Source: an uncultured SAR86 cluster bacterium
GTDB lineage: Bacteria > Pseudomonadota > Gammaproteobacteria > Magnimaribacterales > D2472
Assembly: GCA_902511425.1 (NCBI GenBank)
Contig: CABXFE010000006.1
Location: forward strand, 1-39,792
Direction: 5' to 3'
DNA length: 39,792 nucleotides
The notes below the pieces were generated by a model that searched no databases, had not been told where the DNA came from, and saw nothing but the letters and a program-made list of their open reading frames with translations. Position numbers and translations under genes: made by a program. Shown here one piece after another: positions 1-39,792 of this stretch; position 1 is the first letter of the stretch, and every line of letters begins with the position of its first letter.

Positions 1-822
1 GAAGTTAGAGTTAACTCTGGCAGAATCAAACCCACGTACAAGTTATCACTAGACGATGAAATAAGAATCCCTCCGTATTTAATAAATTTTAAAGAAAATA
101 TGGATGATATTAAAATTCCATCCTCCAGGCTTATAGAGTTTGAATCATCTATTATTGATCAAAATGATGATTTTGTTTTAGTAAATAAAGAGCCTGGTTT
201 AAGTGTACATTCGGGAACCAATAATCAATTTGGTCTTGTTGATATTGCTAGAGCTAAATTTCCATCATTAGAAATTGATTTATGCCACCGTATTGATAAA
301 TCAACCTCAGGCTGCGTTTTATTGTCTAAAAATAAATTATTTTTAAGACATTTTCATAAACAACTCATAAATAATAACGTAACAAAAAAGTATGAAGCCA
401 TTTTAATAGGAGTCATGAAGAAGAACATAAGGGTAGAATCTAATCTTGATTCTTCAACAAAAGAACATCTTCATAAGGTGCAGGAGTCAGTAGCAGGCAA
501 GAAGGCAATCTCAGCATTTAAAATTTTAAAAAAATATAAATCATTTACCTATGTTGAAATTATTATAAGCACAGGAAGGATGCATCAAATAAGGGTTCAG
601 AGCTCCAACCTCAATCATCCAATTGTTAATGATAAAAAGTACGGATTATTTGATGAAAACAAAAAAATAGTCAAACAGGCCGGGATCAGTCGTCTTGCTT
701 TGCATGCTGCATCAATTTCTTTTATTGATTTAAATGGAATTGAAGTTTGTTATCAAGCAATGAAAAATAATGAATTTGATATACTGTTATCTAAGCTTGA
801 TAATATTACTATTAAATCTTAA
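1..822 (+). CDS. rluC: 23S rRNA pseudouridine synthase RluC (5' partial)
   Basis: Isomerises specific uridines of 23S rRNA to pseudouridine; acts on the ribosome precursor in the cytoplasm. The frame is open from the first base, and the residues before the first internal ATG at 100 (VRVNSGRIKPTYKL, then DEIRIPP) are the end of an S4 RNA-binding domain, so the gene begins upstream of the window and the ATG at 100 is not its start. The catalytic domain follows with the RluA-family signature HRIDKSTSG; the catalytic Asp codon is 295-297. The later GRMHQIRVQ is also typical of the family. RluC is preferred over RluA/RluD because rpmF follows directly, an arrangement known in gammaproteobacteria. 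yceF and yceD, often found between them, are absent. Identity is firm; the exact paralogue is inferred from context. Confidence 0.9.
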   Translation, partial: EVRVNSGRIKPTYKLSLDDEIRIPPYLINFKENMDDIKIPSSRLIEFESSIIDQNDDFVLVNKEPGLSVHSGTNNQFGLVDIARAKFPSLEIDLCHRIDKSTSGCVLLSKNKLFLRHFHKQLINNNVTKKYEAILIGVMKKNIRVESNLDSSTKEHLHKVQESVAGKKAISAFKILKKYKSFTYVEIIISTGRMHQIRVQSSNLNHPIVNDKKYGLFDENKKIVKQAGISRLALHAASISFIDLNGIEVCYQAMKNNEFDILLSKLDNITIKS

Positions 823-857
823 TTTAATCTGATAGTATGCATTTTTTTTAAAATATT

Positions 858-1070
858 ATGGCAGTACAAAAAAGTAAAAAAACTAGATCAAAACGTGGAA
901 TGATTCGATCCCATGATCATTTATCCGACCTAACTTTATCGACCGATCCTGTATCTGGTGAAAGACATCTGCGCCATCAAATGACAGCAGATGGATTTTA
1001 TAAGGGACGTTTGATTAAAGATCTAAGAAAACCAATCAAAGAAGTAGAGGACAACGAAACTCAAGACTAA
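858..1070 (+). CDS. rpmF: 50S ribosomal protein L32
   Basis: Structural protein of the large ribosomal subunit. The N-terminus [15 protein letters not shown] followed by RSHDHL is the diagnostic L32 opening. At 70 residues it is longer than the usual 55-60; the extra length is a C-terminal tail with an acidic end (EVEDNETQD). No Shine-Dalgarno sequence is visible before the ATG, only an AT-rich run. It lies 35 bp after rluC and 2 bp before fabD, so translation of fabD may be coupled to it. The familiar rpmF-plsX-fabH-fabD order is shortened here: plsX and fabH are not present. Confidence 0.95.
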
Positions 1071-1072
1071 CC

Positions 1073-2011
1073 ATGTCTTTTTCTGCTTTCTTAGCATTTC
1101 CCGGTCAAGGTTCACAACATTTGTCTATGCTGTCGATGGGCGGTATTTTAGATATAGCTACATCAAGTGAATATTCAGAAGTTCTCGATTGCTGTAATGA
1201 GTTAATTTCTCATGACTCAATTAAGCTGATCGAAGAAGGTCCAGAAAATTTACTTCACGAAACTTCAATTACTCAGCCACTGTTAGTTCTTTGTTCTTAT
1301 TTGCATTATCAAAAATTAATTAATGCTGTTGATATCAATCCACTATATTTTGCTGGACATTCTTTGGGAGAGTATTCAGCGTTGGTGGCTGCTAATTCAA
1401 TATCAATTGTCAACGCATTAAAATTAGTTAGAAGAAGAGGTGAGCTCATGGAGTTGGCTCCAAGCGGTTCTATGTCTGCGATCATGGGGTTAGATCAAGA
1501 CATAATTGCAGAAATATGTTCTTCTTCTTCAAAAGATGAATGCTCACATGTTCAATGCGCTAATTTAAATTCCCCCAATCAAACAGTTATTTCAGGGCAT
1601 GACGATGCGGTAGAGCGAGCTCAAGATCTTTGTATTGCAAAGGGTGCAAAACGATCAATAAAACTGAAAGTAAGCATCGCTTCTCACAGCAGCTTAATGC
1701 TAGATGCAGCTGATAAGTTTAAGCAAAGCCTGAACGATGTTGAATTTAATATGCCCAACACAAAAATTATCCATAATGTAACTGTCAATTCTGTGTCATC
1801 TCCGTTGGATATTCCACCTCTGTTGATCTCGCAGCTACATTCTCCAGTGAGATGGGTTGAAACATGTGAGCTTATATCAACATTGGATTTACCAATAATA
1901 GAGTGTGGCCCTGGAAAAGTTTTGTCAGGTTTATTCAAAGCTAATAAGCTAGATGGATATTATTCTGTTTCCGAAGAAGATTTCTATGAGAAGATGAATC
2001 ATTATGGATAA
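1073..2011 (+). CDS. fabD: Malonyl-CoA:ACP transacylase
   Basis: Transfers malonyl from CoA to acyl carrier protein, supplying the extender unit of type II fatty-acid synthesis. Visible motifs: GQGSQ at residues 11-15 (oxyanion/CoA region), the nucleophile elbow GHSLGE with Ser97, Arg122 in RRRGELM, and catalytic His205 in SIASHSS. Its 312 residues match the family. It starts 2 bp after rpmF and overlaps fabG by 8 bp, so rpmF-fabD-fabG look like one translationally coupled unit. Confidence 0.97.
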   Translation: MSFSAFLAFPGQGSQHLSMLSMGGILDIATSSEYSEVLDCCNELISHDSIKLIEEGPENLLHETSITQPLLVLCSYLHYQKLINAVDINPLYFAGHSLGEYSALVAANSISIVNALKLVRRRGELMELAPSGSMSAIMGLDQDIIAEICSSSSKDECSHVQCANLNSPNQTVISGHDDAVERAQDLCIAKGAKRSIKLKVSIASHSSLMLDAADKFKQSLNDVEFNMPNTKIIHNVTVNSVSSPLDIPPLLISQLHSPVRWVETCELISTLDLPIIECGPGKVLSGLFKANKLDGYYSVSEEDFYEKMNHYG

Positions 2012-2726
2012 AAAAATAGTTTTTATTACCGGCGTTTCTAGGGGTATTGGACTGGAAATAGCAAAATGTTTTTCAAATAATGGTTATTTTGTTTTAGGGA
2101 CATCCAGATCAGACTTTGACCTTGCCAAAGTCTTGAGTTCTGATGAATGCCTACATCTCCAATTGGACGTAACTGATAGAAATCAAGTTTCAGCATGCTT
2201 AGATCAATTGAAAGAAATTGATAAAGTTCCAAATGTTTTAATTAATAATGCAGGTATAACCAAAGATCAGCTTTTCCTTAGAATGAAAAATGAAGATTGG
2301 GATGAGGTTATAGATACAAATCTTACAAGTGTTTTTAATATGTCAAAATTATTCATTAAATCAATGGTTAAAGAGCGGCATGGTTCAATTATTAATATAT
2401 CTAGTGTCGCCGGACTCATGGGAAATGCTGGGCAGGTTAATTATTCAGCGAGCAAAGCAGGTCTTGGAGGATTTACTCGAGCCTTAGCAAAAGAGGTTGC
2501 TGCACGAAATATCACAGTTAATTGTATTGCTCCAGGATTCATTGAGACAGATATGACAGATCATTTTCAAGATAAAGATTTAGAAAATATTTTAAATCAA
2601 ATTCCAGCAAATAAAATGGGTAATCCGCAGCATATTGCTGATTTAGCGTTATTTTTAGCTTCACCTAAAGGGAATTATATAACTGGCCAAACCATCTCTG
2701 TTGATGGTGGTTTATTTATGAGTTGA
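2004..2726 (+). CDS. fabG: 3-oxoacyl-ACP reductase
   Basis: NADPH-dependent reduction of 3-oxoacyl-ACP in fatty-acid elongation. A classical SDR of 240 residues with the dinucleotide motif TGVSRGIG (9-16), NNAG (81-84) and the Ser134-Tyr147-Lys151 triad in NISSVAG and YSASK. The 8-bp overlap with fabD and the following acpP-fabF identify it as the fatty-acid-synthesis FabG rather than a general SDR. The C-terminus with TGQTISVDGG is typical of FabG. Confidence 0.97.
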   Translation: MDKKIVFITGVSRGIGLEIAKCFSNNGYFVLGTSRSDFDLAKVLSSDECLHLQLDVTDRNQVSACLDQLKEIDKVPNVLINNAGITKDQLFLRMKNEDWDEVIDTNLTSVFNMSKLFIKSMVKERHGSIINISSVAGLMGNAGQVNYSASKAGLGGFTRALAKEVAARNITVNCIAPGFIETDMTDHFQDKDLENILNQIPANKMGNPQHIADLALFLASPKGNYITGQTISVDGGLFMS

Positions 2727-2734
2727 GTATTTTA

Positions 2735-2762
2735 TTTGTTTTTGGTTGAAATGTTGTAGAAT
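2735..2762 (+). promoter_or_regulatory. Possible acpP promoter
   Basis: In the 62-bp gap between fabG and acpP there is a -10-like TAGAAT at 2757-2762 (5 of 6 matches to TATAAT). The only -35 candidates are weak (TTTGTT or TTGTTT, starting at 2735/2736, spacing 15-16). An extra promoter before acpP would fit the high demand for acyl carrier protein, but this is a pattern match only. Confidence 0.3.
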
Positions 2763-2776
2763 AGATTTTTTTAAAC

Positions 2777-2781
2777 GGAGG
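2777..2781 (+). promoter_or_regulatory. Strong ribosome binding site of acpP (GTG start)
   Basis: GGAGG lies 7 nt before the GTG at 2789. An ATG overlapping this region (2782-2784) is out of frame, so the Shine-Dalgarno spacing decides for the GTG. Many neighbouring genes have no clear Shine-Dalgarno sequence, so this full-strength site stands out. Confidence 0.8.
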
Positions 2782-2788
2782 ATGCCTT

Positions 2789-3019
2789 GTGAGTATCGAA
2801 GAAAGAGTAAGAAAAATTGTTTGTGAGCAACTTGGTGTTGGTGATGATGAGGTTAAAAACGACTCATCATTTGTCGATGATCTTGGTGCTGATTCACTTG
2901 ATACAGTAGAACTAGTAATGGCTCTTGAAGAGGAGTTTGAACTTGAAATTGCTGATGAAGAAGCTGAAAAAATTTCAACCGTTCAAGAAGCTGTAGACTA
3001 CATTAACTCAAACAGCTAA
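2789..3019 (+). CDS. acpP: Acyl carrier protein
   Basis: Carries growing acyl chains on a 4'-phosphopantetheine arm. The 76-residue acidic protein has the canonical attachment site GADSLDTVE with Ser36, followed by the helix II sequence VMALEEEFE. Translation starts at GTG. It sits between fabG and fabF as in most gammaproteobacteria, 11 bp before fabF. No unusual residues are seen. Confidence 0.98.
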
Positions 3020-3030
3020 AGATCCCTTAA

Positions 3031-4263
3031 ATGAAGCAACTACACAGAAGAGTTGTAGTTACAGGTTTAGGTATTCTCTCACCAATAGGCAATACTGTTG
3101 ATGATGCATGGTACTCATGCATTGAAGGAAAGTCTGGTATTACCAATATAGACATAGGACTAAATGACAACCCTATAAAAATTGGTGGCCGATTAAAAAA
3201 TTTCAGCCCAGAGGATTTTCTTAATTCAAAGGAAATAAGACGGATCGACCCATTTATTCAATACGGAATAATTGCTGCGAATCAATCTATAAAACATTCC
3301 GGCATTCTAGAATCCAATGCAGACTTAACCAGAGTTGGTGTTAACTTTGGAGCCGGCATTGGTGGAATAGATACAATAGAAAAAAATAAAATTTTATTAG
3401 AGGAAAGAGGCTATAAGAAAGTCTCACCATTTTTCGTTCCGGGTTCTATTGTTAATATGATATCTGGTCTTGTTTCTATCAAGCATGGTTTTATGGGACC
3501 AAATACATCGGTTGTTACTGCTTGCTCAACTGGTAATCATTGTATTGGCACAGCTGCAAGATCTATTGCCTGTGGTGAAGCAGAGGTAATGATAGCTGGT
3601 GGGGCAGAAATGGCTTCCACGCCTCTTTCTATTGCTGGATTTATTGCTGCAAGAGCACTTTCTATGAGTTCAGATCCAGTTACTGCTAGTAGGCCGTGGG
3701 ATAGGGACAGAGATGGTTTTGTTTTATCTGACGGAGCTGGGTCTATTGTTCTTGAAGATTTTGATCATGCTAAAGCTCGTGGAGCAAACATTTATGCTGA
3801 AATTATTGGTTTTGGAACTAGCTCAGATGCTCATCATATGACAGCGCCTCCTGATGACGGAAGGGGGGCTGCTTTAGCAATGTCAAATGCAATTGCTGAT
3901 GCTGAAATTAATTCTTCTGATATTGACTATATCAACGCACATGGGACATCTACACCCCTTGGAGATGTAGCTGAAACTATTGCTCTAAAAAGTGTATTTG
4001 GAGAGAATGTTCCACAAATTAGCTCAACAAAATCTATGACTGGCCATACGCTAGGTGCAGCCGGAGCGATTGAATCAATATTTTGTATAAAAGTTATCAA
4101 TGAAGGAATTATTCCTCCTACCATTAATTTAGAAAACCCAGATCCTCTTTGTGATTTAAATTACACTCCCTTAACCTCAATCAATAAAGAGGTAAACATT
4201 GCTATGAATAACTCTTTTGGATTTGGAGGAACAAACTCTACACTTGTCTTCAAAAAAATCTAA
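3031..4263 (+). CDS. fabF: Beta-ketoacyl-ACP synthase II
   Basis: Condenses malonyl-ACP with acyl-ACP in chain elongation. The Cys-His-His triad is visible: Cys165 in TACSTGNH, His304 in NAHGTSTPLGD and His339 in MTGHTLGAAGA, with Lys335 just before. The length of 410 residues and the C-terminal NNSFGFGGTN are typical of FabF. Because fabH is missing from the cluster, a FabF-like enzyme could in principle contribute to initiation by malonyl-ACP decarboxylation; that is inference. Its last codons overlap the probable start of mltG. Confidence 0.97.
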   Translation: MKQLHRRVVVTGLGILSPIGNTVDDAWYSCIEGKSGITNIDIGLNDNPIKIGGRLKNFSPEDFLNSKEIRRIDPFIQYGIIAANQSIKHSGILESNADLTRVGVNFGAGIGGIDTIEKNKILLEERGYKKVSPFFVPGSIVNMISGLVSIKHGFMGPNTSVVTACSTGNHCIGTAARSIACGEAEVMIAGGAEMASTPLSIAGFIAARALSMSSDPVTASRPWDRDRDGFVLSDGAGSIVLEDFDHAKARGANIYAEIIGFGTSSDAHHMTAPPDDGRGAALAMSNAIADAEINSSDIDYINAHGTSTPLGDVAETIALKSVFGENVPQISSTKSMTGHTLGAAGAIESIFCIKVINEGIIPPTINLENPDPLCDLNYTPLTSINKEVNIAMNNSFGFGGTNSTLVFKKI

Positions 4264-5209
4264 ATTTTCTATTTTTATCATTTTTCTATTAATAACTTTG
4301 ATAGTTTTAATAGGATCATCTGAATCTTTTACTTACTCTAAGGTCAAAAATAATACAAAATTTTACAAAGTAGCTGAGGGATCTTCTCTTTACTCGGTTA
4401 TTGAAGATTTGGCCTTGGAGCCGATGCCAAAATTACTCTTAAAGATTTATTTAAAAATTAATAGCATCAACCTTGCTCAAGCAGGCCTTTATCATTTGCA
4501 GAACAAATCCTGGAGAGAATTTCTTTCTTCTGTATCAAAGGGTGATGTTGCTATATTTAAATTACAAATTCCTGCTGGCAAAAACCTATTTGAGTTAGAG
4601 GATATTTTTTTAGAATTAAATTTAACTTACGATTGTATAAATTTTGAATGTTTAGATAAGCGTTTTAGATTTATTGAGGGCACATTAAATCCTGATACTT
4701 ATTTCTATAAAGATTCAGCATCATTAGCTAAAATATTAAAGGTTTCTCAGGATCAGTTTTTTAATTTGTCTACAAGTATTTGGTCTAATAGAAATATTGA
4801 TTTGCCATTGAAAAGTTTATCTGAGGCAATAATTCTTGCATCAATAGTCGAGAAAGAAGCAGGAAATGATGAGGAGAAAGCAATAATTGCAGGAGTATTT
4901 TTGCACAGACTATCTATTGGCATGAGACTTCAGGCTGATCCAACAATTATTTACGGTTTAATGCCTGATTTTAATGGCGATATTACCAAGGCAAATTTAA
5001 TAGATAAGAATAATTTATATAACACATATCAAATTCAAGGTCTGCCTCCAACTCCAATATCTACTATTAGCAAATCATCTTTGGAAGCAGTAATATTAGG
5101 TATGCCAAACGACTATCTATATTTTGTAGCTAAAGGTGACGGAACTCATAAGTTTTCAAAAACTTATAAAGAACATCTTGATGCAGTCAAAAAATATCAG
5201 CTTAATTAA
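4244..5209 (+). CDS. mltG: Endolytic murein transglycosylase MltG
   Basis: Inner-membrane lytic transglycosylase (YceG family) that cuts nascent glycan strands and is thought to terminate them. The start is uncertain. The frame runs into fabF, and I chose TTG at 4244 because it gives MSSKKSKFS followed by one transmembrane helix (about residues 8-27), the usual N-in, C-out arrangement. A GGAGG lies at 4225-4229, rather far upstream; TTG at 4217 is the alternative, and no ATG fits. The catalytic-domain signature ASIVEKEAG (catalytic Glu in EKE), then RLSIGMRLQADPTIIYG and YNTYQIQGLPPTPI, is clear. pabC, which usually lies between fabF and mltG, is missing. tmk follows 3 bp downstream. Confidence 0.9.
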   Translation: MSSKKSKFSIFIIFLLITLIVLIGSSESFTYSKVKNNTKFYKVAEGSSLYSVIEDLALEPMPKLLLKIYLKINSINLAQAGLYHLQNKSWREFLSSVSKGDVAIFKLQIPAGKNLFELEDIFLELNLTYDCINFECLDKRFRFIEGTLNPDTYFYKDSASLAKILKVSQDQFFNLSTSIWSNRNIDLPLKSLSEAIILASIVEKEAGNDEEKAIIAGVFLHRLSIGMRLQADPTIIYGLMPDFNGDITKANLIDKNNLYNTYQIQGLPPTPISTISKSSLEAVILGMPNDYLYFVAKGDGTHKFSKTYKEHLDAVKKYQLN

Positions 5210-5212
5210 TCA

Positions 5213-5806
5213 ATGAAATTAATTACATTTGAAGGTATAGAAGGGGTTGGTAAGTCCACTCAAATTAATTTTGTTTTAGAGTGGCTTAAATCAAAAGACT
5301 ACTCGGTAAAACTTCTTAGAGAACCAGGTTCAACAGATTTTGGGGAGAAGGTTAGAGAATTACTTTTATCAAAAGAATCCGATATCTCAGCCCATACCGA
5401 GCTGCTCCTGATGTTTGCGGCAAGGTCAGAGATGATCACTCAACATTTTACCAATGCTGGTGAGGATTTTATTCTATGTGATAGGTATTACCACGCATCT
5501 ATAGCATATCAAGGATATGGAAGAGGGCTCTCTCTTGAATTGATCAAGAATTTAATTGAAGGTATCAATTGCAGGACTCCTGATTTAACAATTATTTATG
5601 ACTTGGATGTAAAAGCTGGTTTTAAAAGAAAAGCGAATGATGTAATTGATAGAATTGAGTCATCAGGAATTGATTTTTTTGAAGAGGTAAGAAAGGGTTA
5701 TCAACAATTATCCATAGAAAAAAAAGAAGTTGAAATAATAGATGCCTCTCAGTCAATTGAAATAATCTCTCAACAAACCAAAGATTTAATAAGTCAATTA
5801 TTTTAA
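5213..5806 (+). CDS. tmk: Thymidylate kinase
   Basis: Phosphorylates dTMP to dTDP in dTTP synthesis. The P-loop EGIEGVGKST is at residues 7-16, the DR motif is in CDRYYHASIAYQGYGRG, and a LID-like segment follows. Its 197 residues are slightly short of the 205-215 common in the family, but no motif is missing. It lies between mltG and holB, a standard order; holB begins 1 bp after its stop. Confidence 0.95.
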   Translation: MKLITFEGIEGVGKSTQINFVLEWLKSKDYSVKLLREPGSTDFGEKVRELLLSKESDISAHTELLLMFAARSEMITQHFTNAGEDFILCDRYYHASIAYQGYGRGLSLELIKNLIEGINCRTPDLTIIYDLDVKAGFKRKANDVIDRIESSGIDFFEEVRKGYQQLSIEKKEVEIIDASQSIEIISQQTKDLISQLF

Positions 5807-5807
5807 G

Positions 5808-6800
5808 ATGACCATTGAAAGATATCCCTGGTTGAATGATGCTCTAAATGCTCATGAAAATATTTCATTTCCATCCTCGCTAATTATTGAAGGTGAATTA
5901 GGATTAGCTAAAAGAAAACTTGCAAATTATTTTGCACAGAAATTATTATGTTCTGAAGCTCTTTCTCCCTGTGGAGAGTGTAATTCTTGCAACTATTTTT
6001 TAGCTGGATCTCATCCAGATTTCTGCTTCCTTGATCATGATTCTTGTTCAAGTGTTTTGCATTCATACTCTAAAGCTAAAAAAGATGATTTAACTTCAAA
6101 AAAAATTGAAGGCATTCGTGCGCTTAATGAATTCATGGGGATGACTAATTCTGTTTCTGTGCAAAGGGTTGCTGTTATTTTTGAAGCGCATTTAATGAAC
6201 ATAAATTCACAAAATGCACTTTTAAAAACATTAGAAGAATTACCTACTAATAAATACATTTTTATAATTTCTAACCAGCGTAAATATTTTCTACCCACTA
6301 TTTATAGTCGATCAAATTTAATTTCTATTAACAATCCAGATCAGATTACCCTTAATCAATGGATTTTAGACCAAGGTTATATTGATTTCTCTGTATTAAA
6401 TTTTGCTCCAGACTCAACTCCATTAGAAATTGAGAGATTAATTAATAATGAGATGGCAGATCAATACGCTGATATTACTCAAAAGCTTAACTCTTATTGC
6501 CTTGGGTCTATTACAACCCCTGACTTAATAAAGTTTTATAAAGATACCAATATTTCATTTGAAGATAAAATAAATTCTATTATCCTTTTTTTAAAAACAT
6601 GCATTGGAATAAATCAAGATTTTTATAAATCTCATCCCTACATAACGGCTATTCAAAACTTTCAAATAGATTCTATGAATGCATCAGATTTGATTGAGGA
6701 ATTGGTGGAATATCAATATCAACTTAATAAAGTCCCTTCATTAAATGAGCAAATTGGACTTAATCATTTTTTTTATAAAATGAAAGGTTTATTTAATTAA
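5808..6800 (+). CDS. holB: DNA polymerase III delta' subunit
   Basis: Clamp-loader subunit of the replicative polymerase. An AAA+ fold with the four zinc-binding cysteines Cys48, Cys55, Cys58 and Cys61 (CGECNSC region) typical of delta' and gamma/tau. The P-loop is degenerate (GELGLAKRK, residues 29-37, lacking the usual GKT/S), as in other delta' subunits that do not hydrolyse ATP. The SRC motif is represented by YSRSN. Downstream it meets the convergent SDR gene: the two stop codons share the bases TTAA, a 4-bp overlap, leaving no room for a terminator. Confidence 0.92.
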   Translation: MTIERYPWLNDALNAHENISFPSSLIIEGELGLAKRKLANYFAQKLLCSEALSPCGECNSCNYFLAGSHPDFCFLDHDSCSSVLHSYSKAKKDDLTSKKIEGIRALNEFMGMTNSVSVQRVAVIFEAHLMNINSQNALLKTLEELPTNKYIFIISNQRKYFLPTIYSRSNLISINNPDQITLNQWILDQGYIDFSVLNFAPDSTPLEIERLINNEMADQYADITQKLNSYCLGSITTPDLIKFYKDTNISFEDKINSIILFLKTCIGINQDFYKSHPYITAIQNFQIDSMNASDLIEELVEYQYQLNKVPSLNEQIGLNHFFYKMKGLFN

Positions 6801-7561
6801 GCAGTAGCTCCACCGTCAATAATAATTGTTTGGCCGTTAATATATTTTCCCGCGTCTGATGCTAGCATTATTGCCGCTCCAGCAACCTCATCAGGCTCTC
6901 CAATCCTTCGCATTGGGTGTGTGCTTGTATATTGATCATGTATGGATGGGTTTTCCCATAATCCCTTTGCAAAATCAGTTCTAATTAAACCAGGAGCTAT
7001 GCTGTTTGCTCTAATGTTGTGGTGACCATACCCAACTGCAATATTTTTCACCATTTGGATATCAGCCGCTTTGCTTAAATTATATGTACCTATGAGGTTA
7101 TTTCCTTTGGTCCCACCAACACTTGAGATAATTATTATTACACCATCTTTTCGTTCAATCATTTGAGGAGTCACCAAGTTAGTTAAAATATGATTTGCTT
7201 TAATGTTGTTATTCATGACTTTATCAAAAGCATCTGAAGGAATGTCAGCCATAGAGCCCATAAAAGGATTTGTTGCTGCGTTACAAACTAATACATCAAT
7301 CTTACCTAATAGCTTATTAGTTTCTTCCACCAGATTTACAAGCTCTGACTCATGAGCAATATTTCCTGCAATAGGAAAAGCTAGTTCAGAGCCAACTTTA
7401 TCATTTATTTCTTTTGCCGTTTCTTTGCACGCATCAATTTTTCTGCTGGAAATAATTACTTGAGCCCCATGAGACGCAGCATGAAATGCAATGGCTTTCC
7501 CAATACCTTTAGAAGAACCCGTTATTAAAAATGATTTATTTTTTAAATTAAATAATGACAT
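6797..7561 (-). CDS. SDR family oxidoreductase
   Basis: NAD(P)-dependent short-chain dehydrogenase with unknown substrate. It has the cofactor motif TGSSKGIG (14-21), NAAT at 94-97 in place of NNAG, and the catalytic Ser147-Tyr160-Lys164 (ISSVGG, YNLSK). The C-terminus with NGQTIIIDGG is typical of classical SDRs of about 250 residues. It overlaps holB tail to tail by 4 bp and diverges from the glutaredoxin gene with only 18 bp between start codons. The context (redox gene, transporter) does not fix a substrate; relatives include gluconate/2-deoxygluconate-type and 3-oxoacyl reductases. Confidence 0.85.
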   Translation of the reverse strand: MSLFNLKNKSFLITGSSKGIGKAIAFHAASHGAQVIISSRKIDACKETAKEINDKVGSELAFPIAGNIAHESELVNLVEETNKLLGKIDVLVCNAATNPFMGSMADIPSDAFDKVMNNNIKANHILTNLVTPQMIERKDGVIIIISSVGGTKGNNLIGTYNLSKAADIQMVKNIAVGYGHHNIRANSIAPGLIRTDFAKGLWENPSIHDQYTSTHPMRRIGEPDEVAGAAIMLASDAGKYINGQTIIIDGGATA

Positions 7562-7567
7562 TTGGCT

Positions 7568-7573
7568 TATAAT
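7568..7573 (+). promoter_or_regulatory. -10 box implying a leaderless glutaredoxin mRNA
   Basis: A perfect TATAAT lies in the 18-bp divergent gap, ending 6 nt before the ATG at 7580. Transcription would start at or within a base of the A of that ATG. No Shine-Dalgarno sequence precedes it. No convincing -35 lies at the right distance (the position falls inside the SDR coding sequence), so this remains tentative. Confidence 0.4.
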
Positions 7574-7579
7574 CCTTAA

Positions 7580-7807
7580 ATGTTTAAAAATGTAGAAATA
7601 TATTCTAAATCAAATTGTATCTTTTGTGATAAAGCGAAGCATTACTTCACACAAAACGATATTTCATATATTGAACACAATGCTGAGGTTCCTGAGGTTT
7701 TTGAAACGCTCATGACAAGGAATCCCAATGCTAGAACAATGCCTCAAATTTTTATTGATAACGAATTAGTAGGTGGTTACACAGACTTAATGGAATGGGT
7801 TAAATAA
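7580..7807 (+). CDS. Glutaredoxin (GrxC-like)
   Basis: Small thiol-disulfide oxidoreductase using glutathione. Dithiol active site Cys13-Ile-Phe-Cys16, the cis-proline segment TMPQIFI, and GGYTDL for glutathione binding. Its 75 residues are a little shorter than the usual 80-85. It starts 18 bp from the divergent SDR gene and ends 12 bp before the AGCS symporter, which has its own Shine-Dalgarno-like AAGGAAAG, so the two may be co-transcribed. Confidence 0.92.
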   Translation: MFKNVEIYSKSNCIFCDKAKHYFTQNDISYIEHNAEVPEVFETLMTRNPNARTMPQIFIDNELVGGYTDLMEWVK

Positions 7808-7819
7808 TAAGGAAAGACT

Positions 7820-9484
7820 ATGGTTGCCTTTAATGAATTTTTATTACTTTTAGATGGATATCTTAGTGGCTCATGGTGGTTTCCAGCTTTCCTTATAGGT
7901 ACAGGTATATTCTTTACAGCCTATTTAGGATTTCCTCAATTTAAATTTTTTGCTCACGGCTGGAGAATTGTTACTGGTAAATATACAAAAGAGGAAGCTG
8001 ATGGTGAAACGACTCCATTTGAAGCTCTAACAACAGCAATGTCTGGTGCAGTTGGAACTGGAAACATTGGTGGTGTTGCTTTGGCTATCTGGATTGGAGG
8101 CCCTGCTGCAATATTTTGGATGTGGATTACTGCTATTTTTGGTATGACAACTAAATTTGTTGAAGTAACCATGGCTCATAAATACAGAACAACATTATCA
8201 GATGGGTCTATTTCTGGTGGACCCATGTACTATATTGAGAAAAGTTTTAACAAAAGATGGGCAGGGGTTCTTTTTGCCGCATTAATGATGATATGCGCAA
8301 TAGGATCAGGCAACATGCCTCAAATCAATAATATAGCAAGTGTGCTTGACTCTACATTTAGCATTCCGAAACTTGCCACTGGTTTGATTCTTGGATTTAT
8401 GTTGTGGCTGATTATCTCAGGTGGAATTAAAAGAATAGCAAAAATTGCCAGCAAACTTGTTCCATTTATGGCTGTAATCTATTTTGGTGGAGCTTTAATT
8501 GTTGTAATTGAAAATTATCAAAATATTATCCCATCATTTCATTCAATTTTTTCACAGGTTTTTTCTGGATCTGCAGCAGCTGGTGGGTTTCTTGGAGCTA
8601 GTTTTGCAATGAGCTTAAAACTAGGGGTTGCTCGAGGTCTTTACTCTAATGAGGCAGGACAAGGTTCATCACCAATAGCTCATGCATCTGCTAAAACTGA
8701 ACATTCAGTTGAACAGGGTATGGTCTCAATTTTAGAGCCATTCATCGACACTATAGTTGTCTGCAGTGTTACTGCTCTAGTAATATTATCAAGCGGAGCT
8801 TGGATTCAGAAATATGATAATACCTTTGAAAGATCTTCCATGGCCATTTTTGCTGGTGAATACACTGAATCAAATTCCAAAGATGTGGAAGAGCTCGGTA
8901 AATATATACTCGATGCTAGAAAGTTCACCACTAATACAACATCGGTAGAAAATTACTCAGGAATATTAAGAATTACTAAGGGTCAACTTCAGCAAAAGGA
9001 AGTTACAGTTTTTCATAATAACTCTATTGCCGAAGATGTAACTTTTTATCAAAATGGAAACCTCTTTGAGGGGCCGCTAGAAATAGTAAATGGAGAAATC
9101 AAGGATTCATCTATTGTAGTAGAAGGTAAATCTCTTATTCATTCAGCTGAACTAACCTCAAAGGCTTTCGGCTCAGGGGTTCTTGGAAAATATGGAGAGT
9201 ATATTGTCGCAATAGGCTTGCTTTTATTTGCATTCTCTACTGCTATTGCTTGGTCATACTATGGAGACAGATCTACTGCCTATATATTTGGTGAAAATGC
9301 AGTCCCGTGGTACAGATTAATTTATGTTGCCTGTTTTATTGCTGCAGCCATAATTGATACAACCGTTGTATGGAATATTGCTTATGTAGTAGTGGCCTTG
9401 GTAACAATTCCAAATTTATTTGCTCTATTTATTCTTAGAAAAGAAATGAAAGAGCAGGTAACAACCTATGTTATTGAGAAATAA
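7820..9484 (+). CDS. AGCS family Na+:alanine/amino-acid symporter
   Basis: Inner-membrane transporter coupling Na+ to uptake of alanine, glycine or a similar small amino acid. Diagnostic motifs: the AGCS signature SGAVGTGNIGGVA (75-87), GGPMYYIE (133-140) and LYSNEAGQGSSPIAHASA (274-291). At 554 residues it is about 80-100 longer than typical members; the excess is a hydrophilic insert, roughly residues 331-442, between GAW and the LTSKAF segment that leads into the last transmembrane helices. The downstream his operon converges on it with one base between the stop codons. Confidence 0.92.
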   Translation: MVAFNEFLLLLDGYLSGSWWFPAFLIGTGIFFTAYLGFPQFKFFAHGWRIVTGKYTKEEADGETTPFEALTTAMSGAVGTGNIGGVALAIWIGGPAAIFWMWITAIFGMTTKFVEVTMAHKYRTTLSDGSISGGPMYYIEKSFNKRWAGVLFAALMMICAIGSGNMPQINNIASVLDSTFSIPKLATGLILGFMLWLIISGGIKRIAKIASKLVPFMAVIYFGGALIVVIENYQNIIPSFHSIFSQVFSGSAAAGGFLGASFAMSLKLGVARGLYSNEAGQGSSPIAHASAKTEHSVEQGMVSILEPFIDTIVVCSVTALVILSSGAWIQKYDNTFERSSMAIFAGEYTESNSKDVEELGKYILDARKFTTNTTSVENYSGILRITKGQLQQKEVTVFHNNSIAEDVTFYQNGNLFEGPLEIVNGEIKDSSIVVEGKSLIHSAELTSKAFGSGVLGKYGEYIVAIGLLLFAFSTAIAWSYYGDRSTAYIFGENAVPWYRLIYVACFIAAAIIDTTVVWNIAYVVVALVTIPNLFALFILRKEMKEQVTTYVIEK

Positions 9485-9485
9485 A

Positions 9486-10082
9486 TTAGTTAGATCTATT
9501 TTTTAATTCATCAACAACATCTGAGTGGTTAAGGTTTAATTTTCTGAGCATAACCAATAAGTGATATAACAGATCAGCGGATTCATCAATCACTCTGCCA
9601 TCATTGGTTACAGCTGAGATGGAAACTTCTCCAGCTTCTTCTGTGAGCTTTTTTGCAATTTCTTTAATTCCATCTTTGTAAAGTTGATATGTATAAGACG
9701 ACAGATTTGCTTCATCAAATCTTGAATCTATTATTTGCTCTAGCTGATCAATAAAATTTGTTGATGATGGGGCGTCAATAAAGCATGAATTGTTATTTAA
9801 ATGACATGTAGGCCCATTATTTTTAGCTAGAATTAATAATGTATCTTTATCACAATCATGAATTATTTTGTGAATTGTTAATTTATTTCCAGATGTCTCT
9901 CCTTTTGTCCAAAGCCTTTGTTTGGTTCGACTATAAAAGGTAGCAAATCCAGATGATTGAGAAATTTTTAATGCTTCTTCATTCATATATCCCAACATTA
10001 ATACTTCCAACGTTTCATGGTCTTGAATAATAGCTGGTATTAATCCATTCACTTTATCCCAGTCTAGATTTATCATTTTCAT
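9486..10082 (-). CDS. hisI: Bifunctional PR-AMP cyclohydrolase / PR-ATP pyrophosphohydrolase
   Basis: Carries steps 2 and 3 of histidine synthesis (HisIE). The N-terminal HisI domain (about 1-105) shows MLGYMNEEAL, the RTKQRLWTKGETSGN signature, and cysteines in HDCDKDT and GPTCH that bind metal. The C-terminal HisE domain (about 110-198) shows LTEEAGEVSIS and ESADLLYHLLVML. Last gene of the his operon, overlapping hisF by 4 bp. The I-E fusion is common in enterics and relatives, unlike the D-B fusion in the same operon. Confidence 0.96.
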   Translation of the reverse strand: MKMINLDWDKVNGLIPAIIQDHETLEVLMLGYMNEEALKISQSSGFATFYSRTKQRLWTKGETSGNKLTIHKIIHDCDKDTLLILAKNNGPTCHLNNNSCFIDAPSSTNFIDQLEQIIDSRFDEANLSSYTYQLYKDGIKEIAKKLTEEAGEVSISAVTNDGRVIDESADLLYHLLVMLRKLNLNHSDVVDELKNRSN

Positions 10083-10846
10083 ATCCTTATATTAATACTA
10101 TTAGCTTTTAAAGATTCCTTAATCTCTTTTATAGAATATTCATTTCTATGGAAAATACTTGCTGCTAAGGTCCCATCAACATTTGTTTTCTCAAATACAT
10201 TTACAAAATCTCTTGGTCCGCCTGCACCACCTGAGGCAATCATCGGTATAGAACAGATATCTTCAAGTGAGTTCAATAACTCAATACTATAGCCACTTTT
10301 TACCCCATCATTACCCATAGCATTAACCACAACTTCTCCAGCACCAAGCTCTTGCACTCGAATCAACCAATCTTTAGCGTTTAAATTGGTTGAGTGTGAT
10401 GTTTTTTCACTTCCAGTCTTTGCAAAAATAAAAGCTTGATCACCAATATATTTAACGTCCATGCCAATAACCACACATTGTGAACCAAATTCATTGCTCA
10501 AATCATAGATCAAATCTGGATTATCTATGGCAGGTGTATTGATCGATATTTTGTCTGCACCAAGATTTAATATTTGTCTGGCATCCTCTACTGATTTGAT
10601 GCCTCCAGCAACACAGAAGGGGATATTAACAACATCAGCTATTTTTGAAATCCAATTTTTCTCAACAATTGAGCCTTTGGTGCTTGCTGATATATCATAA
10701 AACACTAGTTCATCAGCTCCATCATTTGAGTATTTTTCTGCTAAATCTAATATCGATCCAACAACTTGATGGTTTTTAAATTGAATGCCTTTAACCACCT
10801 TTCCATCTTTAACATCCAGACACGGTATTATTCTTTTAGTAATCAT
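10079..10846 (-). CDS. hisF: Imidazole glycerol phosphate synthase, cyclase subunit
   Basis: Pairs with HisH to convert PRFAR plus ammonia from glutamine into imidazole glycerol phosphate and AICAR. A (beta/alpha)8 barrel of 255 residues opening with RIIPCLDVKDGKVVKG (catalytic Asp in CLDV); the second catalytic Asp is in VIGMDVK, and phosphate-binding loops GGI and ASGGAGG are seen. It overlaps hisA by 11 bp and hisIE by 4 bp, indicating tight translational coupling. Confidence 0.97.
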   Translation of the reverse strand: MITKRIIPCLDVKDGKVVKGIQFKNHQVVGSILDLAEKYSNDGADELVFYDISASTKGSIVEKNWISKIADVVNIPFCVAGGIKSVEDARQILNLGADKISINTPAIDNPDLIYDLSNEFGSQCVVIGMDVKYIGDQAFIFAKTGSEKTSHSTNLNAKDWLIRVQELGAGEVVVNAMGNDGVKSGYSIELLNSLEDICSIPMIASGGAGGPRDFVNVFEKTNVDGTLAASIFHRNEYSIKEIKESLKANSINIRI

Positions 10847-11555
10847 TACTTAAATCCACTAAAGAAATATTTTTTTCATATATAGCTTTACCAACAACTG
10901 CTTCCTTTAAATTTAGAGCTTTTAATTTATCCAAATCCTCTAAGGATCTAATGCCACCCGAAGCAATTAAGTTTAATGCTGGAAATAATTCTAATATTTC
11001 TTTGTAAACATCGAAATTAGGCCCCTCCATAGCTCCATCTAGAGAAATATCGGTTGCTAGAATATTTTTAAAAAATAAATGGTTTGTTAGGAAGTCATGA
11101 AGTGACGTGTTGCTACTATCCTGCCAGCCATGCGTGAAAATTGTAGGAATTTGATTCTTGACTTTAAAATCTAGAGCCAGAACTATTTGCTTTGATTCAA
11201 AGTTTTTTTCTAGATCTATTAAAAAATCTCCATTAAATATAGCTGTACCCACAATAACCCTAGATACACCCATTTTTAGCATATTTTCAATTTTTTCAAT
11301 GCTTCTAACACCGCCTCCAACTTGAATAGATATGTCAGAAATTTTTAAGATTTCTCTAATAATTTCTTGATTAAGTTGTTTGCCTGTCTCTGCACCATCC
11401 AGATCAACAATATGAAGATAATTAAGTTTTTTTGACTTAAAAATAATTGCCTGTTCAATTGGATCAGAGTTGTATTCTGTAACTTGTTTAAAATCACCTT
11501 TAAGCAAACGAACACATCGTCCATTTTTTAAGTCAATAGCAGGGAATATTTTCAT
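10836..11555 (-). CDS. hisA: ProFAR isomerase
   Basis: Isomerises ProFAR to PRFAR, step 4 of histidine synthesis. A barrel of 239 residues starting KIFPAIDLKNGRCVRLLKG, with the catalytic Asp in AIDL, the opposite Asp in the ATDISLDGAMEGPN segment, and phosphate loops QVGGGVR and IASGGIR. It directly abuts hisH upstream and overlaps hisF downstream. Preferred over HisF by the AIDL opening and operon position. Confidence 0.96.
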   Translation of the reverse strand: MKIFPAIDLKNGRCVRLLKGDFKQVTEYNSDPIEQAIIFKSKKLNYLHIVDLDGAETGKQLNQEIIREILKISDISIQVGGGVRSIEKIENMLKMGVSRVIVGTAIFNGDFLIDLEKNFESKQIVLALDFKVKNQIPTIFTHGWQDSSNTSLHDFLTNHLFFKNILATDISLDGAMEGPNFDVYKEILELFPALNLIASGGIRSLEDLDKLKALNLKEAVVGKAIYEKNISLVDLSNDY

Positions 11556-12137
11556 TTAATTAATGCTTAAAAAATAATCTAAGAACTCTATACCTGCAGA
11601 GGAAGATTTTTCTGGATGAAACTGACATCCAATGAAATTATCTTTTTGTACTGCAGCTGCAAAAGGGTGGCCATACTCAGCAGATGCAAGTGTATTTTCG
11701 TAAATTTGAGAATAGTAGCTATTTGCAAAATAATAATAATTATCCAGTTTCTTAGTATTTTCCAGTAAAAAAGATACTTTATTCCAACCCATTTGAGGAA
11801 TTTTAAGATTTAACATTGAATCAAACTTTTTAATATCACCAGATATTATTTCCATGCACTTCGTATCATGCTCCTCTGAACGATCAAAAAGAACATGCAT
11901 ACCAATACATATTCCAAGAACAGGTTTTGTAAGATTTTTTATGATTTCTATAAGTTCATTAGATTCAAGACTATTCATCACACTCTTTGCAGAGCCAACG
12001 CCAGGAAGAATAACAAATGAGGCCTTAGAGATATCAGATTTATTTCTAGTAATAATAGCTTTTTGGTCTCTAAGCTCTATTGCTCTTTGCACAGATCGTA
12101 GATTGGCTCCTCCACAATCAACTATTGCTACTGTCAC
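11556..12137 (-). CDS. hisH: Imidazole glycerol phosphate synthase, glutaminase subunit
   Basis: Class I glutamine amidotransferase that feeds ammonia to HisF. The nucleophile elbow GICIGMH holds the catalytic Cys; CQFHPEKS supplies His and Glu of the triad; GVGSAKSVM is the oxyanion-loop region. 193 residues, normal for HisH. It overlaps the end of hisDB by 4 bp (ATGA-type). Confidence 0.96.
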   Translation of the reverse strand: MTVAIVDCGGANLRSVQRAIELRDQKAIITRNKSDISKASFVILPGVGSAKSVMNSLESNELIEIIKNLTKPVLGICIGMHVLFDRSEEHDTKCMEIISGDIKKFDSMLNLKIPQMGWNKVSFLLENTKKLDNYYYFANSYYSQIYENTLASAEYGHPFAAAVQKDNFIGCQFHPEKSSSAGIEFLDYFLSIN

Positions 12138-14005
12138 AATAAACCTTTAGTAGATGATGACCTAGATGACTCAATCACAACTGCTTTTTTTAAACACCTT
12201 GCAAAGGTTTTAAATGTAGCCTCTAGTAAATGATGAGAATTTTTTCCAGTTGTATCAATGTGACAGGTCATGGCAGCAGAATTTATCAAGGAGACAAAAA
12301 AGTGCTCAAACATTTCAGTAGGAAAATCACCAACATAATCTCTTAGTTGTGAGCATTGAAATTTAAGAAATCTTCTTGAGCTTAAATCTATGCTAATGCT
12401 ACTTTTAACTTCATCCATAACCAAGATTTCACTTGATGCATATCTTGATATGCCAACCCTGTCACCTAAGGAGGTGTTAATTGCTGAACCAAGTGCAATA
12501 GCTATATCTTCAATTGTATGGTGCTCATCTATCTCAAGATCACCTAAGCAAGTTAAATATAAATCAAAAGACCCATGTTTAGAAAACTGCTCCAAAAGGT
12601 GATCTAAGTATTTAAGACCTGTATTAATATTATAATTTCCAGTTCCATCAATATTTAAATTAAGATAAATACTTGTTTCATTCGTTTTTCTAATTTCTGT
12701 ATAACTTCTTGATGAAGCTTTGTGGTTAGCATTAGATTGTCTAATTTTTACAGCTTGTTCATGGGCATCTAATGATTCTGCTTGAGCCATTGTAATTACT
12801 GTATTCTTTAAGTTTTCAAATCCTTCTGATGATGCTGTTTGTACACTTATTTGTTTACCAAAATCTTTAACACCTAAACCTGAGTGAACTTTCGCCTGAC
12901 CATTTGTTGGTAAAACATGATTAGTGCCTGAAGAATAGTCTCCAAATGATTCAGGGCTTAATGCACCGCAAAAAATTGAACCTGCGTTATTAACCTCTAC
13001 TAGATATTTAGAGTAATCTTCATCCAATAGAATCAAATGCTCTGGCGCGCAATCATTGATTAAAACCAAGGTATCTTTAAAAGATTTAGCTTTAATTAAT
13101 AACAAATTTTCTATGCTTTGTTTTAAAACAGATTGTCTTGAAAGTTGCTGTATTTGCTCATTGACAGATGTTTTTATCTTCTTAAGAATTTTTAAATTAC
13201 TTGAAATAATGAACGCTCTTGAATCTGGATCATGCTCTAATTGCGATAATGCATCAGCCGCGGCAATAGAGGCCTTCTCAATATCATTTGAAACTATCAT
13301 GACTTCACTTGGGCCAGCAGGAAGGTCAATAGCGACATCACTTGAGCAAAGTTTTTTTGCTGCATTGACATATACATTTCCAGGACCAAATATTTTATTT
13401 ACTTTAGGAACAATTGTTGTCCCATATGCCATTGCAAGGATTGCTTGAGCTCCTCCAACTTTATATATTTCTTTTACACCATATACCTTTGCTATCCATA
13501 ATATTTCAGGTGATATTTCGCCAGATTTATTAGGGGGAGTGCAAACAATAATGTTTTTACAACCAGCTACCTGAGCTGGAATGAGCTGCATCAGTAGTGA
13601 GGAAATTAATGGTGCGCTTCCGCCTGGAACATAAATTCCAACAGAATCAATAGATCTAAATTCTTTCCATACTTGTATACCTTTTGTTGTCTCAATAGGG
13701 GTGCTTGATAAACCTTTTTTATCATTCTCACAAACAAGTTTAATATTTGCAGCTGAGTTGAGTATTGATTGTTTTAAATCATCAGAAACCAATGATTCTG
13801 ATTTTAAAATTTCAGATTGTTTAACTTTATATGATTTTGGAGACTTTAACTTTAATTCAGTATTTATTTCGGCAAATGCTTTTGTGCCTTTATTTAATAT
13901 AAGGTTTTTATATCTAATAACTTTTTTTAAAGCAGCATCATTGGAGCTATTTGCTGATAACCATGGTATTTTTTTTCTTGATGTTGAGCGATTAATAATA
14001 TTCAT
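12134..14005 (-). CDS. hisDB: HisD-HisB fusion: histidinol dehydrogenase / IGP dehydratase
   Basis: One uninterrupted 623-residue frame joining two non-consecutive steps of histidine synthesis. Residues 1-427 are a complete HisD: zinc ligands Gln255, His258, Asp356 and His415, and the catalytic Glu322-His323 in CAPEHL. From about residue 433 a complete HisB dehydratase domain follows (RKTNETS): GLKYLDHLLEQFSKHG, metal motif HHTIED (His495, His496, Glu499), second motif HHLLE (591-595), and the end SSSTKGLL. The HisN phosphatase domain found fused to enteric HisB is absent. The linker is only a few residues (NHKASSRSY, codons around 12700-12725). The classical order is hisG-D-C-B-H-A-F-I; here hisC is missing exactly at the D/B joint, so a deletion that fused D to B is the simplest origin. 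hisG abuts upstream with no gap; hisH overlaps by 4 bp. All visible catalytic residues argue that both halves are active. Confidence 0.95.
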   Translation of the reverse strand: MNIINRSTSRKKIPWLSANSSNDAALKKVIRYKNLILNKGTKAFAEINTELKLKSPKSYKVKQSEILKSESLVSDDLKQSILNSAANIKLVCENDKKGLSSTPIETTKGIQVWKEFRSIDSVGIYVPGGSAPLISSLLMQLIPAQVAGCKNIIVCTPPNKSGEISPEILWIAKVYGVKEIYKVGGAQAILAMAYGTTIVPKVNKIFGPGNVYVNAAKKLCSSDVAIDLPAGPSEVMIVSNDIEKASIAAADALSQLEHDPDSRAFIISSNLKILKKIKTSVNEQIQQLSRQSVLKQSIENLLLIKAKSFKDTLVLINDCAPEHLILLDEDYSKYLVEVNNAGSIFCGALSPESFGDYSSGTNHVLPTNGQAKVHSGLGVKDFGKQISVQTASSEGFENLKNTVITMAQAESLDAHEQAVKIRQSNANHKASSRSYTEIRKTNETSIYLNLNIDGTGNYNINTGLKYLDHLLEQFSKHGSFDLYLTCLGDLEIDEHHTIEDIAIALGSAINTSLGDRVGISRYASSEILVMDEVKSSISIDLSSRRFLKFQCSQLRDYVGDFPTEMFEHFFVSLINSAAMTCHIDTTGKNSHHLLEATFKTFARCLKKAVVIESSRSSSTKGLL

Positions 14006-14872
14006 TTAATTTAATATCTTCTCAACAGGCAGAACTAAAATTGAAGATGCGCCGTTTGATTTTAATTTTTCCATCGTCTCCCAAAAAACAGGTTCTTTAC
14101 ATAAAGCATGTATTGCAACTTTATTATCTTTTTGCAAAGGAATAATTGTTGGTGAATCAGCTCCTGGTAATAAATTACATATTTTATCGACAGCTCCACT
14201 ATCTACATTCAACATTACATACTTACTATCAGATGCATTAATCACACCTTCAAACCTTTTAACCAAATTAATTACATTCGTTTGTTTAACCTTTTTTAAT
14301 TCAACGGGCGAGATTAGGACAGCTTGAGATGTCATAAGTGTCTTGAACTCAATTAAGTTATTCGCCTCCAGTGTTACCCCTGATGACACTAAATCACAAA
14401 TACAATCTGCTATACCTATGTAAGGTGTTAATTCAACAGACCCATTAATTTTTATTACCTCAGCACTAATAGAATTCATTTTTAGATACTCTTTAACTAG
14501 TGCTGGATATGAAGTAGCAATACGTTTATTTTTAAGAGACCTCAATTTTGAATTTAACGGCTTTGCAAACGCAAGTTTGCACTTTGAAAAACCTAAATCA
14601 AGTATAGATTTAGCTGTTATTTTCTTATTGGTAGCAGTTTGCTCTGCTAAAACATTTTGACCAACTATACCAAGATCAGCAACTCCTTTGGAAACGAGTG
14701 ACGGTATATCATCATCTCTAACCAATAATATATCTATATCCATGGTAGAAGAGCGAGCCAAAAGCCTTTCACCAGACATTGAAAAATTGATCCCAGATTG
14801 GGCTAACAGATTTTTGCTATCCTCATAAAGCCTTCCTTTTCTTTGTATGGCTATAGTGATTTTTGATGACAT
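14006..14872 (-). CDS. hisG: ATP phosphoribosyltransferase (long form)
   Basis: Commits PRPP and ATP to histidine synthesis. 288 residues, the long HisG form: catalytic domains with IAIQRKGRLYEDS and GVADLGIVGQNV, a PRPP-type segment DLVSSGVTLEANNL, and a C-terminal ACT-like regulatory domain of about 75 residues (PGADSPTIIPL) that normally confers feedback inhibition by histidine. No hisZ is needed for this form. It lies 3 bp after the regulator gene and directly abuts hisDB. Confidence 0.96.
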   Translation of the reverse strand: MSSKITIAIQRKGRLYEDSKNLLAQSGINFSMSGERLLARSSTMDIDILLVRDDDIPSLVSKGVADLGIVGQNVLAEQTATNKKITAKSILDLGFSKCKLAFAKPLNSKLRSLKNKRIATSYPALVKEYLKMNSISAEVIKINGSVELTPYIGIADCICDLVSSGVTLEANNLIEFKTLMTSQAVLISPVELKKVKQTNVINLVKRFEGVINASDSKYVMLNVDSGAVDKICNLLPGADSPTIIPLQKDNKVAIHALCKEPVFWETMEKLKSNGASSILVLPVEKILN

Positions 14873-14875
14873 TGA

Positions 14876-15133
14876 CTATCTCTCTTTAAGAACTTTCAAG
14901 TATCCTTGATTGGATTCTTTATATAAAAATCTTGCTACTCTAGTTACAGTTGCAGTAGATGTATTTAATTTTGATGCTATATCTCTATAAGTTAACTTGC
15001 CTTGATAAAGTAGCTTGGCTACTTCCCATCTTTCTTCCATTGCTTGAATCTCTGATGGAGTACATAAATCTTTTAAAAAATTGTTTATATCTCTGTCAGA
15101 ATTTATATTTTTTAGTGCTGTTGATAATTTCAT
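14876..15133 (-). CDS. TrpR/YerC-YecD family repressor, likely his operon regulator
   Basis: A small DNA-binding protein of 85 residues with the TrpR-superfamily fold: SEIQAMEERWEVAKLL followed by the helix-turn-helix LTYRDIASKLNTSTATVTR. This matches the YerC/YecD subfamily; some members are called HisR and predicted to control histidine genes in other bacteria. It is the first gene of the his operon, 3 bp before hisG. A perfect palindrome lies inside its predicted promoter, so autoregulation together with the operon is likely (inference). No Shine-Dalgarno is visible, and the predicted transcript may be leaderless. The ligand is unknown; histidine is the obvious guess. Confidence 0.85.
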   Translation of the reverse strand: MKLSTALKNINSDRDINNFLKDLCTPSEIQAMEERWEVAKLLYQGKLTYRDIASKLNTSTATVTRVARFLYKESNQGYLKVLKER

Positions 15134-15139
15134 TCGGTG

Positions 15140-15168
15140 ATTCTATATGTTTTAACATGTTAAAACAA
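15140..15168 (-). promoter_or_regulatory. Predicted his operon promoter
   Basis: Read on the minus strand: -35-like TTGTTT (15163-15168), exactly 17 bp, then -10 TAGAAT (15140-15145). The -10 ends 6 nt before the regulator's ATG, so the predicted transcript would begin at about that ATG. The palindrome at 15149-15166 fills the spacer and overlaps the -35. The -35 matches the consensus weakly. Confidence 0.5.
15149..15166. promoter_or_regulatory. Perfect 18-bp palindrome, candidate HisR/YerC operator
   Basis: GTTTTAACATGTTAAAAC reads identically on both strands. It sits between the regulator's start (15133) and the divergent peroxiredoxin gene, within the spacer of the predicted his promoter, the classical place for a repressor site. 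It is the most perfect dyad I noticed in this intergenic region. That the adjacent TrpR-family protein binds it is inference. Confidence 0.6.
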
Positions 15169-15233
15169 TAGTACAAATGAATTAATATAAAATTTTGCAA
15201 AATAGGTTAAAATTACTTAAAAAGGAGATCAAT

Positions 15234-15710
15234 ATGACCATATCAATCAATGATAAATTTCCCACTCAAGAAATTAGAGTGTTAGTTGATGGGGAAATTA
15301 AAAATATCAGCTCAGATGAATATTTTTCAGGAAAGAAAATTGTTTTAGTTGGAGTTCCTGGAGCATTTACCCCAACATGTCATTTAACTCATTTACCAGG
15401 ATACATAGAAAATATTCAAAATTTTAAAGATAAAAACTATTCAGTTGTATTTATAGCTGTTAATGACCCTTTTGTAATGCAATCTTGGTCTGAAGCTTCT
15501 AACGCTGGTGATATAGATATGTTAGCTGATGGTAATTGTGATTTAACCAATGAACTAGGTTTGACCATGGACGGTTCTGGCTTTGGCTTAGGAAACAGAT
15601 GTAAGAGATTCGCCATGATAGTAGATGATGGCATTGTTCAATCTATTGATATCGAGGAGCCTGGAGCTATGGACGTCTCATCTGCTGAATCACAACTTGC
15701 CAAGATTTAA
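15234..15710 (+). CDS. Prx5-type peroxiredoxin
   Basis: Thiol peroxidase reducing hydrogen peroxide and organic hydroperoxides, probably with glutathione/glutaredoxin. 158 residues. The start at 15234 is fixed by AAGGAG 6 nt upstream; an earlier in-frame TTG at 15195 has no such site. The peroxidatic Cys49 lies in PGAFTPTCH, the Prx5 signature, and VNDPFVMQSW is also diagnostic. Further cysteines at 102 and 123 could be resolving residues. It diverges from the his operon across the palindrome at 15149-15166, so it may share that site. The next gene overlaps its end. Confidence 0.93.
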   Translation: MTISINDKFPTQEIRVLVDGEIKNISSDEYFSGKKIVLVGVPGAFTPTCHLTHLPGYIENIQNFKDKNYSVVFIAVNDPFVMQSWSEASNAGDIDMLADGNCDLTNELGLTMDGSGFGLGNRCKRFAMIVDDGIVQSIDIEEPGAMDVSSAESQLAKI

Positions 15711-16578
15711 AAAGAAATACTTATTTATTGGTCTCGGTACCATGGGTTATCCCATGGCAGGCCATCTTTCAAAAAATGAAAATATAGATCTGTTTGTATA
15801 CAACAGGTCTCCAGATCCATTAGGTAATTGGCTAAATAAATATAAAGGCACTGAATTTATTTTAAATAATTCAGGGGACATAGAGTTTGATGGTTTTATT
15901 GTTTGTTTAAAGGATGATGCAGCCATAAAGGATGTCCTGGTCAATAAAATGTTAATTTCAAAACTTAAAAATAAAGCTTTTATTATCGATCATTCAACTA
16001 CATCGCTTGAGCTAATAAGTTCTATTAATTCTGTTAAAGAAATGAGTGATAAAAGTATATCGTTTTATGATGCACCCATTAGCGGGGGAGAGGCGGGAGC
16101 TGTCAATGGAACTCTCTCTGTTATGTTTGGCGGGCCACCAGAAAAAATTACTAGTATAAAAAAATTAATGAAATCTTACTCATCATCAATTGTCCATATT
16201 GGTCCTAGCGGCCATGGTCAACTAACTAAAATGGTTAATCAGTTATGTATTGCAGGTCTCCTGCAGGGACTATCGGAAGGCATGGTATTTGGGAGGGAAT
16301 CTAAATTAAACATGAGTAAAGTTTTTGATGCTATTTCCAATGGTGCCGCTCAGTCATGGCAAATGAATAATAGATATAAATCAATGTTAAGAGATGAGTT
16401 TAATTTTGGGTTTGCTGTTGATCTAATGATTAAAGATCTAAAGATTGCATTAAATGAATCAAAAAATAATCAACTCGATTTAAAAATATCTAAAGAGGTT
16501 TTAAAAAATTATCAAAATCTTTCGGATAATGGGAATGGAGACCTGGATACATCAAGCCTTATTAAAATTATTAAATAA
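15697..16578 (+). CDS. 3-hydroxyisobutyrate dehydrogenase-family oxidoreductase
   Basis: NAD(P)-dependent beta-hydroxyacid dehydrogenase; substrates of the family include 3-hydroxyisobutyrate, tartronate semialdehyde and relatives. Near the N-terminus is the Rossmann motif FIGLGTMGYPMAGHL; next the substrate motif DAPISGGEAGAVNGTLSVM; then the catalytic Lys in GHGQLTKMVNQ. About 293 residues with the start at TTG 15697, the last start that leaves the Rossmann strand intact, overlapping the peroxiredoxin by 14 bp; upstream CTG codons at 15682/15685 are possible. No ATG fits. Substrate not determinable here. Confidence 0.85.
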   Translation: MPRFKKKYLFIGLGTMGYPMAGHLSKNENIDLFVYNRSPDPLGNWLNKYKGTEFILNNSGDIEFDGFIVCLKDDAAIKDVLVNKMLISKLKNKAFIIDHSTTSLELISSINSVKEMSDKSISFYDAPISGGEAGAVNGTLSVMFGGPPEKITSIKKLMKSYSSSIVHIGPSGHGQLTKMVNQLCIAGLLQGLSEGMVFGRESKLNMSKVFDAISNGAAQSWQMNNRYKSMLRDEFNFGFAVDLMIKDLKIALNESKNNQLDLKISKEVLKNYQNLSDNGNGDLDTSSLIKIIK

Positions 16579-16584
16579 AATAAT

Positions 16585-16610
16585 AAAAGCCCACTTAAAA
16601 GTGAGCTTTT
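16585..16610. terminator. Bidirectional hairpin terminator
   Basis: AAAAGC(C)CACTT and AAGTG(A)GCTTTT form a stem with one C/A mismatch, flanked by A-rich and T-rich ends, between two convergent genes (stops at 16578 and 16630). The A-run on one side and T-run on the other let it serve both strands. Confidence 0.7.
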
Positions 16611-16629
16611 AATTCAGATTTTAGAAATT

Positions 16630-17031
16630 TTATCTATTGTCTTTTAACCACAAAGGTAAGATTGCTATTAATAATCCTGATATCAAATAGGCCATTCCTA
16701 TCAGACCAGGATTTGTTAAAAACTCTCCTCCATACATTTCAACAAATTGACCAGCTAGTGGGCTTAATTCAGTTCCAGATTCTTCAAGGCTTGATAGAGC
16801 AGAGGCCTGAACGACCCAACTGTTTAGAGCTCTAGTTATAACCATCCAACCAAATGCAAAACCAGATAACGCAAATACTGAAATAATTGCTTTCATTAGG
16901 ACTGGCGCATCATTTTCTCTTGCAACACTAGCGAATCTTGCAGCAATCCAAATACCAATGGTTACAGAGAGGATCATTGTTGCGTTAGCCCCTCTAGATG
17001 TTTGAAATATATTCCACATTTCTAATTCCAT
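16630..17031 (-). CDS. Hypothetical membrane protein, three predicted TM helices
   Basis: I do not recognise this protein. The start at 17031 is chosen because GGAG lies 6 nt before it; an upstream in-frame start at 17055 would place a dyad inside the coding sequence. 133 residues with hydrophobic stretches at about 17-36, 44-70 and 105-128, a soluble acidic loop between the second and third, and a basic C-terminus LWLKDNR. The N-terminus MELEMWNIFQTSRGANAT is probably amphipathic. It diverges from the DUF4212/symporter genes across a Fur-box-like palindrome, so iron-dependent control is possible. Confidence 0.75.
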   Translation of the reverse strand: MELEMWNIFQTSRGANATMILSVTIGIWIAARFASVARENDAPVLMKAIISVFALSGFAFGWMVITRALNSWVVQASALSSLEESGTELSPLAGQFVEMYGGEFLTNPGLIGMAYLISGLLIAILPLWLKDNR

Positions 17032-17045
17032 AATTTTCTCCGAAA

Positions 17046-17071
17046 TTAATATCACCTTATTGTGATATTAA
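17046..17071. promoter_or_regulatory. Inverted repeat next to the start of the 16630-17031 gene
   Basis: TTAATATCAC, 6-nt loop, GTGATATTAA: 10-bp arms without mismatch. It lies just upstream of the Shine-Dalgarno of the minus-strand membrane-protein gene and just downstream of a -10-like TATTAT (17076-17081, minus strand). It could be an operator or a hairpin at the 5' end of that mRNA. The regulator is unknown. Confidence 0.5.
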
Positions 17072-17087
17072 AAAAATAATACACTAA

Positions 17088-17108
17088 TAATGAGAATGAT
17101 TCTCATTA
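17088..17108. promoter_or_regulatory. Fur-box-like palindrome
   Basis: TAATGAGAAT, central G, ATTCTCATTA: 10-bp arms without mismatch. The core TGAGAAT-N-ATTCTCA fits the 7-1-7 inverted-repeat model of the ferric uptake regulator site (TGATAAT-N-ATTATCA) with one substitution per arm. It lies between the divergent gene starts at 17031 and 17205 and just upstream of the -10-like TATTAT on the minus strand, so it could repress either side. Other Fur-family proteins are possible. Confidence 0.65.
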
Positions 17109-17204
17109 AGAGATATATTGATTATCTCGTAATTTAAAAATTAATCTTTGCAGCAATCACTAAAGATTTATATCATGAATTACTTAGCAACTAATGAGTA
17201 TTAA

Positions 17205-17423
17205 ATGCAGCAAAATTATTGGCGCTCAAATCTGAAAATTCTTTCAATCCTTCTCAGTATTTGGTTCATAGTTTCATTTGGGTTCGGGATTATTTGGTCT
17301 GACTTTCTTGATCAATTTCAAATTGGTGGATTTAAACTTGGATTTTGGTTTGCTCAACAAGGCAGTATTTATTTCTTCGTATTATTGATTTATATATATA
17401 TATTTAATGAACAGATTAGATAA
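17205..17423 (+). CDS. DUF4212 small subunit of Na+/solute symporter
   Basis: Small inner-membrane protein (72 residues) of the DUF4212/TIGR03647 family, always found beside VC_2705-type sodium/solute symporters and thought to be their small subunit. It has two transmembrane helices at about 12-35 and 45-68, the conserved N-terminal YW, and GFWFAQQGSI before the second helix. The symporter follows 39 bp downstream with its own GAGGA. Upstream is the Fur-like palindrome. Confidence 0.88.
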   Translation: MQQNYWRSNLKILSILLSIWFIVSFGFGIIWSDFLDQFQIGGFKLGFWFAQQGSIYFFVLLIYIYIFNEQIR

Positions 17424-17462
17424 AAAATATAAAAAACAATCTGAAGAGGACCTTTAGTTTTC

Positions 17463-19211
17463 ATGGATACTCAAGTTCTTACGTATATATTTGTAGGTAT
17501 TTCCTTTGCTTTATATATAGGCATTGCAATTTGGTCTCGTGCTTCATCAACAAATGAGTTTTATATAGCTGGAAAGGGCGTTCACCCAATTGCTAATGGC
17601 ATGGCAACGGCTGCTGATTGGATGTCAGCTGCTTCTTTTATCTCAATGGCTGGCTTAATAGCTTTTCTTGGAAAAGATGGTTCGGTATATCTGATGGGTT
17701 GGACGGGTGGATATGTTCTTTTAGCATTATTATTAGCACCATACTTAAGAAAATTTGGCCAATACACAGTTCCTGATTTTATTGGTACCAGATATTACTC
17801 CAATGCAGCAAGATTAGTTGCTGTTATATGCTTAATCTTTGTTTCATTTACATACGTAGCGGGTCAAATGCGAGGTGTGGGAATTGTTTTTTCTAGGTTT
17901 CTTGAGGTTGATATTAATTTGGGAGTCATTATCGGAATGTGCATTGTGTTCTTTTATGCTGTCTTGGGAGGCATGAAAGGTATTACGTATACACAGGTAG
18001 CTCAATATTGTGTGTTAATTTTTGCCTATTTGGTGCCAGCTATTTTTATTTCTATTCTAATCACAGGCAATCCAATTCCTCAATTAGGCTTTGGAGATAC
18101 CCTTGTAAACAGCGATATATATTTATTGGACAAGCTCGATAAAGTCACATCTGAGCTTGGATTTAATGCCTATACTGAAAATACTAAATCTAATATTGAT
18201 ATTTTTTGCATAACCGCCGCTTTAATGTTTGGAACAGCAGGTTTACCACATGTAATCGTTAGATTTTTTACTGTACCAAAAGTAAGCGATGCTAGAAAAT
18301 CTGCTGGGTATGCTTTGATATTTATAGCTATTTTGTACTCAACTGCTCCGGCAGTTTCTGCATTTTCTAGGATGAACTTCATCGACTCAGTGCAGGAAGT
18401 TAATTATACAGAAGCTCCAAGCTGGTTTAAAAATTGGGAGAACATTGGATTAATTGCTTGGAAAGATAAAAATAATGACAAGATTATTCAATATTCAGCT
18501 GGCAATGCATTAGAAGGTGTCAAACCTAATTTTGCAAGTGAAAGAGGGCTTTCTGGAGAAAGGCTCCTAATTAATAATGCGGATTTTACTAATTCTAATG
18601 AAGTCTATATTGATAGGGATATTATAGTCCTTGCTAATCCCGAGATAGCGCAACTACCAGGCTGGGTTATTGCTTTGATTGCAGCAGGGGCTTTGGCTGC
18701 AGCATTATCCACTGCAGCTGGTTTATTGTTAGTGATATCAGCCTCAATATCACATGACGTTTTGAAAAAAACATTCATGCCACAAATAACTGAAAAGCAA
18801 GAACTTTTCTATGCACGATGTTCTGCAGCTGTTGCGATATTGATCGCTGGGCTATTTGGTATATACCCACCTGGATTTGTAGCTCAAGTAGTAGCATTTG
18901 CATTTGGCTTGGCAGCTGCGACTATCTTTCCAGTATTATTAATGGGAATATTTTATAAACGACTCAATAAAGAGGGCGCTATCGCTGGAATGCTTTCTGG
19001 ACTAATCATTACATCTTCATACATCATTAATTTCAAATTTTTGAATGTGCATTTAAATTCTGTAGACAATTGGTTTTTTGGAATATCACCTGAGGGTTTT
19101 GGTTTTGTTGGAATGATTATTAATTTTATTGTTGCTCTTATTGTTTCTTTTTTCTTTACTAAGCCACCAGATGATATCTATCGTATGGTAGATAAAATCA
19201 GACAACCTTAA
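17463..19211 (+). CDS. VC_2705-type sodium:solute symporter
   Basis: Large subunit of a Na+/solute symporter, related to acetate permease ActP (SSS family); substrate probably a small organic acid. 582 residues, about 13 transmembrane helices. Motifs: EFYIAGKGVHPIANGMATAA, DWMSAASFISMAG, FIGTRY, and GTAGLPHVIVRFFTVP. A soluble segment of about 80 residues (roughly 318-400) between helices contains DKNNDKIIQ (335-343), which resembles an EF-hand calcium loop. The dehalogenase starts 3 bp downstream, so the two are surely co-transcribed. Confidence 0.9.
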   Translation: MDTQVLTYIFVGISFALYIGIAIWSRASSTNEFYIAGKGVHPIANGMATAADWMSAASFISMAGLIAFLGKDGSVYLMGWTGGYVLLALLLAPYLRKFGQYTVPDFIGTRYYSNAARLVAVICLIFVSFTYVAGQMRGVGIVFSRFLEVDINLGVIIGMCIVFFYAVLGGMKGITYTQVAQYCVLIFAYLVPAIFISILITGNPIPQLGFGDTLVNSDIYLLDKLDKVTSELGFNAYTENTKSNIDIFCITAALMFGTAGLPHVIVRFFTVPKVSDARKSAGYALIFIAILYSTAPAVSAFSRMNFIDSVQEVNYTEAPSWFKNWENIGLIAWKDKNNDKIIQYSAGNALEGVKPNFASERGLSGERLLINNADFTNSNEVYIDRDIIVLANPEIAQLPGWVIALIAAGALAAALSTAAGLLLVISASISHDVLKKTFMPQITEKQELFYARCSAAVAILIAGLFGIYPPGFVAQVVAFAFGLAAATIFPVLLMGIFYKRLNKEGAIAGMLSGLIITSSYIINFKFLNVHLNSVDNWFFGISPEGFGFVGMIINFIVALIVSFFFTKPPDDIYRMVDKIRQP

Positions 19212-19214
19212 GCA

Positions 19215-20330
19215 ATGAAAAAGATAATTTTCTTAGGAATTAGTCTAATTACTCTAGTAAGCATCTTCCATTATTCTAGTAGCAAAGATCCAGAAATAAA
19301 TTATGCAAGATTTAATCTTGTAGCTCCCGGCGTCTTACGAACACCTGCTGAACGTTTTAATAATATAGTTGATTATCCTTATAAACCAAATTATCTAATG
19401 ATAGGAGACACAAGAATACATTATTTAGATGAGGGTCCAAAAGATGGAGACATTATATATTTACTTCATGGTGAGCCAGCATGGAGTTATTTATTCAGAA
19501 AAATGATTCCTACCCTTACTCAAGCAGGATATAGAGTCATAGCACCAGACATGGTGGGATTTGGTAAGTCAGATAAATATATTTCTATTGATGATTACTC
19601 ACATCAAATGCATGTAGATAAGATGGCTCAGTTAATAATAGAGCTTGATTTAAATAACATTACTGCCCATGTCCATGATTGGGGCGGTTTGGTTGGACTT
19701 AGAGTTATATCAGAAGAGCCTAACAGATTCACAAGAATTATTGCCTCCAATACAAGTTTAATAGCGCCTGGAAGAGGTTTTATTAAAGATTTAATGTCAT
19801 ATATTATTTATCCACTGTTTAAGTTGGGTATTTGGTTCCAAGGTCCAGCTTCATGGGAAGAGTTTATTGGTGGAGATGGATTTACGAATTGGATTAGATA
19901 TTCAAGATATACAGATAATATTGATGTTGGAGGGGTCATGCAAACTCTAGGAAATGTAAGTGATGCAGAAAGAGCGGGGTATGAGGCACCATATCCAAAT
20001 GCTACTTATAAAGCTGGCGCTCAAATTTTTCCTTATTTAATTCCTAGTGAACTAAGAAAAAATGAAGCAGCTTATAGAGAGGTGTTTGAAAAATGGCACA
20101 AACCTTTTTTGATTGCTAACAGTGATAATGATCCGGTTACTGGAAATAACCCTAGAATGGTAGACATGTTAAAGAGAATTCCTTCAGCTCAAGAAATTAT
20201 TATTGAGGGGCCAGGACATTTCCTTCAAGAAGAGGCAGGTCCTGAATATGCTCAATTAATAATTGACTTTATTGATGGTAATCCACAGCCATTTAAGAAG
20301 GATAGAGCGGTGCCTAATATAAACCTATAA
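19215..20330 (+). CDS. Haloalkane dehalogenase (HLD-I, DhlA-like), membrane-anchored or exported
   Basis: Alpha/beta hydrolase predicted to cleave carbon-halogen bonds to alcohol and halide. The body aligns by eye with Xanthobacter DhlA: HGEPAWSYLFRKMIP (oxyanion region), nucleophile Asp155 with halide-binding Trp156 in VHDWGG, second halide-binding Trp226 in DGFTNW, acid Asp306 in SDNDPVTG, base His335 in GPGHFLQEE. It has 371 residues against about 310 for DhlA because of an N-terminal hydrophobic segment (residues 3-18, preceded by KK) and a spacer. No lipobox Cys is visible, so it is either a signal anchor or a cleaved signal peptide, placing the enzyme in the periplasm. The partner is the symporter 3 bp upstream. 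Some HLD-like proteins have other hydrolase activities, so dehalogenation is a strong but unproven call. Confidence 0.85.
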   Translation: MKKIIFLGISLITLVSIFHYSSSKDPEINYARFNLVAPGVLRTPAERFNNIVDYPYKPNYLMIGDTRIHYLDEGPKDGDIIYLLHGEPAWSYLFRKMIPTLTQAGYRVIAPDMVGFGKSDKYISIDDYSHQMHVDKMAQLIIELDLNNITAHVHDWGGLVGLRVISEEPNRFTRIIASNTSLIAPGRGFIKDLMSYIIYPLFKLGIWFQGPASWEEFIGGDGFTNWIRYSRYTDNIDVGGVMQTLGNVSDAERAGYEAPYPNATYKAGAQIFPYLIPSELRKNEAAYREVFEKWHKPFLIANSDNDPVTGNNPRMVDMLKRIPSAQEIIIEGPGHFLQEEAGPEYAQLIIDFIDGNPQPFKKDRAVPNINL

Positions 20331-20375
20331 TAATATAATACTTCGCATAATATATATTATGTTAAATTATATATC

Positions 20376-20693
20376 TTAATTCCTAGGCGGCATACCTTTT
20401 ATACGCTGAAGAGTTATATTTGTAGAATTTCTTCTATGTTTACTAAGCTCTTGATATCCTTCATCAGCCCACCAATTATCAGCATCTGCCTCTGATGGAA
20501 AGGAAAATATGATTGCCCGATCAAAAAGTTTTGGAGGCTCTCCCTCGAGACAAACTGGTGAATCATCAAATGTAATGAATGTACCATTGTATTTTTTTAA
20601 AAAAGGAAAGAATCCTTTTTCGTATATTCTGTATTCATCTCGATCGTTGATTGATAAATTTACAACCATATAAACGCTTACATTTTCTGACAT
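20376..20693 (-). CDS. DUF1330 domain protein
   Basis: A 105-residue protein of the dimeric alpha/beta-barrel DUF1330 family, whose biochemical role is unknown. The family pattern is visible: YMVVNLSINDRDEYRIYEKG at the start, a central RAIIFSFPS with a WW pair, then a second YQELSKHR helix. AGGAG lies 6 nt before the ATG. It converges on the dehalogenase gene with 45 bp between. Despite the proximity, the opposite orientation gives no evidence of shared function. Confidence 0.8.
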   Translation of the reverse strand: MSENVSVYMVVNLSINDRDEYRIYEKGFFPFLKKYNGTFITFDDSPVCLEGEPPKLFDRAIIFSFPSEADADNWWADEGYQELSKHRRNSTNITLQRIKGMPPRN

Positions 20694-20799
20694 AGTTTTC
20701 TCCTTAAGGTTATTCTTTTGTATGACGATAAATATGTATATGCATCTTATAAAGATTTATTAACTTAAAGTTAAATTAATTAGTGTAAAATAACAATAT

Positions 20800-21018
20800 A
20801 TGGCTAAAGAAGATAATCTAGAATTTGAGGGAGAAGTTATTGAAACTCTCCCTAATACTACCTTTAAAGTAAAATTAGAGAACGATCATATAATCGAAGC
20901 TCACATTTCTGGCAAAATGCGTAAACATTACATCAGGATCTTAACTGGTGACAAAGTTAAAGTTGAGATGACACCATACGATCTAACAAAAGGAAGAATT
21001 ACTTTTAGAGGCCGTTAG
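20800..21018 (+). CDS. infA: Translation initiation factor IF-1
   Basis: 72-residue OB-fold protein that binds the ribosomal A site during initiation. The sequence is canonical: [49 protein letters not shown]. No Shine-Dalgarno sequence is visible; a -10-like TAAAAT lies at 20786-20791, so the leader would be only a few bases. It meets clpA tail to tail, the stops overlapping by 4 bp (TTAG). Adjacency to clpA is known in gammaproteobacteria. Confidence 0.97.
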
Positions 21019-23270
21019 GCTTTAGATTTAGCTGTTTTCTTTGTAGCGCTGAATTTCACTTCATTAGCTACCAAATCAACTTTGATCTGACCACCCTTGC
21101 TGAGCTCACCAAATAAGACCTTATCAACAAGAGGTTTCTTAATTTTATTGGTAATAAATCTTTCCATAGGTCTTGCACCCATTTCTTTGTTATAGCCATT
21201 TTCAGCGATCCAGTTTAAAACCTTTTTAGAATAAATTAACTCTACATTTCTCGCATCAAGCTGCGCTTGGAGCTTGGTAAGGAATTTATCTACTATTGAT
21301 AGAATCACTTTCATTGGTAGATAGTTAAACTGAATAATTTCATCTAACCTATTCCTAAATTCGGGAGAAAATAGTTTCTTTAGAGATAACAATGCATCAG
21401 ATTCATTGGATTGATCGCTGAAACCAATGCTTTTCTTTTCTAACAAATCAGCGCCTGCATTAGTAGTCATGACTACAATGACATTCCTAAAGTCCGCTTT
21501 GCGACCATTATTATCTGTTAAGACCCCGGAATCCATGATTTGTAGAAGCAAATTAAAGATATCTGGATGAGCCTTTTCTATTTCATCAAGCAATAGTACA
21601 CAATGTGGATTTTGAACAACGGCCTCAGTTAATAGGCCGCCTTGATCAAATCCAACATAGCCAGGAGGCGCCCCAATCAGTCTCGAGACTGTGTGCCTTT
21701 CCATGTACTCCGACATATCAAATCTCACAAGCTCGATACCCATCATGTTTGCCAATTGGGTTGTAATTTCTGTCTTACCTACTCCAGTTGGTCCAGCGAA
21801 TAAAAACGATCCAATCGTTTTATTGTCATCTCTGAGCCCTGCTCTAGATAATTTGATAGCGTTAACCAGACTCTTAATAGCTGTATCTTGACCAAAAATA
21901 ACAGTTTTAAGATCGGATTCTAGTTTTTGGAGATTAATTGACTCTTGGCTAGATATAGTTTGTTCAGGAATTTTAGATATTTTTGAAATAGTTTTTTCAA
22001 TATCTATCTGTTTTACGGTTATTTTTTTTGAATTTTTCCTTGAAATATTTAACAAAGCACCTGTTTCATCTATCAAATCAATTGCCTTATCAGGTAAAAA
22101 TCTATCGTTTAGAAAGCGCTTAGATAAGGTAACAGCTGAATTTATAGATTCACCAGAATATTTCACATTGTGATGATCTTCATAATTCGTCTTAAGACCA
22201 TCTAGTATTTGTATACATTCATCTACAGATGGTTCTAATACATCAATTTTTTGAAACCTTCTAGAAAGAGCCTGATTTTGATTAAAAACACCTCTATATT
22301 CTTGAAATGTTGTGGATCCAATACACCTCAGTTTGCCTTTACCTAAAGCTGGTTTTAATAAGTTGGATACGTCCAAACTACCTCCAGAAGCTGATCCGGC
22401 ACCAATAATTGTATGAATTTCATCGATAAATAGTATTGGGTTGTTTTGATCATCAAGGAATTTTAGTACTGACTTTAGTCTCTTTTCAAAATCTCCTCTA
22501 TATTTTGTACCAGCAATCAAAGCTCCTATATCCAAAGAATAGAGTTTTGATTCATGTAAAAAATCAGGGGTATCTTTAGAGTTAATTAGATGGGCAAGTC
22601 CTTCTGCAATAGCTGTCTTCCCTACTCCAGACTCACCAACAAGCAGGGGATTATTTTTAGTTCGCCTAGCTAGAATTTGTATAATTCTTTCAACCTCATC
22701 TTTGCGCCCTACCAACTGATCGAGTTTGTTAGATTCTGCTAGATGGTTTAAATCAATTAAAAACTCTAACTCATTACTAGTTGAAACTGTATCGTTATCG
22801 CTCCCTTCAACTGACGAATCTGAATCAGCCTCAGTTTGAGAGTTCTCAGGTTTGCCATGAGAAATATAAGAAACAATATCGAGTCTTCCAATACCTTGTT
22901 TTGAGAGCAAAAAAACAGAGTGTGATTCTTTTTCAGAAAAGATAGCTACTAGTAAATTGATAGGCTTTACAACACCTTTACCTGATGATTGAACGTGAAA
23001 AACAGCTCTTTGAAGTACTCTTTGAAATCCCAGTGTTGGTTGCACCGGTTTTTTAGCATCAACCTTATTAGGGGTATTATCCCTCACATGCTCTTCAAGA
23101 TTTTCTCTCAAAGTAGCAATATTTACCTCATTTGTTTCAAGAGCCTGTCTAACTTCAAAATCTGAAAGGAGCATTAAAAGCAAATGCTCAATAGTCAGAT
23201 ATTCGAGATTTTGATCTTGGGCTTGATCAAATAAATTTGCTATTGATTGTTCTAATTCTTTGCTAAACAT
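21015..23270 (-). CDS. clpA: ATP-dependent Clp protease ATP-binding subunit ClpA
   Basis: Hsp100 unfoldase that feeds substrates to ClpP. Full length (751 residues): N-domain with the two Clp-N repeats (1-140), an acidic linker, first AAA+ domain with Walker A GESGVGKT (212-219) and Walker B LFIDEIH, second AAA+ domain with GPTGVGKT (493-500), and the IGF loop (615-617) that docks on ClpP. The C-terminus is basic (TKKTAKSKA). It overlaps clpS by one base and infA by four. Confidence 0.97.
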
Positions 23271-23608
23271 TAATCTGTTAAAGGTTCAATTTCACTTATC
23301 AAGGGATGCTCATGGGCTTTTGCCATCTCATTTATTTCATGAGATTTCATTTCAGCTATCTCTTTAGGAAATATACCACAGACGCCCTTTCCTTTTGTAT
23401 GAACTGCCAACATTATTTGAGTTGACCTTTCGTGCTCATAGCCAAATATTGATTGAAGAATATAAACCACAAATTCCATTGGGGTAAAATCATCATTCAG
23501 AAGGACGACTTGATACATTGGAGGTTCTTTGATATCCGGTTTATTCTCTAGAACAACTGTACCAGTATCGCCTAAACCATTGGAGCCATTTGATGATTCT
23601 GAAGACAT
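23270..23608 (-). CDS. clpS: ClpA adaptor protein ClpS
   Basis: Adaptor delivering N-degron substrates to ClpAP. The core is typical: YQVVLLNDDFTPMEFVV, then the HTKGKGVCGIFPKEIAE segment. The start at 23608 (112 residues) is favoured over a GTG at 23620 because GAGG lies 6 nt before it. The N-terminal tail is Ser/Gly-rich, as expected for the flexible extension that enters the ClpA pore. It begins 8 bp after icd and overlaps clpA by one base. Confidence 0.95.
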   Translation of the reverse strand: MSSESSNGSNGLGDTGTVVLENKPDIKEPPMYQVVLLNDDFTPMEFVVYILQSIFGYEHERSTQIMLAVHTKGKGVCGIFPKEIAEMKSHEINEMAKAHEHPLISEIEPLTD

Positions 23609-23616
23609 ATAAATCC

Positions 23617-24870
23617 TCACATTCTTTTAATCATTTCCTTGGCAAAGCCAGAACAAGAAACTAGATTAGCTCCGTCCATTAATCTTTCAAAGTCGTATGT
23701 AACCATCTTATCTGAAATCGCTGCTTCCATTGAAGAAATAATTAGATCTGCAGCTTCCACCCAACCCATATGCCTCAACATCATTTCTGCTGATAAAATC
23801 AAAGACCCTGGATTCACCTTATCCTGTCCTGCATATTTAGGTGCGGTTCCGTGCGTAGCTTCAAACAGTGCCAAATCATCACTAATATTTGCCCCTGGTG
23901 CAATTCCTATACCACCAACACATGCTGCTAAAGCATCAGATACGTAGTCACCATTAAGGTTCATAGTAGCGATCACATCATATTCTTTTGGTCTTGTAAG
24001 AATTTGTTGAAGAAATGCATCACAAATAACATCTTTAACAATTATATTTTTTCCATTATTTGGGTTTTTGATAGTTACCCAAGGACCTCCATCCAGTAGC
24101 TCGCCGCCATAAGAGTTTACACTTAATTCATATCCCCAATCTCTAAAAGCGCCTTCGGTAAACTTCATAATATTACCTTTGTGCACGAGAGTAACAGAGG
24201 AACGATCATTCTTGATCGCATAGTCTAGAGCCTGTTTAACGAGTCTTTCGGTGCCTTGTTTAGAAATGGGTTTAACGCCTAAACCAACATCTGATGGAAA
24301 CCGGATTTGTGTTACACCAAATTGCTCTTGAAGAACTTTAACCATAGCATCAGATTCTGGCGAACCAGCCTCAAACTCTACACCAGCATAAATATCTTCA
24401 GAATTTTCCCTGAAGATGACCATGTCTACATGCGAGGGATTCTTGACTGGGCTAGGTACTCCTGCAAAATAACGGATAGGTCTCAAGCAAACATACAAAT
24501 CAAGGATTTGACGAAGAGAGACATTTAAAGATCTTATACCTCCACCCACTGGGGTTGTTAATGGCCCTTTTATACTAACAATATATTCTTTTAAAGCTTC
24601 AATGGTTTCATCAGGAAGCCATGTATCAGGGTCATAAACTTTAGTAGATTTTTCACCACAGTAAACTTCCATCCATGAAATTTTCTTTGAGCCACCATAT
24701 GCATTTTCAACCGCACTATCAACGACATCTATCATTGCAGGCGTGATATCGATCCCGATTCCATCGCCCTCTATATATGGGATAATGGGATTATCAGGAA
24801 CATTAAGGGATCCATTTTCTAAAGTAATTTTTGAACCTTCTTCTGGAATTTTAATATGTTTATAACCCAT
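23617..24870 (-). CDS. icd: NADP-dependent isocitrate dehydrogenase
   Basis: Oxidises isocitrate to 2-oxoglutarate in the TCA cycle. 417 residues, E. coli type. The substrate-binding [10 protein letters not shown] carries Ser114, equivalent to the regulatory phospho-Ser113 of E. coli. [13 protein letters not shown] gives the Lys-Tyr pair that selects NADP. No aceK kinase/phosphatase gene is in the window, so phosphorylation control cannot be judged. aceA, which competes for isocitrate, lies 2.7 kb away on the other strand. It is followed closely by clpS and clpA. Confidence 0.96.
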
Positions 24871-24894
24871 GATTTTCCCTCTCGAACGAATATG

Positions 24895-24920
24895 TATAAT
24901 AAAAAATTTGTTGAATTATA
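24895..24920. promoter_or_regulatory. Divergent icd/mnmA promoter region
   Basis: Two perfect -10 boxes face apart in the 90-bp gap: TATAAT on the plus strand (24895-24900, toward mnmA) and TATAAT on the minus strand (24915-24920, toward icd). Neither has a good -35 at standard spacing, so this is tentative. Confidence 0.3.
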
Positions 24921-24960
24921 CTCTAAAAAAACCTTTAAAATTAGGCTTTAAATGTAAATT

Positions 24961-26052
24961 ATGTCAAATATCAATAAAACCGTTGTAGTTGGTATGTCAG
25001 GAGGAGTTGATTCTTCTGTAGCAGCGTATCTTCTTCAAAAACAGGGATATAAAGTTCAAGGTCTTTTCATGCAAAATTGGCAGAATGAGCCAGGTGAAGT
25101 GTGTACATCTGAAATAGATTTTAATGATGCGTCAAAAGTTTGTGATCAATTGAATATACCTTTGCATAAAGCAAACTTTAGTGATGAGTATTGGGATAGA
25201 GTCTTTAAAGAATTTCTTTCTGAGCATGAGAAAGGCAGAACTCCAAATCCAGATATATTATGCAACAGAGAAATTAAATTTAAATCATTTCTTGACTATG
25301 CAATTAAGATTGGAGCGGATCATATCGCAACAGGTCACTATGCAAAAATAGAACATCAAAAAGATAAATCTGTATTGATGAGATCCAAAGATATTAACAA
25401 AGATCAAACATACTTTTTGCATGAGGTTACAGGAAAAGAGTTTGCTAAATGTATATTCCCACTTGAAAACTTAAATAAAAATGAAGTGAGGGAGATTGCA
25501 GAAAATAATAACTTTATTAATTACGATAAAAAGGACTCTGTTGGAATATGCTTTGTAGGGGAGAGAAATTTAAAAGATTTTCTTAAAAGATTTATTAAAT
25601 TTGAAAGTGGCGAAATCAAAGACTCAGATGGAAATATTGTAGGCACTCATCCTGGAGCACTTCTTTTCACCCAAGGGCAAAGGCAAGGATTAAATGTTGG
25701 CGGTGTAAAAGATAAGCCTGAACTACCATGGTATGTTTATGATAAATGCATTGAATTAAATGAAGTGTATGTCTGCCAGGGAGAATTCAATAATTTCTTA
25801 ATGAGTGATGGATTGTTGATGGAAGAGATGAAATGGATAAATGAAACAATTCCTCCAAAAAAATTAGAATGCGAGGTTCAGGTTCGTCATAGAGGCAAAC
25901 CTGTAAAGTGTGATGCGCACTTTATGGATCAGGGTGTGAGATTAATATTCTCTGAGCAAATAAGAGCTATTGCACCTGGACAATCAGCTGTTCTTTATAA
26001 AGACAATGAATGCTTAGGGGGAGGCATAATAGCAAAAGCTCTAAAAGACTAG
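24961..26052 (+). CDS. mnmA: tRNA-specific 2-thiouridylase MnmA
   Basis: Thiolates U34 of tRNA for Lys, Glu and Gln. PP-loop motif GMSGGVDSSVAAYLL (11-25), catalytic cysteines Cys101 (CNREIKF) and Cys197 (GICFVGE), and FTQGQRQGLNVGG in the C-terminal part. 363 residues, standard. No Shine-Dalgarno sequence is visible. hflD, which often separates mnmA from purB, is missing; purB starts 14 bp after the mnmA stop. Confidence 0.97.
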   Translation: MSNINKTVVVGMSGGVDSSVAAYLLQKQGYKVQGLFMQNWQNEPGEVCTSEIDFNDASKVCDQLNIPLHKANFSDEYWDRVFKEFLSEHEKGRTPNPDILCNREIKFKSFLDYAIKIGADHIATGHYAKIEHQKDKSVLMRSKDINKDQTYFLHEVTGKEFAKCIFPLENLNKNEVREIAENNNFINYDKKDSVGICFVGERNLKDFLKRFIKFESGEIKDSDGNIVGTHPGALLFTQGQRQGLNVGGVKDKPELPWYVYDKCIELNEVYVCQGEFNNFLMSDGLLMEEMKWINETIPPKKLECEVQVRHRGKPVKCDAHFMDQGVRLIFSEQIRAIAPGQSAVLYKDNECLGGGIIAKALKD

Positions 26053-26066
26053 CTATAATTCAACCT

Positions 26067-27419
26067 ATGAAACATCAAGAACTAATTTCGCCACTGGACA
26101 ATCGTTACAATAAAAAAATTGTTGATCTTGCTAATAATTTTTCTGAATCCAATCTAAATAAAACAAGATTTGAAATTGAGATTGATTGGATTATTTTCTT
26201 AACTTCCCAATGTGGAAAAAATTTTAAAACACTTTCTTTAGCAGCAAAAAATAATCTTTTAGAAATAAGAAAAAGTTTTAATAGTAAGTCTGCAACAAGA
26301 ATAAAAACTATAGAATCCAAAACTAATCATGATGTTAAGGCTGTAGAGTACTTTATTAGAGAAGAAATGAACAAATTCTCTAATTTAAAAAAATATCAAC
26401 ATCTAGTTCACTTTGCATTAACAAGCGAAGATGTTAATTCTCTTTCTTACGCAGTATTACTAAGAGATGCTAAAGAAATCTATATTAAAAAATTGGATAT
26501 TCTTTTAAAAGATTTAAACTCTAAATCAAAGTCATGGGCGTCACTCCCCTTGCTAGCTAGAACTCACGGACAAGCTGCTTCCCCTTCAACTATTGGAAAA
26601 GAAATAAAAGTATTTCATCAGCGATTAGTAAGACAAAAAGATCTATTAAAGAAAATGAAGCCTATGGCTAAGTTTGGTGGTGCTACTGGCAATTTCCATA
26701 CCCTAGATCTATCTGATGGAAATATAAACTGGGTATCCAAAACAAATAAATTTTTATCTTTATTTAAGGTTGAACAAAACCCCATCACCACTCAGATTGA
26801 ATCACATGACGGTATAGCTGAAATTGCTCATTGCATTCAAAGAATTAATAATATTTTGATTGATCTAAATCAAGACATGTGGATTTATATCGCCAACGAT
26901 ATATTTAAGTTAAAGCTAAAAGAAGGTGAGGTTGGCTCATCTACTATGCCGCACAAGGTTAATCCAATAGATTTTGAGAACTCAGAAGGAAATCTTGGAT
27001 TATCAAATTCAATGATGAGCTTTTTTGCTGATAAATTAACTAAATCTCGACTTCAAAGAGACCTTTCTGACTCTACAGTATTAAGGAATCTTGGTGTTGG
27101 GTTTGGATATAGTTATCTTGGAATTAGCTCATGCCTGAATGGTTTGAGTAAAATTCAACCGAATAAAGAAACTGCTAAAACAGAATTAGCAGATAATTGG
27201 CAAGTTCTGGCTGAGGCGCTTCAAATTGTTATGAAGCTAGAGGGATACGATAATGCCTATGAGGAGATTAAAGCTAAAACTAGAGGCCAAAGTATAGATA
27301 AGAATTCATATCTTAGCATTGTGAATGGTCTTAATATCAGCGATAAATCTAAAAACAAATTAATCAAACTAACTCCCCTAAATTATCTTGGTATTGCTGA
27401 TAAATTAGCAAAATCATAA
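26067..27419 (+). CDS. purB: Adenylosuccinate lyase
   Basis: Cleaves SAICAR and adenylosuccinate in purine synthesis. The signature GSSTMPHKVNPIDFEN is intact, with the flexible catalytic loop serine in SS; ARTHGQAASPSTIGKE is the substrate-binding His region, and TSEDVNSLSY is the E. coli-type motif. The ATG at 26067 gives 450 residues, matching the enteric form; an in-frame extension into mnmA has no family counterpart. An intrinsic terminator follows. Confidence 0.95.
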   Translation: MKHQELISPLDNRYNKKIVDLANNFSESNLNKTRFEIEIDWIIFLTSQCGKNFKTLSLAAKNNLLEIRKSFNSKSATRIKTIESKTNHDVKAVEYFIREEMNKFSNLKKYQHLVHFALTSEDVNSLSYAVLLRDAKEIYIKKLDILLKDLNSKSKSWASLPLLARTHGQAASPSTIGKEIKVFHQRLVRQKDLLKKMKPMAKFGGATGNFHTLDLSDGNINWVSKTNKFLSLFKVEQNPITTQIESHDGIAEIAHCIQRINNILIDLNQDMWIYIANDIFKLKLKEGEVGSSTMPHKVNPIDFENSEGNLGLSNSMMSFFADKLTKSRLQRDLSDSTVLRNLGVGFGYSYLGISSCLNGLSKIQPNKETAKTELADNWQVLAEALQIVMKLEGYDNAYEEIKAKTRGQSIDKNSYLSIVNGLNISDKSKNKLIKLTPLNYLGIADKLAKS

Positions 27420-27453
27420 ATTTTGTAGTTTAACTACCATTAATATTATCCAT

Positions 27454-27478
27454 AAATGCTTATTTAAAAGCATTTTTT
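27454..27478 (+). terminator. Intrinsic terminator after purB
   Basis: AAATGCTT, 6-nt loop ATTTAA, AAGCATTT followed by more T: an 8-bp perfect stem with a T-run, 35 bp after the purB stop. It separates mnmA-purB from aceA. Confidence 0.75.
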
Positions 27479-27485
27479 AATATTA

Positions 27486-27514
27486 TTGACAATTTAATCC
27501 CAATAAATTCAAAT
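27486..27514 (+). promoter_or_regulatory. Predicted aceA promoter
   Basis: A perfect -35 TTGACA (27486-27491), 17-bp spacer and -10-like TCAAAT (27509-27514, 4 of 6) lie just after the purB terminator. The predicted leader is about 20 nt and includes AGGGG before the ATG at 27542. Confidence 0.55.
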
Positions 27515-27541
27515 GCACTACATACATATAGGGGTATATTA

Positions 27542-29128
27542 ATGTCAACAAATAAATTTACATCTGAAGTTGAAAAACTAAACAGTATTCCAGAGTTCAG
27601 TGGTTCAAACTGGAATTCTATAAAGCCTGAATACGCTGCAAGAATGAGGCTTCAAAACCAATTTAAATCAGGAATAGATATTGCTAAATATACTGCATCC
27701 TTAATGAGAAAAGATATGAATGCTTATGATTCAGATACGTCATCTTACACACAATCTCTGGGGTGCTGGCATGGTTTTATTGGACAGCAGAAACTTATAT
27801 CAATCAAGAAGCATTTTGGTACGACCGATAAAAAATATCTATATCTTTCAGGCTGGATGGTTGCTGCTCTAAGATCTGAGTTTGGCCCCCTACCCGATCA
27901 ATCAATGCATGAAAAAACTTCTGTTGCTTCGCTGATTAAAGAATTGTATACATTTCTTAGACAAGCTGACGCACGCGAGCTTGGTGGTTTATTTAGAGAG
28001 CTTGATAATGCCTCAGACACTGACAAGCCGAAAATTCAAGAAAAAATTGACAATTTTGAAACTCATATAGTTCCGATTATTGCAGACATTGATGCAGGCT
28101 TTGGTAATGAAGAAGCCACATATTTAATGGCTAAACAAATGATTGAAGCTGGAGCTTGTTGTATACAAATTGAAAATCAAGTTTCAGATGAAAAACAATG
28201 CGGGCATCAGGATGGTAAGGTTACTGTACCTCACTCCGATTTCTTAGCAAAAATAAATGCTGTTAGGTATGCGTTTTTAGAGCTGGGTGTTGATGAGGGA
28301 GTCATCGTCGCTCGAACAGATTCATTGGGGGCTGGTCTTACTAAGCAAATTGCCATCACTCATGAGGTTGGTGATCTTGGGGATCAATATAACTCCTTCC
28401 TTGATGTTGAGGAATTAGATCCATCTGAATTAAATCATGGTGATGTTTTAATCAATCAAAACGGTAAAGTTGTTAGACCTAAGAGACTCCCAAGTAACCT
28501 TTATAGATTTAAAGAAGGTACCGGAGAAGCAAGATGTATATTAGATTCAATTACCAGTCTTCAAAACGGAGCTGATTTAATTTGGATTGAAACTGAAAAA
28601 CCTCATATTGGCCAAATTGGCGCAATGATGGACGAGATCAAAAAAGTGGTTCCAAATGCAAAGCTTGTTTACAACAACAGTCCATCATTCAATTGGACTT
28701 TAAACTTTAGGCAGCAAGTATTCGATGCTATGAGCGAAAATGGAGATGATATGTCTTCCTATAACAGAGATGATCTCATGAATGAGATGTATGATGATAC
28801 TCAGCTTGGTAAAGAAGCAGACAAAAAAATTCAAACATTCCAAGCAGACGCTGCAAGAGAAGCAGGAATTTTTCATCATTTGATAACATTACCTACTTAT
28901 CACACCGCAGCATTGTCTACAGATAATTTAGCCAAAGAATATTTTGGTGACAAAGGGATGCTGGGTTATGTCGAGGGAGTTCAAAGAAAAGAAATTCGAC
29001 AAGGTATTGCCTGTGTAAAACACCAAAACATGGCAGGATCTGATATGGGAGATGATCACAAGGAATACTTTGCAGGAGAAGCTGCTCTTAAAGCTTCTGG
29101 CAAAGATAATACAATGAATCAGTTTTAA
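27542..29128 (+). CDS. aceA: Isocitrate lyase (long form)
   Basis: Splits isocitrate into glyoxylate and succinate, the first step of the glyoxylate shunt, needed for growth on acetate and fatty acids. 528 residues, the longer Pseudomonas-type isoform rather than the 430-residue enteric one. The catalytic motif reads KQCGH (Cys220) where KKCGH is the common form. ADIDAGFGN for metal/substrate binding is present. No malate synthase gene lies in the window. Its stop overlaps the nqrM stop by 4 bp (convergent). Confidence 0.93.
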   Translation: MSTNKFTSEVEKLNSIPEFSGSNWNSIKPEYAARMRLQNQFKSGIDIAKYTASLMRKDMNAYDSDTSSYTQSLGCWHGFIGQQKLISIKKHFGTTDKKYLYLSGWMVAALRSEFGPLPDQSMHEKTSVASLIKELYTFLRQADARELGGLFRELDNASDTDKPKIQEKIDNFETHIVPIIADIDAGFGNEEATYLMAKQMIEAGACCIQIENQVSDEKQCGHQDGKVTVPHSDFLAKINAVRYAFLELGVDEGVIVARTDSLGAGLTKQIAITHEVGDLGDQYNSFLDVEELDPSELNHGDVLINQNGKVVRPKRLPSNLYRFKEGTGEARCILDSITSLQNGADLIWIETEKPHIGQIGAMMDEIKKVVPNAKLVYNNSPSFNWTLNFRQQVFDAMSENGDDMSSYNRDDLMNEMYDDTQLGKEADKKIQTFQADAAREAGIFHHLITLPTYHTAALSTDNLAKEYFGDKGMLGYVEGVQRKEIRQGIACVKHQNMAGSDMGDDHKEYFAGEAALKASGKDNTMNQF

Positions 29129-29304
29129 TTAGTTTCACAATCCCCTATGGTGGTGCGCCCGCATATTTTGCAGGGTGCACCATCCTCTACATTTGCTAAA
29201 CCTCCGCAACTTCCCGATATAGGTTTATTTTTTACAATTACCCCTATTGCAATTGCTGCAAATGAAATCGTTATCAAGAAAAAAACTGTAAGAAACTCAA
29301 TCAC
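29125..29304 (-). CDS. nqrM: Na+-NQR maturation protein NqrM
   Basis: A 59-residue protein, easily missed because of its size. One N-terminal transmembrane helix (about 4-24) is followed by four cysteines: Cys33 in SGSCGGL, Cys45 and Cys48 in CKIC, and Cys56. This is the NqrM (DUF539) pattern; NqrM is needed for assembly of Nqr, apparently for the metal centre held between NqrD and NqrE. GTG start at 29304 overlaps the end of apbE by 8 bp, suggesting coupled translation. Its position after nqrF-apbE is as expected. Slightly shorter than usual. The complementary-strand frame here is a shadow. Confidence 0.88.
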   Translation of the reverse strand: MIEFLTVFFLITISFAAIAIGVIVKNKPISGSCGGLANVEDGAPCKICGRTTIGDCETN

Positions 29305-30277
29305 TATAATTCCAGTATTTAGATTTCATTATAATATTATCTTTTTCGATTAAGTACATTGCCGGAACAGAATTACTATTAGCAAGTTTTATACCTCTAT
29401 CTGGACCAAGCACATTTAATGCAGTAGCCCATGCATCCGCTCTCATTGAAGATTCTTCCGATGCTACTGTTACTGAGTAAGATTTATCTAGCAACGACTC
29501 TTCGTTGATCGGATTAAAAGTGTGGCTAATAATTTCTCCTGCATCATTGATATTTGTATTTCTGTATTCACCAGAAGTAGCTATAGCCAAAAAACCAGTT
29601 CTTGAAATCTCAATAATAGATTGATTTTGAAGACTAGAAGGATCTTGGATACCAATAACCCACGGAACACCATGTTTTGATCCATTAACTATTATCTCGC
29701 CACCTATATCAATTAAAAAATTATTTCTATTAGAATTAATAAGAAGCTTTGCAATTGAATCAACAGCATAACCCTTGGCAATTGAAGACAAATCAAATTG
29801 AAAGTTATCATTTTTTATAATTCTATTATTTGAAATTAAATCAAATCTTTCCTTAGATACTGGAATGGTGTTTGGATTCGCTGTATTTGCTGGACCAAAA
29901 CCATTCTCGATAACAAGAGAACCAACAGTGACATCATATAAACCATCAGTAATTTGATAGAGTTGCTCTGCATAACTTAAAAGAGAGTACATGTCAGATG
30001 AAATATCAATTTCTTCACCCAATGGAGCTGCGTTAATTTTAGATAATTCAGATGACTCTTTATAATTTGAAGCGATTAAATCAATTCTAGCTAACTCGCC
30101 TTCAATGGATTGTTTTAAAGGGTCAGATATATATTCTGTTGAAACTAATTGCCAATAAGTCCCATATATTAGCCCAGAAATTTTATATGTTGCTGATTTA
30201 TTATAGTTATATGCAAAAACTATACAGATGGCCCCTACTATGAGAGCAATTGATTTAGAAACAGTTAAACGATTCAA
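29297..30277 (-). CDS. apbE: FAD:protein FMN transferase ApbE
   Basis: Attaches FMN covalently to threonine in NqrB and NqrC (flavinylation) using FAD, on the periplasmic side. 326 residues: N-terminal hydrophobic segment (about 8-23) acting as signal anchor; no lipobox Cys, though many ApbE proteins are lipoproteins. Family motifs are present: GTYWQ, DLSSIAKGYAVD, IDIGGE and the C-terminal DAWATAL; HTFNPI stands in place of the common HIIDP. It lies 8 bp after nqrF and overlaps nqrM. Its two substrates are encoded in the same operon. Confidence 0.93.
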   Translation of the reverse strand: MNRLTVSKSIALIVGAICIVFAYNYNKSATYKISGLIYGTYWQLVSTEYISDPLKQSIEGELARIDLIASNYKESSELSKINAAPLGEEIDISSDMYSLLSYAEQLYQITDGLYDVTVGSLVIENGFGPANTANPNTIPVSKERFDLISNNRIIKNDNFQFDLSSIAKGYAVDSIAKLLINSNRNNFLIDIGGEIIVNGSKHGVPWVIGIQDPSSLQNQSIIEISRTGFLAIATSGEYRNTNINDAGEIISHTFNPINEESLLDKSYSVTVASEESSMRADAWATALNVLGPDRGIKLANSNSVPAMYLIEKDNIIMKSKYWNYSD

Positions 30278-30285
30278 TGAGCTAT

Positions 30286-31518
30286 TTAGCCACCAAAATC
30301 ATCAAGCATAATATTTTCAGGCTCCACTCCAAGATTAATAAGCATATCTATACAAGCTTTATTCATCATTGGTGGCCCACACATATAGAACTCACAATCC
30401 TCAGGGGCCTTATGAGATTTAAGATATCCTTCAAAAAGGACCTGATGTATAAAGCCTGTCAATCCATCCCAGTTATCTTCAGGCTGGGGATCTGACAATG
30501 CAACATGCCAATCAAAATTTTCATTGGTTTCAGCCAATTTATTAAAATCATCCACGTAGAACATCTCCTTTAGACTTCTTGCACCATACCAAAAGGAAAT
30601 TTTTCGATCGCTGTTGATTCTTAACAACTGATCAAAGATGTGAGCTCGCATTGGGGCCATTCCAGCTCCCCCTCCCACAAAAACCATTTCAGCTGATGAT
30701 TTTTTAGCAAAGAATTCTCCAAATGGTCCGAACACTCTAACTTTATCACCTGGCTTGAGGTTAAATGTCCAAGATGACATTACACCTGGTGGTATGTCAG
30801 ATGAACCTGGTGGTGGACTAGCCACCCTGATATTAAATTTTAATACCCCTTTTTCCTCTGGATAATTAGCCATTGAATAAGCTCTGATAATTGGCTCAGA
30901 ATTATTTGCAACGTTATCCCATATTTTAAACTTGTCCCAGTCCTCTCTATACTCTTCAGCTACATCAAATGATTTATAATTTAAATCTGAATAAGCAGGC
31001 GCCTCTAATTGCACATACCCACCTGCTTTAAAATTAACCTCTTCTCCCTCAGGAAGTTTAAGAACAAGCTCTTTTATAAAAGTTGCAACATTATCATTAG
31101 AGACAACTTCACACTCCCACTCTTTGACACCAAACACCTCTTCGGGAATTGTTATTTTTAGATCATTCTTAACTGCAACCTGACAAGAGAGCCTCCAGCC
31201 ATCCTTCTTCTCTTTGGAGTTGAAATGAGATTCCTCGGTTGGCAATATAGAGCCACCGCCCTCAGCTATTTGGCATTTGCATTGACTGCAGGTTCCACCA
31301 CCCCCACAAGCTGAAGATAGAAATATTTTGTTTTCAGCTAAAGTTTGAAGTAATTTATTACCCGATGGAACAACAATCGGATTAGAAGTATCTCCATTAA
31401 TCTCAATGGTTACATCACCAGAGCTCACCAACTGGCTTCGTGCTGCAATGATGATAGCAACGAGTAACAAGACAACGCCTGTAAAAGAAAGAACACCTAA
31501 AAATAAATCAATCTGCAT
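30286..31518 (-). CDS. nqrF: Na+-NQR subunit F (NADH dehydrogenase module)
   Basis: Oxidises NADH and passes electrons through FAD and a 2Fe-2S centre into the Nqr complex. 410 residues: N-terminal TM helix (about 6-26), ferredoxin domain with Cys71, Cys77, Cys80 and Cys112 ([11 protein letters not shown]), FAD domain with [13 protein letters not shown] domain with [14 protein letters not shown], and the C-terminal MLDDFGG. All expected elements are present. Confidence 0.97.
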
Positions 31519-31527
31519 AATTATTAC

Positions 31528-32139
31528 CTATAGTGAAATTCCCCCGAATGACATAAACCCAAAACTCATTAAACCTACTATTAAAAATGTAACACCTAGG
31601 CCTTGAAGACCATCAGGTATATCTGAATACTTTAATTTTTCTCTTATACCAGCCAAAACAACAATAGCCATTGCCCAACCAACACCGGCACCAAGACCAT
31701 AAACAACACTTTCTCCAAATTTTAAATCTTTTTCAATCATGAACAAAGATGCACCCAATATTGCACAATTTACTGTAATTAAGGGTAAAAATACACCCAA
31801 TGCGTTATAAAGCGCCGGAACAAATCTATCTAAAAACATTTCTAGTATTTGTACAGCAGCCGCAATAACACCTATATAGCTTATCAGTCCAACAAATTCT
31901 AAATTTGCTTCGGGTAAACCAGCCCATGCTAAGGCGCCTTCTTTTAAAATTGAATTATAAATAAGATTGTTCAGTGGAACTGTGATTAAACAAACAACTA
32001 TAACTGCTATACCTAAGCCAAAAGCTGCATCAATTTTTTTAGAAATAGCTATGAATGTACACATTCCTAAAAAAACAGATAAAGCAATGTTCTCTATAAA
32101 AACAGTTGTAATAAAGATACTTAGGTAATGTTCAAACAT
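31528..32139 (-). CDS. nqrE: Na+-NQR subunit E
   Basis: Membrane subunit with six transmembrane helices; with NqrD it holds an iron centre in the membrane. 203 residues. The conserved cysteines are in FLGMCTF near the N-terminus and TVNCAILG in the middle. It overlaps nqrD by 8 bp and lies 9 bp before nqrF. Confidence 0.97.
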
Positions 32140-32818
32140 TTAATTCTCTTTTAGATAAATCTGGTGCTGTTGCATGACCAGACAGTTTGTATTCGTTTGG
32201 TTCAATTTGATCAGTCTTGTATGCTCGAATGCCCCAAATCATCAACCCAATTAGGATGAAAGAGCTTGGAGGAAGTAATAGAAGGTTATTTGCTGGGTAC
32301 CAGCCACCATTAGATACTAACGGTAGAATTTCATACCCCATTAATGTTCCTGCACCAAACAACTCCCTGACAACGGCCACTGCAATCAAGATAATGCTGT
32401 ATCCAAGGCCATTACCTAAACCATCTAAGAAACTTACAAATGGTTTCTCTTTCATAGCAAAAGCCTCGGCTCTTCCCATGACAATACAGTTAGTGATAAT
32501 CAATCCAACAAACACTGATAATTTTTTGCTTGTTTCGTAGTCGTATGCCTTAAGCAACTCATCAACAACAATCACTAGAGATGCAATGATAGTCATTTGA
32601 ACGATTATTCTTACGCTGCTGGGAATATAATTTCTAATAATAGAAATAAATAAATTCGAGAAAGATACAACACTTGTAAGGGCAACACACATCACCAAAG
32701 TCACTGAAAGATTGCTTGTTACAGCAAGTGCTGAGCATATCCCAAGTATTTGGAGGGTAATAGGGTTCTCTTCAAGCAATGGTTTTGCAAGAATTTCTTT
32801 GTATTGCTTAACTGTCAT
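32132..32818 (-). CDS. nqrD: Na+-NQR subunit D
   Basis: Membrane subunit, homologous to NqrE in inverted topology. 228 residues with six TM helices; conserved cysteines are in [12 protein letters not shown] and [15 protein letters not shown]. The C-terminal tail is hydrophilic. It overlaps nqrC by 11 bp and nqrE by 8 bp. Confidence 0.97.
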
Positions 32819-33581
32819 AATTTATGTTCTTTAATGTTTCTTTATAGCCGCTTTCTCCAAACCAGTAAACGAGCATGTTTGTAACACCTCGACTCGTGAG
32901 TGTTGCGCCTGATAGACCGTCTACTTGATAAGAGGCCATTTGGTTTGCTGGATCAACTTTACCTTTAATAACCTCAATCTCAACTTCACCATTTTTATAT
33001 ATAGATTTACCATCCCATAAGGCTTTCCATTTAGGATTATCTACTTCAGCGCCTAACCCAGGCGTTTCTTTATGGGCGTAAAATTCAAGACCTTTTATCG
33101 TATTAAGATCCTTATCAATCGCAATATAACCAAACAAAGTCCCCCAGAGACCATACCCTCTAATTGGCAAGATAATTTTTTCTAGGTTGCTATAGGAATC
33201 TTTAAGTAAGTATATTTTCCCAATATTTTCCTGATTTTTTACAATTGCAATGTCTTTTGAAGCCGGAATGGGAGTCGAATGCTCAGGCTGTTTAGAGAAA
33301 TATACAGGATCATATGTGTCGAGGTCATATTCACCATACTCATCTAAAAGATCACCCGTGCTGAAATCTACAAATTTTGGTGTAAGACGGGTAAATTGAG
33401 ATTCAATAGATTCATCTGGATTATAAATTGCAGCTGTTTTAAGAATCTTGATTCTTTGGTCATTGAGCTTATTAAGATTTTGCATATCCCTCAAACTTAC
33501 AGCAGCATACGAAACTATCAAAGAGCAAAATAAGCAAACTAAAAATGAAACTGTAAGCGTTTTTAAAACTGAATCATTCAT
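32808..33581 (-). CDS. nqrC: Na+-NQR subunit C (covalent FMN)
   Basis: Single-TM subunit carrying covalent FMN on its periplasmic domain. The ATG at 33581, overlapping nqrB by 8 bp, gives 257 residues, the family length; an upstream extension into nqrB is rejected. TM helix at about 8-28. The flavinylation motif [10 protein letters not shown] carries the acceptor Thr227. ApbE, encoded downstream, should modify it. Confidence 0.96.
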
Positions 33582-34809
33582 ATGAAAGAGCCCTCTTACG
33601 TTTTGCAATGTTATTTGATACAACCATATGGTCGATAACTGGAGCAAATAAATTAGCGAACAAAATTGCTAACATCATACCTTCTGGAAATGCTGGATTA
33701 ATTACTCGAATTAATACAACAGTAACACCTATCAAGGCCCCATAAATCCAGCGACCAGCATTAGTTCCGGAGCCAGAAACTGGTTCTGTTGCCATAAATA
33801 CTAGCCCGAATGCAAAGCTGCCTATAACTAAATGCCAGTGCCAAGGAACCTGAAACATTGGGTTAGTATCTGATCCAACAATATTTAAAATTGAGGTCAT
33901 TACTATCATTCCAAAAAAAGTACCTAAAATAATTCTATATGAAGCAACACCGGTCGCTAAGAGTATTACTGCAGCAATACCAATTGCAATGACAGACGTT
34001 TCTCCAACTGATCCAGGAATATTACCTATGAATGCATCAAACCATGAAAAATTATCGGTCAAGCCTTGTAAACCCCCCTCTGCAGCATATCCAAGTGGTG
34101 TAGCTCCGCTAAATCCTTCAGGAGTAATGCCAGTATCTGACAGGCCTGCTATCCAAACCTTATCACCGGATAGTTGAGATGGATAAGCAAAGTACAAGAA
34201 TGCTCGACCAGTTAATGCTGGATTCAAGAAATTTTTCCCAGTTCCGCCAAAAACTTCTTTTCCAATAACAATTCCAAATGTTATACCCATTGCTGCTTGC
34301 CATAGAGGTAAGTCTGGTGGGCAACTTAAAGCAAATAAGATTGACGAAACAAATAAACCTTCATTAATTTCATGCTTACGAACCACAGCAAAAAGAATCT
34401 CCCACAGGATTCCAACTGCAAAAGTTACGGCATATATGGGAACAAAATAAACTGCTCCAATCCACATTTTTGTTATGAAACTATCATTAGTGTAACCAAC
34501 CAAATTAATTAACACATGATGCCAATCATTTGTATTAGCCGCACCAACAAGAGTTAAGTACTCTAGTGTTTGATTGCCAATGTTGTACATTCCAAAAAAC
34601 ATTGCTGGAAAGGCAGCCAACCAAACGATTACCATTATTCTTTGAATATCAATTGAATCTCTTACATGAATCGGATTTGTTGTTTTATGCGTTGATGAAA
34701 AGATAAAGTTCTCTATGGCATCATAAATTGGAAACCATTTTGCTTGGGCGCCGCCAGGCATAAATTTAGGCTTAATGCTTTCATTAACAGATCTGAGCCA
34801 GGACTTCAT
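33574..34809 (-). CDS. nqrB: Na+-NQR subunit B (covalent FMN, riboflavin)
   Basis: Main membrane subunit with about ten TM helices; carries covalent FMN and takes part in Na+ translocation and quinone reduction. 411 residues. The flavinylation site [10 protein letters not shown] has acceptor Thr237; the first position is Glu where the ApbE target motif usually has Asp. It overlaps nqrA by 4 bp and nqrC by 8 bp. Confidence 0.97.
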
Positions 34810-36125
34810 TTAAATTCCTCGTACATTTTATCTAAGTTTGAATCAAGAATTGATTGATAATCATATTTACTTGGGCACACATAACTAGCTAGTGCTAAGT
34901 CCTCTGGAGCTAACTCTAAAACACCTAATTTTTCTCCTAGCTCAATATCTAGAGTGACTAAGCTTTTTAAAAGCTGAGTAGTTAATATGTTCAAAGGCAT
35001 TATTTCTTGATATGAGGAGACAGGAACTATTGCTCTATTTCCGCCGTTCATTGAAACATTGAAATTAAATATTTTAGGTTTGATCCAGCTTGATATGAAA
35101 GCTGGTAACTTAGAATGAAGTTTTGAGCCAGGCATAGCCCAATTAAATAGAATATCATTTGATTCGTCTGGTAAAACTGAGATCTGATTATCAAATGCGC
35201 TCAAATAATCCATTACGTTCTCGCCTGTATGTCCATGCAGAACAGAACCTGAAATAACTCTAGAATTATCCAAGATTTTTCCAGCTGAAGTTTCTGAAAG
35301 ATTTGATCCATATTTAACTCTTAAAATTTTTGGTTCGTGAGTATTGGGTCCTCCAATAGAAATATATTTATCAGCACGAAGTTTCTTGTTAGTTAGAAGA
35401 TATCCTAGAGATATTACTTCTTGCCATGAAATAGTCCAGACAGTTCGGTTTTGACCTACTGGATATAAAAAATGAATATGAGTTCCAACCAGCCCTGCAG
35501 GATGAGGACCTTCAAAATGATTGTAACTTACACCTGGTACAGATTGATCAAAGCCATTACTTTGATAAGAACAAAAAGTTTTAATATCACTGTGAATGGA
35601 TTCAATAAAGCCAAGACCTTTATTAAAAAGATCTTGATCATGTTGAATTAATTCATGTGGGTCAACTGCGAGTGGATTAGTATCACAGGCATTAATAAAA
35701 ATAGCTGACGGTAATTCACTTGGCTCAGGCATTCTGTTGTATGGTCTTGTTCGAAAATATGCCAAAGCGCCACTATCAACAAGGAATTCAATTGAGTTTG
35801 AATAGTTATTTAGATCAAATGTTAATGGATCAATTGAATCATTAGTTTCAATGATGAGTGATAAAAATCTTCTTTTTTCACCTCTGTTAATAGACTTAAC
35901 AATTCCTGATGATGGGGCTGTAACAAAAGTACCTGGATTTTTTTTATTTTCGAATAACTTTTGACCTGATTGAACTGAATCACCTTCATCAACCATCATG
36001 GTTGGTTTTAGGCCAACATAATCTGCGCCAAGCATCGCAATTGAATTAATAGCAGTCGATGAATCTATATCCGTAGATGGAGATCCAGAAATTGGTAAAT
36101 CTAGGCCTTTTTTGGTTTTAATCAC
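34806..36125 (-). CDS. nqrA: Na+-NQR subunit A
   Basis: Cytosolic subunit associated with ubiquinone reduction. 439 residues, starting at GTG 36125 with AAGGG a few bases upstream. Biotinyl-lipoyl-like N-terminal segment with [17 protein letters not shown], followed by the family motifs DTNPLA and [15 protein letters not shown]. First gene of nqrABCDEF-apbE-nqrM. Unlike redox-enzyme Rnf homologues, this subunit is specific for Nqr. Confidence 0.96.
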
Positions 36126-36151
36126 ACTACCCTTCAGTAAAAGATGGGTGC

Positions 36152-36180
36152 ATTATAAATGGAAATATCAGCCGTTTCTA
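36152..36180 (-). promoter_or_regulatory. Predicted nqr operon promoter
   Basis: In the gap between the GAPDH gene and nqrA, read on the minus strand: TAGAAA (36175-36180, 4 of 6 to TTGACA), 17 bp, perfect TATAAT (36152-36157). Transcription would start about 20 nt before the GTG of nqrA. Confidence 0.5.
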
Positions 36181-37674
36181 TACTGAATCTTCAATTGCTT
36201 TAGGAAATCTCTGGAGATCAATTGAAGCAACTTTTTTTGTAAGATTAAGCACTTGTTTTGTATAACCATACTCATTGTCGTACCAGCAATATAGTGTAAT
36301 TTGCTTTCCATCAGCAATTGTTGCTTGAGAATCAATAATTGTTGCATAAGGGCTTGAATAGAAGTCCGTAGATACAGCTTCAGGTGAATTGGTATAGCCT
36401 ATTATTTCTCTGTATTTACTGGCAAAAGCAGATGTTTTAAGAAACTCATTTAACTCATCTCTTTCAACGGATCTATCTAAGTTTAAAACCAACACTGCCA
36501 AACTAACATTGGGTGTTGGAACTCTAATTGCATTACCTGTTAACTTATCTTTTAGCTCAGGTATTGCCTTGGAAACTGCCTTAACTGCTCCTGTTGTGGT
36601 AATAACCATATTTAAAGGCGCACTCCTACCTCTTCGATCACCTTTATGAAAATTATCAATTAAATTTTGATCATTGGTGTAAGAATGAACTGTCTCAATA
36701 TGACCATTTGTTATGCCATAGTTATCGCTAATGAGTTTTAGCACTGGAACTATTGCATTGGTTGTACATGATGCTGCCGAAATTATTTTATCTGATTCTT
36801 TTAATGCTGAATCATTGACGCCAAAAACGATATTTCTAATATCCCCCTTTGCTGGGGCTGTGAGTATTACTTTAGATGCACCCGAAGAAAGATGTTGCGA
36901 CAAGGTTTCCTCATCTCTCCATATGCCAGTATTATCTATGACAATTGGAGATTGAATATCTAAGTCAGAATATTTTACGTCTGAAGGCGAGCTAGCATAT
37001 ATAAACTTAACTGGGTTTCCATTTATAACTAATAATTCATTTTCAAGATCAACTCTAATAGTTCCATCAAATCTTCCATGCACAGAATCTCTTCTTAGCA
37101 GGCTAGCACGCTTAACAAGATCGTTATCACCTGTTTTTCGAACGACAACACCCCTTAATCTAAAATAATTTCCTGGACCGGTTGTTTGTGCCAGCATTCT
37201 AGCCATCAATCTACCAATTCTGCCAAAACCATACAGGACAATATCTTGCGGTTTATCAGGTCTTCTACTTGCTATATCATCAGCGATGATTTGTTCTAGT
37301 AAAAAATTATCGATGGAATCAGGATTATTTGGGAGATCGTCAAAAAAAGTGCACCTCATAGCTAACTCACCAATATCAACTTCGCAGTCTGGCAAATCCA
37401 TGCTACTTAACCTTTCAAGCAATGGATAGGTCTCTAATTCACTTAACTCATTCCCTTCAATCTGCCTTACAAATCTATGAGCATGCATAATGTCTATGGG
37501 TGATTTATTAACAAGAGATTGTCCGTAAATCATTATATGAACACCATGCCGATAAAGCCTGCCTACAATAGGAACCATTAATTCTGCCAAACCCTCTCTC
37601 CACTTCCAATCGCCGAAGTAATCATCGATCTTTTCTCGAGATCGTAAGTCAGGATTTTTTGTGAGGTCAGTCAT
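36178..37674 (-). CDS. gap: Glyceraldehyde-3-phosphate dehydrogenase with N-terminal extension
   Basis: Interconverts glyceraldehyde 3-phosphate and 1,3-bisphosphoglycerate. At 498 residues it is far longer than the 330-residue housekeeping form: about 143 residues precede the Rossmann motif YGFGRIGRLMAR. Catalytic Cys303 lies in SAASCTTNAIVP and the catalytic His is probably in HSYTNDQN. NNPDS and DDIASRRP lie in the extension, which has no motif I can name. A long GAPDH next to nqr is also found in Pseudomonas (from memory), often thought to be gluconeogenic. It starts 6 bp after the acyl-CoA dehydrogenase stop. Confidence 0.92.
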   Translation of the reverse strand: MTDLTKNPDLRSREKIDDYFGDWKWREGLAELMVPIVGRLYRHGVHIMIYGQSLVNKSPIDIMHAHRFVRQIEGNELSELETYPLLERLSSMDLPDCEVDIGELAMRCTFFDDLPNNPDSIDNFLLEQIIADDIASRRPDKPQDIVLYGFGRIGRLMARMLAQTTGPGNYFRLRGVVVRKTGDNDLVKRASLLRRDSVHGRFDGTIRVDLENELLVINGNPVKFIYASSPSDVKYSDLDIQSPIVIDNTGIWRDEETLSQHLSSGASKVILTAPAKGDIRNIVFGVNDSALKESDKIISAASCTTNAIVPVLKLISDNYGITNGHIETVHSYTNDQNLIDNFHKGDRRGRSAPLNMVITTTGAVKAVSKAIPELKDKLTGNAIRVPTPNVSLAVLVLNLDRSVERDELNEFLKTSAFASKYREIIGYTNSPEAVSTDFYSSPYATIIDSQATIADGKQITLYCWYDNEYGYTKQVLNLTKKVASIDLQRFPKAIEDSV

Positions 37675-37680
37675 TTATTA

Positions 37681-38784
37681 TTATGATTGATATTTATTAA
37701 TATGATGTTGGGTATTTCCAAACATTGAATCAATAGCTGTAAATCTTTTTAAATAATGACCAATAGACATTTCATTACTAACACCCATTCCACCATGAAG
37801 CTGTACTGCATGTTGTCCAACTAAGCGGCCAGCTTTACCAACTTGAACTTTAAGTGCAGAAATAGTCTTGCTAGCCTCTGGATCGTCAGAGTCAAGCTGG
37901 AGTGTTGCTTTGATCATTAAAGATTTGGTGAGCTCAGTTTCTATAAACATATCAACCATGCGATGCTGCAAAACTTGAAAGTTACTAATAGGCTGTGAAA
38001 ATTGCTCACGTTCTTTTGTGTACTGAACAGTTTTCATATATGAGGATGTCATGGCTCCAACCGCTTCAGCACTAATGCAAAGTATAGACACATCCAGCAT
38101 TTTATTGAATAACGACTCGGCTTCATCACCAAGAGCCAGAATAGATTCAGAGGAAACAGATACATTTTCAAAAGTCAGTTCACCACAAGTTTGACCATCT
38201 AAAGTTTTAAAACTCTGAATAGATAAACCCTCAACATCAGCCTCAACCAGAGCCAAGGCTGGAGCATTATCATGAGTGGCAAGAACTATAAATTTATTAG
38301 CGTTACCACCGTTCAATACTAGTGACTTAGAACCATTAAGACTAAAACCATCGGCATCTTTCGATAATGTTGTATTGCAATCTAAAAAATTATAGCCAAT
38401 ATTGGGTTCAGCATAAGCAACTGATACTTGCTGCTCACCCGAAATAATTTTTTCGATAATTTCGCTCTTTTCCGGAATGTTTGAACCTTCCAAAATAGTG
38501 CCACTCATAACCACAGAACTTAAGTAAGGCTCTACTACAAGGGCTTTACCAAATTCTTCAAACAAGACAGTAAGTTCAATAGGTCCAAAGTTAAATCCCC
38601 CATTATCCTCTTTGAACGGAACAGCTAACCAACCTAACTCGGCAAATTGCTTCCAATTTTCCTCGCTATAACCAGAATCAGAATCTAAAATTTTTTCTCT
38701 ATCAATAAAATCATAGTTTGTTTCACAGAATTTAAGCACTTGTTCACGAAGCATGTTTTGCTCGTCAGAATAATTCAAATTCAT
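37681..38784 (-). CDS. Acyl-CoA dehydrogenase, small-subunit type
   Basis: FAD-dependent enzyme introducing a 2,3-double bond in an acyl-CoA. 367 residues with the three ACAD domains; visible are QNMLREQVLKF at the N-terminus, the central AYAEPNIGYN region where the usual TEP is changed, and the C-terminal AVQLHGGMGVSNE. The next gene upstream is a second acyl-CoA dehydrogenase 2 bp away. Such adjacent, unlike pairs are known to form heterotetramers for steroid side-chain or other branched substrates. Substrate unknown. Confidence 0.85.
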   Translation of the reverse strand: MNLNYSDEQNMLREQVLKFCETNYDFIDREKILDSDSGYSEENWKQFAELGWLAVPFKEDNGGFNFGPIELTVLFEEFGKALVVEPYLSSVVMSGTILEGSNIPEKSEIIEKIISGEQQVSVAYAEPNIGYNFLDCNTTLSKDADGFSLNGSKSLVLNGGNANKFIVLATHDNAPALALVEADVEGLSIQSFKTLDGQTCGELTFENVSVSSESILALGDEAESLFNKMLDVSILCISAEAVGAMTSSYMKTVQYTKEREQFSQPISNFQVLQHRMVDMFIETELTKSLMIKATLQLDSDDPEASKTISALKVQVGKAGRLVGQHAVQLHGGMGVSNEMSIGHYLKRFTAIDSMFGNTQHHINKYQS

Positions 38785-38786
38785 GT

Positions 38787-39792
38787 TTATACTCCCAATA
38801 TAGCTTTAGCGATAATATTCTTTTGAATCTCGTTACTTCCACCATATATAGAAGTTTTTCTATAGTTTAGATATTGAGCAACTGATGGGCTAGCATAATC
38901 TGGACCAGCCGGTGTTTTATTTGATTCAAATCCATCAGGACCCTCATATGGCAAGATATACTGGCCTGCAGCCTCGACAAACAGCTCTGTTAATCTTTGT
39001 TGAATTTCAGTCCCTCGAATTTTTAAGATAGAAGACTCAGCACCAGGATGACCTCCCTCAGCAATTGCAGCTAAAGTTCTTAATTCTGTGAATTCTAAAG
39101 CCTCAAGGTCGATTTCTAATTCAGCAATCTTTTTTGACAAATTTGCATCGTCATAATCAGAAGTAATGTTTTTTAATTTTTCTAATTGCACTTTTACGAC
39201 TGGCACGCCTGCAATTCCAAACCTCTCATGCGCTAAGAGAAATTTAGCATAAGTCCAACCTTTACCTTCTTCTCCGATTAACTGATCAGCAGGCACCTTA
39301 ACATCAGTAAAGAATACTGAATTAACTTCATGATCACCATCAATAGTAATAATTGGTTTAACCTCAATACCTGGCGTATTCATGTCAATCAAAAGAAAAG
39401 AAATACCTTCTTGCTTTTTCTGGGTGGTTTCAGTCCTGACTAAGCAAAAAATCCAATCAGCATTTTGAGCAAGAGTTGTCCATGTTTTAGATCCATTAAC
39501 GATATAATGATCGCCCTCTAAAACTGCCTTTGTTTTCAGCGATGCTAAATCAGAGCCAGAGCCAGGTTCTGAGTATCCTTGACACCACCATGTATTGAAT
39601 TCAAGAATATCTGGTAAAAATCTATCTTTTTGTTCCTGGTTACCAAATGTATATATTACTGGGCCAACCATGCTTAAACCAAAAGGTAAAATTGTCGGGC
39701 ATTGAGCTAATGCAAGTTCATTTAAAAATAAATAGATTTGCACTGGAGACCAGCCGGTTCCTCCATACTCCACAGGCCAGTTATATCCCATC
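38787..39792 (-). CDS. Acyl-CoA dehydrogenase, large-subunit type (5' partial)
   Basis: Second member of the pair, cut by the window end: the frame is open to the last base and the N-terminal helical domain is incomplete, since WPVEYGGTGWS normally lies about 50 residues into the protein. FAD/substrate segment QGYSEPGSGSDLASLKTKA, VNGSKTWTT, and the C-terminal SIYGGSNEIQKNIIA are clear. The position where medium-chain enzymes carry the catalytic Glu (YEGT) reads YGGS, so the base must be elsewhere or in the partner. The ATG near 39791 should not be taken as the start. Confidence 0.88.
   Translation of the reverse strand, partial: MGYNWPVEYGGTGWSPVQIYLFLNELALAQCPTILPFGLSMVGPVIYTFGNQEQKDRFLPDILEFNTWWCQGYSEPGSGSDLASLKTKAVLEGDHYIVNGSKTWTTLAQNADWIFCLVRTETTQKKQEGISFLLIDMNTPGIEVKPIITIDGDHEVNSVFFTDVKVPADQLIGEEGKGWTYAKFLLAHERFGIAGVPVVKVQLEKLKNITSDYDDANLSKKIAELEIDLEALEFTELRTLAAIAEGGHPGAESSILKIRGTEIQQRLTELFVEAAGQYILPYEGPDGFESNKTPAGPDYASPSVAQYLNYRKTSIYGGSNEIQKNIIAKAILGV

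Follow-up and report, generated by a model that had tools for sequence, protein, structure and literature searches.

A conserved in-frame fusion of histidinol dehydrogenase and imidazoleglycerol-phosphate dehydratase in a family of SAR86 bacteria

SAR86 are very abundant ocean bacteria. The window (the whole stretch of 39,792 nucleotides that was analysed) lies in contig C6 of a SAR86 genome bin of 1.14 Mb, 56% complete and in 66 contigs. A compact histidine operon with the order hisG-hisDB-hisH-hisA-hisF-hisIE lies on its minus strand, with genes that abut or overlap by a few bases. Its features are listed here with the evidence in brackets.

14006..14872, minus strand: hisG, long form with HisG_C domain (ORF, Pfam, NCBIfam)
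12134..14005, minus strand: hisDB, predicted bifunctional histidinol dehydrogenase / imidazoleglycerol-phosphate dehydratase (IGPD), 623 aa (ORF, Pfam, NCBIfam, model)
12719..14005, minus strand: HisD part of hisDB, residues 1-429, last helix 413-429 containing H415 (Pfam 23-422; model)
about 12707..12718, minus strand: linker, residues about 430-433 (model gap between helix 413-429 and strand 434-440; junction listing)
12137..12709, minus strand: HisB/IGPD part of hisDB, residues 433-623 (NCBIfam hisB models at 432/433-623; R433 invariant in 36 fusion proteins)
11556..12137, minus strand: hisH, GTG start, 4-base overlap with the hisDB stop (ORF, NCBIfam)
10836..11555, minus strand: hisA (ORF, NCBIfam)
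10079..10846, minus strand: hisF (ORF, NCBIfam)
9486..10082, minus strand: hisIE (ORF, Pfam, NCBIfam)

The hisDB frame (14005..12134) runs from ATG to TGA with zero internal stops. Pfam places Histidinol_dh at residues 23-422 (457 bits) and IGPD at 462-605 (173 bits). The HisD part scores 444.9 bits with TIGR00069 (cut-off 243.8) and 457.3 bits with PF00815 (cut-off 27) over nearly the whole model, and the NCBIfam hisD match, over its cut-off, covers residues 37-422. The HisB part matches PF00475 at model positions 1-144 of 144 (172.7 bits, cut-off 27), and NCBIfam hisB models begin at residue 432, with NF002114 barely over its cut-off (189.9 versus 189) and NF002111 slightly under (229.6 versus 231). 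An AlphaFold model of the monomer, for which the input alignment consisted of 36 fusion proteins, has two confident parts (mean pLDDT 88.5, pTM 0.79), and the last HisD helix (413-429) leads to the first HisB strand (434-440) through a linker of about 4 residues. Foldseek aligned the first part at HisD length with 6an0 and 1kae, and the second part at IGPD length with 6fwh and 2f1d.

Residues Q255, H258, E322, H323, D356, E410 and H415 of the HisD part and H469, H495, H496, E499, D500, H568, H591, H592 and E595 of the HisB part are invariant in the 36 fusion proteins. The zinc and catalytic residues of E. coli HisD are Q259, H262, E326, H327, D360, E414 and H419, and H495, H496, E499, D500, H591, H592 and E595 of the HisB part belong to the IGPD metal-binding motifs HHTxED and HHxxEAxFK; the invariant residues would thus be the catalytic residues and metal ligands known from E. 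coli HisD and from IGPD enzymes. The seven HisD residues align opposite identical residues in the sequence of PDB entry 1k75, whose title mentions domain swapping. The first-pass annotation of the window had described one intact frame joining two complete enzymes, with catalytic and metal ligands in place and a linker of only a few residues; the frame, the profile matches, the model and the invariant residues bear out this description.

Codon comparisons with three related loci gave differences at positions 1/2/3 of 103/50/291 (L003), 112/57/296 (L004) and 160/85/325 (L013) over 623 codons, and this skew to the third position points to constraint on the protein. No DDDD phosphatase domain of the HisNB type was detected in HisDB by Pfam or NCBIfam; its N-terminal part is HisD, and the NCBIfam HisNB model NF003937 covers residues 411-623 only, with a score of 232, below its cut-off of 443. 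The architecture of HIS4 is likewise absent, with no HisIE joined ahead of HisD and a separate hisIE at 9486-10082. HisDB is thus confirmed as a fused frame, and its sequence predicts a bifunctional enzyme with intact HisD and IGPD parts.

The fusion is fixed in the SAR86 family of the window's genome (f1), of which 60 genomes were searched. In 37 of these the junction lies within one continuous frame. In 34 a single stop-free match spans both parts, including G017, in which it starts at a contig edge, and G010, in which that frame is short of the first 53 residues; in three more (G022, G023, G034) the frame passes the junction and then meets a contig end. We did not count as fused G059, whose contig ends at the HisB start, and G057, whose his frames are broken throughout. 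Another 21 genomes were without a match, including all 6 of genus g5 and all 5 of genus g7, and intact separate hisD and hisB genes were found in zero of the 60. In G035 only H-A-F-IE is present, in a stretch cut by a contig end. Among the seven f1 genomes of at least 90% completeness, four have both hisDB and hisC, G028 has hisDB and a contig-edge piece of hisC, and G029 and G031 have neither. The nearest named loci to the window's hisDB are five records titled SAR86 (L032-L036), all of which cross the junction; two of them coincide with the loci of G002 and G033 and so are not additional to the family count. The first-pass annotation had marked the junction for comparison with related genomes. 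An assembly or binning artefact could be suspected in a bin of 66 contigs and 56% completeness, but the joined frame recurs across 37/60 family genomes and in the SAR86 records, and we reject this explanation as having a negligible chance of being right.

Sister families of SAR86 differ from f1. A separate hisD occurs in 23 of 27 genomes of f2 and f3; of the other four, 2 have hisB only and 2 lack both genes, as do all 13 genomes of f4. Where f2/f3 stretches were read, a short hisG stands beside hisD (8 genomes) and hisBHAF lies at another site (2 genomes). In the HisD tree, HisD of f2/f3 falls outside the group (SH-aLRT 100) that holds HisD of f1. Thus, f1 has a different, compact operon, which probably replaced scattered his genes of the f2/f3 type. 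The hisF match of G014 was given no weight, as its neighbours indicated a paralogue among surface-sugar genes.

Fusions of the same two parts in the same order also occur in Rhodothermia-type bacteria, by which we mean the class that includes G100, the genome that carries L037 (titled Rhodothermales). Among 195 genomes of this class, at least 21 carry the fusion, as 19 uninterrupted frames and two (G240, G257) cut by contig ends; of the 19 complete frames, 16 have lengths of 616-649 aa. HisG lies directly upstream in 20/20 fused loci and hisH downstream in 18/20, and 3 of the 9 loci read with wider flanks have the order G-DB-H-A-F-IE. Among the matches listed, 395 genomes of the phylum of this class gave 12 uninterrupted fusions, all from that class sample, and 369 genomes of the window's own class gave an intact fusion only in the window's genome; fusions diverged beyond a single match may escape these genome counts. 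Among the listed matches of PDB sequence and fold searches the fusion was absent, and in the best 10 of 391 records of a plasmid collection, those annotated have hisD and hisB separate.

Unfused neighbours of several kinds were found as well. The 20 unfused Rhodothermia-type genomes that were read mostly have G-D-C-B or G-D-C-NB, while D and B are adjacent and separate without C in G273 and G283 and G253 has D-NB without C. In the window's class, hisD and hisB are adjacent and separate in G442 and G554. They are also adjacent yet unfused in two Bacilli records, L215 (Priestia megaterium) and L217 (Listeria innocua), and in the latter the hisD stop is followed at once by hisB, without a spacer base and in the same frame; therefore, absence of hisC alone does not produce a fusion. 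Other his fusions occur at the same place, HisC-HisB in L079 and HisD-HisC in L254. A contig titled Candidatus Gracilibacteria SZUA-1403 (L039) carries separate hisC, hisD and hisNB in that order, with its HisNB and HisC over profile cut-offs.

Histidine biosynthesis is a model case for the evolution of gene fusions and operons. In the available part of a 2007 survey, five his fusions (hisA/hisF, hisIE, hisHF, hisNB and hisIED) are treated and the D-B fusion is absent (PMC1963479), and it is not named in the parts available of an archaeal fusion study (PMC11237513) or of a his operon review (PMC10138114). According to the portion available of a study of 91 genomes of the Bacteroidota superphylum, HisD has no special structures and HisB of the Rhodothermota included is single-domain (PMC8305728). 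Titles and abstract beginnings of the SAR86 papers listed do not mention the fusion. No description was found in the literature searched, whose scope took in few subscription papers; the HisD-HisB fusion is real and conserved and, in agreement with the first-pass annotation, undescribed as far as this literature goes. Its biochemistry is ordinary, whereas the pairing of non-consecutive enzymes and its likely repetition are not, and the surprise is moderate.

HisDB has several partial counterparts. HisNB of enterobacteria, Bacteroidota and others also combines a C-terminal IGPD with an N-terminal his enzyme in a compact his operon, but that enzyme is a DDDD phosphatase instead of a HisD of about 429 aa. 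Fungal HIS4 (HisI-HisE-HisD) likewise contains HisD in a multi-enzyme his protein, in which HisD stands last, after HisIE (available text of PMC1963479), whereas in HisDB it stands first and is followed by IGPD. The hisZGDBHAF operons of Bacilli (L215, L217) resemble the window's operon in that hisB directly follows hisD and the stretch read has no hisC; however, their genes are separate, with their own stop and start, and they use a short HisG with a separate regulatory subunit. Closest in architecture are the Rhodothermia-type fusions (e.g. L037 and L222); 15 rows of these share 37-42% identity with the window's HisDB, and the operon tree makes a separate origin probable.

Trees were built on chosen representatives, with 90 rows for HisD, 79 for HisD+HisB, and 59 rows and 1766 columns for seven genes. 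HisD of SAR86 f1 forms a single clade (support 100) inside a Bacteroidota-like HisD set, apart from HisD of f2/f3; L039 is not resolved as its sister in this HisD-only tree. With HisD+HisB, SAR86 f1 groups with the unfused L039 (SH-aLRT 99), and the fused Rhodothermia-type rows group with the unfused G273 and G283 (89). In the seven-gene tree SAR86 f1 pairs with L039 at 97, L039 being one contig that carries only hisD and hisB out of the seven, and 39 Bacteroidota and Rhodothermia-type rows group at 99. By these sequences L039 appears to be the nearest unfused relative found of the hisDB of SAR86 f1. The place of G273 and G283 among fused rows would mean that the gene split again later or that fusion occurred more than once in that class.

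Common architecture had led us to suspect that SAR86 received the fused operon from Rhodothermia-type bacteria. More generally, a single fusion, carried by the gene alone or by the operon, could have passed from these bacteria to SAR86 or the other way. The parts are in the same order with a similar linker, G-DB-H-A-F-IE is common to SAR86 f1 and 3/9 Rhodothermia-type loci, and HisD+HisB alone (56 of 79 rows) does not reject a single fused clade (p-AU 0.072). However, the seven genes do reject a single clade of all fused rows, with p-AU 1.9e-5 in a test that used LG+G4 without mixture, with uneven gene content per row and many rows flagged for odd composition. A repeat on 52 of the 59 rows, without L039 and six other rows, gave p-AU 8.1e-77. 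Moreover, SAR86 f1 pairs with unfused L039 at 97-99. A fused gene that moved alone would evade the operon test, but the HisD+HisB tree still prefers L039. The trees thus disfavour transfer of a fused operon and leave a single origin quite improbable. Judged from these alignments, separate origins of the SAR86 f1 and Rhodothermia-type fusions are likely, not proven.

The first-pass annotation regarded hisC as lost, and in its operon hisC is indeed missing, but not in the lineage. In 25 of 36 f1 genomes hisC scores over the TIGR01141 cut-off, and its loss from the genome is rejected for the family. In G026, G032 and G009 of f1 and G063 of f2, hisC lies among aromatic-amino-acid genes in the order gyrA-serC-pheA-hisC-tyrA-aroA-cmk followed by a putative rpsA; profiles support the names serC, pheA, aroA and cmk in G009 and gyrA and hisC in G001, and tyrA is below cut-offs. 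The window's own bin (66 contigs, 56% complete) gave zero hisC matches. A section of contig C3 in G001 is collinear with the bin's contig C35, which ends within the gene preceding gyrA, about 5 kb short of the position of hisC in G001, where gyrA, serC, pheA and hisC follow. In G027 (L218), and partly in G034 (L220), hisC lies just beyond the his operon and faces it. Two nearly complete f1 genomes, G029 (96%) and G031 (93%), have neither hisDB nor hisC over cut-off, and no hisF among the matches listed, which fits a role of f1 hisC in histidine synthesis; a counter-case is G075 (f2), which keeps hisC without matches to hisD, hisB or, among the matches listed, hisF. HisC was also over cut-off in all 24 Rhodothermia-type genomes tested (21 fused ones and G273, G283 and G253).

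The search outside the operon thus located hisC beside aromatic-amino-acid genes in the relatives read, but a histidinol-phosphate phosphatase, HisN, was not found in SAR86 f1 by TIGR01656 and PF00459 searches. TIGR01656 (DDDD phosphatase) was over cut-off in 2/36 f1 genomes (G002, G008). IMPase-family proteins (PF00459) occur in 60/60 genomes searched; the eight that were scanned were all under the HisN cut-off, and three from G000 and three from G026 were SuhB-like, CysQ-like or of a third kind. This third kind is hardly a dedicated HisN, because it is present in the his-less G029 and G031.

According to the explanation that we favour, and which as a whole we consider fairly probable, an ancestor of SAR86 f1 would have laterally acquired a compact operon like hisGDC[NB]HAF[IE], which replaced its own scattered his genes. 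The operon copy of hisC and the hisN half of hisNB would have been dispensable, because hisC was already present among aromatic-amino-acid genes and another histidinol phosphate phosphatase presumably existed in the genome. The region between the 3′ end of hisD and the N/B boundary would then have been deleted in frame, joining D to B, and a comparable fusion would have arisen separately in Rhodothermia-type bacteria. In the resulting protein, the C-terminal IGPD part would dehydrate imidazoleglycerol phosphate and the N-terminal HisD part would oxidise histidinol to histidine, while other proteins would supply the intervening reactions, those of the aminotransferase HisC and the phosphatase HisN.

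Details of the junction are compatible with this deletion. In the HisNB of L039 the N/B boundary carries a PRK motif, whose first R aligns with R433, the invariant residue at the start of the HisB part, and the pattern R-x5-R-x3-E-T from this boundary is shared; a one-step deletion from just past the last HisD helix to this boundary would yield the observed junction. If the ancestral order was G-D-C-NB, the same deletion would also have removed hisC; if it was hisC, hisD, hisNB as in L039, the hisN part would have been deleted and hisC lost separately. The first-pass annotation had placed the fusion point at the site of hisC, which agrees with Bacteroidota and gammaproteobacterial operons (G-D-C-NB), on which the position of hisC between D and B is based, but hisC need not have stood there in the direct ancestor because L039 has it before hisD. 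Its proposal of a deletion, which we also infer, is plausible but incomplete, as the hisNB of L039 indicates that the hisN half was probably lost as well as hisC.

In a stepwise course, hisC and hisN would have been lost first, hisD and hisB left as neighbours, and the hisD stop lost later. Intermediates of this kind exist, as adjacent unfused D-B in the two Bacilli records, G273/G283 and G442/G554, as D-NB with no C between them in G253 and L039, and as the in-frame hisB that directly abuts the hisD stop in L. innocua. Zero of 60 f1 genomes have an intact adjacent separate pair (the frames of G057 are broken throughout), but the stepwise course remains a serious competitor, somewhat short of an even chance. 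In the histidine pathway, IGPD acts before the HisC and HisN steps and HisD after them. Since HisC and HisN act in between, the two joined parts are not expected to pass a product directly from one to the other, and the view of the first-pass annotation that channelling is no obvious reason for the fusion agrees with established knowledge. Selection may nevertheless have favoured a D-B scaffold that holds the late pathway together round HisC and HisN, or fixed enzyme ratios. The same fusion probably has two origins and is widely retained in both groups; but D and B catalyse non-consecutive steps, other neighbours fuse here too (HisC-HisB, HisD-HisC), as expected from operon neighbourhood plus deletion, and Bacilli keep D and B adjacent and unfused. 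Hence, we regard selection for the fusion as unlikely. Two non-consecutive enzymes, fused and fixed in a SAR86 family, probably twice, offer a natural test of operon neighbourhood plus deletion against selection for contact.

IGPD is a 24-mer with an external N-terminal sheet (available text of PMC10978614). The HisD parts of HisDB should sit outside the particle, because this sheet faces outward. By analogy with HisD, which is a domain-swapped dimer, they would pair on the particle surface or between particles. That HisDB would be a megadalton IGPD 24-mer carrying 24 HisD parts (12 dimers) and gathering HisC and HisN, selected twice, in SAR86 and Rhodothermia, is a speculative and rather doubtful extension.

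The fusion also bears on annotation: in pipelines that assign each gene a single name, hisDB could be labelled hisD and hisB reported as missing. Start codons near the junction vary among fusion genes. In the window's hisDB there is zero in-frame ATG, GTG or TTG within 25 codons on either side of the HisB start; therefore, a separate HisB is unlikely to be made from this gene. An in-frame ATG or GTG lies near the HisB start in 11 of 34 fusion genes examined, and these could yield some free HisB.

Among Rhodothermia-type genomes, members of the second group with HisD-HisB fusions, two (loci L176 and L177) were found to carry an unfused hisD with hisB directly after it, and this hisB has an N-terminal extension of roughly 130 aa:

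L176:676-1632, minus strand, hisB with N-terminal extension
L177:2728-3687, plus strand, hisB with N-terminal extension

In L177, the extension had no Pfam match. Both genomes are placed among relatives with the fused gene, and their arrangement may represent either a split fusion or an intermediate.

Other his enzymes were also joined in single frames:

L254:3750-6113, plus strand, HisD-HisC frame of 788 aa in G363, a genome of the window's class
L079:7266-8918, plus strand, HisC-HisB fusion frame of 551 aa in a Bacteroidales MAG

The frame in L254 contains HisD (34-427) and HisC (444-785), each over cut-off, and is followed by hisNB. Frame errors are possible at this locus, given an apparently short hisG and a split hisA close by. 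The frame in L079 is a HisC-HisB fusion, with HisC at 11-339 (TIGR01141, over cut-off), IGPD at 390-531 and no HisN part.

In the SAR86 genomes G057 and G010 (loci L138 and L139), both few-contig assemblies, some his frames are broken: those of several his genes in G057, and those of hisG and of the first part of hisDB in G010. These breaks probably originate from sequencing indels rather than decay.

Searches of 6 g5 and 5 g7 genomes (genera of f1, the window's SAR86 family) and 13 genomes of family f4 gave no match for hisD or hisB and no hisF over cut-off, and on this gene content these three groups are probable histidine auxotrophs.

In addition to SuhB-like and CysQ-like inositol-monophosphatase-like proteins, f1 has a third kind:

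L258:3688-4434
L261:3725-4471
L264:3642-4412

It had no close counterpart among the proteins compared from a single genome of each of the families f2, f3 and f4, and is also carried by two his-less f1 genomes.

The window further encodes a transporter:

7820-9484, plus strand, sodium:alanine symporter, 554 aa

In this protein 495 residues cover 375 profile positions, which suggests that roughly 120 residues are inserted.
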